Shown piece by piece: positions 1 to 64,000 of a DNA stretch of 64,000 nucleotides; the first letter of the stretch is position 1, and each line of letters begins with the position of its first letter. Origin of the DNA: Fomitopsis serialis (Eukaryota > Basidiomycota > Agaricomycetes > Polyporales > Fomitopsidaceae); NCBI RefSeq assembly GCF_022376445.1, contig NW_025955066.1, forward strand, positions 78,529-142,528, in the 5' to 3' direction. Position numbers and translations under genes: made by a program. The notes below the pieces were generated by a model that saw only the letters and a program-made list of their open reading frames with translations, ran no database searches and was not told the DNA's origin.

Positions 1-700
1 GAAGCCCGGCCGGTCTGTTCATCTGGGGTCCGGCTGGCTGGATGATTACAAACTAGCCCGGCCGGATTGTTTACAGCCCAGATTCCGCAAGGCTTCCGGC
101 CGGATGTTTGGAAGGTGGAATTTTGCCCGGCCGGACTGTTTCATCTGGGGTCTGGCCGGAAGGTTAGAAACCAACCCCCGGTCCCGGCCGGAACATTGAG
201 AATCCAAATCTTTGGAGGCCTCCAGCCGGATCATTGCTGAGTGCGCCGGCCGGACCATTGCTGAGTGCTCCGGCTGGACCGTTGAGAGCCCAAATTTTTG
301 AGGCCTCCGGCTGGGACACTGATACACTGATCAAAGGTCCGGCCGAAACGTTGGGTATGTGTCCAGCCGGACCGTAGGAAGCCTAAATCTTTCGAGGCCT
401 CCGGCCGGACCGTTGACCAGAGCTCCGGCCGGGACGTTGGATAACAGTCCGGCCGGACCGTAGGAAACCCATATTTCTCAAGGCCTCCGGCCGGTACGTT
501 CACCAGAGCTCCGGCCGGAACGTTACCCAACACTCCGGCCGGACCATTCCAAACCACCACCCTCCCTCCGGCCGGTTCGTTGCTGGCGGCGGCCGCTCCA
601 AACGGTAGACCCGGAGTGCTCCGGCCGAGCCCGGGTCCACCGTTCGAAACGGGCCAAATGCACTCCGGGTGGACCGTTCGAAACGGTCAAGTTCCACTCA
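1..700. repeat. CCGGCCGG minisatellite block
   Basis: The palindrome CCGGCCGG occurs about 13 times exactly, with some 8 one-base variants, embedded in a loose unit resembling CTCCGGCCGGACCGTTG followed by 15-40 nt of variable spacer. A subset of spacers repeats a longer phrase (AAATCTTTGAGGCCTCC). The arrangement is degenerate, not a clean tandem array. Open frames here on both strands are by-products of the repeat. It starts at or before the window edge and stops near the start of an identical tract shared with 33.4-33.9 kb. Function unknown; a subtelomeric or transposon-terminal repeat is possible. Confidence 0.8.
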
Positions 701-714
701 GTAATGTGTGGCTC

Positions 715-1177
715 GGGGTAGAGGGCGAGCGGCCATCGAGACTCGATGCACGAGATGCCTCAAAGGCTGCCGTGGCGCTACTAGCTAAGTCATGGCAGAG
801 GCTCAGCTTGAGGTTTGCGCGCGATTTGGTGTTCAGTTGGGCGATTATGATGGTTGCCCGTGTTGCAGTCATGGACGTACTGTCGAGAACGGAGAGGCGC
901 CAGAGCCACTCGAGGCCAGTTGCGCTGGTTCCTTGTGCAAGGTAATATCGTACACAATTGATCGATTCCCGAGCATCACCACTTGTACATACAGCGCACG
1001 TATAATCTACATTCACCCAGTGACGAGCACACCGCTGCTTCAACACGAACACGTCTGATGCGAACGCCATCGGCCTCAACCCCGCCAAACCGACGGCCAC
1101 GGTTTCAGAGTGGCATATGAGCCAGAACAGGGTTGACGAGGCAGCTCACATCGCGGCCCTCCACTTCCTTGCGCACA
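715..1177. repeat. 463-bp tract identical (inverted) to 33403-33865
   Basis: Read as reverse complement, this stretch matches 33403-33865 base for base wherever I compared it, and both ends keep the same coordinate sum (34580), so there are no indels. Outside it the two loci diverge abruptly: on the inner side to clearly related but different family A sequence, on the outer side to unrelated sequence. It covers the 3' end of the family A coding region and about 390 bp downstream. An open frame of about 130 codons crosses it in both copies, but I cannot say whether it is translated. Confidence 0.85.
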
Positions 1178-1834
1178 AACAGGGTGATGACCCAGCTACC
1201 CGGAGTCTACAAGCAGCAGTCGAATGATTGGTCATCGGTCACTACACAATATGCAGTGGAACTGTACGCACCACCATCCTGACAAGGTATGCTTCCTTTA
1301 CATCTTGAAACTTCTCCGGGTGGTGTTTCATGTAATCTGTCACCAACCGTCAATTCAGTGTGCCGGTAACGCGCGATCTGACTGGACTGGACGCACGGGC
1401 AGCTCTGCCAATAATCCCATTCCAGAACTGCGATTCGGAGGAGAACACGAATGCGTCGGTGCTTGGACCGTGTATAGTGTCGACTACATCGCCCTGGGTG
1501 TCCATTCCATCACCCTGGGTAGCATCGCCTCCATCGGGGAAGTGGGCTGTGTCGAGTCGAAGCCGAAGGTGAATGATCGGTATTCCGGGGACCAGGAGGT
1601 CGTAGATACGTCCAGGAAGGTAGCACGGGTATAAACAGAGATGAAAGGACGCTAAATTTACAATCAGCCACCAAACTATGAGACGATGAGACGTATAAGA
1701 TGTTGAATGCCGCTCACAAATTTCACTAACGTTTCTAAATAAATCTGTGTGTTGCGGGGGTCGGTCGAGGTGAATCGGCTTGTCAGGACGACATTGTAGC
1801 TCGATACGTCTGCGTCACCGGTGATGACAACCAT
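1105..1834 (-). pseudogene. Family A gene, copy a (probably damaged)
   Basis: Unknown family with four relatives in this window. The first exon starts at ATG 1834 (MVVITGDADVSS) and ends in YLETLVKF before a GTGAGC donor. Exon 2 encodes ATFLDVSTTSWSPE, then, in a different frame, DTIHGPSTDAF and QFWNGIIGRAA. Exon 3 carries the family signature HPEKFQDVKEAYLVR. Exon 4 ends RKEVEGRDVSCLVNP and a TGA at 1105-1107. Relative to copy d (34.7 kb), which reads PTSPDGG through the junction, this copy lacks one C and loses frame in exon 2. Together with the early stop shared with copy c, this suggests a pseudogene, although an unrecognised intron could also explain it. Divergent from the family B gene that starts at 2213. 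Confidence 0.55.
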
Positions 1835-2212
1835 GTTGAAGGAGGGAGCAACGGTTAAGCAGCAGTTTCGAAGCCACAACGAGATGTCAAAATGACCTTG
1901 TTTTATAACTCGACGAACCTGCGGACGCGCGTTCCAGCTGGCCAGCTACGACAATCATCCTTGGCCATGTGGTAGGTAAGCTTTGTCCATGGCCGAAGAT
2001 AGACGTTGGTGCCACGTCATTGTATACACGTATGCACTCAGTATATGCACACGTATACGGATGCACGCGCATAGGGACGTATATACGTTGGCCTAGCAGA
2101 AGTGGCGTTAGTTTTTGCCTCCCGTCACCGACGTCCACTCGTGGTTTAGCCATGGCAACATACATTGCTAGCATCCGGGCAACACTTTCCCGTCTCATTT
2201 TTTCTTCACGGT
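1835..2212. promoter_or_regulatory. Divergent promoter region, family A/B pair
   Basis: 378 bp between two outward-facing start codons. The middle (about 2015-2100) is rich in alternating purine-pyrimidine steps (TATACACGTATGCAC, GCACACGTATACG, GACGTATATACG). The flank CTAGGCCAACGT is shared with the equivalent region at 32.47 kb, while the RY tract between the anchors differs in detail. No convincing TATA or CCAAT assignment. Confidence 0.45.
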
Positions 2213-2839
2213 ATGCCACTCATTCTGTGCGCTGCACACTCGAGCTCATGCATAACCTACCCAGGTTTGTCCGCCCCCTCAGAGACGAATACGCCACGAA
2301 GTCCTGAAAATATGCCTTGCAGCCGCACCTCAATTCTGTTTTCAAGTAACGTGTTGGACTGTAGGATCATTGAGGACGTGGACATACCGTACCGCGAGCC
2401 GGACACGCTCACGCCTGCGATGTTGCACCTCGTAGAACTGGCGGAAGGCGATCGTATGTTACAACGCCTTCCTCGGCTCCTCAGCTCCTCGCCGACTAAC
2501 ATCCCTGCCTCTAGCTGCAATTATCATTCAACCAGTCACGAAAACGCTCGACACTCACCATATCGGCATGACGGTCACTAAAGACTCATTGTTCTGCGCT
2601 GTTGAGGTGCGCGTACGCGATAGATATATGGGTTGTGACAGCAGTCTAATCTTCGTCAGCAGAAGACGGCAACGGTCAGAATTATTATGGAGAAACGGTG
2701 CTATCAGGTGCAGTTTTCAACGAAAGAGGAGTTCCTGGCGATGCTGTACTGGTTTACGCGCAGTCGCCTGCGCCTCGAGAGGGAACGCCGCATTCTAAAC
2801 GAGCAGTTGGAGGCACTGGACCAGGCACTCCAGGGGTGA
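2213..2839 (+). CDS. Family B gene, left copy (unknown function)
   Basis: Three exons: 2213-2453, 2515-2606 and 2663-2839, with introns GTATGT...CTAG and GTGCGC...GCAG. The start is the ATG aligned with the start of the right copy at 32340. Conserved between the copies at protein level: GTSILFSSNVLD, DIPYREPDTLTPA, VELAEGD in exon 1; IIIQPVTKTLDTHHIGM and TKDS in exon 2; KRCYQVQFSTKEEFLAMLYW followed by FTRSRLRLERER and a short coiled coil (LNEQLEALDQAL) in exon 3. About 169 residues, no signal peptide or membrane span seen. Divergently paired with a family A gene in both copies, which suggests a linked role, but I recognise no domain. Higher conservation in this frame than in the DNA around it supports real coding. 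Confidence 0.65.
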
Positions 2840-3264
2840 TTGAGCTCGCCCGATATCATCTTCACAGCGGGGGCGCATGCACGAACAGTGTAACATCAGT
2901 ATAATTCAATCATATGTTTCGAACTGAGGGCGCACCTGCTATTGAAAACGCTGAATAGACAGATTCGCCGACTACGTACTATCGTCAACTGACTCCCGAC
3001 TCCTGCAGCTAATCGAGTTCATCGGCCTGACAGTGGAGACAGCAGAGACCCTCACCGAACAGCTTGCACGCGATACAGCACGAGCGTAGTGGGTAAATGC
3101 CAAGTACTGCGTGCTTGCTTCCTGCTTGTGCGACTCGGATAGTCCAACACGGAAGCGAGTGGCATATAGACGCGAGTGGCATAAAGCATACAGATGGCAT
3201 ACAGGCTCACAGACGCGAGTCGCATACGGGCATACAAACGTGAAGGACATACAGACTTGCTACT
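2840..3264. other. Intergenic; short degenerate repeats
   Basis: No gene seen. Positions about 3150-3240 contain five imperfect copies of GCGAGTGGCATA/GCATAC-type words spaced 10-25 nt apart. The neighbouring genes converge here. Confidence 0.5.
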
Positions 3265-4085
3265 CTATCGACGCTCCCTCTTTTTCCGACTGTTATACCC
3301 ACTGAGCGTCTCTTTGGTCACCCAGCTGGGTTCGCCAGATTGTTGAATATGGAAACGGCGATGTTCTAACACCGGATGAGGGTCCCCCACCCGTATCCGT
3401 CGCCACGAGCCGCGAGCTTCGCAGATCCACATGTACACCCTCTTCTGACCTTTGTGTTCGTACAAGAAGAGATCCGCGGGGTCGGCGTCAAGGGACACCG
3501 GTGGCTCAGAAATGGCATCGTGCCCAGAGAGCTTGTACCAAACTGTCTGGCCCCAGCCACTTCCTGTTCGGAATTCCTTGCGGAAACGATACGGTTCCCA
3601 GTCCGCGACGGAGGATATGGCGCGGCTGGCATTTTCCACGGGCCTATCTGTGGACGATATTGATGAGACGTCGCTTGATGATGCCAGTGAGATAGTTCCA
3701 GAGGATGGCGTTGACAAGTTGCTGGAAGATGGCGTTGAGGACGCCGACTCGCCATTCCCTGGAGAGCGCATCTCCTGGGGACGGGTGGAGTGGCTGAGAG
3801 CCTGTGATAAGCCCTGTTGCTCAATCAAACGCTCGAATGATGTTGGGCGGATGTGCACAGTCCGGTGCTCGAGGAGCCCAGCTGAGGGAGTAGGTTGACG
3901 TAGCTGGATCGGGCGAACCATGAATGACCGATCGACTTCTCTCTGGTAGCGGTATCACTCACCGGACTAGCCCTCCGCCGGTCGGACGATGATGGCAGAT
4001 TTGCCACGGACGCTTCCCGATCCAAAACAGGCCCGAGACTCCCCTCCCGAACCGAGCGAGCGGATGCTGAGTGACTGGGATACAA
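3265..4085 (-). CDS. Ser-rich protein with C-terminal domain, unknown
   Basis: Two exons fit well: 3963 to at least 4085 and 3265-3903, joined in frame by a GTGAGT...CCAG intron (RRASP then LRQPTP). The N-terminal half is Ser/Thr/Pro-rich (SASSTPSSSNLSTPSSG, then SLASSSDVSSISS). The C-terminal half is a compact aromatic/basic region (WEPYRFRKEFRTGSGWGQ, WYKLSGHD, YMWICEARGSWRR, HRRFHIQ) that looks folded. The upstream frame has no ATG before a stop, so a further 5' exon probably exists and the true start is not located. No family recognised. It converges with the family B gene at its 3' end. Confidence 0.55.
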
Positions 4086-4238
4086 GAAGGTCTCTACCGT
4101 CGAGAGATGTCACCAAGCATGAAAAGCAAAGCATTGTATTGTGATATTACCATGAAGTACTAAGGGCTGGCTGTTGGCCGCCTTCTCCCATTCGGCCGCA
4201 TGTGAGCGGCTGAAACCCTCGGCTTCCCAAATAGCACG

Positions 4239-4735
4239 TCAGTCCCCCGTGTCAGTACCATCGGAAAGCGCACGGAAGCCGTGCTCACCGGCTTCTGCCA
4301 ACATGGGAGCTGTACTAGTATTCACTGGCAGCGTCACCGGTTCGGTACGCTCCAAAATGTCGTCGAAATGCCTTCGCTGTGATACGAAGCCGCTGTAGTG
4401 GACGTGTGGATAGCCAAATATCGATTCACGATGGGAGTTCGGTAATGTCGAGAATGAGAGCGCTTCGGGCGTGCGAGCTACCAGCGAACATATGATGTGT
4501 TCGCACAACAGTGCGCGTTGAAGGGACTCACGAGTGTCTCGGCCCTGGGTCTCCGTCTGCTTGTCGACGGAGAACCGGTGTCGATTGGCATATATGAGCT
4601 GAAAACCCGTCAGTGATCAAGCCTGCCTGAACCGTGGCAACTAACCTGCCAATCCTTTGGGGGCACGGCTCCGCCACATGTCGAGCCGTCATAAGTTTCG
4701 AGCATGGCCGTGCCTTCTCTCCCAAAAGCAGACAT
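4239..4735 (-). CDS. 149-residue protein, unknown
   Basis: Exon 1 is 4646-4735, starting at an ATG in the context ACCATG (MSAFGREGTAMLETYDG). Exon 2 is 4239-4598, reached through a GTTAGT...TTCAG intron (KDWQ then LIYANRHRFSVDKQ). The protein is hydrophilic, with a Cys/His-containing middle (LLCEHIICSLVARTPEAL) and an acidic end (SDGTDTGD). No membrane span or known motif. It lies just outside the part of the inverted repeat that can be checked in this window. Confidence 0.5.
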
Positions 4736-4924
4736 GGTGACAAGAAACTGCGAGCTAGGATATACTGTCTGCGGGTGATGGACCAGAGCGTGGGCGAGGG
4801 AACTTGGAGGGCGGCCTCGAAGACGACGCGGTAGCCACGTGACGAGAAGTTCGGTTGTGGCGTACAAACCGCGACTTACAAGTCTTCTAGATCTCCCCAG
4901 TGGCTTAGGTAGTTTCGTATACAG

Positions 4925-5092
4925 AATGGGACCGCGTTGGAGAGACCACATGACTACGAGGAAACTTTTGTATATGACACTTGGGTTGACAGAAATGCAG
5001 ACGATCCATTGGTGTACACGTACAACTACACATTCGGCGGGATCAGGCAGAACACACCGACCAACAGCATGCTCGAGCATGGCCAGCTCTAA
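4925..5092 (+). CDS. Candidate terminal exon (partial gene)
   Basis: After an acceptor ATACAG, this frame reads NGTALERPHDYEETFVYDTW, VDRNADDPLVYTYNYTF, GGIRQNTPTNSM and stops at TAA 5090-5092. The composition is far more protein-like than the minus-strand frame across the same bases. Upstream exons between 4740 and 4920 could not be fixed. If real, it converges with the RING gene ending at 5126. No family recognised. Confidence 0.35.
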   Translation, partial: NGTALERPHDYEETFVYDTWVDRNADDPLVYTYNYTFGGIRQNTPTNSMLEHGQL

Positions 5093-5125
5093 AGAGCACA
5101 GACGCGATGGTCCTGCCAGTGCTAA

Positions 5126-5809
5126 TCACCCCGGAGCCTACGGACCCAGTCAAATAACTTTCAACCTCCTAAACATGTAGAACTTACCGTGCCATGCTGC
5201 CGTTCCTGCAGCTCAACACGCTCTGCACGAAGACCGTCCCGCTTCGTGGAAAGGCTTAGTAGCCTTGTGGCAATGGCCAAGCGTGTCTGGACCAAATTCG
5301 CGAGTTGGGATTGAAGCGCGGTGGATAGCTCGACGTTATCGTCCAGCTCTTGCTTCACTAGCTGATGCTTGCTCTCGCAGAGCTGCAGCCGATGTCGCGA
5401 GGCCACAATGCCTTTCAATGTCATGGAAACATTGGCATCCCTACGAAGTGACATACATGTCATGCAAACGATGAAGGCAGTTTAGTGGCTCACCTGTCAA
5501 TAGCGCCGTTGATCTCGTTGTCCGACGCGTCTGCAACCAACCACGGATTGAGATAGATTCTACGGCAGTCCTGCTTGGAAATTGCAGCGCTGCAGTCTTC
5601 GCATACCAATACCTGCTGGTGACCGTTGGCGTTGTCGAGGGACTCCAGACACGAGCGACAGATTAAATGACCTGGATGAGGACGCATGAGTGGCGCTACT
5701 CATTTACCAGGAAGAGTTATGCGCACTCACCGCAAGCCGACCTAAACACCCACGAGGACTCGTCGCTGTCGCGAAGTCGGTCCTCACAGACAGCGCAGAC
5801 GATGTGCAT
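5126..5809 (-). CDS. RING-finger, coiled-coil protein (RING gene 1)
   Basis: Four exons: 5731-5809, 5494-5671, 5188-5440 and 5126-5137, all with GT...AG introns and kept frame. Start ATG 5809 (MHIVCAVCED). The RING is C3HC4: CAVC at residues 5-8, SACGHLICRSC formed across the first intron, and CEDC after about 19 residues. A helical coiled-coil follows (about residues 95-165: HQLVKQELDDNVELSTALQ, RLAIATRLLSL, RAERVELQERQ). About 173 residues. RING domains usually recruit an E2 ubiquitin-conjugating enzyme, so an E3 ligase or adaptor is a reasonable inference; substrate unknown. A second RING/coiled-coil gene lies just upstream on the same strand. Confidence 0.75.
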
Positions 5810-6317
5810 GGTTGCACGGACCTGTCAGATAAGTTGGGTCGATCATCGGCGTACATTCAGCCACTCATCGCGATGGCAAGATCGGACTTTGCCGAGCAAT
5901 GCCAAACAAAGTAACACACTGACGTCTTGGAGGTACCGGGGTCCAGCCGGAGGATGTGATCTATTGGTTTCCTTAGATCTATCGATTTCCCGAGCTACTT
6001 GGACGCCTTCAGCTTCAGGGGACAGGATCCGCGCTGCCGTGCAGGTACATGTGGGTCCATAAGTGCTCGAGTCCCGCGCTCGGAATCAGTGTGCTCGGAA
6101 ATGGCTTCGAGGGAAGCGGTGCACATCGGCAGCTAGCCATTGAGTACTCAGGCCCTCGGCCTCAGGCCTCAGGCCTCAAGCTTTCGATAGTGGCATTAGA
6201 GCGCTAAGACACCCAGCGAAAGCCAAGAATTCAATATGCCGTAATGTACACCTCCAGACGCCGATAATCGAACGCCGTCTCTCGCAGAAGACGACGACAC
6301 AAAGTGTCACGCAAAAG
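5810..6317. other. Spacer between the two RING genes
   Basis: No coding evidence. Contains a short run of GGCCTCA words at about 6148-6180 (CTCGGCCTCAGGCCTCAGGC). Presumably the 3' end of RING gene 2 plus the promoter of RING gene 1. Confidence 0.4.
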
Positions 6318-7158
6318 TCAGGTCTTGCGTCGCTTCTGCGTGTTCGGATCGTCATCAATCTGTGACAGAGTATACCTCACTCAAGGACGGACTCACCGCG
6401 GACGGAGCATCCTCCGTATTTGCTGCTGACGGAGACCTCTGTCGACGACGTTGCTCCCCCAGCTGTGGGGTGGCGTCTTCAGCCCTCAAGGAAGATGCTT
6501 GCGCAGCAGACTGTGGGCAATAAGACGTTGGCACACTTCCAGACGGCACGGAGGAGCTCACCTTCGCTCGAAGAGCGATAATTGCATCGTATTCACGAAC
6601 ACATTCAGCGCGCACGGCGCCCACCTTCCTCTGAAGTGCACGCACTTCGTTCGTGATGCGATCGAGGCTCCCGTAATGCCTGGAGATACTTGCTCGCTGC
6701 ACGCAGACGTGTTTGGAAACGATTTCGGTACTAGCAGCCACGCGTTTGAGAGTCTTGTCGACACGCTGTTGTTCCATTGATAACACGGCGAGGCGCCTAC
6801 GAGGCTGTAACTCAGTGAAGTCTCTCGTGGGCATTGACGATCAACATACCTATCAATCCTAACACGCAGTGTCGGTGCGATAGCGGCCTCGGGACTGAAG
6901 AGTATGGGCACAGTATCCTCCGCTTCGATCAGGCGAAGAGAATCTCGGTACGGACAGCACTGGTCGCGTGCGATCAGAGTCTCGACGCATTCTTGGCAGA
7001 AGACGTGGCCTAGTTTCGGGAAGGTGGCCCGTCGATCAGTATGAGTACGTGCATACGTCCGAACAGCACTCACCGCATAGTATGGATACTGGCCTGTGAG
7101 GGAGTACTCCAGCGTTCTGCGGATACTCCACCGCACACACAGGACACGTTGGGTGCAT
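6318..7158 (-). CDS. RING-like, coiled-coil protein (RING gene 2)
   Basis: Exon 1 7074-7158 (MHPTCPVCAVEYPQ), exon 2 6850-7010, later exons down to the TGA at 6318-6320, ending IDDDPNTQKRRKT. Zinc-ligand pattern: CPVC, then LCGHVFCQEC across intron 1, then QCCPYRD. The final Cys of a standard C-P-x-C pair is an Arg, so the second zinc site is incomplete. A coiled coil follows (MEQQRVDKTLKRV, LDRITNEVRALQRKVG, VREYDAIIALRAK), then a Ser-rich basic tail resembling a nuclear-localisation signal. The exact junction between exon 2 and the coiled-coil exon near 6810-6850 is not resolved. Same architecture as RING gene 1, so a tandem duplication is likely. Confidence 0.65.
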
Positions 7159-7233
7159 ATCGACGCGACGCTAGGCGGAGGGTTGCAGTTGTTGGCGTAG
7201 CTCATCGAAGAGGATGCGGCATTTATAACCACC

Positions 7234-7811
7234 TACGCTCCTTTGTGCACATCGTGGCAGCGCTACTAGCAGGCCGGCTGTGTTCCATTGTTTGGCCGGG
7301 TATACTGAGTGTTACATCGCAGATCTGGTGAGCATACCTTCCGGGTGAGCATACCTGTCGGAGCGTCCGCACTACGGTACGTACCGTATGCAGAAAGCGG
7401 TCGACGACGGTGCACACTTGCTGACCGTTGAGCGCTGAGCGTTGAATGTTCGAGGATCGCGGAGGAGTGGCTGGGCGCTCGCTCACCTTACGATGCCACG
7501 AGTTTGATCACGGCGTCCTCTTCCTCGGCCGTCATTGTCTGCTAATTCGGGGGGACATCTCCGCAGAGCAGACGTGGCACAAGCTAGAGTGATTGCGGAT
7601 GACACGTCGGCATGATTACCTGGAGGAAAGCCTTTAGGCGGAACGTACCAGCGTAGATATGAGGGCAAGGCCTAGGACAGACGGTGATGCGTATAGCAGC
7701 TAACACGTGTATGCGATATCGCACCTTAGCCAGCAGCTCCCGGTCAGATCGTAGACGAGCACGGCGAACGCTTTGAGGAGTGGCCGTAATGTCCCTGCTC
7801 GAGTCTAGCAC
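7234..7811 (-). CDS. Candidate multi-exon gene, unresolved
   Basis: Several fragments look like exons: TPQSVRRARLRSDRELLAK before a GTGCGA donor, ALPSYLRWYVPPKGFPPG after a CCTAG acceptor, an acidic stretch MTAEEEDAVIKLV, and ALNGQQVCTVVDRFLHT. The order is consistent with one minus-strand gene upstream of RING gene 2, but no frame-consistent model was found and no start codon is assigned. No family recognised. Confidence 0.3.
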
Positions 7812-8055
7812 CGTTGGACGTACTTTCGCACATGACTCGCTCTACATGTACGCCGTCATCCGCATTGCCGGCGATGCTGTCCAAGACACGGATACAACGG
7901 CACTCCCGTGTCATACAGATGTAGACAATGCACGTCGCACGTGTCAGTATCAGAGCCTGGACGGGGTATGCGAATGAGGACAAAAGACCTCGTATGCACC
8001 AGGTTAATCTCGCAAAACCACACCCCAAGTGGCGCTTCTTCCCCCAGTTTTCAAC

Positions 8056-8645
8056 ATGCCCACTCTGCGGAAAGCCTGCGCGACGAAAGACGTGAGTGCG
8101 CGCTGAGTGAAGCTGCCCTTTTGAACCTGACAGACACCGGCACCAGTGTTCTATGAGATCCATCCGCGGGATGATATTCAGCTCAGAGGCCCGCGTTGGT
8201 CGCGGCGTCCACGTACCTACTATTACCCCACGAAACGAGTCCTCGGCACACCCGCGCTTTCCTTCGCTAGAATCCGTCCTTGGTCCAGGGCGTAATCTAC
8301 AGGAGACTTGGGTGGACTTGGTGGGCAGCGCAAGGGCACAGCGATTCCTCGTTGCTGCCCATTATGATCCCGCCCTTCCTGTCAACGAAGCGCTCAGGAA
8401 GATTTCACCAGACATCGAGTGGCGCGGTGACTTGATCGTCATGCGTGCGGGTACTTGGGTGTTCGTCACCGACGTTGGTGCACAGGCGCTGGCCGTCCGA
8501 GCTGTCCAAAAGTGAGCATCGTATCGCCCTTCTAGAGACTAGACTCATCAAACCGATGTGCAATAGATACCTCCGCAAGTGCAGCGAGGTTGTCGCCACT
8601 GCGACTGCGCGAGGTCTGCCCATCGAATTGCCAGTATTGGTGTAG
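8056..8645 (+). CDS. About 150-residue protein, unknown
   Basis: Four exons join in frame: 8056-8091 (MPTLRKACATKD), 8134-8212 (TPAPVFYEIHPRDDIQLRG), 8271-8511 (QSVLGPGRNLQETWVDLVG, AHYDPALPVNEALRKI, DIEWRGDLIVMRAGTW) and 8567-8645 (YLRKCSEVVATATARGLP, ELPVLV, TAG). Introns are 42-58 nt with standard borders. Splicing replaces two competing frames with one continuous protein-like sequence, which supports the model. No signal peptide, membrane span or recognised motif. Exact counterpart in the right arm at 60405-60994. Confidence 0.6.
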
Positions 8646-8751
8646 TCTGCACCGTTGCATTGTTTCCATTGTATCGTTGTCTGTCCAATCGTCCAACTGT
8701 TTATCGCCGTGGATGGTATTTCAGTGTGCATGTACGTACCTGGACATTTGC

Positions 8752-9318
8752 ATGAGGGGCGAGCAGAGTATATCTGTTAGAAACTTCGCGCCCTCGCTAC
8801 CACCCAAGGCAGCACAGCGACTGCATGTCCAACGTTTGTCCTGCTGCCATGAGGCTCTTGTGGATATGCATGAACAGACTCTGACCTCACAGGTGCGCAT
8901 CTGAGCGAGCTGGTATAGTAGTCGGCGAACCGTCGCAGACGTGTTGATCCGGACCTAGGCGCGTGAACAGAAGTCATGGAAGGAGACATATAGGGTCATT
9001 GGGACGGAGAACGGGCAAGCAGTGCAGAACGAAAGGTGATGTCATGAGGAGGAGCTGGTTGTCGACTCGGACGCTTGCGATGAAGCGGGCACTTACATAT
9101 GGGAGGCGCTGGCTTGCGCAGTGCGAGCCCACCGCCGAGTCGGTGCAGCGCCACTGTACGGCGGCGTCGCGGCGAGTGAATTGGCCGCTCTCGGGCTCCA
9201 GTACGAGAGCGTCCGACCCTTCAAGCTTCGAAATTCAGCTGCCGGCTCGAGGCTAGTTCGCATGCTCGTCAAGAACTTGGGGGTGGGGAGACCCGTAGAT
9301 ATCGAGCAATTCATATAG
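8752..9318 (+). CDS. Candidate multi-exon gene, unknown
   Basis: Exon 8752-8892 begins MRGEQSISVRNFAPSLPPK and ends MHEQTLTSQ; exon 8959-9035 reads AREQKSWKETYRVIGTENG. A final exon from about 9122 reads AHRRVGAAPLYGGVAASEL, YESVRPFKLRNSAAG, LVKNLGVGRPVDIEQFI and stops at 9318. Exon 1 to 2 joins in frame. The phase between exons 2 and 3 does not fit, so a small exon or a different donor between 9036 and 9121 is missing. Function unknown. Confidence 0.45.
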
Positions 9319-9519
9319 TCGATCGCCGAAACTTGGCCATTCTGAACACTCAGCCCGTCGAGCAACATCTATACATTCAAGGCAGGTACCGACAAGCAAG
9401 GCAGGTACCGACAAACAACACAGGGCAGAGCGACGTGAGACGGGGTACAGATACAGACGGATCGGAGCAATGAGGAAAGGGAATGCGTTTGTTCTTATTC
9501 TATGACGGTCTCGTACGAA

Positions 9520-9711
9520 TCAAAGCGTCAGAGTGGCTGTCCCTGCATCTTCGTCCGCGACAACGGCCGACGTAGCGACCGTCCTCGTGGTGGTAGTGGT
9601 ACCAGGTCCTACAACATCGGCAGCAGCGCTCGCGCTCGTAATCGTGACTGTGATCGTAGCCGTTACCGTGCTCGTAACCGTGGGTGGTGCCGTCCTCTCG
9701 CTCGCCGCCGC

Positions 9712-9747
<36 letters not shown>

Positions 9748-10940
9748 GAAGCTCGAGTCGGTGCTGATCGGAGCACTGGTCCTGCTTGTAGGCGTCATAG
9801 TGCTGATGGGGACGGCGTCGTACGTATCCGGCAGCAATCGATCGCATGCGCCGTAAACGAGGTCGCGCGTTATTTCGAGTAGCTTTCGCGTGAAGCCAGC
9901 AGATTTCTCCTATAACGGCGTCCGTCAGAAAGAGAGATACAACCACCAGTGACGGCTTACTTTGTCTGCTGTCTGCTGATCGAGCCCCTGCCCGACTACG
10001 CCACTCACTGCTGGCTTCTCCGAATGCGAGGCCTCTTCACTAGACGTGCCCCATGGAGATTCATCCCCCTCGTCAAGCATGAGCACCCTGTCCAACGCAT
10101 GTCCGGACGCAAGAAACGCAGGAGAGGACGGGATGCTGGGAAGCTCAGCCGACGACGTGTTATCCGCAAATCCAAAGTCGTTCAGGCACCCGATAGATCC
10201 GGTACGTGAGATGTCGGCCAGTAGCGGTTGAAGAGCATCCACCGCGTTGCCTGCCATGGTTTCTACGTGCGACATGTCTCCGCTTGCTCGCGGCTGTGCG
10301 GTCTCAAGATAGTCGACGACGTCGCCAAAGTCGGAACCGGTGGCACTGAAAATCCCAGAAATGTAGAGTCAGTTTTTTTGTCACCCGTACATTTATCACT
10401 AACCTCCTGTCAAGATAAATCTCGCCTTCACCATATGTCGGCCACCAAATGGGAAGCTCCTGGGTGGTGACAGATCCCGGTTCAAGTCCAGAGGGCGCAG
10501 CGTTTCTGAGGGCTTGATGCTCGCCCTGTAGAACACTATGAAGAGACGCATGAAAGCCACCGAAGCCCATACAGAATGGCGAAAACGTACGGTAGATTCT
10601 CCGCCATGGCGGGTGCAAAGGGGTTAACCGCAGAGTAGATCGTGCCCACGGCAGGGACGTCAGTGTCTGACAGTATGGATGGTAAGCCGTCACATCCATC
10701 GGTACCATGAAGGTACCCATAGAACGATGACGGTGGGTGCGCCACTGCCTCCGCCGTCGCGGCATGACCCAAGACGGGCCACATCGGCGCATCTGGGACG
10801 TATGAATGTTGGGGAGGTAGACCAGCATCCGGCAGCTCAAACAGGAACGAGGGCGTCGGCCGGATTCCCTCCTCAATCATGCGGAGTAGCTCGTCTTGTA
10901 CCTCAGCGGGTGTTTGCGAAATCTCGAACTCGCCGGCCAT
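9520..10940 (-). CDS. 418-residue protein with Thr/Ala-rich tail, unknown
   Basis: Exons 10591-10940, 10404-10535, 9961-10345 and 9520-9909 join in frame through short introns and total 1257 nt. The N-terminus is acidic and helical (MAGEFEISQTPAEVQDELLR), the centre Ser/Pro/acidic (SSAELPSIPSSPAFLASGH, MLDEGDESPWGTSSEE), then a short helix (EKSAGFTRKLLEITRDLVYG). The tail of about 100 residues is almost only Thr, Ala, Ser, Val (SSFTTTTTTTTAAAAAAA, TSTVTATITVTITSASAA) and includes a GCC/GTC microsatellite. The opposite strand gives a long hydrophobic frame, a complement artefact. The composition fits an acidic regulator or an O-glycosylated protein, but no signal peptide is visible. Confidence 0.7.
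9704..9748. repeat. (GCC)7(GTC)7 trinucleotide tract
   Basis: Seven GCC followed by seven GTC units within the Ala/Thr tail of the 418-residue protein. The right-arm copy at about 59308-59350 has six GGC units, so the encoded Ala run is one residue shorter. This is one of very few differences between the inner parts of the arms. Confidence 0.9.
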
Positions 10941-11044
10941 ATGAACCGAGTGGCTCTCATGACCTTGCCATGAGAATTCGTTGGGACTAGTATGATGCGT
11001 TCAGTCTGGTCAGCGTAGGACGGATGTGCACGCGTGCGCGGAAC

Positions 11045-11847
11045 TCACAGAGCTGAAGGCACCTCGCTGTGGGGCGTTGTGAACGGCGCGCACACCTTGT
11101 CGGACTCATCCAGTCTCGCGCGCTTGTGGTACGACGTCTGGTTACTGCGGCTGTCGTCCATGCTGTCTCGCGCGCTGTTTCGGGCACCGCTAACGTTAAC
11201 CATGGCGGACCATGGCGACGCAAGGGAGACTTACCTGGTCGGCCTGGCTCGGTGCCGGTTGGCCCTTCGGGGTCGGACGCTATAGCTACGAGCCGGGTGC
11301 ATACCACCGGAGGTGCGATGGAGTGGCGGGCTGCTGTCGAGCCGAGAGTTTGCGACTCAAAAGCGCTGTGGGGGGAACCTCACATATATTCGTTGAGCAC
11401 AATGCAGTCCGCACTTGAACAAGCGCCTGCGTGCCGGAGGGAGGAGCGTGTCCCATGATGACAACGGGGAACTGGTCAGATCGGCGTACGTTCATGCCAC
11501 GTTGAAAATGGTACTCAGCTGGGGCATTGCTTGGTTGCATTGCCGTTTTGGAGCCCCTGGTCCTGAGTCCTGACCGAGGTGTGTAAATTTATTGGGCGGT
11601 GAAAAGCGTACTCGTATAGTCGCGGCTTGGAGCGACAATCGCGAGGAGGTCAGCCATTGCAGCCACACGGCCCGGCCCACATACGCAAGTGGCTGAAGCC
11701 GGTTAGTCTCGCTGCACGGACATGGTCGTGGAGCGGTCCGTTCGCATAAGCGATACGCATAGGCGGCCGCGGAACGTGGACGAGGGACAATAGCGAGTTT
11801 GAGGCTGTAGTCTCGAAAATGCGGTAAGATCCGGTAGGTGCGACCAT
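11045..11847 (-). CDS. Basic-tailed protein, unknown (gene model partial)
   Basis: The 3' end is clear: exon 11235 upward (HPARSYSVRPRRANRHRARP) joins through GTAAGT...GTTAG to exon 11045-11189, ending SMDDSRSNQTSYHKRARLDE, SDKVCAPFTTPHSEVPSAL. This Arg-rich segment plus KRAR is a good nuclear-localisation candidate. Plausible upstream exons include MVAPTGSYRIFETTASN from ATG 11847 and QPSNAPAEYHFQRGMNVRR near 11500, but their junctions are not solved. Not recognised. Confidence 0.4.
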
Positions 11848-12539
11848 GATGCCCCATTGGAGCCCAGCTCAAGCTTAACTTCTTTCCCCGCGCGGCATGC
11901 CAGGAGGCTGCCTACGCTAAATTCAGCGTCGACGGGGAAGGGATGACGGGCACGCTGAGGGCGTAGCCGTCCCGTGGCTGCGATCGCTTAGCGGCCCAGC
12001 TCTTTGCCAAGCGCGATCAGTGTGCGAAGAGTGAAGGAGGGGAGCGCGAGTGAAGCTCTTGAAGTGGCCCGCTCACCGCCGTTACGAACGCTGGACGTCG
12101 TCCGTCCCCTGCGATGGCCTCCGCGTCTGCTGGGAGCGAATGCAAACTCTCAGTAATGCATGCACGCAGGAGTCGTGAATGAGGCGTACAACTCACCGGT
12201 AAGTACTGTCGCAAGAGCGAAAGGTCTCGGGAATGCACGAGCTTCGCGGAAATCATGGAACTGGGGGAACTAATAAGCTCGTTGTGGTAATAACCATGGA
12301 ACTGGCCTCGCTGCGGTGACTGCTTGTCACCATTGCGTACTGTCACAAGTGCACGTGTATCACGTGTGGAGGAATCACACCTCACACACCGACGCAGTCG
12401 AGCGCGCTGCGCGTCGCCCGCCTGGCCGCCCGCCTCCGCCTGCTATACGTGTTGAGGTCGAACACAACCCTGACCCGTCGCTGCGTAGGGCTCCTGTTCT
12501 TCCGGCTGCTGGTCGCTCGTGCCACACGTTGGTCGTCCC
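11848..12539. other. Spacer with unassigned frames
   Basis: Minus-strand frames at about 12060-12300 contain protein-like pieces (MISAKLVHSRDLSLLRQYL, ADAEAIAGDGRRPAFVTA) separated by GT...AG-like borders, but no gene could be assembled. The plus strand just before 12540 is GC-rich (RRPPGRPPPPAIRVEVEHN if translated) and may be 5' leader of the Tet-like gene. Confidence 0.3.
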
Positions 12540-14327
12540 ATGGCTTGTACGCCTGCCCCAGCCCCAGTCTGCGGTGAGTGTCCGACGCACTTCTGGTCCC
12601 GCTGGGTGGACAAGCAGAATGAGTGCATCTACGCGGAGCCAAGCCAGGCACTGGGGGATTGCAGCCACGCTGCTCGGCCTCCCAGCAGGGGCCAGACGTT
12701 CTCGACGTTGAAGAGTGGCGCTCACTGTCATTCATTGTTAGGCAGACCGCTCGCCGCTGCGGACCACTCCGGATTCTTGTTCCGCCAACTGCTGACGGCA
12801 GCCATTGCGAGTGAAGATGCGAACACTGAGATTGAAGGGGAGGACTACGAGCTCGCGCCATTGGATGTCCCCTATGCGCAGCCAGCGCCGCGTCTTGAAC
12901 CGCCCTTCTCGCTTAGCAGCGCCGCACCATCGAAACCTGCGGCGTCCTCAGCAGGATACGTAGAGCACGACAACACTGCATGTGCGGCTGGAACGCAGCT
13001 CGCAGGTCTGCAGTCGATCGAACGACAGCGAAGAAAAGCCCAGGCAAAAGACAAACGGAGGCGACGACGAACGGAGAGCGCATCACCGTATGGCTCGGTA
13101 CAGAGGCCGCGGCTGCCGCTCCTCAACACTCACCTGAAGGACGGCCTTTCAATTGGTACGAACCTTGCCGCTGAAGGCCTACCACACACCAGCGGTGCGT
13201 ACACCGGGGGCAGGGAGTCACGCGCCTCACGGCGACAATATGAGCTGGATGACTTAGTTGGCGAAGGGTCACACTTTGGCTTTGAACTAGTCCGCTGGGA
13301 TGGAAGGTACGTACAGCCTTTGCATCCGCGTACATCACCGTCGTCACGCGCCACGCTTCTAAAGGACTACTCGACCTATCACAGACGAGTCCGGACGAGT
13401 CATTGCCGTCCTCTGCGGCGCCCCTAACGACCCGGCCTGGACTGGCGTGCACAGGGATGCCGCGGCTGCTATCTCGGAGGCTCGCTTGAGGCTATCCTTT
13501 GCGTCGAAGGACGTGGTCCATCGTCGCGGAGACTTCCCAGCCCTGGCTGTGGGTGTATCATACGGTGGGGGGCAGAAGGTGAGTCTCAAGGTGTTTTCTT
13601 TGGCGGTATCGTTCACATGGCGTACAGCAGCCGGCGAACCTCGTTCATTCAAGCGCCAATGAGACAGTTCTCGGTTCTCTGTTAGCTAATCAACATGTCC
13701 AGCGCATCGCTTCATTCGGATCGAGTGAGCATCTCTGTGGCTCGCATGGTGCCCTTGCTGATGTTTCAATGACGACGTAGACGTCTTTCGCACCTGGGCG
13801 CCGCGCCTATTCAACTACTACGCCTCGCACATGAAGGATCTCCTTGGTCGCCACTCGCACCTCAAGCCTATTTTCCTAACAGTGTTTTCGCGTGTGCGAC
13901 TTTTAACTTCGGGCCCCAGACTTGTACTCTCGAACACCGCGATTGCGCTAACCTGCCATTCGGCTGGTGCGCGATCACCTCACTCGGCAATTTTGACCCC
14001 CGAACGGGTGGCCACCTCGTATTATGGGACCTGCGACTGGTCATTGAATATCCACCAGGGTCTACCGCGCTCATCCCTTCTGCGACCCTTCGCCATTCCA
14101 ATACCAGAATCAAGGCTAATGAGACGCGCTATTCCTTCACTCAGTACACCGCTGGTGGGATCTTTCGGTGGGTCGATCAGGGATTTCAGCCCTCAACCGC
14201 ATATTACTCGAGTCTAGACGGCGACGCGAGATCTACTTTCCCCCAGCGTGCTGCAGCTCGATGGCTTGAAGGCGTCTCGCTATATTCAACTATGGAGGAA
14301 CTGCGGGCGGAGGTTGCATGCGCATAA
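12540..14327 (+). pseudogene. Tet/JBP-like 2OG-Fe(II) dioxygenase, one-base frameshift
   Basis: Exons 12540-13306, 13365-13578, 13628-13724 and 13781-14327. The N-terminus is low-complexity with a basic block (RRKAQAKDKRRRRRTES). Family motifs follow: GRVIAVLCGAPNDPAWTG, FPALAVGVSYGGGQ, WAPRLFNYYASHMKDLL, FACATFNFGPQT, LEHRDCANLPFGWCAITSLG, GGHLVLWDLRLVIEYPPG, SATLRHSNTRI, SFTQYTAGGIFRWVDQGF. The HRD in the fifth motif supplies the HxD iron ligands (about 13934-13942), and the His in LRHSN (about 14093) the distal ligand. Known relatives are the expanded mushroom Tet/JBP-type oxygenases that modify 5-methylcytosine, often linked to KDZ transposons. At about 13874-13877 one C appears missing, so HLKPIF loses frame before FACATF. 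Either a pseudogene or a sequence error. Confidence 0.65.
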
Positions 14328-14659
14328 CCACCTGACGTCCTTTTGGCAATACGGGCAGTCCATGTGCACATAGGATAAGGATTATGGCTCGCAAGTCGCG
14401 CATTGTAACGCGCACTGTTGTACGCGCAGGTAGTGGCCGCATCTTAGCACAGTTTTATTTGCTTGTAGAGATTGATAAAGCAGACTTCATCATTATCGTC
14501 ATTAACTTGAACATAGGATCAGGTTGACAGTCATGGAAAGACATAACGCATCCCGCAGTAGCACAATCGTCGCCGAGGCCTCGGGGTCGCGGGTGAAACC
14601 CCCCCCTCCGTCCGCAATGCACGGATGAGTGATCTACTGCATGTGCGCGCTGGCCTCGT
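14328..14659. other. Convergent intergenic region
   Basis: 332 bp between the 3' ends of the Tet-like gene and SRC1. No gene seen. Contains a CCCCCCC run near 14599-14606. Confidence 0.4.
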
Positions 14660-17487
14660 TTAGTCAGAGAATGAGCCCAGCCACCTCCAGACGCGCATCT
14701 CTTCTCCCTCGTCAGTCTCCTCAAGAGAAGTGCGTACGTTCGCATTGGCCTCCACTATTCGTTCTACTTTGGTCCAAATTCGCTGACGAGCCGCCACTGA
14801 ATGCATGTCCTGTAGTAGATCGTCGCGCATGTGTAATGAGACCAGGTACCGTTGCGCGGCCCGTGCGGCCGTCGGGTCCCGATTGTGGATGCGCGACTGA
14901 TTCTTTAGTCCTGCGAAGACTGTCTCGACGGCTTGTGTGACGCGATCCGTCTCGACGGCCGTAACGCGCTGTCGCCGCTTGAATATCGAAAGCCCAACCA
15001 CGGCTAGTCCGCCAGCTACAGAGTCCGCGTAGCTCAATGCTAATCAAGCAAGCAGCCAAAAGGCAAACTCACTAATGATATAGCGCTTCCAACCCGTCCA
15101 TGCATCCCCGACTTTTAGCTTGAGCATGCACGCCCAGGTCAGGTGCGGCTGCCGATGCGCAATGTACAGCTCTCCACTGAGGCCTTGTCAGCGCACCTCG
15201 GGGTCCATGGGTAATCACTCACTGTATATTCCTCTCGACTATGAGAGCTTTGTCACGGCTTGGGTCCTTGATCAACTCGTCCAAGACCTCATGAAGCATG
15301 GGAAGCCACTCGGGCTGGGCGTAGACGTCAGCGGAGGGAGAAAGCGGATCCTGTAGATCGTAGAAACTTGCCCGTATACGCTGCTCGACGGCGCTCTCCA
15401 ACGCGTAAACTGGCATACCGAATCGCTGCGCTTCGTCCGCGCCTGCCGCGTCGATGTGAGTCATCTCGCTGCGAAGGACGCAGACTTGACGACCCCGTTC
15501 TTCTGCTAGAACCCTGACCATTTCACCCCGGACTAGACGCATGCGATACGTTCGTTCCGTGTCCTCCACACATTGCGGGGGTAATGCGAAGGAGCCGACT
15601 CCGGGAAGACCGTCTAGTAGTCCAGACATCAAGGCGTATATGTTTTGAAGAGCAGCACTTTGAAAACGGAGACCTTCCGCACGAATGAACGTGGTGGAGG
15701 GGCGCGCCAAAGAGCTGTAAGGCAGGCGCGACAAAGCTTGATGAGGCGCAAGGACGAACCCACGATCACATCTCATCACGGAACGGGTGCACGTTGAATG
15801 TGGGGGGCATGGCGTACAGGTATCGGGGAGGAAAATCGAAAGAGCTGCGTCCAAGATTTCGAGGTGAAACGTATCTGCACTTTGATCTGTGGCCATATTG
15901 TCTCTACAGCTCTTCGTCACAGTGGCGGAGTCAACGCCGCTATGCTCAGCACACAGAGAAGCCAGCCCGGTGCGCCATATGAGACTCTCTGAGGCGGTAT
16001 TGCTGATGCTTCCGGCGTCACAGAATCCAATGCGAATTGACTCTCTCTGATATATATAGAGGAGACAGAGAATCGGGATCATGAATAACGGGATGACGAT
16101 GTTGACAGGCAGGGACGATGATACTGGCGGATGGGTGGAACCGGGTCGACGATCACGGCGAGTAGTAACATGACGGGAGCGCGTAGATTGCGTTGCCCAC
16201 GAGGCACGTATCTGGTCGGAAAGCGGATCGCCGCCAACTACCGTGTTGGGGGCATCGTTACTCTTGCCGCCGTGCGCATATGTGTCGCCAGAGGCACTCC
16301 AACCATTGGCAGAGGTTTGGCGAACGTTGGAAAAGGGCTCTTGAACATGATACGCCCCTCCACAGTCGTGTCCGGCCGCGCGCGAACGGTGTCCAGGCCA
16401 CGTATATGCGTCTGACTACCAATCCCGTTGGTCGTGTGCGATTCACGTAGATGACTTTGTGCGATGCGTGTCCGAGGAGCCTCGTTAGTCAGGCCCGAAT
16501 TCTTGGGACGGTCAGGGGGCGAGTGAGGCACCGGAGACGGTTTGGCACCAGACTGAAAGACATCGCCGTCCATGCTGCCTGAACCCCTGTGACCGTCAAC
16601 GACAGTCTGAAGTCCGCCTACAGCTTGTGGCGAAGCGCCTGTCTTCCTGCGAGGCCCAGGCGAGTACTTGGAATCGCTCTGAAAGACGTTGTCGTTGATC
16701 CAGCCCGAGTTCTTGCGATGACTGTCAGCGACAGCCTGGGGCCCGCTAGGAGTGTGTAGCGAAGCGTTTGTCTTCCTGCGAGCCAAATGATGAGAATCAG
16801 GAGAGCGCTTGGAACCAGTCTGAAATATGTTGTCGTTGATCCAGCCTGAGCCATCAAGGCGTTGAGGGCCACTTGACAAGGTTCCCTGTGGCGTTGAGAG
16901 GCGAGGACCGGAGGCCTCTGGCCCGGGTGAACTCCGAGCACTCCGCTGGAACACGTTCGCGCCGATGGGTCCTGGATACTCTCGGGAGGAGGACGACCGC
17001 GGTGCCGTCGCCGACTGCCTCAGTGCCTCAGTGCCTGCTACATCAAGGTGAAGGGAGCCTCACGCACCTTATTACCAGATTGGGTGGAGGTCTGGCCCAT
17101 ATTGGCGGCTTGGCCATAACCGGCAGGGGAGCGGGCGCCACTCCTCGGAGATTCTTCTCCAACTCGCATTGGGTGACTCAAAACAGGCTGTGTCGGTGGC
17201 TCCTAGACCAAAGAAATGAGTGGCGCGCAATTGTGCACCCAGCCACGCCGTACCTTTGGGGCTTCAAGGTGCGCGAAGCCGTCGAGGCCCGCTGGCTGAT
17301 GGACCCTCGATAACAACACTGCGTCGAACAGTTGCACCAGCTGTAATTTTGAGCAATTGGTAGGATACTTTATCCCATGCTGAAGAAAAACCGATCGAAG
17401 TTGGGCCATCGTAAGCCTGTTGGCGTCGAAGCCAGGTTGCAGATAGGCACCAGTCGCGATGACATCTGCAGACGTCGGTCGTGACAT
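14660..17487 (-). CDS. SRC1: Src1/Heh1/Man1-type inner nuclear membrane protein
   Basis: ATG 17487 (MSRPTSADVIATGAYLQPG). Residues about 15-58 form a HeH/LEM-like fold (YLQPGFDANRLTMAQLRSVF, IKYPTNCSKLQLVQLFDAVL). The nucleoplasmic linker has four copies of an x-N-x-F-Q-x(5)-S-P motif: GANVFQRSARSSPG, NDNIFQTGSKRSP, NDNVFQSDSKYSP, GDVFQSGAKPSP. First membrane span: VNIVIPLFMIPILCLLYIY, then ESIRIGFCDAGS. The lumenal domain contains TPCPPHSTC and a C-x(5)-C pattern. A second hydrophobic stretch (ADSVAGGLAVVGLSIF) leads to the winged-helix-like Man1 C-terminal part ending MRVWRWLGSFSD. At least six exons (for example GTACGG...TCTAG at 17.25 kb). These proteins tether chromatin at the nuclear envelope and take part in nuclear pore quality control with ESCRT. 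Recognition is by domain order and motifs. Confidence 0.8.
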
Positions 17488-17924
17488 TGAGGTCGTGAGT
17501 CCAATCGCGAACTAGTCGTACGGCGAGCGTCATCATACCCTCTAGTTATAGAGCTCTGTGGCCCAATTGACCGCCCTTTCTGCGTCCTTTGTTCTGAAGT
17601 CACAAATGGTATGCTTCCACGTATCAAGACGAGATAGTACGTGGAGGTACGGCCGATCGGGAGGAGGTACCGGCGTACGGTACCGCGACCGGTAACTTAC
17701 CGGTAGGGCTCGCTCAAGATCAAGCTTCGTTCGCCGCGGCCCTATGTGAACAATGGAGGCCCTCCATGCACCGAAGCGTTATTCATATAGCGCTTATAGG
17801 ACCTCATTGTGCCCGTACTGGATAAGGGCAGGTGCTGCGTAAGTTGGCTCCGCAACCTTCAAGCTCCTACGCGTCCGTAGACAACGTACACTGCCACTGT
17901 TGACTGCGATCCCTACGCTCCATC
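17488..17924. promoter_or_regulatory. Divergent promoter, SRC1 and the 17.9-kb gene
   Basis: 437 bp between two outward-facing starts. Positions about 17648-17705 contain a cluster of GGTACC/ACCGGT palindromes (GGTACCGGCGTACGGTACC, then CGACCGGTAACTTACCGGT), which can fold into overlapping hairpins or serve as repeated dimeric binding sites. No TATA box assigned. Confidence 0.45.
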
Positions 17925-19074
17925 ATGAATGACCGGCGCAAGACCGCAACGGCCCTCGGAATCATTCTGCTACTCGCGCTCGCCTTCACGCTCCCCGATG
18001 TCGATCGAGCCCGCATGCTCGGCCGTTCCTGTGGCGCAGTCGCCGTCTCGCTGTACACATACCTTCACAGTGCGGTCTACGATCCCTGTTCACTCACATT
18101 CGTGGCGTACTCTTCCTATTGTCGGACCAACGACGGTGCGACGCGAATTGTGTTGGACCACTTGCTGCACAATCAGACGTCGGGATTCGACGCATTGATC
18201 GGCAGTTCAGGGGCCTCCGTCGAACTTGTCGTTCAACTCACCGAAACCCGCATTGCTATCGGAGACTTGATACCGCTTGTTAAGCACAGTCACCTTGAGC
18301 GTCGAGCGGAGCTACATTCCCTCCTGGAGAAGCTCGCTGATGACGCCAAGGATACTAGTCGCTACCTGCAGCAATTGTCAGCGAGGATTGACAGCGGCGC
18401 TGACCGGTATGTGGGTGCCTTTGAAGTCGACGTACAGTTTTTCACCTTTCATTCAGGATCAGCGTCATGGTAGGGCATACATCACGCCTTCTTCTGGCTG
18501 CCCACCGCCGTCCATGACTTCGCAACAATGCACCATCGTTGATATCCTCAATCCGTTCCGCACTAGCGTGTGTGTTGCTCAACCCGTGGATCCGTACGTC
18601 GTACTCAGTGCCTACGAAATGGCGCTCGGGACGGTGGAAGACGTCCTCAGGAATCTCGTTATATCTGCTCAAGCTGCGCTCGGCAAGCTCGATGCCCTCG
18701 ATTCTCGCCTCCAAGCCATCGCCGACGTCACCTTCAGTGAGACCGCTGTTGTCAGCGAAGATAGGGAGCACGTCCTCCGACAGCTATGGACGTACCTAGG
18801 CGGAAACCAGCAGAAGATCCATCAGTTCGAGCGCGACGCGGACGTGTTGCGGGACGTCGAGGCATACAGGAATGCAGCGGTCGCTCACGTCGGCATGATC
18901 TTGAATACACTTGAAAACATGCAGACTGTTGCAGAGGAAACTCGGCGCATCGCTTCCGGAGCACTGTTACGCGGAAAGATACCGGACGAGCTGGTCCTGC
19001 ATGTCATATCTGACGGCACCGGGAGAATGAAGGCGAGGCGCGTAGAGGTTGCCATACCTAACCTCGAAAACTAG
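17925..19074 (+). CDS. Membrane-anchored coiled-coil protein, unknown
   Basis: Exons 17925-18410 and 18457-19074 join in frame (SGADRY then DQRHGRAY) across a 46-nt intron. The N-terminus has a basic start and one hydrophobic span (TALGIILLLALAFTLPDV, residues 8-26), so it is a signal anchor or signal peptide. The rest is helical, with heptad-like stretches (LERRAELHSLLEKLADDAKD, DALDSRLQAIADVTFSE, QLWTYLGGNQQKIHQFERD). About 367 residues ending VEVAIPNLEN. No enzymatic motif; a structural or tethering role is plausible. Divergent from SRC1. Confidence 0.65.
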
Positions 19075-19648
19075 AGCATGGTAGGTGTGCCCGTCTCAAT
19101 GCTTCGGAAACTATGCATCATATCTCCATTGAATGGCCCCTTCATTTCACCTATGCACTTTCCTTCGTTCACCTATGCTTGCCATTACTGAGTACTATAT
19201 GCCGTACGGATTCGCGGGCGTCTTCAAGTAGTACTCGGAAGCAGACTCTCATCGCATCCTCCGTCGAATCAGTGTCGGTGGTCGCGTGAACAGTGTGCTG
19301 GGAGTCGAAAGGCGTTATGGGTCTCGGTACGAGACGGCTCGGCGTGTGCGAGTGAGGGCGCGTCAGCAGCATGTGCCATACCGGTACTAGACGCCCGATT
19401 GCGTCAGACGCACCAGATCCGTAAGGCGCCCTCGGAACCCGCGCTACTTTGCTCCTCCTCCCTAGTGCTCAGCGCTCAGCTATCATGTTGACACGACGGC
19501 AGCCAGTCACAACTTCAAGCAGACATGCATGAACTATCAAGAAGGCGTTATAAATGTCCTGAAGACAATATCGTAAGTCACTCTATAGTTCATTGCAATA
19601 CCGGCCCATGGCCATCTCACTCAAGATTCGTGTAGCTCTTGCTGAATG
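19075..19648. other. Intergenic
   Basis: No firm gene. A 67-codon minus frame from ATG 19372 to 19169 ends DAMRVCFRVLLEDARE, VRHIVLSNGKHR and could be an exon, but no partner exons were found. A short direct repeat GCTCAGCGCTCAGC lies near 19470. Confidence 0.35.
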
Positions 19649-20504
19649 AGCCCGTCGCTCGCTCACCCGTACACCTGACAGCTCACCTGGCAACGATGCT
19701 AGCGAGTGCCAGGCAAATCTCGATCTCGAGTCATCCCCTGTCACTGCTCACAGCGCGGAATCGCATGCGACCTACTTCTCGCCGCCTCCTGCGCCTGCGA
19801 CACTGCTAGGCACTAGCAGCGCGAACTCTGAGGCCCTCGGCGCTAGTGGCCCATTCCAACCGTCCTCCTTGACGACCACGACCACGGCCACGACCCCTGC
19901 GCTTGCCGCCCCCGGTCAGGCGACAGATCGTAGCCCTAGTACACCTCCCACTATCCACGAGCCTGCCTCTGCATTACTGCCCCTGCCTGCTGATAGCGAC
20001 GAAATCGCCGGCGCCACCATGACTGACCAGTCCAACCCTCTACCCTCCCCATCTGTTGCCCCTCCACCGGCCTTCGCCTTCACCGACGTGTCGCTTGGCA
20101 ACTCTAATCCCACTTATGCCTCGGCACCCCATATCGGATCCATCGCTCGGCACCGGTGCTTTCTACCCACGAACGATCAATCTGCTTACTGGGGCACCCC
20201 AGCATGGTCGGACCAGGCCAACTCGTCCTCGCGCGCATTCGGTACGGAGCCGATACTTCCGTATGGGAATATAACACTCCCGAGCATGTTTGGCAGTGAG
20301 TTCCACTCTGCGCCGCCTACATTCGAGTTCGAGGCTCTGCACGCTGATCCGATGCTCACAAATATGGCTCCCCTGGGGCCACTGCTGTCTCTCACGTCCC
20401 CTATGCCCTTGCCGATCTCATCCGCTCTTCTTGGTCTGCCGGAAACCTTCCCCCTGCATCGAACACGTCATCCAGCATGCCTGCGGCTCTTGTGTGGGAT
20501 CTAA
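19649..20504 (+). CDS. Pro/Ser/Thr-rich open frame, partial
   Basis: An open frame of 285 codons with no ATG before residue 124, so a 5' exon would be needed. Composition is typical of a disordered activator or scaffold: ESHATYFSPPPAPATLLGTS, LTTTTTATTPALAAPG, SNPLPSPSVAPPPAFAF, EFHSAPPTFEFEALHADP. The reading continues in another frame after about 20500 with similar composition (PAPALPPSTTDPSPPVQET), which suggests further exons or frameshifts up to about 20.9 kb. No domain recognised. Confidence 0.35.
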
Positions 20505-21074
20505 CATCAGCCGCGGCCCCACTTCCCACCGACGCGATGCCCGTGTCCGCCCCTCGCAAGCCCCTGCCACGAGCATACCGGCGCCGGCTTTGCCACCATC
20601 GACGACGGATCCGTCGCCACCTGTTCAGGAGACTGCTTCGGTCCTGTCTACCCAGCCGGCGCCCCCATCCCACACGATCCTCGCGGACGCGAATGATATG
20701 AGCGCGTCGCAAACCGGTCAGGACGAGTTCAGGCTGACCCGTCCTCGCGGCCTCGCAAGCTCCGGGCGGCTCATAAACGCGCCGATGGGGGCTGGCAGCC
20801 ACCCGTGCCCCATGGCAAGGAGAACTGTAAGCGCCCACGGGGTAGCCTCAGTTCATTTCAGCAAACCAAACATACTACCCCGAGCACGACGGTGATTACA
20901 CGACCAAGCACACCGACTCGGGACGTGGCGGAGGAATGGGCGGCGGGTGCGTGCGCGAAGGAAGGACGGAATAGACGGCGGGCGTGTGAGCGAAGGAAGG
21001 ACCCAATGGTGAGTGCAAAGGCACACAGGCGGGCGAGCTGACTGCAGACACAGGGAACGGCGACGTGCAGCACA

Positions 21075-21250
21075 ACGCGCACGGTAGCTACGAGCACGCA
21101 GGGCCAATGTTCTGTGCGCAGACACAGCTGACGAACGGTTGGCGGGCGGACAAGGTGAGTCGACAGCGGGCAAGGGGCAGCTCGCAGGCACCGCTGACGA
21201 ACGCACGCACAGGCGGAAGAGCGAGTAGGCGGGCAAGTTTCCAGCCCGGT
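21075..21250. repeat. Outlying copy of the 35.9-kb hairpin repeat
   Basis: GTAGCTACGAGCACGCAGG, CCAATGTTCTGTGCGCAGAC and AGCTGACGAACGG match the unit repeated at 35.94-36.83 kb. AGAGCGAGTAGGCGGGCAAG near 21220 also occurs at 35891, so flanking spacer is shared too. Confidence 0.65.
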
Positions 21251-21589
21251 GAGTCAATTTGTACCGATTGTGGTCTCGTTGGCTCACGAGAATCTCGCTC
21301 ATCAAACCGCATCAACTGGGTTGACAATCACGCACGAACGTACGGCCGAGTTGGACACGACTGCGAACCAACATGGACGCCGCGCGCAACAGTAGCATGC
21401 GGTCGCAGCCGCCCGCGATGAGGACAGCGGCGTGGTCCGCCGCGCCGTTCACGTCCGGGCACCTCGTCATGTCCGAGAGTGCAGGAAGCGCGGAAGACGG
21501 GCAGCACGAGCCTGGCGAACACGAATCGCGTCGGTGTCCCTGCGGTCGGATCAGACACAGACGACGGGGAAGCGACAAGGTCCCACTCA

Positions 21590-21725
21590 CCGATCGAACG
21601 CCCGGAGCACGTCGTTCACGTCCAGAGCACGTCGCTTGCGTCCGGACACCGTCGCCACGTCCGGACACCTGCCCAGACGCAATCGTCACGTCCGACCACC
21701 GTCGTTCCCGTCCGGGCGCACGAAG
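21590..21725. repeat. CGTCCGGACACCGTCG-type repeats
   Basis: At least six imperfect copies of ACGTCCRGRSCACSTCG in about 135 bp, spaced 15-25 nt. Low-complexity minisatellite. Confidence 0.6.
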
Positions 21726-22675
21726 GCCAGCGCGCGCGGCCCGGGTATGTGCAGCGGCTGCCCATACACCCTCGGGGCCGTCCAATCAACGGGCAACCTT
21801 CGAGCTTTGCTGGCGTATCCGGGAAGCAAGCGAGTCATGCGCGTGGACGGCACGGATCCGGTATGTCCCTGTTCATTTGTATATGACCGTATACTGTACT
21901 TACATTCGCGACAGCGAACGATACGCATGCGGGTCTACTACACCCACACGCGGTCCAGGCGATGGCCATGTCGACGATCGAACCGCCCTCGATACCCTGC
22001 AGCGAGCCCTGCCCACGGCGCCGACGAGCTCGTGTCCGCGCAAGAGCACGAGGACCGCCATGGTGTGTCAATCTGCTTCCTCATGCGCACTGTTGTACTG
22101 ACGCCCCGTCGAAGGTCGCGAGAACCAACGGCGGGACGGTGACGAACCGCAGCCGTCCAGACGATGGTTAAGCGGGCCGTCCGGGGTACTTTCCCAGCTT
22201 GGGTCTGCCGTCCATAGCCGTCGTCGTGAGCAGGAAGCCTGAGTGCGCCTGAACGGGCTCGAAGAGTCGCTCGAGAACGGCTGTCAACGCCGCGCCACCC
22301 AAGAGAACACTCGCGCACGCACCTCATGAATGCATGAACGACGAACTGCGCCCGGACGATGGAAGACGCAAAACCGGCGTCCATCTGTGCCGCAGCTGCA
22401 CAAACGCCGTTCGAGGATGTCCTTAGAGGGACCGTCAGCGCTGCCGTCCATCAAACCCAATACCCGGACACTCTGCCTCGTTAACCCCATACTAGCTCAT
22501 ACGCCGCTTTGAGGCAGGCGTCGGTCTGTCGGGATTGAGGCGCCCGACATTCGCGTCAGGCGAAGCAGAAGCGAGTTGTTGGCAGGTGGAAGCGTATACG
22601 TGTGTTCTGTATGTACAAGTAATCGCACAAGACTCGCAACTTGAAGTGAACCTCGATACGCGTTGTGCAGCCAAC

Positions 22676-22735
22676 CAACAGCCCATGCGACCAACCAACA
22701 GCCCATGCGACCAACCGACAGCCCATGCGACATAG
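22676..22735. repeat. 20-bp unit repeated three times
   Basis: CAGCCCATGCGACCAACC plus two bases is repeated in tandem three times with one or two changes. Confidence 0.9.
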
Positions 22736-22954
22736 GTTCAAACGTTTAACGTTTATAGTTCAACACTAACCTCGCACGTGAATATTTGAAAGTCGAACGT
22801 TGAACATCATTGCTATAGCGTTCTTGTTAGCACGCGTGCCCCGCCACAGCACATCCGCCCTTAGACGCGCTCCCGCCGACGACCCGGTCGGCGACCCGGC
22901 ACCCTGCAAGTGTACGGTTGAGAAAGGCCGAAGGAGCTTTGCAGTTGCCAGCGC

Positions 22955-22966
22955 GGGGGGGGGGGG
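22955..22966. repeat. G12 homopolymer
   Basis: Twelve consecutive G on the plus strand in the presumed 3' flank of the minus-strand gene at 23343. Length is likely to be unreliable in sequencing. Confidence 0.9.
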
Positions 22967-23342
22967 CTAAGCGGCCACTGGCACCCATCCTGCCGCACGC
23001 AGTGGACAAAATGTGAGGATTCAATAACGATAATAGCCGAATTTGTGATTGACAGATCTTGTCGTACATTACACTTCGACCGGGCTGCTAGCCAGCACCA
23101 GTGCCTCAAAGCAAGTGGCAGGACCAAGGGCACTTCTGCTACAACGATAACACAGACAGCAACACAGATAAGCAAATGGGACGGGGTGCAGAAAATAGAG
23201 GGTGCGAGAAATAAGCTGCGAGTCGAAAACAAGAAAAGAGAAAGGAGGGCAAAGCGTGCAGATAACATGGGAGAAGACGAGACCACAGAAGATACAGATT
23301 GTACACGAGATGCGTTCAAGATCACCGTTATTCAATCTACCA

Positions 23343-24621
23343 TTACAACCATACGGGGCCAGCGGATCCCCTGCCGATAGGTCCCGCGGCGGCGCCGTCG
23401 CGTCTGTTATGAATGGTGCACCGCTCGTGCGAGACTGGCACGCGGCGGCGCCGGTCATCCTCATCATCGTCCGAGTCGTCGTACTCGGGGTACCACACGG
23501 GCTTCTTCAACTGCGACCAGCTCCATTCCTGCCAATTCATCAGCAGGGGTGAGGCCAGGTCACGTGTCGGCCGGCGTTGGGAGCGGGCGAGGTACTCTTC
23601 GAATGTTGGGTCAGGATCACGGATCGCGGGAGGCGGAGCAGGGGCGGGCGATGGAGACGGCGGGGGGCTAGCTTGCGTACAGTCGGAGAATTGGGTGAGA
23701 GGTGAGTCCTCCTTAGACGGGGAGTTTGCATTACCCGCGCTCGAAGTGTCGTCGCCGTCGCGATCCGGGGTCAGCGGCGGTGTGGCCAACGCGGCTACCA
23801 TGCGCTTGACAACATTGGACGGTTTCACGTCAGACGAAAACGGTGCCTGCTATCGAGTATCTCTGTGAGAAGTTCGAATTGACGCGACGCGCAAACATCA
23901 ATACCTGGCTATTCGTCTCTCGCAGCCCCTTCACGACGGTTTCCGATCTGTGTACGCATCGCTCACGATGTTTGCTCCAGTGCGCAGGATCAAATGCGCT
24001 CTTCGCGGACAGCTTGATCCAGGAATTGCAGCGGCGACATCGGACCAGCTGCGGGCTGGAGATCTCGCAGAGATTGTCCTCCCGCAGCTTGTTCTCGCGC
24101 GCCTTCTCAGCGGGGGTGTGCCTGCGGGTTAACCTAAGGCGGAGTATACGAGTCATCGAGGCATCGTTCTGCGCAGAGGAGAGGAAACACTTACTCGCGA
24201 GCAGCGGAGTCGATGGAAGGGTCGTTGGGGTGCCCAACGGGAGAGTCTAGGATGTTGTTGAGCTGCTCAGGTACAACAGGCTTGGCGGGCGTGTCGCGTA
24301 CGTCGAGCGTGATGCGGGCACCGTCGCTGCTACATCGGGGTCAGCCAGGCGCGTGTATCCCAGCAGGCGGCGGCCGTACCTCGCGTGGCGTTCACTCGTG
24401 GCCGAGGGTGCGTTCGGTTCATTCTTATCACTGTGAAATGCGGGCCTGCTGAGCTTGTTGTGGGCTTCGGTGGTCGCGATCGCTCTGTACCTTATAGTAG
24501 AATAATCTGCACTGCCAGTATTAGTGTAGTTCTGGAGCGAAGGCGTTGTTAATGAGCGTTGAGCGACTTCCTCGGCCACACGACCCATCTCGGTTTTCAT
24601 TTCATACAGAGTTACATCCAT
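23343..24621 (-). CDS. Cys/His-cluster protein typical of mushrooms, unknown role
   Basis: Start ATG 24621 (MDVTLYEMKTEMGRVAEEV). Exons join at 24.33 kb (RHAS then SDGARITLDV), 24.19 kb (AARE then LTRRHTPAEK) and 23.88 kb (NSQ then QAPFSSDV), all with GT...AG borders. The central block RCRRCNSWIKLSAKSAFDP, AHWSKHRERC gives a C-x2-C...H-x(4-6)-C pattern, a putative zinc-binding motif seen in many agaricomycete hypothetical proteins. The C-terminal part is disordered (SPPPSPSPAPAPPP) and ends in a Trp-rich segment (NWQEWSWSQLKKPVWYPEYD) followed by DDSDDDEDDRRRR. A nucleic-acid-binding or chromatin role is possible but inferred only from composition. Confidence 0.65.
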
Positions 24622-24838
24622 ACAGGGACTGGGCGATCGTAACCTGGGCAGAGGCTGTGAGCATATCAGGAGGGGCTGGAGGGTGAAAGGAGAGCGCACA
24701 ATTTCCTAATATCCATCACGCGGTCGAATCTGTGTATGGGGGACGAAGGGGAAGAGGGAGGGTGACCCCTCCCATTGGCATCAGATCTCCATGGCCAGAC
24801 GCACGGAGGGCCAGCAAGAGTGGCCTCGGCATTCATAT

Positions 24839-25054
24839 TCACCGCACAGCGAACCGGGCAACGCGCTTACGGGCGTGCCAGTCCATATACGGACCCATCC
24901 CCGGATTCTCGCCGATCTCATCTCTCCGCGTCCACCGGCCAAAGCTTCGCGGAACCTGATCTCGCTCGCCAGGAACCCATTCACGACAAATTCGAACAAG
25001 ATACACCGAAGCAAATAACATAGCAGCAAGCGGGGGGACGGTCAAGGGGGGCAA
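24839..25054 (-). CDS. Small protein candidate, 60-70 residues
   Basis: A frame with MLFASVYLVRICREW, PGERDQVPRSFGRWTRRDE and GMGPYMDWHARKRVARFAV, stopping at 24839. A short hydrophobic N-terminus followed by a basic/acidic soluble part could be a small mitochondrial or ER membrane protein. The ATG used is at about 25021 and an upstream exon is possible. Not recognised. Confidence 0.4.
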   Translation of the reverse strand: MPPLTVPPLAAMLFASVYLVRICREWVPGERDQVPRSFGRWTRRDEIGENPGMGPYMDWHARKRVARFAVR

Positions 25055-25461
25055 GCGACGCGGCGACTGAGCAGGCGATAACGAGGGTGGCGGAGACGCA
25101 ACTCTTACTAGTCAAAGTGGTAAATACGATATGGCGATAGGCACGGGCGTCGAGATCCTCCTCCTATACCGATATGATGATCCCTAACGGAATCCGCGCA
25201 CAAACGACTGGGAACGGAAAGGCTGCGTCACCCAGTCCGGGAAGCCCGCTGAGTCCTCCGGTACATCCTATAACGCAGAGCGGGGGGTACCCTACGCTGC
25301 GCCGGTTGCTGGCCATGGTCCTCTTCATCCTCGTCACGCGACCTTTTCTGGCCACGTAGGCAGCAATGCTGATCATATCGACATTTGGACGTTGTTCATT
25401 GGTTGGCTACCGAACAATGCAAGATTTTACAACTTAAGCTCTCAGAGGAGCGGCGTATTGG
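25055..25461. other. Upstream region of family A copy b
   Basis: No firm gene. A minus frame 25376-25164 and a plus frame 25174-25359 both end in a hydrophobic stretch and compete; neither is preferred. Confidence 0.35.
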
Positions 25462-25512
25462 TACGTGCACTTGCTCCCTACGTGCACTTGCTCCCTACGT
25501 GCACTTGCTCCC
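25462..25512. repeat. 17-bp repeat x3 just upstream of a start codon
   Basis: ACGTGCACTTGCTCCCT occurs three times head to tail (the last with a changed end), finishing 11 bp before the ATG of family A copy b. Position suggests 5' leader or promoter. The core TGCACTTGC is a potential binding word. Confidence 0.85.
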
Positions 25513-25522
25513 GAATCTCACT

Positions 25523-26513
25523 ATGCCCACCGAATTTACCGACCTCAACTTGTCTGACAGGAGGGTTGTCCTCACCTGTGCGGTTTTGAACATCAACGCC
25601 ATACCTGCAGATGGTGTCTACCTAGAAGTCATTGCCACAGTTGTGAGTGGCATTTTGATGCGCACGACTCCGAGCTAATACTCATGGCATTCATAGCGCC
25701 TTTTTGAGCTTGATGGCGAACCCACCTGTCATATCACAACAACAGATACAACCGACGAGGTCCCCAGCCTGCCGTTCGATGACCGCTCGCAGACTGGACG
25801 TGGTCGCCTGAGTGGCACTGCCGAGGAAGGTGGTCACCAAGAGACGAGCAATTCGAGAGCCAACGATAGTACCAATACCAGCTCGCTTCTAACGGACCTC
25901 GACGATGTCACGAGTGAAGACCAGGCAGCTATCTTCACTCCAATGACCCATATTGACGAAGACAACGACGACGAGTTTTGGGATATGATTTGTCGCGCTA
26001 CTGGTTGTGCGTATCATTGTATTGTTTCGCTTGGAGTATAGATATGGCATCTGACAATGTGCACAGATTACTTGTATGATCACCCTGAGAAGTTCGCTGA
26101 AGCCAAGGAGGTATACATGGTGCGGGTTCCTTACTGGGTAAGATCTCAAAGGTTTCGACCCTACGTGTGGCCTTCCTTATCGTAGCATAGATCGAGGACC
26201 GCTGGACCATCCGCTTCTACTTCAAGAAGGAAGTCAATGATACTCTCATGACTTGCTTAACCAGTCCCCCCCTTGCCTACTATTGGACAGGGATTGTGGA
26301 GCGACGGACTGAAGAGGTGCGTGCCGACTTGGACATTTACGAACGCCATGTCTCATTGCGCCCCGCATCTATCAGACTTCTGTGTCACGGTGGTTCAGCA
26401 TTACTGCCCTTTCTGTATACGAGTTTTGCTCACCGCCCCTTGACGAGGATGCCGGCGAGGAGTCCTCGGATACCATAGATGATAGGTTCCAAGAGCTTGA
26501 CGAAGCATTGTAG
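25523..26513 (+). CDS. Family A gene, copy b (full length, 253 residues)
   Basis: Five exons: 25523-25642, 25697-26003, 26067-26137, 26191-26316 and 26376-26513, 762 nt in all with every junction in frame. The N-terminal domain is LSDRRVVLTCAVLNINAIP, YLEVIATV. A long acidic Ser/Thr-rich middle follows (DDRSQTGRGRL, SLLTDLDDVTSEDQAA, DEDNDDEFWDMICRA). The core signature is YLYDHPEKFAEAKEVYMVR, then DRWTIRFYFKKEVNDTLMT and SRWFSITALSVYEFCSPP. The end is acidic (EDAGEESSDTIDDRFQELDE). No membrane span. As the only undamaged member, it is the reference for the family. Function unknown; the alternating soluble domains and acidic linker resemble a regulatory protein, which is inference only. Confidence 0.75.
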
Positions 26514-26583
26514 AATACTATGGTTCATCAGCCGCATCGATTCTCAAGGCCATACAATTGTATTGTACTGTCTTCGCTTCAAG

Positions 26584-27312
26584 TTACTCGTCACCATTCT
26601 CTTCACTGCAATCATGATTGCTGCTCCTTGACGTAAAGCTTCCTCGCCACCTAACATTCATGTCCCATCGTACGACCATGCGCAGCATCACCGCCGGCAC
26701 TGAGCCCGGTGACGGCTGCGAGACGTCCGCCCACCGTCCGAGGCGCACGCCCGTGCCAGTGGCGAACTTGAAGTGGTCGTCCGCGCCACCCCGGCGGTCA
26801 GTACTGGAGCATGGATTCGGTGCCAAGATGCGCACAGGGACAACTCGCTGGGGCTTACGCCAGAGGCTGTGCGCCAGTGGGCACGACTCCTGCAGTTCGT
26901 CTACTAGCCCGTGCCCAGATGGCGCCCACGTTGAAGTTGACGTTCCACGGCTGGCGACGATGATCATCGACTTAGTCATGAACGCAACAGCCTCTTGCCG
27001 CGAAAGGCTGTCACTCAGACCTCTGGGCGACGGGTCAAGGGGACGGTCAAATGACTCAGGAATCCACGGACCAATGAGGTTCCGGAAGACACGTTGAACA
27101 TGTCTTGCGTTCCTCCCTCGTGGCATCATTGTCCGACGAGATGGGTTGTAGGTACGTGTATTATCGCCACGACAATAACGTTCAGTCAACGTTCTCCTTT
27201 TCACCTGGGAAACCAAAGACGTCGTGCATGTTGCAGCGATATACACCGGTGCTCGCTGCGACGAACAACGCATTCTTTCCCCATTGTCCAACGAGCCAGG
27301 CAGGCAATTCAT
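26584..27312 (-). CDS. 242-codon open frame, uncertain
   Basis: Starts at ATG 27312 (MNCLPGSLDNGERMRC), with a second ATG at 27132, and runs uninterrupted to 26584. Protein-like segments: HVQRVFRNLIGPWIPESFDR, LSRQEAVAFMTKSMIIVAS, ADDHFKFATGTGVRLGRW. The opposite strand has a comparable frame, so coding is not certain. The 5' part overlaps the region upstream of the WD40 gene that is duplicated at 52.6 kb. No family recognised. Confidence 0.35.
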   Translation of the reverse strand: MNCLPGSLDNGERMRCSSQRAPVYIAATCTTSLVSQVKRRTLTERYCRGDNTRTYNPSRRTMMPRGRNARHVQRVFRNLIGPWIPESFDRPLDPSPRGLSDSLSRQEAVAFMTKSMIIVASRGTSTSTWAPSGHGLVDELQESCPLAHSLWRKPQRVVPVRILAPNPCSSTDRRGGADDHFKFATGTGVRLGRWADVSQPSPGSVPAVMLRMVVRWDMNVRWRGSFTSRSSNHDCSEENGDE

Positions 27313-27463
27313 CGTCGTACCCGTGCGCCTTGCACAGTCTGCTAAGACAATTGTGAGCTATTCTCTTCCATTGTGGGCGACCAAAGAAGTGGCACATGAG
27401 CTGCCTCAGCTAGTATCCTACAAAAGTGCGCCCGAGTCGTCTCTGATCTTGCCCTCAGCAACC

Positions 27464-29468
27464 ATGTCGTATAGCCTTGCATATACGTTCTCATGCCAGA
27501 AGGACTCCATCAATTGCCTTGCTTTTTCTGCGGACGGCTTGTACTTGGCAAGTGGCTCTGATGACTGTACCGTTTCCGTGCACGACTGCGTGCGAGGTAT
27601 CGAGGTCCAAAAGCTTGTTGGTGACGCCCCTGTCACTGCTCTGCTCTGGCACGCAAATGGCGCAGGAGGTGAGAAGTTGTTCATCGGCTATGGGAATGGT
27701 AAACTGAGGTTTATCGACATTCTATCGGTGCGTATCTCGCGCGATCAGGCGTAGGCGATCCGCTCACAAAACTCGCCAGGCCGTACCGGACGGGATTCAG
27801 TTCCCTGTGAATGGCGACTTCCCGATTGAAGGCCTCGACCACGATACTACCAGCGGCATGTTGGCAGTATGCACCACTCGTGAAGTGAGACTTTGGCAAC
27901 AGCATCGAGCAAGTACGTCAGATATGTCCCCATCAATTTCACTGTTTGCTGATGCCTATGTAGCTTGCTGGGCGTACATATGCAGGCTACCCCATCCGAG
28001 GCAATTGGACGTCGCCCCCGTCACGGACGCCACCCATGCCGTAGATGGTGTCTCACCACGTTCCGTGCATTGGCTGGATTCCGGAACGCGCTTACTCGTT
28101 TCCTATGATTCTCATGGTGTTGTGTACGTACGATGCCCGACTCGCAAGCCGATACTGGAATTCACGAATTGCCTTCGACCCTAGCTGCTGGAATGTAAGA
28201 AGTCAGGTAATGGAATGGCGACTGCCACTAAAGAGAGTTCGGATGTGCGTTACTGTCATTATGTCGTTGCTTATGCACTCCCTAATCTTGCCAACAGTGG
28301 CAGATCGTCGCTATCCCGGGATAAGAAAGTGTTCGTCGTGTCAAACCTTCATGACGGTTTCGACATGTACAGACTCAGCGACAAACGACCCCTTCGCACT
28401 TTCAAAACCAAGGCGTTGATCAATATTTCCCTTCCTGTGTTGTTCATCCACGACGGCAGAGCTGTCTTGACGGGTAGTGACACGGGGCGTGTCTCTATCT
28501 ACGACTGTGGCACCACACTGGTAATGCAGGTTCTAGCACACGGTCAGTGGTCGTATGCATCGGGCGCGTAGACGCAGGCTGAACGTTGCTGTGCATGTCA
28601 GGTCCTCACATCGTTCGGACATTGGTGGGGTTTCACGTCATGTCATCAAGCTGCGCTAACTTTCTTCCTCCCTTTTCCAGGCCGAGCACGATGGCACTGT
28701 CAGGCTTCTTGCAACAGCCTCGTCCGAGACTGGTGATCAAACCTTTATCAAGTTGTGGCGGGCGGAGAAGCTAGGTATTGAATTCAAATATATCACACAC
28801 TTCTACTAATGCGGTTTCTGTGCTCAGTTCGATTGACGAAACCAGATCGTGCGGCATCCTCTAATTCGCGGATGGGCGAAAGCGTTGAGTTAAAGCACTT
28901 TGTGTCTCGTTCAGTGAACGTGGCATCCTTCTTCGAGGACCCGAACGAGGACCTGAACAACGGCAACAGCCCCGACATACAATCTTCAAGTACAAGCGAT
29001 GAAGGCGAAGCAGACTCTGTCGGCGACATGGTTCAAGATGTCAGGCCCCGAATGCCGAACGCTTTATCGAAGCGGATTGCTGGGGCTTCTGCATGCGCGA
29101 CGGGACGTACTATTCGGCAGGACTTCGGCAAGACACATCGAGGGCAACGGAGGCAAACCGAGCCTGCGCCGCTTCAGGAAGATGGAAGACGAACCAAGCC
29201 CGCATCGCTTCAGAGCGAATACAGGCGTCTCGATAGCCATAAGTCCATGACCTCTGACTATCCCGCTAATGTTTGGGTATGGTGCCTGATCATGACATCG
29301 ACCATTCTTTTTGTCCTTCTACTCCTGCTTGGTCTGCTTGTCTACTATCGGGAAGACGTCGTGCGTGCTTCACTGTGCTTCCTAACTGTCGCATCTATAC
29401 CTCAGTTCCTAGGCCACCTTGATATCGCAATCGTCTCACGAGTTACACAAGCGTCGGTCACAATGTGA
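27464..29468 (+). CDS. WD40-repeat protein with C-terminal membrane anchor, copy 1
   Basis: Exons about 27464-27727, 27780-27912, 27964-28123, 28185-28244, 28298-28542, 28681-28774, 28828-29360 and 29406-29468. One junction (28542/28681) does not keep frame as written and may use a different donor. WD40 blades are visible: INCLAFSADGLYLASGSDDC, TALLWHANGAGGEKLFIGYG, GMLAVCTTREVRLWQQ, RSVHWLDSGTRLLVSY, RAVLTGSDTGRVSIYD, GTVRLLATASSETGDQ, FIKLW. A disordered acidic/basic linker precedes one membrane span (WCLIMTSTILFVLLLLLGLL) near the C-terminus. The beta-propeller is expected to face the cytosol as a scaffold tethered to a membrane. Paralogue at 52818-54796. Confidence 0.75.
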
Positions 29469-29886
29469 ACGGTAGGGTTTGAACTGCGCTTGACCTATAG
29501 CTCGACTCACTTTGCATCTCAGGATGTATGAAGCCACGGAACTGCCCATTGTCCTGAATTCATAACGTGATCTGACCTCGAAATACGCGTTTTCAAGTTG
29601 CTTTTGTACCTGTACTAGCACCGGTTTCCCGGGTTAATAGCATCCTGTTGTCATATGTATCGTATAAGTAGACTTGCCGTCTGCAAAACCTATTCTCATC
29701 ACTGGTCGAGACGCACACACGAAAGAGACCGACGTCGTGAGCGAAGGACTTGGAAAGGTTCTCCAACCTGCTCTGAATGATTTGTAGGGCGACTGATTGG
29801 CATACATTTCGGCGCTGAGTCTTGCGGCGCTGGCGCTTAGTACGAGCGTACCGCAGCGCTCAGCCACTGACTTGAACCATGCCGTC
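29469..29886. other. 3' flank of WD40 copy 1
   Basis: The first about 120 bp are recognisably related to the sequence after WD40 copy 2 (GAACGGTA, ATGTATGAAGCC/ACGTATGAAACC, TGACCTCGA), so the duplicated unit extends beyond the stop codon. No gene beyond that. Confidence 0.5.
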
Positions 29887-31010
29887 TACCGTTACCCGCT
29901 AGTCCGTGGATAAAGGTCTCGCGCCACACGCCTCAGCCACCTCGCTTCTCGCGGCCGTCACCTTCACATAATGCCCAATACCTCGCTCAAAACGCGTCTT
30001 GTGGCCTTGGCGACCTCATAATCGGAATCTACGCATTGAAATCGGCCCGGCAAAGGTCTCATAAACGCCACATTCACAGATAATCGCGCACAAGACCTCA
30101 CGACCTGGGTCCGGACGAGTTGGCCACTCGGCGAACACCCGCAGGCAGCATGACCGGCGCACGGGTGCCAGACAACACATATCAGGAGGCTGGGGAGAGA
30201 GTGCTCAACGATTTATTGAGCCAGGGGGAAAGCTGGTTGTACAGTGAGTCTTCGATGCTAGTGTGCTGTCCTTCTGTACTCGCATGAGCAGTCCTGGGTG
30301 TACAGGCTACTCATTCACCACGTTATACATTGCAATATACTATGTTCAGTCTAGATATATAAGGACCACTATTAATACAATCATACATCCAACTCCTGCT
30401 CCGTAGGAGGTCCAGTTAAACTGCAGCCAACACGACACGACCATTATGTATATTTCTATGTGCATATCCTGCACCTGTCAACGAAATGTATTCTATGCTG
30501 TACGCAATGTTTCTTGAGTGTATCAACAATCTACCATCCCCACTGGTACCAACAAATTCACACCTGGAGCGAGACTTCATGATTAATGACGAACTGTATT
30601 GCATACTATGTACAGTGCATAGTAGATGCATCCGGCAAGACACAGTGACACATACCGAGAATGTGAAATTCAATACACCATTACTGTTCAACTCTATCTG
30701 CCACACCCAACATCATACACTCGCGCAACACAATACGACGAGTGCCCTCTTCATGCGCCACGTCGCGACTGTGAGCTTCAAGTTGTCCGGACTTCTGTGG
30801 TGTCTTGCACGCGAACAGGAGGCGATAGCACTCTGCTGACAACTTCTCCGAACTCATCTTGACGCATAGATTCCGAATATGTGGTCGTCGAGGCCGTAGG
30901 ATGAGAACTGAGTGCATGATTGGGGTACAGCGAACGCGATGACCGCGAGACGCGATGTGGCTGAAGCGTGTGGCGCGAGACCTTTATCCACGGACTAGCG
31001 GGTAACGGTA
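29887..31010. mobile_element. 1.12-kb non-autonomous DNA transposon (TIR element)
   Basis: The ends are inverted copies of each other: TACCGTTACCCGCTAG and onward, about 78 bp with some 6 mismatches (left 29887-29964, right 30933-31010). The element is flanked by a direct 6-bp repeat GCCGTC (29881-29886 and 31011-31016), consistent with a target-site duplication. The interior has only short frames on both strands and no transposase motif, so it would depend on an enzyme encoded elsewhere. Superfamily not assigned. Confidence 0.8.
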
Positions 31011-31714
31011 GCCGTCGCACTGGAGATATTCAGCGCGTTCAATGGTTCATCAGTCCCTCGCAGATGCGGCCATACGAGGACTTACAGAGCTGCATGTATA
31101 TCTGTTGGAGCACGGATGAGTGTCGTAGTCACTGTCTTGCTACAGGTATGCTCAGGCAATACACTCAGTCGTTGCTCTACGAGCGTGTGCCGAGGTCACT
31201 GTCATAATATCCCTATTTTATAAATGCACCTGGACGACGGCTGAGAGAACGACTCCGGTACAAGTAGCTCAGTGTTGCAGATGCGCCGTACGTTTCTCTT
31301 CTCATATCTGTGTAAATTGCTAAGGTCACAACGCGGGCCTGGTCTTCTGGTAACAATGCGGCAAAATGTTATGGACGGCATACGCAGCATCATCGCTTTA
31401 CGGCTCAGCAAGGGCATCCGAGTCACAGCAGGTTGCTGGACCCATGGAGGGCGCCAGGTCAGTGGTTCTGTTCGTCTGTTCGCCTGCAAAATCTGTGTTC
31501 ACCCACCTGAGGATTTGAATCTGGTACAGGGCTGCCGGGTTGTTCTCATGAGGGGTACGTCAAGCGTGTTGTAGGTCGTGTCGATGAAGCATGGACCGAC
31601 CCACCAACTCGGTCGGCTATAACATGACTGTTTGCTCGTCAATTTCGTCCTGCTAATCGTGTTACACTCGTCCTGCTGATCGTGTTACACCGCTAAGTAC
31701 GTAGTTATAACTCG
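31011..31714. other. Between TIR element and family B copy
   Basis: A plus frame from about 31281 to 31574 (LCKLLRSQRGPGLLVTMRQN, GIRSIIALRLSKGIRV) is protein-like but lacks partner exons. The duplicated words GTCCTGCTGATCGTGTTACAC occur near 31645-31690. Nothing else supported. Confidence 0.3.
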
Positions 31715-32340
31715 CTAATGCGTCTGGAGCGCCTGGCCAAGACCTTTCACCTGTTCGTTCAATTTGCGGCATTGCTTCTCGATGCGCAGGCGACTGCGCG
31801 AAAACCAGTACAACAACGATAGGAAGTCTTCTCCTGTTGGCATCTGCACTTGATAGCACCGTTTGTCCACAGCGATTCTAATTATCGTTCTCTTCTGCCG
31901 ACCCCGCTCAGACCGCTGTGGCGACCCGAAGACCCGTCACGCACGCACCTCAACCGCATAGACAATCGAGTCCTTAGTGATTATCATGCCGATATGGTGA
32001 GTGTCATGCACTGTCCCCGTCACTGGCTGGATGACAATGACAGCTAGATGTAGAAATGACAGTCAGCGAGGAACCGAGGAATGCGCGGTGACGTACAATC
32101 GCCTCCAGCCAGTTCTACGAAAAACAACACCGCAGGCGTGAGCGTGTCGGGCTCGCAATACGGTATGTCTACGTTCTCAATGATTCTTGTGTCCAACACA
32201 TTGCTCCAGAACAGAATCGAGGTGCCGCTGTAAGGCGTAGTCTCAGTATGTGGCGGCCTGTCCGAATGACAACAGAAGGGCAAACTTGGGTAGGTGATCC
32301 AAGAAATCGGATGTGCAGTGCACGGGACGAGCCCCAGCAT
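31715..32340 (-). CDS. Family B gene, right copy (unknown function)
   Basis: Exons 32097-32340, 31949-32043 and 31715-31894, with the same exon phases as the left copy. Conserved segments: GTSILFWSNVLD, NVDIPYCEPDTLTPA, VELAGGD; VIVIQPVTGTVHDTHHIGM and TKDS; DKRCYQVQMPTGEDFLSLLY then WFSRSRLRIEK and a C-terminal heptad segment LNEQVKGLGQALQTH. About 172 residues. Both copies keep intact frames although the surrounding DNA has diverged, which argues for selection. Divergent from family A copy c. Confidence 0.65.
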
Positions 32341-32710
32341 TATACCGCGAAGGCAAAAGAAGTCGTGAAAGCGTCGCCCAAACGCCAGCAATGTACGCCG
32401 CCATGGTTCAGCTACGAGGGGATGTCGGGAGTTGCAACTGTACCGGTTAGAACAAGACCGGCGCCCCTTCTCCTAGGCCAACGTGTATGCGTACGGTCCG
32501 CGCACGTATATACATACGTGTACATGTGTACAAGAATGGACGCATACGTGTTATCACCATGGCCACATGGCCGCGGACGATTGTCGAAGCCGGCCCGCAC
32601 AATGGGCAATGCATACGTGAAGGTGTGCGCCTCTTCAGGTGCGTCGAGCTATAAAGCAAGGCCGTTTGTCGCGGTGTCGTTTTCACAATCGCTCCCATTT
32701 CTTCTTCAAC
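32341..32710. promoter_or_regulatory. Divergent promoter region, right A/B pair
   Basis: 370 bp between outward-facing starts. Contains an alternating RY tract at about 32480-32555 (CGCACGTATATACATACGTG, TACATGTGTACAAG, ACGCATACGTG), corresponding in position to the left pair but with different word order. CTAGGCCAACGT is conserved at its edge. Confidence 0.45.
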
Positions 32711-33475
32711 ATGACCCAAGTGACTGAAGCTCCCCGTGAAGCGGCTGAAGCTCCCCGTGAAGCGGCTGAAACTCCCCGTGAAGCAGCTGAAGCTCCCCGT
32801 GACACCGACATATCGAGCTACAGCGTCGCCCTGACAGGCTTCGTCCCCTCAGCCAACCCCTGCTATGCACGGATCAATTTAGAAGTGTTGGCGACCATTG
32901 TGGGTGGCGTTGATTGTTTGATGCATTCCATCCTCATAGTTTGGTGATTGATCATAGCGTCCCTTCATCGACATTGGTCTTACCGGTGCTACCTTCTTGT
33001 CCGTCTCTACAACCTCCTTCTCCCCGGAATTCCGACGGTTTATCTTCTGCTTCAACTGGGGCAGCCTATCCCCGGGCCCCCGATGGAGGCAATTTTGCCC
33101 AGTCCAATGAGCTCGAGACCGTCCACGGAGGCGTAATGTTGTTTTCCAACGAATGGCAGTTCTGGAATGGGTTAATGGACAGAGCTGCCCGTACGTCTAG
33201 TTCTGTTTGATCATGCCACACTGGTCTGACTTCACCATTGGGACCAGGCTACATCCAGCATTATCCGGAGAAGTTCCAGGGTGCAAAGGAGGCATATCTC
33301 GTCAGACTGGTGGTACGTACAGTTTAACTGTGCGTTGACCGACGACAACTGAATCACTGTTTCCTGCTTCCAGACTACAACCAGCTGGGTCATTACCTTG
33401 TATGTGCGCAAGGAAGTGGAGGGCCGCGATGTGAGCTGCCTCGTCAACCCTGTTCTGGCTCATATGCCACTCTGA
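32711..33475 (+). pseudogene. Family A gene, copy c (probably damaged)
   Basis: ATG 32711 opens a heptad tandem repeat (EAPREAA x3 plus part), then the family N-terminal domain DTDISSYSVALTGF, INLEVLATI. Exon 2 reads ATFLSVSTTSFSPEFRRFI in one frame and PDGGNFAQSNELETVHGG, WQFWNGLMDRAA in the next, so as in copy a the frame breaks at a C-rich stretch (about 33070-33080). Later exons carry YIQHYPEKFQGAKEAYLVR and SWVITLYVRKEVEGRDVSC, ending at TGA 33473-33475, earlier than copy b. The last exon lies in the tract identical to 715-1177. Decay or an extra intron are both possible. Confidence 0.55.
32726..32803 (+). repeat. 21-bp in-frame tandem repeat
   Basis: GAAGCTCCCCGTGAAGCGGCT is repeated three times plus a partial copy with single-base changes, encoding EAPREAA units at the N-terminus of family A copy c. 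Copies a, b and d lack it. Confidence 0.9.
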
Positions 33476-33865
33476 AACCGTGGCCGTCGGTTTGGCGGGG
33501 TTGAGGCCGATGGCGTTCGCATCAGACGTGTTCGTGTTGAAGCAGCGGTGTGCTCGTCACTGGGTGAATGTAGATTATACGTGCGCTGTATGTACAAGTG
33601 GTGATGCTCGGGAATCGATCAATTGTGTACGATATTACCTTGCACAAGGAACCAGCGCAACTGGCCTCGAGTGGCTCTGGCGCCTCTCCGTTCTCGACAG
33701 TACGTCCATGACTGCAACACGGGCAACCATCATAATCGCCCAACTGAACACCAAATCGCGCGCAAACCTCAAGCTGAGCCTCTGCCATGACTTAGCTAGT
33801 AGCGCCACGGCAGCCTTTGAGGCATCTCGTGCATCGAGTCTCGATGGCCGCTCGCCCTCTACCCC
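33403..33865. repeat. Partner of the 463-bp identical tract at 715-1177
   Basis: Includes the last coding part of family A copy c and an open frame reading MAFASDVFVLKQRCARHWVN, YTCAVCTSGDARESINCV. Identity begins and ends abruptly, with different flanks outside. Beyond it, to about 34080, are low-confidence frames (for example PGDLLDGTPVNGEDLWYT with an in-frame TAG just before). Confidence 0.85.
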
Positions 33866-34080
33866 AAGCCACTCCGGAACGATCGGCCTTTCTGCTTTCG
33901 CAACCCAAGGAAGGCAAGATCCATCCCGACGTCGAAGAGGAACTGGAGTAGGACCCGGTCGATGTGACGATGCCAGGGGATCTCTTGGATGGGACACCGG
34001 TCAACGGAGAGGATCTCTGGTACACGGTGCGTCGTGAAATTGTGAAGTCGTCTTTTTAAGGCTCATACCTCGCCTTAGAA

Positions 34081-34600
34081 GCGACTGAGGTTGACGGTCC
34101 AATGCGTTTGCCTCGGCTGCGCGGCCATTGAGGACGAGCGCACGAACATTGCCGCGTACCGTTTGCACGCCGTTTTTGCGCTTTACACGCTCGTAGTGGC
34201 GGCTCGCTCGGTGGGCGAGCTTGTCGACATCAGCGTGTACGTGCCCTCGACCATCCCGCTGGGGTTTTCTTACGCAACCCTCGCACAGTACATCGCCTCG
34301 CTCATCCTGGTCGCGACCACTCCTTGCGCGCCGCCACTGCACTTCCCGCCTGAGCAGATCTACTCGGAGAAGGTGATCGCGATGAATACGCGCGAGGAGA
34401 ATGCGTGCGGAATCACGGGGGCGTCGTAGTCGGACACGCTCCTGTTCTCGTATACGACTGAGGTCGTCATGCTCGGGAACACGGCGGAGAGCCTCGAGAC
34501 CGGCGACCTACCGATCGTGCCTGCGGACATGTGCGCGACGACGATGTCGGTCGCCGGTCTGTTCTACACCCGCACTGCTTCCTGCAGCGCGTCTTGCGCT
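34081..34600 (+). pseudogene. Fragment of an MRP/YOR1-type ABC transporter
   Basis: A translated stretch closely resembles the N-terminal membrane region of basidiomycete multidrug ABC transporters: ERTNIAAYRLHAVFALYTLV, STIPLGFSYATLAQYIASLI, CAPPLHFPPEQIYSEKV, then, after an in-frame TAG at about 34426-34428, SDTLLFSYTTEVVMLGN and ESLETGDLPIVPADMCAT. The stop stands where the family has Trp, so a single base change explains it. No further transmembrane segments, Walker A or signature motif follow. It is a truncated relic between two family A sequences, not a working transporter. Confidence 0.75.
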
Positions 34601-34687
34601 ACCTCGAGATGGATCCCGAGAGGAAGGACCGCAGTTGAGCCAGTACTGACAACTGAAGTCCCAGACCCCTCCACTGCACCCACGCAC

Positions 34688-35111
34688 ATGCAGGCCCATG
34701 TGTTAGCGACGATTGTGAGTGGCACCCTATACTGCGTGCATCTAATGGTTTAAAGCTCGTCTTTCTCAGTGCCGCTTCGATATCGGCGGTGTTTTGACCT
34801 TTGCCCTCTTTACCACCAACACGTCCACGAAGCCACCGTTCGCCTTCGATTCAGAGCCAGCCACTTCCCCCGACGGAGGCGTCGCTGCCCAGGGCGATGA
34901 AATCGACACCGTCCACAGTGCAATCGCAGACAACGTCCACGATGTGGGCGCTACTGAAGGGCACGACACTGCTGTAGGAACCACTACTATGCAGGAAAAC
35001 GCAGACGGCAAGAACTCGTCCCCCGAATCGCTCGACGGTAGCACTGTGCAGGGAACTATAATGCTCAAATGTCCTATCGAGGAGCATTCTCCCTGGATGT
35101 CAGAGCCGTAG
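34688..35111 (+). pseudogene. Family A fragment, copy d
   Basis: A short exon ending MQAHVLATI before a GTGAGT donor matches the end of the family first exon. Exon 2 from 34770 reads RFDIGGVLTFALFTTN, FAFDSEPATSPDGGVAAQGD, EIDTVHSAIADN and stops at 35109-35111. It keeps frame through the PTSPDGG junction that is broken in copies a and c. The HPEKF exon and the downstream exons are absent, so this is a 5'-part copy. It lies directly after the ABC relic. Confidence 0.5.
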
Positions 35112-35929
35112 CGTCCGGGCTTGCCGTCATCGACCTGGACAGTGAGGAGACTCTGGAGGGAGTGAGTTTGTCTATCCGTCGCTCGCCGCTTCCGCTGTGA
35201 CCCTGAGACCGCAGAGACGCTGACTGGATCACTCACCAGAGAACTGTTTGCGCCCCTTGGCGCGCGCACCCGTCCGTTGTGTCCGGCTCGGAACCTGGAT
35301 GAGCAAGGTGGAGTGGCCATGGCAGAGCTGCGGCAAGGGGCGAGCTGCGGCGCCATGCGCGTCGCCTGCTACGTCGGCCGGTGGGGGCATATCCGGCGGA
35401 CGCGATCAGGTAAGTGCCCGAGCACTGCGCTCATGGGCAGGGTGCTGACAGTCCCTCTAAGATCATCAGCGACGCCCCTGCGTCTCCACTGGGACAGGAT
35501 CGCGTGGTTGGGGTGATGACAGCGGGTGGGGATGCATGCCCTCGAGCGTCGGCCACGCAGAGGGACCTGGCCAACGCGGTGGGGGCAAATCCGGACGCGT
35601 TCAGGCGCGAGTCCGGCCGGTGAGGTGCGTGCCCAGGTGAAATGTTTACGGACCGGGGCGCTGACAGTCCCTAAGCTTGTTGAGCGGCGGTCCTGCATCT
35701 TGATGGACGAAATTGTGTGGACGTTCCGGCGAATGAAGGTGCCTGCTATGGTCGCGAGAGTTGGCGGCGCAGAAAGACCTAGCCATAGCAAAACGAAGTG
35801 GTGGGGGATGCCAGGGCTCGAGGGAGTGCCCGTGTGTTGTATTGATTAACGGCGGGGCGGGCGTGCCGCCTTAGTGCGTTCCGGCGGTGGAGAGCGAGTA
35901 GGCGGGCAAGCGGGCGAGTTTCCTCGTCT
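35112..35929. other. GC-rich, no gene supported
   Basis: Overlapping frames without splice or family support. The phrase GACAGTCCCTAAG/TCCCTCTAAG after GGTGC is repeated at about 35440-35465 and 35660-35675, and GGCCGGTG words recur. Transition into the hairpin-repeat array. Confidence 0.35.
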
Positions 35930-36850
35930 GCTGCACGTCGTCCACGAATGCGCAGGGTCAATGCCCTGCGCGCAGACGCGGCCGACGAACGAACGACAGG
36001 CGTAGGGACGAGGAGGAGGACGAGCGGGCGGAAGGGCAAGCGGGTGAGTGCGTGAGCAACCGCCGAGCGGGTGAAATGACGAGAAAACGAGCAGGCGAAT
36101 GGGCAGGTGAGCGGGTAAGCAGACCGGCGGTTGAGCGGCTTCACTGGCTGGCGGGCATACAAGCGGGCGACGACGCACGGCGACTGCGAGCGTGCAGGAA
36201 AAATGCCGAGCATGCAAACGTGACCGACGAACGGACGACACCCTTGGAGATAGGACGGGCAAGACAAGTGCAAGACGGCGGGCGAAGCGACGGGGACAAG
36301 TGTGCGACCGGGGCATGGAAACACAACACACGTCGACTGCGAGCACACAGGGCGACTGCTTCGCGCAAAAACGCAGCTGGCAAACGGACCGCACGCGCAC
36401 GGACCAACCGAATAGGCGGGGACACAGCGCGGTAGCGCATATAACACACGCCGACTGCGAGCGCGCTGGGCAAATGCCCAGTACGCAGACACAGCCGACG
36501 AACGCGCGCAACGCGAGTGGGAGGGCGGGCGAGCGGATGAGCAGGCACGTAGACGGGATGACGGGCGGGCGGGTGAGTACACGAGCGAGCGGGCGTGTCG
36601 GCGGGCACACAAGCAGGGGACGACACACGCCGATCGCAAGCGTACTGGGCGATTGTACAGCACGCAAGCACGGCCGACGAATGGACCACGCGGGTGAGCT
36701 GAGGTCGGGAGACGGCGACGACGGCAGGGCTTGGGCGTGCGCAACACGCCGACTGCGAGTGCGCAAGGCCAGTGCCTCGCGTACAAGCGCAGCCGACGAG
36801 CCCGCCGTGGGTACAGGCACACCGACGAGCAGGCGGGAGGGGTGTGGATG
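35930..36850. repeat. Array of hairpin-forming repeats, about six copies
   Basis: A unit of about 57 bp, roughly CGACTGCGAGCGCGC, AGGGC-NAA-TGCCC, a GCACGCAGACAC-like stretch and AGCCGACGAACG, appears near 35940, 36177, 36335, 36455, 36627 and 36757, separated by 80-150 bp of GC-rich spacer (GCGGGCGGGCGAG words). The core is an inverted repeat (for example CTGGGCAAATGCCCAG near 36467; GCAGGG...CCCTGC near 35958), so single strands can form hairpins. Minus-strand frames up to 368 codons are produced by the array. No protein function claimed. Confidence 0.7.
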
Positions 36851-38763
36851 GCGCGTGAAGAGAGGGGACAGGTAAGCGCGAGCAAGCAGGGAAGATGGCG
36901 AGGATCATGGCTTCCGACCTCGAGTGGGAGCTGCGGTGGATCGCATCAGAACGAAGTGGGTGGTCGCGCGATACGAGGGACGGGTGGGCCGAGTTAGGTT
37001 AGATCGAAATCGCGGACTTACCCCGTCGGAGGCGCAAACTGAGGAGGGTGATGCAGTGAGGTCGGGTGAAAGGACTGCAAGGTGTTGCCTACGAACTCAC
37101 CTGTACTAGTAGCTCTCCCGTTGTCTCCACATTGCTTTGTGTGCTCGATATCACGCCCTATTGTCCGTGGCGCCGAGTGAGCAGAGACGCGAGAGAGAGC
37201 GCGAGGCGAGCACTATGCACACCATGTAGGAGCACTAAGCTGCATTACCCACAGTTGACAACTTGACTCAACGTGCTTACTTTGCCCAAGACACACGACG
37301 TGGCGCGAAAAATAGTTGATATAATCGGCATTACTCTATCTGTGTGCCCGCACGCTGCGAGTTGGTGACCGCGCCCGCCAAGCGGCCAAGGCCCAAAATC
37401 GTTGTGACCGCGGGTGGAGCAGAGCGCGGCAAGGCCGTGACCGCCCGCGAGGCGGTGGCGCATGCCTGATTTGTTGACCCCGAGCGGTGACCGAGGCTTA
37501 GCGCCCGCGGCGGGCACGACGAATCCGGCTGGAGGACCGCAGGGCGGAACCAACGCCCCAAACCTCAGTATCTCTTTTTGGTCAGCTACGGAGACTACCA
37601 AACCTCACAATCAGACGGAAAAGCGCAAGGTGCCTGCTCAGCGCGAGTGCCTCAAAGCGGGTGCGCACAGCCTGAGTGGGTTCTTTTTATCTCCGAACTT
37701 TAGTAAGTATCCGTTGTCCTGTTTTTCTGTCACACAAAGGACCTTTTACAGCTACAGTCCATAGTCTTGTCCCCGCCGTCTTTACCGTAGACTACGTCTG
37801 CCGTTGCCTACGGCGTGTCGATGCGGCTGTCTTACGTGTGTTGTAACCTCAGCAATCGAATACTATATGTGATCAGCGAATGAACCGAGGTACATTGAGC
37901 CTTCATTTCGGAGCCTAGCTGGAACTGAAGGACTGGAACTGAAGGACGACACACTCAACACCGCTGCTCGGCGCCCAGCGCTCAGGAATTAGTATGATAC
38001 TTAGTAGCCAGTCCGCTCCTCCTTCCAAAAACAGTACCCTGTGGGCGTCTGGTCCTCGTGCGTGGACGCCGTTCTAGGTGGCCGCTAGATTATAACTGTA
38101 GTGAGGCTTTCCTGAGAAAACCGAGCAAACCGTGACACCGAGAACGGAGAGGACGCGCGACACCCTGTGGCGCGGAAGGTACGTAACCGTACACCCTCCA
38201 CGCAGACATGGGTCACAACTGGGATCTATCCAGAGAGACGACCCTTTACCGACGCATAGGATAGCACCGGACATCACTTCTGGACGTGTGCAGGATAGAC
38301 AGGGCCCGGCGCCGGTGCACTCAAGTTCATACAGAGCTCATCATCCCATGGATGCCGCTGTGGATCGTATAGAGGCCCTCAAGGTGAGAGCTTCATCTGG
38401 CATGATTCGTCTGAACGGTTTCTGACGGTCAAATAGGCTGCCACCAGATCCGGTCAGTGACAGAGTCGCGGCGGGTCCGGATCTGACGCAGTCGCGAGTT
38501 GGTCACGGTCGCAGGTCGGAATAATCCAAGAGTAGTCTGAGCGTAACGCTATAGGGACTAAGCTGTCCCTGTGAACGTTCCCGAAAGGTCTGGATCAGCA
38601 GCTTTTGTGATTGGCGTCATTCGAGAGAGGTTTCAATGGTTGCATGAGTTTCCTTGTTTTCCTTGGTTTCTTGGGTTTACCTAAGCGCCGCTGTCCTGAT
38701 ATAACGTCGCGGTGGCCCAGCTTCGTTATCACTTTCGCGGGCTCGAACACTCCTGGTCTCGGT
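36851..38763. other. Long intergenic stretch, no firm gene
   Basis: Nothing convincingly coding in 1.9 kb. Small features: GTGACCGCG/GTGACCGC words at about 37367-37445, a 14-bp direct repeat CTGGAACTGAAGGA at about 37919-37946, and a GTCGCG-rich segment at 38465-38515. The 300 bp before 38764 should hold the promoter of the Ras-like gene; CCTTGTTTTCCTTGGTTTC near 38653 is a pyrimidine-rich tract. Confidence 0.4.
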
Positions 38764-39744
38764 ATGCAGAGCTATCGAATAGTTCTCCTTGGAGGTATGG
38801 TTCATTCCAGCTGGTGAGCTTACTTGTATTTATCATCCTCAGGAAGTGGTGTCGGGAAGACCGCCCTCATTGGCCGACTGTGTTACAATGCCTTCAGCGA
38901 CCTCTATCTGCCAACTATACACGGTATGTAGTAGTTGCTAGTCTGATGTCAGCTCACACCCGCAGTCATTAGATTCGCACACACACCGGCTTGCAATCGA
39001 CGATGGAGTTTTTCAGGTCAATAGTCTCTGAACAGGCATCTCTGTGTGATAGCTGACGACATGACCAGGTAGAACTGGTTGATACAAGTGGCGTAGATAA
39101 GATCACAGACGTTACAGACGAACAGATCGAGGTATTGTTTGTAGCTGTCTCTCCGCTGCGATGTCTTGACGTTTGATCCAACAGAGTGCACACGGCTTTC
39201 TTCTCGTCTTTGAGTATGACCTTCTCGACGATCTTCCATATTTATATTTGCTAATATCTTGTGTCATTACCCATCTGCTGTATCAGCTTGACCGTCAGTA
39301 GCACACTCACTGACGTCGTCAATATCAGAGATCGTATCTTTGCCTTGAGAGGCCCACATAAGGTGCGTTCACCTCGCTCTATTCGGCCGACTCTAAGATT
39401 GACGGTTATGTTCTCAAGAACGTTCCAATTGTCGTGGCGGCTGGCAAAAGGGATCTGGTCTGCGTTGCTCATAATTGTCGCAGCGGGTTATTTGTCTAAC
39501 AAGCGTCTTTCAGGATGGTGAACGCATGATCCCCCGCCGAATCATCGATCATTACGCGATACAATGGGAGCAAGCCATCCCGGAGACGTCTGCCAAGCGC
39601 GATTGGGGCGTCCGCGACATTTTCGTAGACCTTGTCAGGAGGATGAATAGGTACGAGCGCGAGCACGGACCGAAGACGTGCATTACTGCAAACCGCGCGA
39701 AATGCGATGAACACGAGCAACACTTGTGTTGCCACATAGTTTGA
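38764..39744 (+). CDS. Ras-family small GTPase with CaaX box
   Basis: Eight exons: 38764-38794, 38843-38923, 38973-39016, 39069-39131, 39185-39213, 39287-39362, 39398-39457 and 39514-39744, all junctions in frame, about 204 residues. Motifs in order: P-loop VLLGGSGVGKTAL, switch I PTIHDS (Thr kept), G3 ELVDTSGV (DxxG), G4 VAAGKRDL, G5 ETSAKRDW, C-terminal CCHIV. The last four residues form a CaaX box, so prenylation with possible palmitoylation of the preceding Cys, and plasma-membrane signalling, are expected. Unusual: Gly instead of Asn in the NKxD motif and Ser in DxAG, so nucleotide affinity or intrinsic turnover may differ from Ras. Closest to Ras/Rap rather than Rho or Rab by motifs. 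Confidence 0.85.
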
Positions 39745-40334
39745 TAAGGCTATCGTTCGTCGTTCCAGATTCCTACGACAGGTTTCGTGCTGATGTATAT
39801 TTACAGGCGCTTCATGCCGCCTCTGCTTTGCTATTGGCTTGCAATGCCTTTCCCGACGAAACGGCTGTCCCTAGCTCTTTCCTGTTCCCGTGATGCTGTA
39901 CCCCGTTCTGTTATCCCTCGCTCGTCGCCTCGCTGTCACATTTGCTCTGCCATTGCTGCACCCTACCGTTTTCCTAATTTTCCCAATGCTGATCAAGGTC
40001 CATCCTTCCCGCTTCACCCTGTCGATTTTTGCTGTCGTATATGCTCTACTCGTTGATCATGCATTTCATCCCGGTTCGGCGCACAATGATGGTCGTAGTC
40101 GCATCAGGAACATTATCATCTATGCAGATGCGTCCTCTGCAGCTCCGTGTTGCATATGACCTCTCCGTCCGCACCGATCTCGCGTTGCCTGCAAATGTCT
40201 GCCGCATAGCCCGCCGTGTGCCTCATAGCTAGCCACGGCCATAGTGTAAGGACTGGCCCGGATCCCAGACGACACGCTTTGCTGGTCAAACGTCTTCCCC
40301 TTTCGTCTCGCCTCTTGCCTCTCCCTTGTACTGT
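39745..40334. other. 3' flank of the Ras-like gene
   Basis: No gene supported. A hydrophobic plus frame (39890-40159) and its neighbours carry no splice support; probably 3' UTR and spacer between convergent genes. Confidence 0.4.
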
Positions 40335-40676
40335 CTACTGTACACCTGTATCCGTATAGTACAATCCGACCTCTTTTCTCCTCCCGTACAAGGCGTAGTC
40401 TCGTCTTGTTACACATAGCGCCCGCCCTAATTGTGTCGCGCCGTTGCAGTGGGATGGCATCGCCATGTTTACATCAACTTCCGTTATATATATTGTCTGG
40501 GACCACAGTACTATAGCTACAACTGCGTTGGTTGGCTTGAAGAACAAGCCGCTATGAGGGGACGCGCTCGCCAGGAGCAAATAGTGGCTCTGCGACTCGG
40601 CGTCCGTCACTTCGTCCTCATCATTCGTTCCGGGTGCAGCGGGCGTGTACAAAGGTGAGTAGCGCGGCCGGCTCAT
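40335..40676 (-). CDS. 5' exon(s) of an unknown gene below the LTR insertion
   Basis: ATG 40676 (MSRPRYSPLYTPAAPGTNDE, DEVTDAESQSHYLLLAS) opens an acidic, protein-like N-terminus. After about residue 50 the frame becomes less typical and probably runs into an intron before its stop at 40335. A small hydrophobic stretch (NAVVAIVLWSQTIYI) may be real. The start codon lies only about 210 bp from the 3' LTR, which is read in the same direction, so the retroelement has landed in its promoter or 5' leader. Confidence 0.4.
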   Translation of the reverse strand: MSRPRYSPLYTPAAPGTNDEDEVTDAESQSHYLLLASASPHSGLFFKPTNAVVAIVLWSQTIYITEVDVNMAMPSHCNGATQLGRALCVTRRDYALYGRRKEVGLYYTDTGVQ

Positions 40677-40883
40677 GCCCCACTAGCGGCGTGCAGCGAC
40701 ACGGCTGCCACACTCCCCCTCGACGCGAAACTTGCGCGAAACACACCCACGCTCACGCCCAGGCGCGCGCGTACGTCGACCACTAAGGCGACCTCCGTGA
40801 TCCCAACTACCACGACTTCCCTCTCTTCCCCACCTCGACTCGTCGCATGCGTTCTGGACAACTTATACCGCCACCCCAGCGGA

Positions 40884-40887
40884 ACGG
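40884..40887. other. Target-site duplication ACGG (one side)
   Basis: ACGG directly precedes the LTR at 40888 and is repeated directly after the other LTR (51642-51645). Confidence 0.8.
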
Positions 40888-41861
40888 TGTGTAGCTCGGG
40901 AGTGTAGTACCCCCGGGCACGATGTTCGAGGGGCGGGCCAATCCATGGCTTCCAGGATGAAGGGAGGGTGTGTCGAAACGGGGGAATATGCATCTCGGAG
41001 GGGAGTAGTGCCAAAGACGGACCTCGTTGCCAAACCTCTGGCTCGCTGTCCCTATCCTCGGTCCTCCAGGCCTCGTCTACAGCTGTCATCCTGAGTCCTG
41101 ACTCGTTCCGCTGCTCCCTCGCCTCTTCCGTGCTTCGTATCCTCAACCTCGCTTCCAGTCAACGGCTCCGAGTCGTACCGCGTTCAATCTCGTGCTCGTT
41201 CCGTGTTCTCGTTCTCGTTCTGTCTCCTTGTACCCGTTCCGACGTCCTATTCTGAACTCTCGTAGTCGCTCGGCTCGTTGCGGAGTAGGCCAGCTCTGTT
41301 CCTTAGTCGCTAAGCTCGTTCCGCAGGTCGCTGTCCTCGTTTTGCTGGATCCTGTCTTCCTTCCGCTGGTTCGTATTCTTCTTCCGCTGGTTCCTAAGCT
41401 CGTTCCGCGAGTCCTTGGCCTAACCTGTACTCCTTCCGACTTGCCCTGATCTCGTAGTACTGGTGTTGCTCCAACTACGTGGCACTGCTTCCGTCCGAAT
41501 GATTCTCGATGGCCCGACTAGGTCGCTAATGACCAACTCGGGGAGATGCCCCCCAACTCCAGAAAATGTGATAGCAGCGAGACGAGCTGTGCTCGTAGTT
41601 GCCTAGATTCGGAGGGGGGAGAACTGAGCTATGTACATGTCTTCGTGGCACTGTATGCCGCCGAAGCTGACTAATAGTAGGTACTTGCTATATATGGTAA
41701 GTAATGCGAAATCGCACGAAGTCCATCAGGTACAATAGAAATGGGGTATCGGAAGGAATAGCGAAGGTTGTCAATATGCTCGGAGGGAATGGCACTGACC
41801 AGGTAGCTCAAAATAAGGGATATACGTACTGTCCGGGCCTATGTGGGGGGCACTCCCCACA
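40888..41861 (-). repeat. 3' LTR (974 bp)
   Basis: Identical throughout to 50668-51641 in line-by-line comparison. The end at 41842-41861 is an imperfect palindrome (TGTGGGGGGCACTCCCCACA). A direct phrase TTCCGCTGGTTC occurs twice near 41360-41395, part of a run of TCGTTCCG words. Promoter and polyadenylation elements were not assigned. Confidence 0.95.
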
Positions 41862-41871
41862 TCTCCCCCTT
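41862..41871 (-). other. Polypurine tract
   Basis: On the minus strand AAGGGGGAGA lies immediately before the 3' LTR TGTGGGG, the position and composition expected for plus-strand priming. Confidence 0.75.
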
Positions 41872-41926
41872 ACTCGAATTGTGACCGTCCCCGGTCACCC
41901 ACTCCCCGCCGCGACAGCAACACTGC

Positions 41927-44900
41927 CTAACCAAGAGCGATCCATTGCGACATGAATGACGCGAGTCCATTAGCTTTGCCGTCTTCTATATCGTGTCCCC
42001 AAACTCCGCTTACACCGTGCGTGCAACCGTCGTCCTCGTCAAGCCAGCCGCAGTCTCGATTGGTCCTGACAATTGCCCTCTCTGTGTCTGCGCACGGCAG
42101 GTACTCCACGATCCGATGCCCGTTCTCATCCAAGTGCCAGCAGCTGACTAGTTTTTCATCGCAGACCTCTTCTGGGACCCTGAGCTCAGCGCACTCGACC
42201 AGTAGGCACTCTCCGGCGAGTCCGAATCTATGATCGTCCGCGACGGTCGCGTTGCCCGAGGCCATCGTGTCGTCCCTCGCCTGCTTGTGCGCCTGGTACT
42301 GTCGATTGTTCCGGTCGATGTTGTCTGCGGTGTGTCCTCTCGTCGCACCTAAACTGCGCATGAACCCACCGCGCAACTGCTGATCTGCCTCTATAACCGC
42401 CCTCTTCGACTCGTCGCGCGGAAGAAATTCGATGATCCACTGCCCGTGGTCGTCGAGGTGACAACAGCTTACTAGCCCGTCATCGTGCGCTTCGTCCGGG
42501 ATGTTCAGCTCGGCCGACTCAACGAGTAGGCACTCTTGCAGTCCACGTTCTTCCGCTTCGACCACCCTGTCCGGCTGACCACCAGGTCTACCTCCTCTCC
42601 GAGGCTCCCCCATACTCGGATCCGCACTCTGTGGTCGCTCACGTTCCGCCGGACCGTGCGCGTTCGGGTTTCCTGGGCCGCCTGCTTGCCCAGTCTCGCA
42701 CTGCGTCGAGTCCTCGGCGCTCCTTGGGCTATCCGAGACATCTACCCCGAGTCGTACGCACTCGTGTACCAGGTACTGCGCTAGCCATTCGCTCCGCTCG
42801 GTATCCTCGTCAACGGTGCGTGTGTCGTCCTCTGGGATCCATTTGTCTGCCTGCTCAACTTCGCGCAGGGCCGCCTCGGCTTCGGCTCGCGGAATGTATC
42901 CCCATAGCCGCCGCCCGTCCTTTGCAATGTGCCAGCATGCGACGAGGTCGTCCTCGGATGTTTGCTCCAGTGTATCGGTGTCGAACTCGCCGAAGTCTCC
43001 CAGCAGCCAGGCATCCTCAGATACGTCTTGACTCGCAGACTCGGGCTTGTAGCTGTCCGTCCTAGCCTGTGGACCATCCGCGCCGTGTTCTGTTTGTGGA
43101 CCCTGCCACGGTTCAACCGGTAAGTCATTGGTCCTACTGACTTCCGTGCCGCCTGTACCCTCAGGCGCGTAGCTCGGTTGGTCGGTGGTCACGTCCCGCT
43201 GTTCCTCGTGCGTAGAGTTCGCCTGTTCCCCGCCTCCTCGTTTCGTGTCCACCTGATCATCTCCATCGTCGCAGTTCCCCTTCTGCCATGTCGTAAGCTG
43301 CCGGACGTCCTTGTCGTGATCCCCCTTACTCGGCTCGAAGCTCCCGGGACGTTCCCTCTTGCTCCGCATGGGTGCTCCTTGTCCTGTCGTGCGTCGACGC
43401 CCTGGTGAGTTGCCTGGATCCTCCGAGGGGCTCACGAGCTGACAGATCTCCGTGAACCCCACCAGTAGTACCGCGTCGCCTTCGCTACCCTGCTGCGCAT
43501 TCCCACTCGTCCTTTCACGCTCAGAGCGCGTGATGTCCTTTTGCATGCTCGACAACCCTTTCGCTGCGGCTGTCCGCCTCGTCGCCCCCCATGTTTCGCC
43601 ACGGCCGGTGCATTCATCAGCCCACTCCCCCATACTCGGCTTAAAACTCGCGCCCTCGTTTGCCTTGCTACCTTCGCACACGAGCCTATCTGTCCGGTGT
43701 CCTTGCCCTGGTATGTCTGCGGAGTCCGTGGACCGTTCGTATTGCTTGCTGATCTCGACAAACAGCGATTGTAGCACCAATTCGCTACCACCGCCCTCCT
43801 CGCACCCAGCGCGTACGTACTCCCTCCGTTCCAGTGGGCGTGACAAACCTTCCTCCGTACATCGCTCCCACGATATGTCCAGTACGCCCGCGAATGGGTC
43901 GGTTGACTGACTCGTCTCGGCAATCCCGACCTGCCAGACTGCTTCGCCACAGCCCTCTTCCGTGGACGTGTTCGCTGCCTCACGTCTGGTGCGTCCGTGT
44001 TCCGTCCGCGTGCCTGACGATGCCTCGGCTGAAGCCTGCCCTTCCCGCCGCTTCGTCCCCCGCCGAGTCCCACTATCGCCCGCGCATCCGTCCTTCAGCT
44101 CTCTCGTACTTGGCTTCAAGTTCTGGCCCTGGCTCGTCTCACCACACGCATGTGCGTGTCTGCCTCGCCACTGCGGTATGTCCTTCACATCCGCCCAGAG
44201 TTCGGTCGGCTGGCTGATCTCGAGCAGGTTCACTTGTAAAATCGCGACTTCGCGACCACCGTCCAGTGCGTACTCGCCCGTTTCCTCTCGCTCGGCCTGT
44301 CCATCCTGGGTCTGTGCGCACGACGACATTCCCGGTTCGGCTTCCAGCCGCAGCGTGTACCTCGTGTCGATCTCGCCACTCCTCTCCTCAGTCACCTCCC
44401 CCTTACTCGGCTTCGGGATCACGGTCTGCCTCGTCTCGCAGCGCGCAAGTCCACCATACGCTCTCTGACGTACGGGATCCTCCTGCTTACTCTTGAGTCG
44501 CTCGTCGCTTGGGCCCGGGCCTTGCATCTCGGGCTCGGGCTTTCCTCTACTCGGCTCCAAGCTCTCGCCCTGTTTCGTATCGTCGTGTGCACGTACGTCT
44601 TCGAAGTTCGCTTTCAGCCCGTATGGCTGGCTGATCTCGACCAAGTCCTCCTGCGGAACCACCTCGCCTTCGCTATCCTTCGTGTGCTCGCCCGCCTTCC
44701 TACACTCGGTACGTCCGTTCTCTCCTGCCGTGCGTATCGATGTCCTTACTTGAATCTGTTGTCTCGCCACCTCCTGCATCTCGCTAGGCCCAGCGCCTTC
44801 ACCCGCGGGTTTGGACTCCTCATTACTCAGCAGCAGGCTCGCGTCTTGGTCTGTCTCGCCGTGCGCCCGCGCAGGGCCGTCCGCCCCCAATGGTTCCTCA

Positions 44901-47900
44901 CTTCCAGCTTCTCCGGTCCGTCCGTCTTCGCCTCGCATTTGCAGCGATGTTCCTGAGCTAGCGAGCCCCCTCGCACGTAGGATATTGCGATGGTCGATAC
45001 GCTCGCGAGTCATCTCGCCCGTGCTCAGCTCCAAGCTTGCGCCCCCGCACTGCACACTCCCCGCGTAGGCGTTCCCTCTGGTGACGTTCTCCTCTTGTCC
45101 CTGCTCGTGTTCCTTGTAAGGACCATCTCCTCCGTACCTCTCGACTTCGTCTTGCTGCAATGCGACGTCCCTCGATGCAGGTCCTGGCGCGCCGTTGCCT
45201 GTCGCTTCCACGTCCTCATCGACCCAGCCACTAGTCTTCCTCTCGCTCGGTAAGTGCCCCTCGCCGCCATCGGGCTCTCCAACCGCATTGCTCGCGGATC
45301 CTTGCTCGTTGCTCGGCTCCATCCCTTGTATCTCCTTGCATCCACCCTTCGCCTCACGACACTCCTCGTCGGATGCCTCCCGCGGCCCGGGTTCGTCCAG
45401 TACGCAACCGTCCGCCGCCTCTGAGACGACCACTCCCAGCCGTATCTCGTCAGACTCGCTGGGCTCGTTTCCTGGACTACTATCCCTCGCCATCGTGGCC
45501 TCTCCCGTGCGCTCGTTCGGCTCGCTCTCGACGCACACATCCGTCGCAACCTGGGACATATGCGTCTCCTTCTCGCTGGCTTGCTCTTCGACTAGCTGCT
45601 CCTTCCCGAACCTCGCTTTACCGCTTCGCAAGAGCGTTTCAGGTCGCACTTGAGCTTCCGGGGAGCCCGCCGCTTTGCTACTGTTGGTATCCCTGCGGAA
45701 CGGCTCCAGCGCCCCTTTACTCGGTTTGATACGCTTCGAGTTGCTGGGTACGATACGGTGCGAACTCACGCTTCCGTGATCCTGCTTGGTCCACATGTAC
45801 ATAGCTCGGTCGATCCGTCGAACCACCTCGTGGTCTTGTAATGGAGATAGTTCCCGTGTATCACGTCCGACACCGAGTCCCTTGACAGCTCGAACACCGT
45901 CAGTCTGAATCCCCTCCCCCGGCCGTGCCGCGTATTGCCAGACGGTACTCCATACTAGCGAGCAGTCCACCATGGAATTCCTCCGAGCCCCGGGGAACCG
46001 CGAGAAGACACGCCCTGCGTCCATGACCTGAGGGACCACCAAGCCCCTAACGAGCCGTCCAGACCATAGCCCAGGTGCTCGAGCGATCGTTGTGCCGAGT
46101 CCTCGCCTGTTCAGCTCTGCCCCCAACCCTGAACGGTTGTTGGCTTCGTCCCAGACCACGCCGCGCTCGCTCTCAATGGTCTTGAACCTCTTCTCCGAAA
46201 GCCTGGGTACGCGCACCGCGCTGTTCTCGGTACGGAGCATGCTGGCGATCCCGTTCTCGTCCTTGGTCCTTCCCAGTCGCCTCTGCCTGTGTGTCTCGGC
46301 GTTCGCTACCGCGCCTCCGTCTCTGCTTGCAAGAGACTCGCTAACTCCGTTCAGTGCGACTGTCGCGCCCGCCGTCACGCTCGCCATGGTTTCCTCAGCT
46401 CTCGCTCGGTCCTCCTTACTGGTTCTGCCGTGCTCTTCCGTGGAAGCCCCTCTGCACGCTCGTATTCCCTCCGCAGCCTGCTCCCGCGGCTCCAGGTCGT
46501 CGCCTCGTTCCCTCCGGCTGTGGGCACCCTCGAGGCGCGAGCTCCGCGCAATTCGACTGGCAATCTTCCTGCTCGCAACCTCGGTCGTCCTCGGTCCTTG
46601 ATTCTGTACGCGCGGAGTGCTTGGTTCGTCTAGCCACGCGCCCGCCCAATCCGAATCCGCAAGCTCTTGATCCTGAGGTTCGCCCACCGCTTCCTCCGCG
46701 GCGTCGTCGCCACTAGCTGCTGATGGTTTCGCATGTCGCCCCTCCCGTAGCTCCCGTTTGCCGCCTCGCCCTATGAACCATCGTCCCGAAACGCCCCAAT
46801 ACTCCTCTCGCCCTCCTCGTTCCCTCCGACGCGCGGCTTCCTGGGTGTCTGCCTTCGCCTTGCTCGTGCCTGTTGGACTCTTGGCGCACTCCTCTCGGTC
46901 CTCGCCTTCCGTTTGCTCCGGAGGAGGCACTGTGCCTATCGAAGCCTCGCGTCCGGATACCGTCCCCTTCCGCCCGATCGCGATACCCCAGACCGGAGAG
47001 AACAACGGTCCTGCGCGTGTCCGGCTGATCGTAGGGGCGCTCTCGGTGAGTCCATCCTCCAGTGAAACACGTCCGATCGTTGAGGTCCCCTCTGTGTCCT
47101 GCTGCTGAGCCTCCGAGGTATCAATCCGGCTGGAAGTGCTCCATCCCGCCGCTTCCTGAAGCTCGTCTTGTTCCCTCCGGCACACACGACACTCGCAACT
47201 CGCCCGTTCAGTGTCCACCACTAGACTCTCGGTGCCATCCTTCCCGTCCCCTTGTCCCGTTCGTCCCGACGCAAGACCCGGGATCCCCACGATCTTAGAG
47301 CTGGGTGAACTCGAATCCGTGGAGTACTTGACCTGTGAATCACGGTCCCTGTTCGCCTGCTTCACCGATTCCTGCGTCGAAACAAGTCCATGAGCGGCCA
47401 TCCCTTCCGATGGCGGATTTGCAGTTGCTGGGTCCGCCAGCTGGCATCTCGGTGCTTGCGTATCGAGGCCAAGACCTGCTGCGTCGCGTTCGTTCAGTCG
47501 TGCGTGTTCCGGTGACTCACTTGCGCATCCGATTGCCCGTCTTTGAATCATCCGGTCACACTCGGACCACTCCCATTCATCCGTACGTTGCTGCGCGGAG
47601 ACGCTAACACCCTGCGCGCCGCTGGATTGGCCGCAATGAGCGTCTGCTTTGATTGAGGTCAGGCCCCTCCGGTCGTGACGCTCTCGGACGTACTCCTCGC
47701 GTGCAGTTCCCTCCGGGCCCGACCTTACCGTCTGACAAGCATGAGCCGTTACAGAGCTTCTCGCACCTCGACAGGTAGAACCATACACAGACAAGCTACT
47801 AGCATTGAGAAGATGTGGGAGCTGCGGGAATGCACGCGCCAAATCCGCGACTTGAGTGACTAGCGAGGCGCCAGTAGGCTGTGCAACCTGCGGTTCGAGC

Positions 47901-50869
47901 GCTTGAGCGATCGTCTCTCGCCTGAGTCCTCTCTCCACCGACTCTGCCTGCGGCTGCTTGTGGTCCTCGCTCCGGATCTCGTCGTACCGCCTCTCGTCCA
48001 TCGCAAGCATGTTTCCTCGTTGAACCCTCGCCAGGTCAGCATGCTCCCAGTCGCAGTCGCGTCCATCATCGCTCCGTTGTCTGCCCAAAAGGGGCGCGTC
48101 TTCAACTCCGAGCTCGAATGCGCTCGTCGCATGCCCCTGCACCTGCAAGACAGTTCTCGCGGAGGGAGATGAATGTCCGGGGTACGCGTAGTCGGCGGAG
48201 GACATCCCATAGGTGAGCGTGATGTCAGTCGCTCTAATCGTGACCCGTCTGAACCCCTGCGCCTGTCGCTCCTGCTGCTTGCGCGTATCAGCTACTTCCG
48301 CCGTCGCGCCATCCCGTCCTAAGGTATCTTGCCGGATGCCTGACGCGTGCGTCCCCTCTGTCTGCGAGCGTGGTACACCTCGTGGAGTTGATGTGGACTC
48401 TTCGGCTTGCGAGGGAAATGGACCGCGCCTTGTCGTATGGCATCTCCCGGTATGTCTATCCTCTAACGATGTTTTCGCGACTCGCCTGATCCCCCGTGAC
48501 ACCCGTGCAGCTTGCTGATATAGCCTCAGCCAGTCGTTCCCGGCTTTGAAGACTCGTCTCGCCGCCGCCAAGAACTCTCCGACCTCTTGCCGTTCCCCGC
48601 TACACGCGCTAATGGCTCCGCTTGAAGCCTCACCACCCGCTATTCTCTCCTCGTCACGGCCTAGCTCGCCGTCGAAACCCCGGCCTTGCGCAATACCAGT
48701 CGCCGCTAGGTTCTTGCATGCAACTCCCGCCCTCCGTGAGTCTCTCTCTCGTGGCCCTGACTCGTCTTGCTCGCTCGACGCCCCGCCTGTGCCGCATCCA
48801 GGAATCCCTATCCTTCCGTCGATTCCTCGTTCGACATCGCTTACACTCGGGTCCTCGTAGGTCCGCCCTTGGTCGACTAGGTACGCCGCATCCGTTCCCT
48901 CTCGATCTCCTCGTATCGACGCCAGTATCTCGCCGAACGGGGTCCTGTGTCGGTGACCGACCTCTGCAAGACTTGCGTCGCTCCTCGTAGCGATTCTGCC
49001 GGTGAGTCTAACCTCCGTCATCACATCTCGCGCCTGTCCTAATGCTCGGTTCTCTGTTCCAGTTCGCTCCTTGAGCCGCGGGTGATCGTCCTCGACCATC
49101 TCGACTCGTCTCGGCGCCGCCAGCATCTTCCCGACCTTCTCAGCACCGTGGCGGTGCGCCTTGTACTCACGGCGGTCTGTCGTGTGCGTCTCCGCCGTGG
49201 TCTGCGCCTTAGCCCATTGCGTCTGCTCGCTCGCCTCCCGCGCATGCTCCTTTCGCTCGCGCATATCCTTGTATTCGATGCTACCTTCGCTCGTCGCCTC
49301 TGCTCTTTGAATCCCCTGCTCGCGTGCTCGGTTACTCGCTGGACTCCACGGCCTGCCTGTTGAACGTTCACGCCGGCTCTCGTATCCTGACTTCTCGAGC
49401 GTCCTGAGGCTAACGTTCACTCGACAGGCTCCGCCCCCCGACGTCGCTCGCTCGTCTTCCGTCATAACGCACTCGTACAGGCCAAACTGGTGCTGTGACG
49501 TCCGCCGGGCTGATTGCTCATCCCGCCCTCTCCTCGCTGCTGCAACCCTTTCCGACGCGTTGTGCTGGTGCGTCATCGCTTGCTCCGCGTTCGTGGGACT
49601 AACACTTGTGTCCGTAGGTATTGCGTCGCTGATTTGCGCGGCCTTCATCCTAACGAGCCCATTTCCCGCGGGGCCGTCGAATCGCCCGAACGTCCTTGCT
49701 GTGAGCCCCAATATCTCGAGGAAGAGCTCGTCGAGTAAAGGTGGAGTGCTGCCCGACGTGTCCGTAGGTACTCGTATTGTAGAGCTCGCGTCACCCATGT
49801 ACATTCGCCATATATCCATCGCGTGCCCCCCTCGCGAACCGACAGTCACACCTCTGCGCGCGTCTCCGGATCCAAGTGCCTGCTCGCGAATGCTTAGACC
49901 GTTGCCGCTCGTGTTCGTCCCGGGTCTCGTTGTCATGGTGAGGCTTTCATGCGGAGTAGCTCCCTCGTGTTTCCCCGCCGTCAGACTCGCTACTCCAAGC
50001 CAGAAGTCACGAAGTGTGCATGTGGTGCCTCGTTGAAAGTGCGACCGTACGACGACGTGGGCATCTGCTATCCTGGCGCGAGAGGCGTCCTCGATCAAAT
50101 TGCTCCTCGTGTGCACGGCAGCTCGCTCCTGGATCATCGTCTCGAGTCTCTGGCCTTCCGCAGTGACATCCGTCCGCGCAGCGTGTCGACCCTCATGAGC
50201 ACTGTGGTTCCGCGAATCCGTGGATTGAGTGACCGCGCCGCCTGCATGTGCCGTACCTGGCTCGTAGGTCGCAGTCGCGGGTCCCGGTCCAGTAGCTTGC
50301 TCGTAAGTCTGAGGTGCAGATGTTGAGGCTGTGAAGAGCTCGTCGAATGTGTACGTGCTGTCGCCTCCGAGACGACTAGTCGCCGAGTCCGTGATAGACT
50401 CGAGCCGTACCGTTGAGGTCGTTCTCGCGACTACGTCCGCATCGCGCATTGGTGTCGGTTCCGCATGGACTATAATGGTAGACTGGTAATGGAGGGAATG
50501 GACCTCAGCTCGCCTGTACACAGTCCCAGTATAGACTTCGGTAGTGGGTGGGAAATTAATGGAGTGAATTGTGTGCGCTTGCCTGTGCTCTGAGTGCGAT
50601 GACGCGAGGCTGTAGGCGGAGCGGAAGAAGCACGAATAGGGTACCACCCCTCGCGGTGGGCTCCAGTTGTGTAGCTCGGGAGTGTAGTACCCCCGGGCAC
50701 GATGTTCGAGGGGCGGGCCAATCCATGGCTTCCAGGATGAAGGGAGGGTGTGTCGAAACGGGGGAATATGCATCTCGGAGGGGAGTAGTGCCAAAGACGG
50801 ACCTCGTTGCCAAACCTCTGGCTCGCTGTCCCTATCCTCGGTCCTCCAGGCCTCGTCTACAGCTGTCAT
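41927..50869 (-). CDS. Giant retroelement protein, about 2,980 residues
   Basis: One uninterrupted frame. The first ATG is at 50869, inside the 5' LTR (MTAVDEAWRTEDRDSEPEV); the LTR encodes the first 67 residues or so. Very hydrophilic, rich in Glu, Arg, Ser, Gly, Thr, with few aromatic residues except in islands. Islands: SRFPGARRNSMVDCSLVWS with EVVRRIDRAMYMWTKQDH (45.8-46.0 kb); five repeats about 110 residues apart carrying an EISQ-type motif (LVEISQPYGLKANFEDV, LLEISQPTELWADVKDI, IAETSQSTDPFAGVLDI, FVEISKQYERSTDSADI, FTEICQLVSPSEDPGNS; 43.4-44.7 kb); and three C-terminal modules (DLVACWHIAKDGRRLWGYIP, GLVSCCHLDDHGQWIIEFLP, KLVSCWHLDENGHRIVEYLP; 42.1-43.0 kb). No catalytic motif seen. A Gag-like structural or nucleic-acid-binding role is inference from position. 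Chance persistence of such a frame is very unlikely. Confidence 0.75.
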   Translation of the reverse strand: MTAVDEAWRTEDRDSEPEVWQRGPSLALLPSEMHIPPFRHTLPSSWKPWIGPPLEHRARGYYTPELHNWSPPRGVVPYSCFFRSAYSLASSHSEHRQAHTIHSINFPPTTEVYTGTVYRRAEVHSLHYQSTIIVHAEPTPMRDADVVARTTSTVRLESITDSATSRLGGDSTYTFDELFTASTSAPQTYEQATGPGPATATYEPGTAHAGGAVTQSTDSRNHSAHEGRHAARTDVTAEGQRLETMIQERAAVHTRSNLIEDASRARIADAHVVVRSHFQRGTTCTLRDFWLGVASLTAGKHEGATPHESLTMTTRPGTNTSGNGLSIREQALGSGDARRGVTVGSRGGHAMDIWRMYMGDASSTIRVPTDTSGSTPPLLDELFLEILGLTARTFGRFDGPAGNGLVRMKAAQISDAIPTDTSVSPTNAEQAMTHQHNASERVAAARRGRDEQSARRTSQHQFGLYECVMTEDERATSGGGACRVNVSLRTLEKSGYESRRERSTGRPWSPASNRAREQGIQRAEATSEGSIEYKDMRERKEHAREASEQTQWAKAQTTAETHTTDRREYKAHRHGAEKVGKMLAAPRRVEMVEDDHPRLKERTGTENRALGQARDVMTEVRLTGRIATRSDASLAEVGHRHRTPFGEILASIRGDREGTDAAYLVDQGRTYEDPSVSDVERGIDGRIGIPGCGTGGASSEQDESGPRERDSRRAGVACKNLAATGIAQGRGFDGELGRDEERIAGGEASSGAISACSGERQEVGEFLAAARRVFKAGNDWLRLYQQAARVSRGIRRVAKTSLEDRHTGRCHTTRRGPFPSQAEESTSTPRGVPRSQTEGTHASGIRQDTLGRDGATAEVADTRKQQERQAQGFRRVTIRATDITLTYGMSSADYAYPGHSSPSARTVLQVQGHATSAFELGVEDAPLLGRQRSDDGRDCDWEHADLARVQRGNMLAMDERRYDEIRSEDHKQPQAESVERGLRRETIAQALEPQVAQPTGASLVTQVADLARAFPQLPHLLNASSLSVYGSTCRGARSSVTAHACQTVRSGPEGTAREEYVRERHDRRGLTSIKADAHCGQSSGAQGVSVSAQQRTDEWEWSECDRMIQRRAIGCASESPEHARLNERDAAGLGLDTQAPRCQLADPATANPPSEGMAAHGLVSTQESVKQANRDRDSQVKYSTDSSSPSSKIVGIPGLASGRTGQGDGKDGTESLVVDTERASCECRVCRREQDELQEAAGWSTSSRIDTSEAQQQDTEGTSTIGRVSLEDGLTESAPTISRTRAGPLFSPVWGIAIGRKGTVSGREASIGTVPPPEQTEGEDREECAKSPTGTSKAKADTQEAARRRERGGREEYWGVSGRWFIGRGGKRELREGRHAKPSAASGDDAAEEAVGEPQDQELADSDWAGAWLDEPSTPRVQNQGPRTTEVASRKIASRIARSSRLEGAHSRRERGDDLEPREQAAEGIRACRGASTEEHGRTSKEDRARAEETMASVTAGATVALNGVSESLASRDGGAVANAETHRQRRLGRTKDENGIASMLRTENSAVRVPRLSEKRFKTIESERGVVWDEANNRSGLGAELNRRGLGTTIARAPGLWSGRLVRGLVVPQVMDAGRVFSRFPGARRNSMVDCSLVWSTVWQYAARPGEGIQTDGVRAVKGLGVGRDTRELSPLQDHEVVRRIDRAMYMWTKQDHGSVSSHRIVPSNSKRIKPSKGALEPFRRDTNSSKAAGSPEAQVRPETLLRSGKARFGKEQLVEEQASEKETHMSQVATDVCVESEPNERTGEATMARDSSPGNEPSESDEIRLGVVVSEAADGCVLDEPGPREASDEECREAKGGCKEIQGMEPSNEQGSASNAVGEPDGGEGHLPSERKTSGWVDEDVEATGNGAPGPASRDVALQQDEVERYGGDGPYKEHEQGQEENVTRGNAYAGSVQCGGASLELSTGEMTRERIDHRNILRARGLASSGTSLQMRGEDGRTGEAGSEEPLGADGPARAHGETDQDASLLLSNEESKPAGEGAGPSEMQEVARQQIQVRTSIRTAGENGRTECRKAGEHTKDSEGEVVPQEDLVEISQPYGLKANFEDVRAHDDTKQGESLEPSRGKPEPEMQGPGPSDERLKSKQEDPVRQRAYGGLARCETRQTVIPKPSKGEVTEERSGEIDTRYTLRLEAEPGMSSCAQTQDGQAEREETGEYALDGGREVAILQVNLLEISQPTELWADVKDIPQWRGRHAHACGETSQGQNLKPSTRELKDGCAGDSGTRRGTKRREGQASAEASSGTRTEHGRTRREAANTSTEEGCGEAVWQVGIAETSQSTDPFAGVLDISWERCTEEGLSRPLERREYVRAGCEEGGGSELVLQSLFVEISKQYERSTDSADIPGQGHRTDRLVCEGSKANEGASFKPSMGEWADECTGRGETWGATRRTAAAKGLSSMQKDITRSERERTSGNAQQGSEGDAVLLVGFTEICQLVSPSEDPGNSPGRRRTTGQGAPMRSKRERPGSFEPSKGDHDKDVRQLTTWQKGNCDDGDDQVDTKRGGGEQANSTHEEQRDVTTDQPSYAPEGTGGTEVSRTNDLPVEPWQGPQTEHGADGPQARTDSYKPESASQDVSEDAWLLGDFGEFDTDTLEQTSEDDLVACWHIAKDGRRLWGYIPRAEAEAALREVEQADKWIPEDDTRTVDEDTERSEWLAQYLVHECVRLGVDVSDSPRSAEDSTQCETGQAGGPGNPNAHGPAERERPQSADPSMGEPRRGGRPGGQPDRVVEAEERGLQECLLVESAELNIPDEAHDDGLVSCCHLDDHGQWIIEFLPRDESKRAVIEADQQLRGGFMRSLGATRGHTADNIDRNNRQYQAHKQARDDTMASGNATVADDHRFGLAGECLLVECAELRVPEEVCDEKLVSCWHLDENGHRIVEYLPCADTERAIVRTNRDCGWLDEDDGCTHGVSGVWGHDIEDGKANGLASFMSQWIALG
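50646..50665 (-). other. Primer-binding-site-like sequence
   Basis: On the minus strand TGGAGCCCACCGCGAGGGGT begins two bases inside the 5' LTR. TGG is the complement of a tRNA CCA end, as in typical primer sites. The tRNA species was not identified. Confidence 0.55.
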
Positions 50870-51641
50870 CCTGAGTCCTGACTCGTTCCGCTGCTCCCTC
50901 GCCTCTTCCGTGCTTCGTATCCTCAACCTCGCTTCCAGTCAACGGCTCCGAGTCGTACCGCGTTCAATCTCGTGCTCGTTCCGTGTTCTCGTTCTCGTTC
51001 TGTCTCCTTGTACCCGTTCCGACGTCCTATTCTGAACTCTCGTAGTCGCTCGGCTCGTTGCGGAGTAGGCCAGCTCTGTTCCTTAGTCGCTAAGCTCGTT
51101 CCGCAGGTCGCTGTCCTCGTTTTGCTGGATCCTGTCTTCCTTCCGCTGGTTCGTATTCTTCTTCCGCTGGTTCCTAAGCTCGTTCCGCGAGTCCTTGGCC
51201 TAACCTGTACTCCTTCCGACTTGCCCTGATCTCGTAGTACTGGTGTTGCTCCAACTACGTGGCACTGCTTCCGTCCGAATGATTCTCGATGGCCCGACTA
51301 GGTCGCTAATGACCAACTCGGGGAGATGCCCCCCAACTCCAGAAAATGTGATAGCAGCGAGACGAGCTGTGCTCGTAGTTGCCTAGATTCGGAGGGGGGA
51401 GAACTGAGCTATGTACATGTCTTCGTGGCACTGTATGCCGCCGAAGCTGACTAATAGTAGGTACTTGCTATATATGGTAAGTAATGCGAAATCGCACGAA
51501 GTCCATCAGGTACAATAGAAATGGGGTATCGGAAGGAATAGCGAAGGTTGTCAATATGCTCGGAGGGAATGGCACTGACCAGGTAGCTCAAAATAAGGGA
51601 TATACGTACTGTCCGGGCCTATGTGGGGGGCACTCCCCACA
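50668..51641 (-). repeat. 5' LTR (974 bp)
   Basis: Identical to 40888-41861. On the minus strand it begins TGTGGGGAGTG at 51641 and contains the start codon of the giant frame at 50869. Confidence 0.95.
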
Positions 51642-51645
51642 ACGG
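51642..51645. other. Target-site duplication ACGG (other side)
   Basis: Matches 40884-40887. Removing the element and one ACGG restores a continuous sequence through the insertion site. Confidence 0.8.
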
Positions 51646-52817
51646 TACGTGGTGCTCACCCAGCACGAGGCGCGGGTTCGCGTCGAGGAGTCGAACACGA
51701 GGAGCCACTCGCGTCGGCGGGGTGGAAGAGGCGCGAGATGTCCGCGGCGCGCCAACTCGGGGAGTACATTGAGCGGCGGTGGAGATGGTGCAGGAGGTAG
51801 GGATGTGGCGGGTGCGAGAGGAGGGGTGCGGCGGGTGCGAGAGGAGGGTCGCGTGCTACAGAGATGGGTCCGCGCGATCGTGATGGTCATTGCCATACTG
51901 GCTCCTCTTTCTCGTCCTCCCGCGCAAACATCAGCTCCGAGGCCGGCATCCTCACTGAGCATAGTCATGACAGGAGGAGGAGGAGGGATCCGAGTGAAAT
52001 CGCGCCTGAGTGGCTCAGGCGTAGAACACTCAGGCACCGAACTGAACGAGACCAGATATGCTATCTGTGAGACAGGTACTCTAGAGTACAGGGAAGGGGA
52101 AAAGAAGAGAAAGGGGGGAAAGCGGTGGTTCGAAGGCAAGAGAGGTTGTTCGTTTTGCTTCCCCGCGCGTTACCGGTTGGAGGAGGAGTAGACAAATACA
52201 TTGGACACAAGTATACTGTACGTGCAGACCGATAGCGAGTCAAGCAATGCATTGTAACACACTGGCACGTACCTGCGCAAACTTCGTGACCGCACATTCT
52301 CTGTCGCCGTCTGTCCTCCTAATGTCATTTCCGAGTCGCCACTAGCGCAAACGGGCGCTTACCTTGCATTCAAATTGTCATTATCGCCTGGCCGACACCT
52401 AACACAGAAAATGAGTAATTCACGAGCCAACTTAGCCAGAGCACGAAGGAACGAAAGACGCGCCGTGCAGCCTGAGGGTGACGCGAAAGCATCAAGCGGT
52501 AATCGTACTCATTGTCCGACCAAACGGGCAGCCGTCCTCTTTGATTGTACCCTTGTTCTCTCGCATGCCATTACCCAGACAAACACGGAATCCAGTATAG
52601 ACCTCCCTCCTGGGCAACCAAAGACGTCGTGCATGTGTCGGCGGTGCTTACCGGAGCCCGCGCGACGAAATAAGCATACATGCTTCATCGTTGGACGTGC
52701 ACAGCCTGTTGGCTATTCTCTTCCCATCCTGGACAATCAAAGGCGTCGGACACGAGCCGTCTCAGCTGCCCTACAAAAGTGAGTCGTCGTCTCTGTTCAT
52801 ACCCTCAACTTTCAGCG
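51646..52817. other. Flank between LTR element and WD40 copy 2
   Basis: No firm gene. 51720-51860 is G-rich on plus (GGTGCGAGAGGAGGG words) and gives long frames on both strands. 52590-52815 is related to the sequence upstream of WD40 copy 1 (AACCAAAGACGTCGTGCATG is shared), so the WD40 duplication includes about 230 bp of 5' flank. Confidence 0.45.
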
Positions 52818-54796
52818 ATGGCGTATAACCTTGCATTTACCTTCACTTGCCACAAAGACTCCGTCAACTGCCTTGCTTTCTCTGCCGACGGCTCGTACTT
52901 GGCAAGTGGCTCTGACGACTGTACGGTCTTTGTGCACGATTGTGAACGGGGAATCGAGATTCAAAAGCTCGTTGGTGACGCTCCTGTCACTGCTCTGCTC
53001 TGGCACGCGAATGGTGGCGGAGGTGAGAAGTTGTTCATCGGCTATGGGAATGGTAAACTGAGGTTTATGGACATTCTACCGGTGCGTATGTGGTGAGACA
53101 CTCATAGGCTAGCTCCTCACAAACTCGCCAGGCTATTCCGGACGGGATTCAGTTCCCTATGAATGGCGACCTCCCGATCGAAGGGCTGGATTACGATCCC
53201 GTCAACGGCATGTTGGCGGTATGTACCGCTCGTGAAGTGAGACTTTGGCGCGAGCATCGAGCGAGTACGTCGTCGTATGGACCCCCATCCAGATCCGTCT
53301 TTGCTGACACTTACCTAGCTTGCTGGGGGTATGTATGCAGGCTACCCCTTCCGATGCAATCGGACGTCGCCTCCGCCACGGATAGCGCAAATGGTGTTTC
53401 GCCACGTTCCGTACATTGGCTGGATTCCGGAACGTACTTGCTCGTTTCCTACATGTCTCATGGCGTTGTGTACGTAGTACACCCAACTTGCCGCTCCATT
53501 CTGAAGCTCACGCGTTGCCATGAACCCTAGGTGCTGGAATGTTAGAAGTTTGAAAATAGAATGGCGACTGCCACTGAAAAGAGCCCGGATGTGCGTTGCT
53601 GACATTCTGTCGTTGTCGATGTACCACCTAATCTTGCCAACAGTGGCAGGTCGTCGCTATCCCAGAATAAGAAAGTGCTCGTCGTGTCAAATCTTCACGA
53701 CGGTTTCGACATGTACAGACTCAGCGGTCAACTTCACCTTTGCACTTTCAAAACCAAGGCACTGATGAACATTCCCCTCCCTGTGTTATTCATCCATGAC
53801 GGCAGAGCTGTATTGACAGGGAGTGACACAGGGTGTGTCTCTATTTACGACTGTGCCACTACGCTGGTGATGCAGGCTCTAGCACATGGTGGGTGCTCAT
53901 ACGTACTGGGCACGTAAACGCGGCCTGAACGTTCTCGTCAGGCCCCCACATCATTCAGACATTGGTAGGCATTCATGCAACATCGTCTATCTATGCCAAC
54001 TTCTTTCCTTGTCTCCAGGCTCAGCACAATGGCGCGGTCAGGCTTCTCGCAACTGCCTCGTCCGAGACTGGCGACCAAACATACATTAAGCTGTGGTTAG
54101 CACAGAAACCAGGTACAGAAAATAAATCTGTCGCACGCTACCAACTAATCAAGTTGTCAACAGGTCGACTGACACAATCAGATCGTGCGGCATCTTCGAC
54201 CTCGCGGGCAGGCGAGACTATTGGGACGAAGCGCTACGTGTCTCGTTCCGTAGATGCGTCCGTCTTCCAAGACTCGAACAACAGCGACAGCCGCGGCATG
54301 CGATCGTCTGGTGCAAGCGATGGGGGTGAGGTAGACTCTGCCGGCGATATGGTTCAAGACGTCAGGCACCGAAAGCCGACCGCTTTACCGAAGCGGACTG
54401 TTGGGGCTCCTGCATGTGCGACGGAGCGTGATATCCAGCAGGACTCCGGCCAGATGCATCGAGGGGAACGGAGGCAGACTGAGCCTGCGGCGCCTCAAGG
54501 AGAACGAAGGCAGACAAGGCCTACATCACTTCGGAATGAACGCCGTCGTCCCGATGGCTCTAGGCTTACTGGTTCTATGGCCACTGGCTATCCCTCTATG
54601 GTTTGGGTATGGTGTCTCATCATGACATCGGTTATACTCATTGTCGTTCTACTCCTTGGTCTACTTGTCTACTATTGGGAGGACGTTGTGAGTGCCATAT
54701 TGTGCTTTCTGACTGTCTCATGTGTACATCTAGTCCCTAGAGCGTCTTCGTATCGCAATCATCTTACGAATTGCCCAAGCACCGGTCGCAATGTGA
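52818..54796 (+). CDS. WD40-repeat protein with C-terminal membrane anchor, copy 2
   Basis: Exons about 52818-53081, 53132-53264, 53319-53469, 53531-53590, 53644-53888, 54019-54112, 54174-54687 and 54734-54796, the same pattern as copy 1; junction 53888/54019 is equally unresolved. Blades: VNCLAFSADGSYLASGSDDC, TALLWHANGGGGEKLFIGYG, RSVHWLDSGTYLLVSY, RAVLTGSDTGCVSIYD, GAVRLLATASSETGDQ. A basic/acidic linker, one membrane span (WCLIMTSVILIVVLLLGLLV) and a short tail (LERLRIAIILRIAQAPVAM). Protein conservation exceeds intron conservation, so both copies are probably expressed and constrained. Likely a membrane-tethered scaffold; partner unknown. Confidence 0.75.
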
Positions 54797-55417
54797 ACGG
54801 TATGTTAAGATCATGTTTGTCTTGTACTCAGACTCATTTCGCAATTTAGAACGTATGAAACCGCTGAACTGTGCATGAACGTCGGAGTCATTGTCTGAAT
54901 TGACCTCGAGATTGACCGCGTGACGATCTGTACCTTTGTATTTGTGGAGTGCCGGTGTCTTACGTGTGTGCGGTGGAATCCATGCGTCGTCTAACCGAAA
55001 CACTCCTTGGAATACTGACTTGCGTTGCAACAGTGGCGTCAGCGGCATGATTGAATCGTTCAACATTATCAAGCTTTCAGCGCACCGCTGCTTTACTCGC
55101 CACCAGCATTCTGGTATACGTACGCAACATGCAACGGCTCATGCTCGTTCATCAAAATTGTCGTCAAAAATCGCTACTGCGGGAGAAAACATCCCTATGC
55201 TCTGTATGTGATCACGCATGGATGTGTGCTATGACGCCCGTCCTCCTGCTCTGCAGCCACTGTTCTCAACGTCTCCACAGCTCCCATTGTGATCCGGTTG
55301 ATCGACATGCTGTTGATGACCCACGTCTATTCAGTCGCACACATCGGTCGGCATGTTGCGTCGCGAATGATTGTCCTTGACTCTGTACGCCGTTAAAGAT
55401 GGCTGGCTGACCCATTA
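54797..55417. other. 3' flank of WD40 copy 2
   Basis: The first about 120 bp match the flank of copy 1. The rest shows no gene; two overlapping plus frames near 54936-55380 lack splice support. Confidence 0.4.
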
Positions 55418-56513
55418 CTATCGGCCCTTACCCCTCGCCAATCTCAACCGCAATGCCTTGAGACGCGCCCTCTGCCCCCCTCGGATTCCGTATGATACAC
55501 CCACAGCCAGGGCTGGGAAGTCTCCGCGACGATGGACCACGTCCTTCGACGCAAAGGATAGCCTCAAGCGAGCCTCCGAGATAGCAGCCGCGGCATCCCT
55601 GTGCACGCCAGTCCAGGCCGGGTCGTTAGGGGCGCCGCAGAGGACGGCAATGACTCGTCCGGACTCGTCTGTGATAGGTCGAGTAGTCCTTTAGAAGCGT
55701 GGCGCGTGACGACGGTGATGTACGCGGATGCAAAGGCTGTACGTACCTTCCATCCCAGCGGACTAGTTCAAAGCCAAAGTGTGACCCTTCGCCAACTAAG
55801 TCATCCAGCTCATATTGTCGCCGTGAGGCGCGTGACTCCCTGCCCCCGGTGTACGCACCGCTGGTGTGTGGTAGGCCTTCAGCGGCAAGGTTCGTACCAA
55901 TTGAAAGGCCGTCCTTCAGGTGAGTGTTGAGGAGCGGCAGCCGCGGCCTCTGTACCGAGCCATACGGTGATGCGCTCTCCGTTCGTCGTCGCCTCCGTTT
56001 GTCTTTTGCCTGGGCTTTTCTTCGCTGTCGTTCGATCGACTGCAGACCTGCGAGCTGCGTTCCAGCCGCACATGCAGTGTTGTCGTGCTCTACGTATCCT
56101 GCTGAGGACGCCGCAGGTTTCGATGGTGCGGCGCTGCTAAGCGAGAAGGGCGGTTCAAGACGCGGCGCTGGCTGCGCATAGGGGACATCCAATGGCGCGA
56201 GCTCGTAGTCCTCCCCTTCAATCTCAGTGTTCGCATCTTCACTCGCAATGGCTGCCGTCAGCAGTTGGCGGAACAAGAATCCGGAGTGGTCCGCAGCGGC
56301 GAGCGGTCTGCCTAACAATGAATGACAGTGAGCGCCACTCTTCAACGTCGAGAACGTCTGGCCCCTGCTGGGAGGCCGAGCAGCGTGGCTGCAATCCCCC
56401 AGTGCCTGGCTTGGCTCCGCGTAGATGCACTCATTCTGCTTGTCCACCCAGCGGGACCAGAAGTGCGTCGGACACTCACCGCAGACTGGGGCTGGGGCAG
56501 GCGTACAAGCCAT
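55418..56513 (-). pseudogene. Truncated copy of the Tet-like gene
   Basis: Exon 1 (55747-56513) and exon 2 (from 55688) are the same as in the left arm, up to the boundary of the inverted repeat at 55488. There the family sequence GVSYGGGQ is replaced by GVSYGIRGGQRARLKALRLR and the frame ends at 55418. The catalytic region (HRD, distal His) is absent. Sequence just past the boundary keeps faint similarity (GGGGGGCAGA, GTCTCAAGG), so the arms may be joined within homologous DNA. Non-functional as an oxygenase. Confidence 0.7.
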
Positions 56514-57205
56514 GGGACGACCAACGTGTGGCACGAGCGACCAGCAGCCGGAAGAACAGGAGCCCTACGCAGCGACGGGTCAGGGTTGTGTTCGACCTCA
56601 ACACGTATAGCAGGCGGAGGCGGGCGGCCAGGCGGGCGACGCGCAGCGCGCTCGACTGCGTCGGTGTGTGAGGTGTGATTCCTCCACACGTGATACACGT
56701 GCACTTGTGACAGTACGCAATGGTGACAAGCAGTCACCGCAGCGAGGCCAGTTCCATGGTTATTACCACAACGAGCTTATTAGTTCCCCCAGTTCCATGA
56801 TTTCCGCGAAGCTCGTGCATTCCCGAGACCTTTCGCTCTTGCGACAGTACTTACCGGTGAGTTGTACGCCTCATTCACGACTCCTGCGTGCATGCATTAC
56901 TGAGAGTTTGCATTCGCTCCCAGCAGACGCGGAGGCCATCGCAGGGGACGGACGACGTCCAGCGTTCGTAACGGCGGTGAGCGGGCCACTTCAAGAGCTT
57001 CACTCGCGCTCCCCTCCTTCACTCTTCGCACACTGATCGCGCTTGGCAAAGAGCTGGGCCGCTAAGCGATCGCAGCCACGGGACGGCTACGCCCTCAGCG
57101 TGCCCGTCATCCCTTCCCCGTCGACGCTGAATTTAGCGTAGGCAGCCTCCTGGCATGCCGCGCGGGGAAAGAAGTTAAGCTTGAGCTGGGCTCCAATGGG
57201 GCATC

Positions 57206-58008
57206 ATGGTCGCACCTACCGGATCTTACCGCATTTTCGAGACTACAGCCTCAAACTCGCTATTGTCCCTCGTCCACGTTCCGCGGCCGCCTATGCGTAT
57301 CGCTTATGCGAACGGACCGCTCCACGACCATGTCCGTGCAGCGAGACTAACCGGCTTCAGCCACTTGCGTATGTGGGCCGGGCCGTGTGGCTGCAATGGC
57401 TGACCTCCTCGCGATTGTCGCTCCAAGCCGCGACTATACGAGTACGCTTTTCACCGCCCAATAAATTTACACACCTCGGTCAGGACTCAGGACCAGGGGC
57501 TCCAAAACGGCAATGCAACCAAGCAATGCCCCAGCTGAGTACCATTTTCAACGTGGCATGAACGTACGCCGATCTGACCAGTTCCCCGTTGTCATCATGG
57601 GACACGCTCCTCCCTCCGGCACGCAGGCGCTTGTTCAAGTGCGGACTGCATTGTGCTCAACGAATATATGTGAGGTTCCCCCCACAGCGCTTTTGAGTCG
57701 CAAACTCTCGGCTCGACAGCAGCCCGCCACTCCATCGCACCTCCGGTGGTATGCACCCGGCTCGTAGCTATAGCGTCCGACCCCGAAGGGCCAACCGGCA
57801 CCGAGCCAGGCCGACCAGGTAAGTCTCCCTTGCGTCGCCATGGTCCGCCATGGTTAACGTTAGCGGTGCCCGAAACAGCGCGCGAGACAGCATGGACGAC
57901 AGCCGCAGTAACCAGACGTCGTACCACAAGCGCGCGAGACTGGATGAGTCCGACAAGGTGTGCGCGCCGTTCACAACGCCCCACAGCGAGGTGCCTTCAG
58001 CTCTGTGA
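57206..58008 (+). CDS. Right-arm copy of the basic-tailed gene
   Basis: Sequence-identical counterpart of 11045-11847, with the same final exons and the KRARLDE-containing tail. Same uncertainty about the 5' exons. Confidence 0.4.
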
Positions 58009-58112
58009 GTTCCGCGCACGCGTGCACATCCGTCCTACGCTGACCAGACTGAACGCATCATACTAGTCCCAACGAATTCTCATGGCAAGGTCATGAGAGC
58101 CACTCGGTTCAT

Positions 58113-59305
58113 ATGGCCGGCGAGTTCGAGATTTCGCAAACACCCGCTGAGGTACAAGACGAGCTACTCCGCATGATTGAGGAGGGAATCCGGCCGACGC
58201 CCTCGTTCCTGTTTGAGCTGCCGGATGCTGGTCTACCTCCCCAACATTCATACGTCCCAGATGCGCCGATGTGGCCCGTCTTGGGTCATGCCGCGACGGC
58301 GGAGGCAGTGGCGCACCCACCGTCATCGTTCTATGGGTACCTTCATGGTACCGATGGATGTGACGGCTTACCATCCATACTGTCAGACACTGACGTCCCT
58401 GCCGTGGGCACGATCTACTCTGCGGTTAACCCCTTTGCACCCGCCATGGCGGAGAATCTACCGTACGTTTTCGCCATTCTGTATGGGCTTCGGTGGCTTT
58501 CATGCGTCTCTTCATAGTGTTCTACAGGGCGAGCATCAAGCCCTCAGAAACGCTGCGCCCTCTGGACTTGAACCGGGATCTGTCACCACCCAGGAGCTTC
58601 CCATTTGGTGGCCGACATATGGTGAAGGCGAGATTTATCTTGACAGGAGGTTAGTGATAAATGTACGGGTGACAAAAAAACTGACTCTACATTTCTGGGA
58701 TTTTCAGTGCCACCGGTTCCGACTTTGGCGACGTCGTCGACTATCTTGAGACCGCACAGCCGCGAGCAAGCGGAGACATGTCGCACGTAGAAACCATGGC
58801 AGGCAACGCGGTGGATGCTCTTCAACCGCTACTGGCCGACATCTCACGTACCGGATCTATCGGGTGCCTGAACGACTTTGGATTTGCGGATAACACGTCG
58901 TCGGCTGAGCTTCCCAGCATCCCGTCCTCTCCTGCGTTTCTTGCGTCCGGACATGCGTTGGACAGGGTGCTCATGCTTGACGAGGGGGATGAATCTCCAT
59001 GGGGCACGTCTAGTGAAGAGGCCTCGCATTCGGAGAAGCCAGCAGTGAGTGGCGTAGTCGGGCAGGGGCTCGATCAGCAGACAGCAGACAAAGTAAGCCG
59101 TCACTGGTGGTTGTATCTCTCTTTCTGACGGACGCCGTTATAGGAGAAATCTGCTGGCTTCACGCGAAAGCTACTCGAAATAACGCGCGACCTCGTTTAC
59201 GGCGCATGCGATCGATTGCTGCCGGATACGTACGACGCCGTCCCCATCAGCACTATGACACCTACAAGCAGGACCAGTGCTCCGATCAGCACCGACTCGA
59301 GCTTC

Positions 59306-59341
<36 letters not shown>

Positions 59342-59530
59342 GCGGCGAGCGAGAGGACGGCACCACCCACGGTTACGAGCACGGTAACGGCTACGATCAC
59401 AGTCACGATTACGAGCGCGAGCGCTGCTGCCGATGTTGTAGGACCTGGTACCACTACCACCACGAGGACGGTCGCTACGTCGGCCGTTGTCGCGGACGAA
59501 GATGCAGGGACAGCCACTCTGACGCTTTGA
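58113..59530 (+). CDS. Right-arm copy of the 418-residue protein gene
   Basis: Exons 58113-58462, 58518-58649, 58708-59092 and from 59144 to 59530. Identical to the left copy except for one GGC unit fewer in the Ala run (about 59329-59346), so 417 residues, and one substitution nearby (GACACC for GACGCC around 59260). Intact frame. Confidence 0.7.
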
Positions 59531-59731
59531 TTCGTACGAGACCGTCATAGAATAAGAACAAACGCATTCCCTTTCCTCATTGCTCCGATCCGTCTGTATC
59601 TGTACCCCGTCTCACGTCGCTCTGCCCTGTGTTGTTTGTCGGTACCTGCCTTGCTTGTCGGTACCTGCCTTGAATGTATAGATGTTGCTCGACGGGCTGA
59701 GTGTTCAGAATGGCCAAGTTTCGGCGATCGA

Positions 59732-60298
59732 CTATATGAATTGCTCGATATCTACGGGTCTCCCCACCCCCAAGTTCTTGACGAGCATGCGAACTAGCCT
59801 CGAGCCGGCAGCTGAATTTCGAAGCTTGAAGGGTCGGACGCTCTCGTACTGGAGCCCGAGAGCGGCCAATTCACTCGCCGCGACGCCGCCGTACAGTGGC
59901 GCTGCACCGACTCGGCGGTGGGCTCGCACTGCGCAAGCCAGCGCCTCCCATATGTAAGCGCCCGCTTCATCGCAAGCGTCCGAGTCGACAACCAGCTCCT
60001 CCTCATGACATCACCTTTCGTTCTGCACTGCTTGCCCGTTCTCCGTCCCAATGACCCTATATGTCTCCTTCCATGACTTCTGTTCACGCGCCTAGGTCCG
60101 GATCAACACGTCTGCGACGGTTCGCCGACTACTATACCAGCTCGCTCAGATGCGCACCTGTGAGGTCAGAGTCTGTTCATGCATATCCACAAGAGCCTCA
60201 TGGCAGCAGGACGAACGTTGGACATGCAGTCGCTGTGCTGCCTTGGGTGGTAGCGAGGGCGCGAAGTTTCTAACAGATATACTCTGCTCGCCCCTCAT
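59732..60298 (-). CDS. Right-arm copy of the 8.75-9.32 kb candidate gene
   Basis: Counterpart of 8752-9318. One substitution changes a Leu codon to Ser (HVQRS for HVQRL) in the first exon. The gene model has the same unresolved exon 2/3 junction. Confidence 0.45.
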
Positions 60299-60404
60299 GC
60301 AAATGTCCAGGTACGTACATGCACACTGAAATACCATCCACGGCGATAAACAGTTGGACGATTGGACAGACAACGATACAATGGAAACAATGCAACGGTG
60401 CAGA

Positions 60405-60994
60405 CTACACCAATACTGGCAATTCGATGGGCAGACCTCGCGCAGTCGCAGTGGCGACAACCTCGCTGCACTTGCGGAGGTATCTATTGCACATCGGTTT
60501 GATGAGTCTAGTCTCTAGAAGGGCGATACGATGCTCACTTTTGGACAGCTCGGACGGCCAGCGCCTGTGCACCAACGTCGGTGACGAACACCCAAGTACC
60601 CGCACGCATGACGATCAAGTCACCGCGCCACTCGATGTCTGGTGAAATCTTCCTGAGCGCTTCGTTGACAGGAAGGGCGGGATCATAATGGGCAGCAACG
60701 AGGAATCGCTGTGCCCTTGCGCTGCCCACCAAGTCCACCCAAGTCTCCTGTAGATTACGCCCTGGACCAAGGACGGATTCTAGCGAAGGAAAGCGCGGGT
60801 GTGCCGAGGACTCGTTTCGTGGGGTAATAGTAGGTACGTGGACGCCGCGACCAACGCGGGCCTCTGAGCTGAATATCATCCCGCGGATGGATCTCATAGA
60901 ACACTGGTGCCGGTGTCTGTCAGGTTCAAAAGGGCAGCTTCACTCAGCGCGCACTCACGTCTTTCGTCGCGCAGGCTTTCCGCAGAGTGGGCAT
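60405..60994 (-). CDS. Right-arm copy of the 150-residue protein gene
   Basis: Counterpart of 8056-8645, with all four exons, the introns and the stop preserved. No differences noticed. Confidence 0.6.
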
Positions 60995-61238
60995 GTTGAA
61001 AACTGGGGGAAGAAGCGCCACTTGGGGTGTGGTTTTGCGAGATTAACCTGGTGCATACGAGGTCTTTTGTCCTCATTCGCATACCCCGTCCAGGCTCTGA
61101 TACTGACACGTGCGACGTGCATTGTCTACATCTGTATGACACGGGAGTGCCGTTGTATCCGTGTCTTGGACAGCATCGCCGGCAATGCGGATGACGGCGT
61201 ACATGTAGAGCGAGTCATGTGCGAAAGTACGTCCAACG

Positions 61239-61816
61239 GTGCTAGACTCGAGCAGGGACATTACGGCCACTCCTCAAAGCGTTCGCCGTGCTCGTCTACG
61301 ATCTGACCGGGAGCTGCTGGCTAAGGTGCGATATCGCATACACGTGTTAGCTGCTATACGCATCACCGTCTGTCCTAGGCCTTGCCCTCATATCTACGCT
61401 GGTACGTTCCGCCTAAAGGCTTTCCTCCAGGTAATCATGCCGACGTGTCATCCGCAATCACTCTAGCTTGTGCCACGTCTGCTCTGCGGAGATGTCCCCC
61501 GAATTAGCAGACAATGACGGCCGAGGAAGAGGACGCCGTGATCAAACTCGTGGCATCGTAAGGTGAGCGAGCGCCCAGCCACTCCTCCGCGATCCTCGAA
61601 CATTCAACGCTCAGCGCTCAACGGTCAGCAAGTGTGCACCGTCGTCGACCGCTTTCTGCATACGGTACGTACCGTAGTGCGGACGCTCCGACAGGTATGC
61701 TCACCCGGAAGGTATGCTCACCAGATCTGCGATGTAACACTCAGTATACCCGGCCAAACAATGGAACACAGCCGGCCTGCTAGTAGCGCTGCCACGATGT
61801 GCACAAAGGAGCGTAG
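61239..61816 (+). CDS. Right-arm copy of the unresolved 7.2-7.8 kb gene
   Basis: Same candidate exons (TPQSVRRARLRSDRELLAK, LPSYLRWYVPPKGFPPG) and the same limits. A TTT to TT loss lies just beyond it near 61826. Confidence 0.3.
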
Positions 61817-61889
61817 GTGGTTATAATGCCGCATCCTCTTCGATGAGCTACGCCAACAACTGCAACCCTCCGCCTAGCGTCGCGTCGAT

Positions 61890-62724
61890 ATGCACCCAAC
61901 GTGTCCTGTGTGGCGGTGGAGTATCCGCAGACACTGGAGTACTCCCTCACAGGCCAGTATCCATACTATGCGGTGAGTGCTGTTCGGACGTATGCACGTA
62001 CTCATACTGATCGACGGGCCACCTTCCCGAAACTAGGCCACGTCTTCTGCCAAGAATGCGTCGAGACTCTGATCGCACGCGACCAGTGCTGTCCGTACCG
62101 AGATTCTCTTCGCCTGATCGAAGCGGAGGATACTGTGCCATACTCTTCAGTCCCGAGGCCGCTATCGCACCGACACTGCGTGTTAGGATTGATAGGTATG
62201 TTGATCGTCAATGCCCACGAGAGACTTCACTGAGTTACAGCCTCGTAGGCGCCTCGCCGTGTTATCAATGGAACAACAGCGTGTCGACAAGACTCTCAAA
62301 CGCGTGGCTGCTAGTACCGAAATCGTTTCCAAACACGTCTGCGTGCAGCGAGCAAGTATCTCCAGGCATTACGGGAGCCTCGATCGCATCACGAACGAAG
62401 TGCGTGCACTTCAGAGGAAGGTGGGCGCCGTGCGCGCTGAATGTGTTCGTGAATACGATGCAATTATCGCTCTTCGAGCGAAGGTGAGCTCCTCCGTGCC
62501 GTCTGGAAGTGTGCCAACGTCTTATTGCCCACAGTCTGCTGCGCAAGCATCTTCCTTGAGGCTGAGACGCCACCCACAGCTGGGGGAGCAACGTCGTCGA
62601 CAGAGGTCTCCGTCAGCAGCAAATACGGAGGATGCTCCGTCCGCGGTGAGTCCGTCCTTGAGTGAGGTATACTCTGTCACAGATTGATGACGATCCGAAC
62701 ACGCAGAAGCGACGCAAGACCTGA
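61890..62724 (+). pseudogene. Right-arm copy of RING gene 2, frameshifted as given
   Basis: Relative to 6318-7158: GTGTGTGCGG is GTGTGGCGG near the second Cys pair (2-bp loss), GCAGAACG is GCAGACA, GTGCCCATA is GTGCCATA, and three more single losses lie near 62555-62580. The first loss disrupts CPVC. The pattern of losses only, with almost no substitutions, suggests sequence error, so the real gene may be intact. Confidence 0.6.
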
Positions 62725-63231
62725 CTTTTGCGTGACACTTTGTGTCGTCGTCTTCTGCGAGAGACGGCGTTCGATTATCGGCGTCTGGAGGTGTACATTA
62801 CGGCATATTGAATTCTTGGCTTTCGCTGGGTGTCTTAGCGCTCTAATGCCACTATCGAAAGCTTGAGGCCTGAGGCCTGAGGCCGAGGGCCTGAGTACTC
62901 AATGGCTAGCTGCCGATGTGCACCGCTTCCCTCGAAGCCATTTCCGAGCACACTGATTCCGAGCGCGGGACTCGAGCACTTATGGACCCACATGTACCTG
63001 CACGGCAGCGCGGATCCTGTCCCCTGAAGCTGAAGGCGTCCAAGTAGCTCGGGAAATCGATAGATCTAAGGAAACCAATAGATCACATCCTCCGGCTGGA
63101 CCCCGGTACCTCCAAGACGTCAGTGTGTTACTTTGTTTGGCATTGCTCGGCAAAGTCCGATCTTGCCATCGCGATGAGTGGCTGAATGTACGCCGATGAT
63201 CGACCAACTTATCTGACAGGTCCGTGCAACC

Positions 63232-63907
63232 ATGCACATCGTCTGCGCTGTCTGTGAGGACCGACTTCGCGACAGCGACGAGTCCTCGTGGGTGTTTAGG
63301 TCGGCTTGCGGTGAGTGCGCATAACTCTTCCTGGTAAATGAGTAGCGCCACTCATGCGTCCTCATCCAGGTCATTTAATCTGTCGCTCGTGTCTGGAGTC
63401 CCTCGACACGCCAACGGTCACAGCAGGTATTGGTATGCGAAGACTGCAGCGCTGCAATTTCCAAGCAGGACTGCCGTAGAATCTATCTCAATCCGTGGTT
63501 GGTTGCAGACGCGTCGGACAACGAGATCAACGCGCTATTGACAGGTGAGCCACTAACTGCCTTCATCGTTTGCATGACATGTAGTCACTTCGTAGGGATG
63601 CCAATGTTTCCATGACATGAAAGGCATTGTGGCCTCGCGACATCGGCTGCAGCTCTGCGAGAGCAAGCATCAGCTAGTGAAGCAAGAGCTGGACGATAAC
63701 GTCGAGCTATCCACCGCGCTTCAATCCCAACTCGCGAATTTGGTCCAGACACGCTTGGCCATTGCCACAAGGCTACTAAGCCTTTCACGAGCGGGACGGT
63801 CTTCGTGCAGAGCGTGTTGAGCTGCAGGAACGGCAGCATGGCACGGTAAGTTCTACATGTTTAGGAGGTTGAAAGTTATTTGACTGGGTCCGTAGGCTCC
63901 GGGGTGA
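63232..63907 (+). pseudogene. Right-arm copy of RING gene 1, frameshifted as given
   Basis: Exon 1 (63232-63310) with CAVC is intact. Exon 2 lacks one base at GACAACGCC and one at CACCAGCAG, a further base near AACGGCGCT, and others in the coiled-coil exon (GACATTGAAA to GACATGAAA; TTTCCACGAAGC to TTTCACGAGC). The zinc-binding region after SCLES is out of frame. As above, error is a likelier explanation than decay. Confidence 0.6.
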
Positions 63908-64000
63908 TTAGCACTGGCAGGACCATCGCGTCTGTGCTCTTTAGAGCTGGCCATGCTCGAGCATGCTGTTGGTCGGTGTGTTCTGCCTGATCCCGCCGAA

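Follow-up and report, generated by a model that had tools for sequence, protein, structure and literature searches.

Non-autonomous LTR retrotransposons usually have a non-coding interior or retain Gag, and a LARD in the usual sense is an element whose interior is non-coding. Several described systems come close to the element considered here, which lies in a 64-kb stretch of DNA (the window) from the wood-decay fungus Fomitopsis serialis (Basidiomycota, Polyporales; contig C9, 78,529-142,528) and consists of two LTRs, an ACGG target duplication, and an 8,806-bp interior holding one giant open frame. Under the rule given in the portion of the Inpactor paper available to us, an LTR element with no domain and at least 2 kb is classed as a LARD (PMC6022998), and the window element, being long, free of gag and pol domains, and presumably mobilized in trans, falls under that rule. 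Definitions of TRIM and TR-GAG elements are given in the same paper. It differs from a LARD in that its interior appears to be a single stop-free, conserved gene whose C-terminal domain is under selection. The wheat element RLG_Sabrina_SA, which has a Gag-protease frame and is called “semi-autonomous” in the accessible text of its description (PMC9744471), and the TR-GAG elements are similar in that a non-autonomous LTR element still contributes a protein, but the protein of the window element is not recognizably Gag or protease.

The TelKA2n family of bdelloid rotifers, presented in the available sections of its source as a non-autonomous LTR family that is missing most of gag-pol and keeps an env-like gene (PMC5408684), is likewise poor in gag-pol and retains another gene, whereas the frame of the window element fills the whole interior and has no Pfam match to a known ORF3-type domain. 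In the mini-Ty1 donor/helper system, as outlined in the part of the paper at hand, cis sequences near the LTRs suffice, proteins are supplied in trans, and up to 5 kb of interior is dispensable (PMC4974528). The same working principle, cis signals combined with trans-supplied proteins, is proposed here from sequence, although the window element is natural and its interior, far from being dispensable, is kept open as a frame. A survey of fungal LTR elements mentions no such element in its accessible portion (PMC3248453), and no description of the window family was found in the literature searched, in which coverage of subscription papers is thin.

A first-pass annotation of this DNA had reported the hallmarks of an LTR retrotransposon, and the identical LTRs, the ACGG duplication, and the polypurine tract were all recovered. 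The two LTRs have TG..CA ends and match at 974 of 974 positions, in agreement with the recent insertion that had been claimed, and the sense orientation of the element is the minus strand. The features of the element outside the frame are as follows.

5′ LTR: 50668..51641, minus strand; 974 bp, sense start TGTGGGGAGTGCCCCCCACATAGG, sense end CTACACA
3′ LTR: 40888..41861, minus strand; same 974-bp sequence as the 5′ LTR
Target-site duplication ACGG, NCGN type: 40884..40887, no strand
Target-site duplication ACGG, second copy: 51642..51645, no strand
Primer-site-position sequence ACTGGAGCCCACCGCGAGG: 50649..50667, minus strand; exact also in two Gag-coding gypsy families
Polypurine tract GAGTAAGGGGGAGA: 41862..41875, minus strand; adjoins the 3′ LTR

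The primer-site-like sequence noted earlier is upheld as 19 conserved nucleotides at the right place, but not as far as a primer is concerned: a pattern search found no tRNA gene that matches it, and there is no self-primer of 9 nt or longer. Rfam and tRNA searches of the window gave no matches. A stretch of 7-8 nt, CTCGCGG, at about sense positions 400-455 of the LTR in all 11 copies compared, is complementary to part of the primer-site sequence and appears too short to sustain a claim of self-priming. Just beyond the element, at 51799-51844, are tandem repeats (2 x 23 bp).

The intact frame of approximately 2,980 residues described by the first-pass annotation is confirmed. Residues are numbered here from the preceding stop.

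Giant open frame: 41927..50926, minus strand; 2,999 codons from TTG plus stop, or 2,980 from the ATG at 50867-50869
Middle region, residues 93-2600: 43139..50662, minus strand; stop-free, codon positions about equally variable, mostly disordered by charge-hydropathy

The frame spans the interior except for about 50 bp before the polypurine tract and, at its other end, takes in the primer-site-position sequence and part of the 5′ LTR. The first in-frame ATG is located within this LTR and candidate start codons vary between copies, so that the starts given above are candidates only. The remaining five interior frames contain 52-103 stops each, and frames shuffled with dinucleotides preserved average 86 stops, with a minimum of 65 among 180 of them, which excludes chance openness. 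The public gene model at this position (B0H18DRAFT_958497, 2,257 aa) exits the frame about 30 residues before the model's own end; it lacks the conserved C-terminal domain (window 41927-43021), the part under clear protein selection.

The predicted protein is rich in R, G, E, A, and S, and in three copies the charge-hydropathy boundary assigns 77-81% of 101-residue windows to the disordered class. Both features would be expected if all of the roughly 2,980 residues function through composition, as a disordered polyampholyte (a scaffold or condensate) whose sequence is free to drift. However, order-promoting content is 0.20-0.21 in the frame and 0.17-0.21 in the other two sense frames; since those frames have the low content as well, it follows from base composition. 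Together with the small excess of constraint at codon position 2 described below, this makes function of the whole protein by composition an improbable account.

Several searches address the statement that the frame has no protease, reverse transcriptase (RT), RNase H, or integrase motif. At E≤1, no Pfam family matched the window frame, the frames of other copies gave only sub-threshold DUF matches, and comparison of the whole frame with PHROGs and PDB sequences returned nothing. As a control, a copy of F3, one of the two Gag-coding gypsy families that have the primer-site-position sequence, gave RNase H at 3e-16 and RVT_1 weakly at 0.018. With tblastn, 15 gag, RT, and integrase frames of the same genome reached a best E of 0.66 against 11 copies of the window family, whereas 11 of 12 queries from elsewhere matched the F3 control copy at E 8e-09 or better with 25-28% identity (the one exception, query L018, gave E 1.1). 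By hhalign, the profile of the giant frame has a probability of 0.3% to F3 Gag and 0.2% to F3 RT-RNaseH. None of the three methods detected Gag or knuckle similarity in the frame. The statement thus holds for the window element and for 10 further two-LTR copies, and the RT or integrase homology that would have spoken against it was looked for within the frame and not found. Judged by the components of an autonomous Ty3/gypsy element (gag, protease, RT, RNase H, and integrase), the window element falls short. A genome scan with RVT_1 missed the F3 copy on C44 and, being incomplete, is not used as proof of absence.

An autonomous element whose polymerase has diverged beyond recognition could in principle escape such searches, whose reach is limited, and the middle of the frame yields no usable structure that would speak to the matter. 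The same-genome gypsy frames nevertheless find the F3 control at 25-28% identity and do not find the 11 copies, and the near-neutral drift of residues 93-2600 is hard to square with an enzyme, so that a hidden polymerase seems extremely improbable. What remains is a retroelement without detectable polymerase that keeps a gene of about 3,000 codons lying below the cut-off for every protein family searched. Relatives of the protein were found in F. serialis only, by searches that require shared 5-residue words and impose length limits and could therefore miss fast-drifting relatives.

The 66-Mb assembly (806 contigs) contains at least 76 stretches matching the LTR and 16 exact junctions between polypurine tract and LTR, all at LTRs of the window family, some of which may represent one insertion present twice in the assembly. 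Eleven copies were compared, namely the window element and the 10 further two-LTR elements, and both ends were resolved by script in nine of them (not in C25 or C44). All nine have perfect 4-bp target duplications of the NCGN type (eight insertions) and measure 10.2-13.3 kb. Apart from gaps, the two LTRs of each copy are separated by 0-5 substitutions, with none in six of the nine, and thus several diverged lineages have inserted recently. Copies C307 and C179 are a single insertion in two contigs, with flanks that align throughout, which lowers the count of insertions to no more than 10 for the 11 copies and no more than eight for the nine. A second duplicate pair may be C161 and C368, which match without a difference over 950 + 1,398 bp.

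Long frames recur in the family, as had been anticipated: C146 has 3,171 and C465 has 2,849 codons between stops, compared with 3,003 in the window. A three-frame path through the copies meets 0-1 stops in 10 of 11 and four in C706. Frameshifts number one in the window and C465 (in both at the end of the frame), two in C146, 3-7 in C179, C25, C124, C44, and C256, 12 in C401, 16 in C307, and 15 in C706. Only in the window element and C465 does the frame reach the conserved stop without a break; C146 departs from the conserved frame near its end. Between the two versions of the same insertion, 33 single bases are absent from C307 and six from C179, alongside 38 substitutions, and 1-bp gaps are the sole difference within the LTR pair of each of C401, C307, C179, C146, and C465. 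Both observations indicate that part of the frameshifts in other copies are probably assembly errors. The C307/C179 pair also reveals that the assembly includes redundant, lower-quality contigs. Random breakage of the frame in other copies, which had been named as grounds for doubting selection, is therefore found in part: interruptions exist, but they are mostly indels, with few stops, and some are likely artifacts. Broken copies also have LTR pairs with 0-5 substitutions, and an intact frame in cis may perhaps be unnecessary.

The absence of stops was evaluated among the three long frames (window, C146, and C465) at DNA-aligned, in-register codons. Random placement of the observed substitutions predicts 37.6, 29.8, and 40.7 stops for the respective pairs, with minima of 24, 19, and 27 over 60 simulations per pair; none was observed, a deficit for which the choice of open copies is an implausible cause. 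In the same pairs, missense changes occur at 0.85, 0.84, and 0.82 of the neutral level. Over 12 pairs the value is 0.78-0.95 in 11 and 1.38 in one, where the remaining nine pairs are fragments in which zero stops arise by construction. Protein-aligned estimates for the giant frame (0.38-0.86 over 19 pairs) overstate constraint and are superseded by these DNA-aligned values. As a like-for-like yardstick, protein-aligned values for F2 and F3 Gag (F2 being the second of the two gypsy families) are 0-0.13 in 17 of 20 within-family pairs; the exceptions (0.36-0.43) pair L065, whose frame stops early, with L049, L055, and L062.

Codon-position analysis of the window and nine other copies, at columns with at least four sequences, distinguishes two parts of the frame. 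At codon positions 1/2/3, the fractions of columns that vary are 0.545/0.574/0.593 for residues 93-1050, 0.564/0.606/0.598 for residues 1051-1800, and 0.586/0.599/0.631 for residues 1801-2600. They change to 0.544/0.473/0.790 for residues 2640-2998 and to 0.383/0.272/0.765 for residues 2640-2720. The contrast of position 2 with position 3 between middle and C-terminus has a chi-square p of 1e-5, which assumes independent columns, while the copies are linked by descent and recombination. Gaps divisible by three are modestly enriched within the frame, at 43 of 121 compared with 4 of 38 outside for window-C146, and at 19 of 64 compared with 11 of 67 outside for window-C465.

About 2,500 codons thus drift almost freely although stops are excluded. 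The giant frame has the marks of a genuine gene from which stops appear to have been removed by selection along its length, and constraint at the protein level clearly seems to be confined to the last ~360 residues. The first-pass annotation had inferred selection for the protein and had suggested a search for low dN/dS; the inference survives for the C-terminal ~360 residues with their codon-position bias, and not for the ~2,500 middle codons, where missense is near neutral while stops are absent. The presence of little excess constraint at position 2 of residues 93-2600 also tells against function of the full-length protein by composition. A giant intact frame is in itself no evidence of a giant functional protein. 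Strong constraint against nonsense combined with almost none against missense, the C-terminus excepted, separates the question of whether the frame is translated from that of whether the protein is needed, a distinction that can seldom be tested from sequence alone.

The same data bear on the most deflationary account, in which the element is an ordinary LARD-type derivative without a role, open by chance or through recent origin. Indels break the frame in several copies, four stops are added to them in C706, and F. serialis is the only species in which a homolog was found, all of which would suit such a relic. However, the lack of any stop in three diverged pairs, for each of which 30-41 are predicted, the conservation of the C-terminal domain and terminus, and the likely origin of part of the indels in assembly errors argue otherwise, and we give this account very little credence.

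The constrained region contains small repeats.

C-terminal region, residues 2640-3003: 41930..43021, minus strand; protein-level purifying selection
C-terminal repeat 1, WLLGDFGEFD..LVACWHIAKDGRRLWGYIPRAEAEAALREVEQ: 42794..43021, minus strand; most conserved block
C-terminal repeat 2: 42323..42550, minus strand
C-terminal repeat 3: 41999..42226, minus strand; beta-beta-alpha in an AlphaFold2 model, low confidence (pLDDT 49.5)
Terminus FMSQWIALG-stop: 41927..41956, minus strand; conserved

The three repeats in the window are of about 76 residues each. The sequence QWIALG-stop occurs shortly before the polypurine tract in all 11 copies, and the longer form LA(S/T)FMSQWIALG-stop in 10 of them. 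AlphaFold2 models residues ~600-1060 at a pLDDT of 35.5, below that of the repeats. The repeats show a recurrent, sub-threshold similarity to DUF6391 (at best 26.5 bits against a cut-off of 33, E 8e-06), with no match in the window's own copy, and a genome scan for DUF6391 gave six matches, four at places of the window family and two elsewhere, none above the cut-off. The likeness may serve as a lead only. It was noted for the C-terminal repeats at positions 1194-2282 of locus L023, on the minus strand.

Some RNA viruses have defective-interfering RNAs that retain an open frame, and by analogy translation in cis could be what matters here: the protein itself would hardly count, and the open frame would spare the RNA from nonsense-mediated decay or from loss before packaging. 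Zero stops against 30-41 expected with missense near neutral, the conserved stop shortly before the polypurine tract in 11 of 11 copies, and the T-poor sense strand (14% in five copies) all suit this proposal. So do the compensated frameshifts, since the two fully uninterrupted frames are out of register in 319 of 5,879 aligned columns. Translation for its own sake would give no reason to expect a conserved terminus or a bias among codon positions over the final ~360 residues, and the depletion of splice-branch motifs, which is clear relative to dinucleotide shuffles, becomes marginal once codons are held (0.067, 0.097, and 0.023 against codon-order shuffles). We consider cis-translation alone unlikely, if the most credible of the alternatives.

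The first-pass annotation had proposed an autonomous partner sharing the LTR ends. Across the genome, the 19-nt primer-site-position sequence occurs in 36 exact copies, and the pattern read backwards in none. Thirty loci were cut out, 13 of which belong to the window family (assigned by LTR match), 10 to F2, and seven to F3 (the latter two assigned by sequence around the site). A Gag frame follows the primer site at 10 of 12 F2 and F3 loci examined, being absent in L042 and L040, and the F2 and F3 Gag frames are 57-61% identical. A CCHC motif is visible in F3 Gag, which Pfam matches to a knuckle only weakly (E 0.053). RT and RNase H frames are present in the F3 copy at C44, and a query with the RNase H frame of this copy has a same-orientation downstream match at nine of 17 F2/F3 loci and at C693, but at none of the 13 window-family loci between the LTRs. 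The RT of this copy (L072, C44:1500-9500) has an FADDI motif, where YxDD-type motifs are usual, and scores 15 bits to RVT_1. No protease or integrase was located in F2 or F3, and among the matches listed no rve lies inside the F2 copies C290, C23, and C693; F2 would presumably be fully autonomous all the same.

Both families share the primer-site-position sequence with the window family, and for F2, the family whose LTR start was read, the likeness extends further. The F2 LTR at C290 starts with TGTGGGGCAGGCCCACATGG, compared with TGTGGGGAGTGCCCCCCACATAGG in the window family, a common TGTGGGG..CCCACAT arrangement. At up to three mismatches, the F2 LTR start occurs at 44 places, 27 of them preceded by CGN, as at the CG-centered target flanks of the window family, and 17 by AGA, a triplet that precedes the 3′ LTR in the window family too and is taken as the end of the polypurine tract. 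The 30 places with 0-1 mismatch comprise 18 with CGN and 12 with AGA, and any other flank in this set would have been reportable; at the remaining 14, the search could have overlooked a flank that departs strongly from CG. The one F2 copy with both flanks read (C290) has ACGC and GCGC, an imperfect duplication. The two families differ from the window family in encoding Gag and RT/RNase H and in having other leaders and LTR bodies (the F2 LTR is 1,575 bp); F2 has neither the longer polypurine-tract sequence of the window family nor its leader after the primer site. One F2 copy (329553-343057) measures 13.5 kb and window-family lengths are similar, which fits an argument from packaging length without proving it.

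Cis signals of the window family are therefore shared with a Gag- and RT-coding family of the same genome, as expected of a helper-dependent satellite, and F2 is the likely helper, judging from its LTR start, primer site, and CG flanks, with F3 possibly serving as well. The proposed partner thus has a candidate in F2, with the qualification that integrase was not located there. Copies have swapped LTRs and interiors with one another: LTR identity shows no correlation with identity over the first 1.4 kb of the interior (r=0.03 for 66 pairs from 12 loci), with C75 and C401 at 0.676 in the LTR and 0.989 in the interior, and the window and C161 at 0.978 and 0.550, respectively. This shuffling would be best accounted for by template switching of co-packaged RNAs.

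The explanation that we favor, with confidence somewhat above an even chance, is that the element is a helper-dependent Ty3/gypsy retro-satellite whose frame is translated end to end for the sake of a C-terminal domain located behind a disordered, sequence-tolerant region. Most likely, its RNA would be packaged, reverse transcribed, and integrated by F2 proteins, and possibly by those of F3. The giant frame would be translated throughout, and the functional portion would be the C-terminal repeat domain, whose probable binding target is the RNA of the element or a helper protein (Gag or the particle). The ~2,500 upstream residues could then be a disordered spacer of which only length and openness are demanded, one that would hold the RNA at about the length of the helper genome without premature stops.

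A further reading, to which we assign slightly less than an even chance, is that the gene is selected for openness and not for sequence, a “translatable stuffer” in which some 2,500 codons behave like non-coding DNA save for forbidden stops, with a small selected domain behind them and an RNA that would have to be translated throughout. If so, a stuffer gene would give a helper-dependent retroelement both its genome length and the survival of its RNA, so far in one fungus. Satellite and presumed helper reside in one genome as recent copies, which opens packaging, template switching, and any requirement for translation in cis to direct study.

Two further features were seen elsewhere. The RT-bearing frames on C134, C146, C98, C788, and C119 are unusually long, with 1,989-2,291 codons in one frame. 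In the window itself, a minus-strand frame at 15219-16082 has a Man1-Src1p C-terminal domain (E 1e-23), and we take its product to be of the nuclear-envelope protein type.
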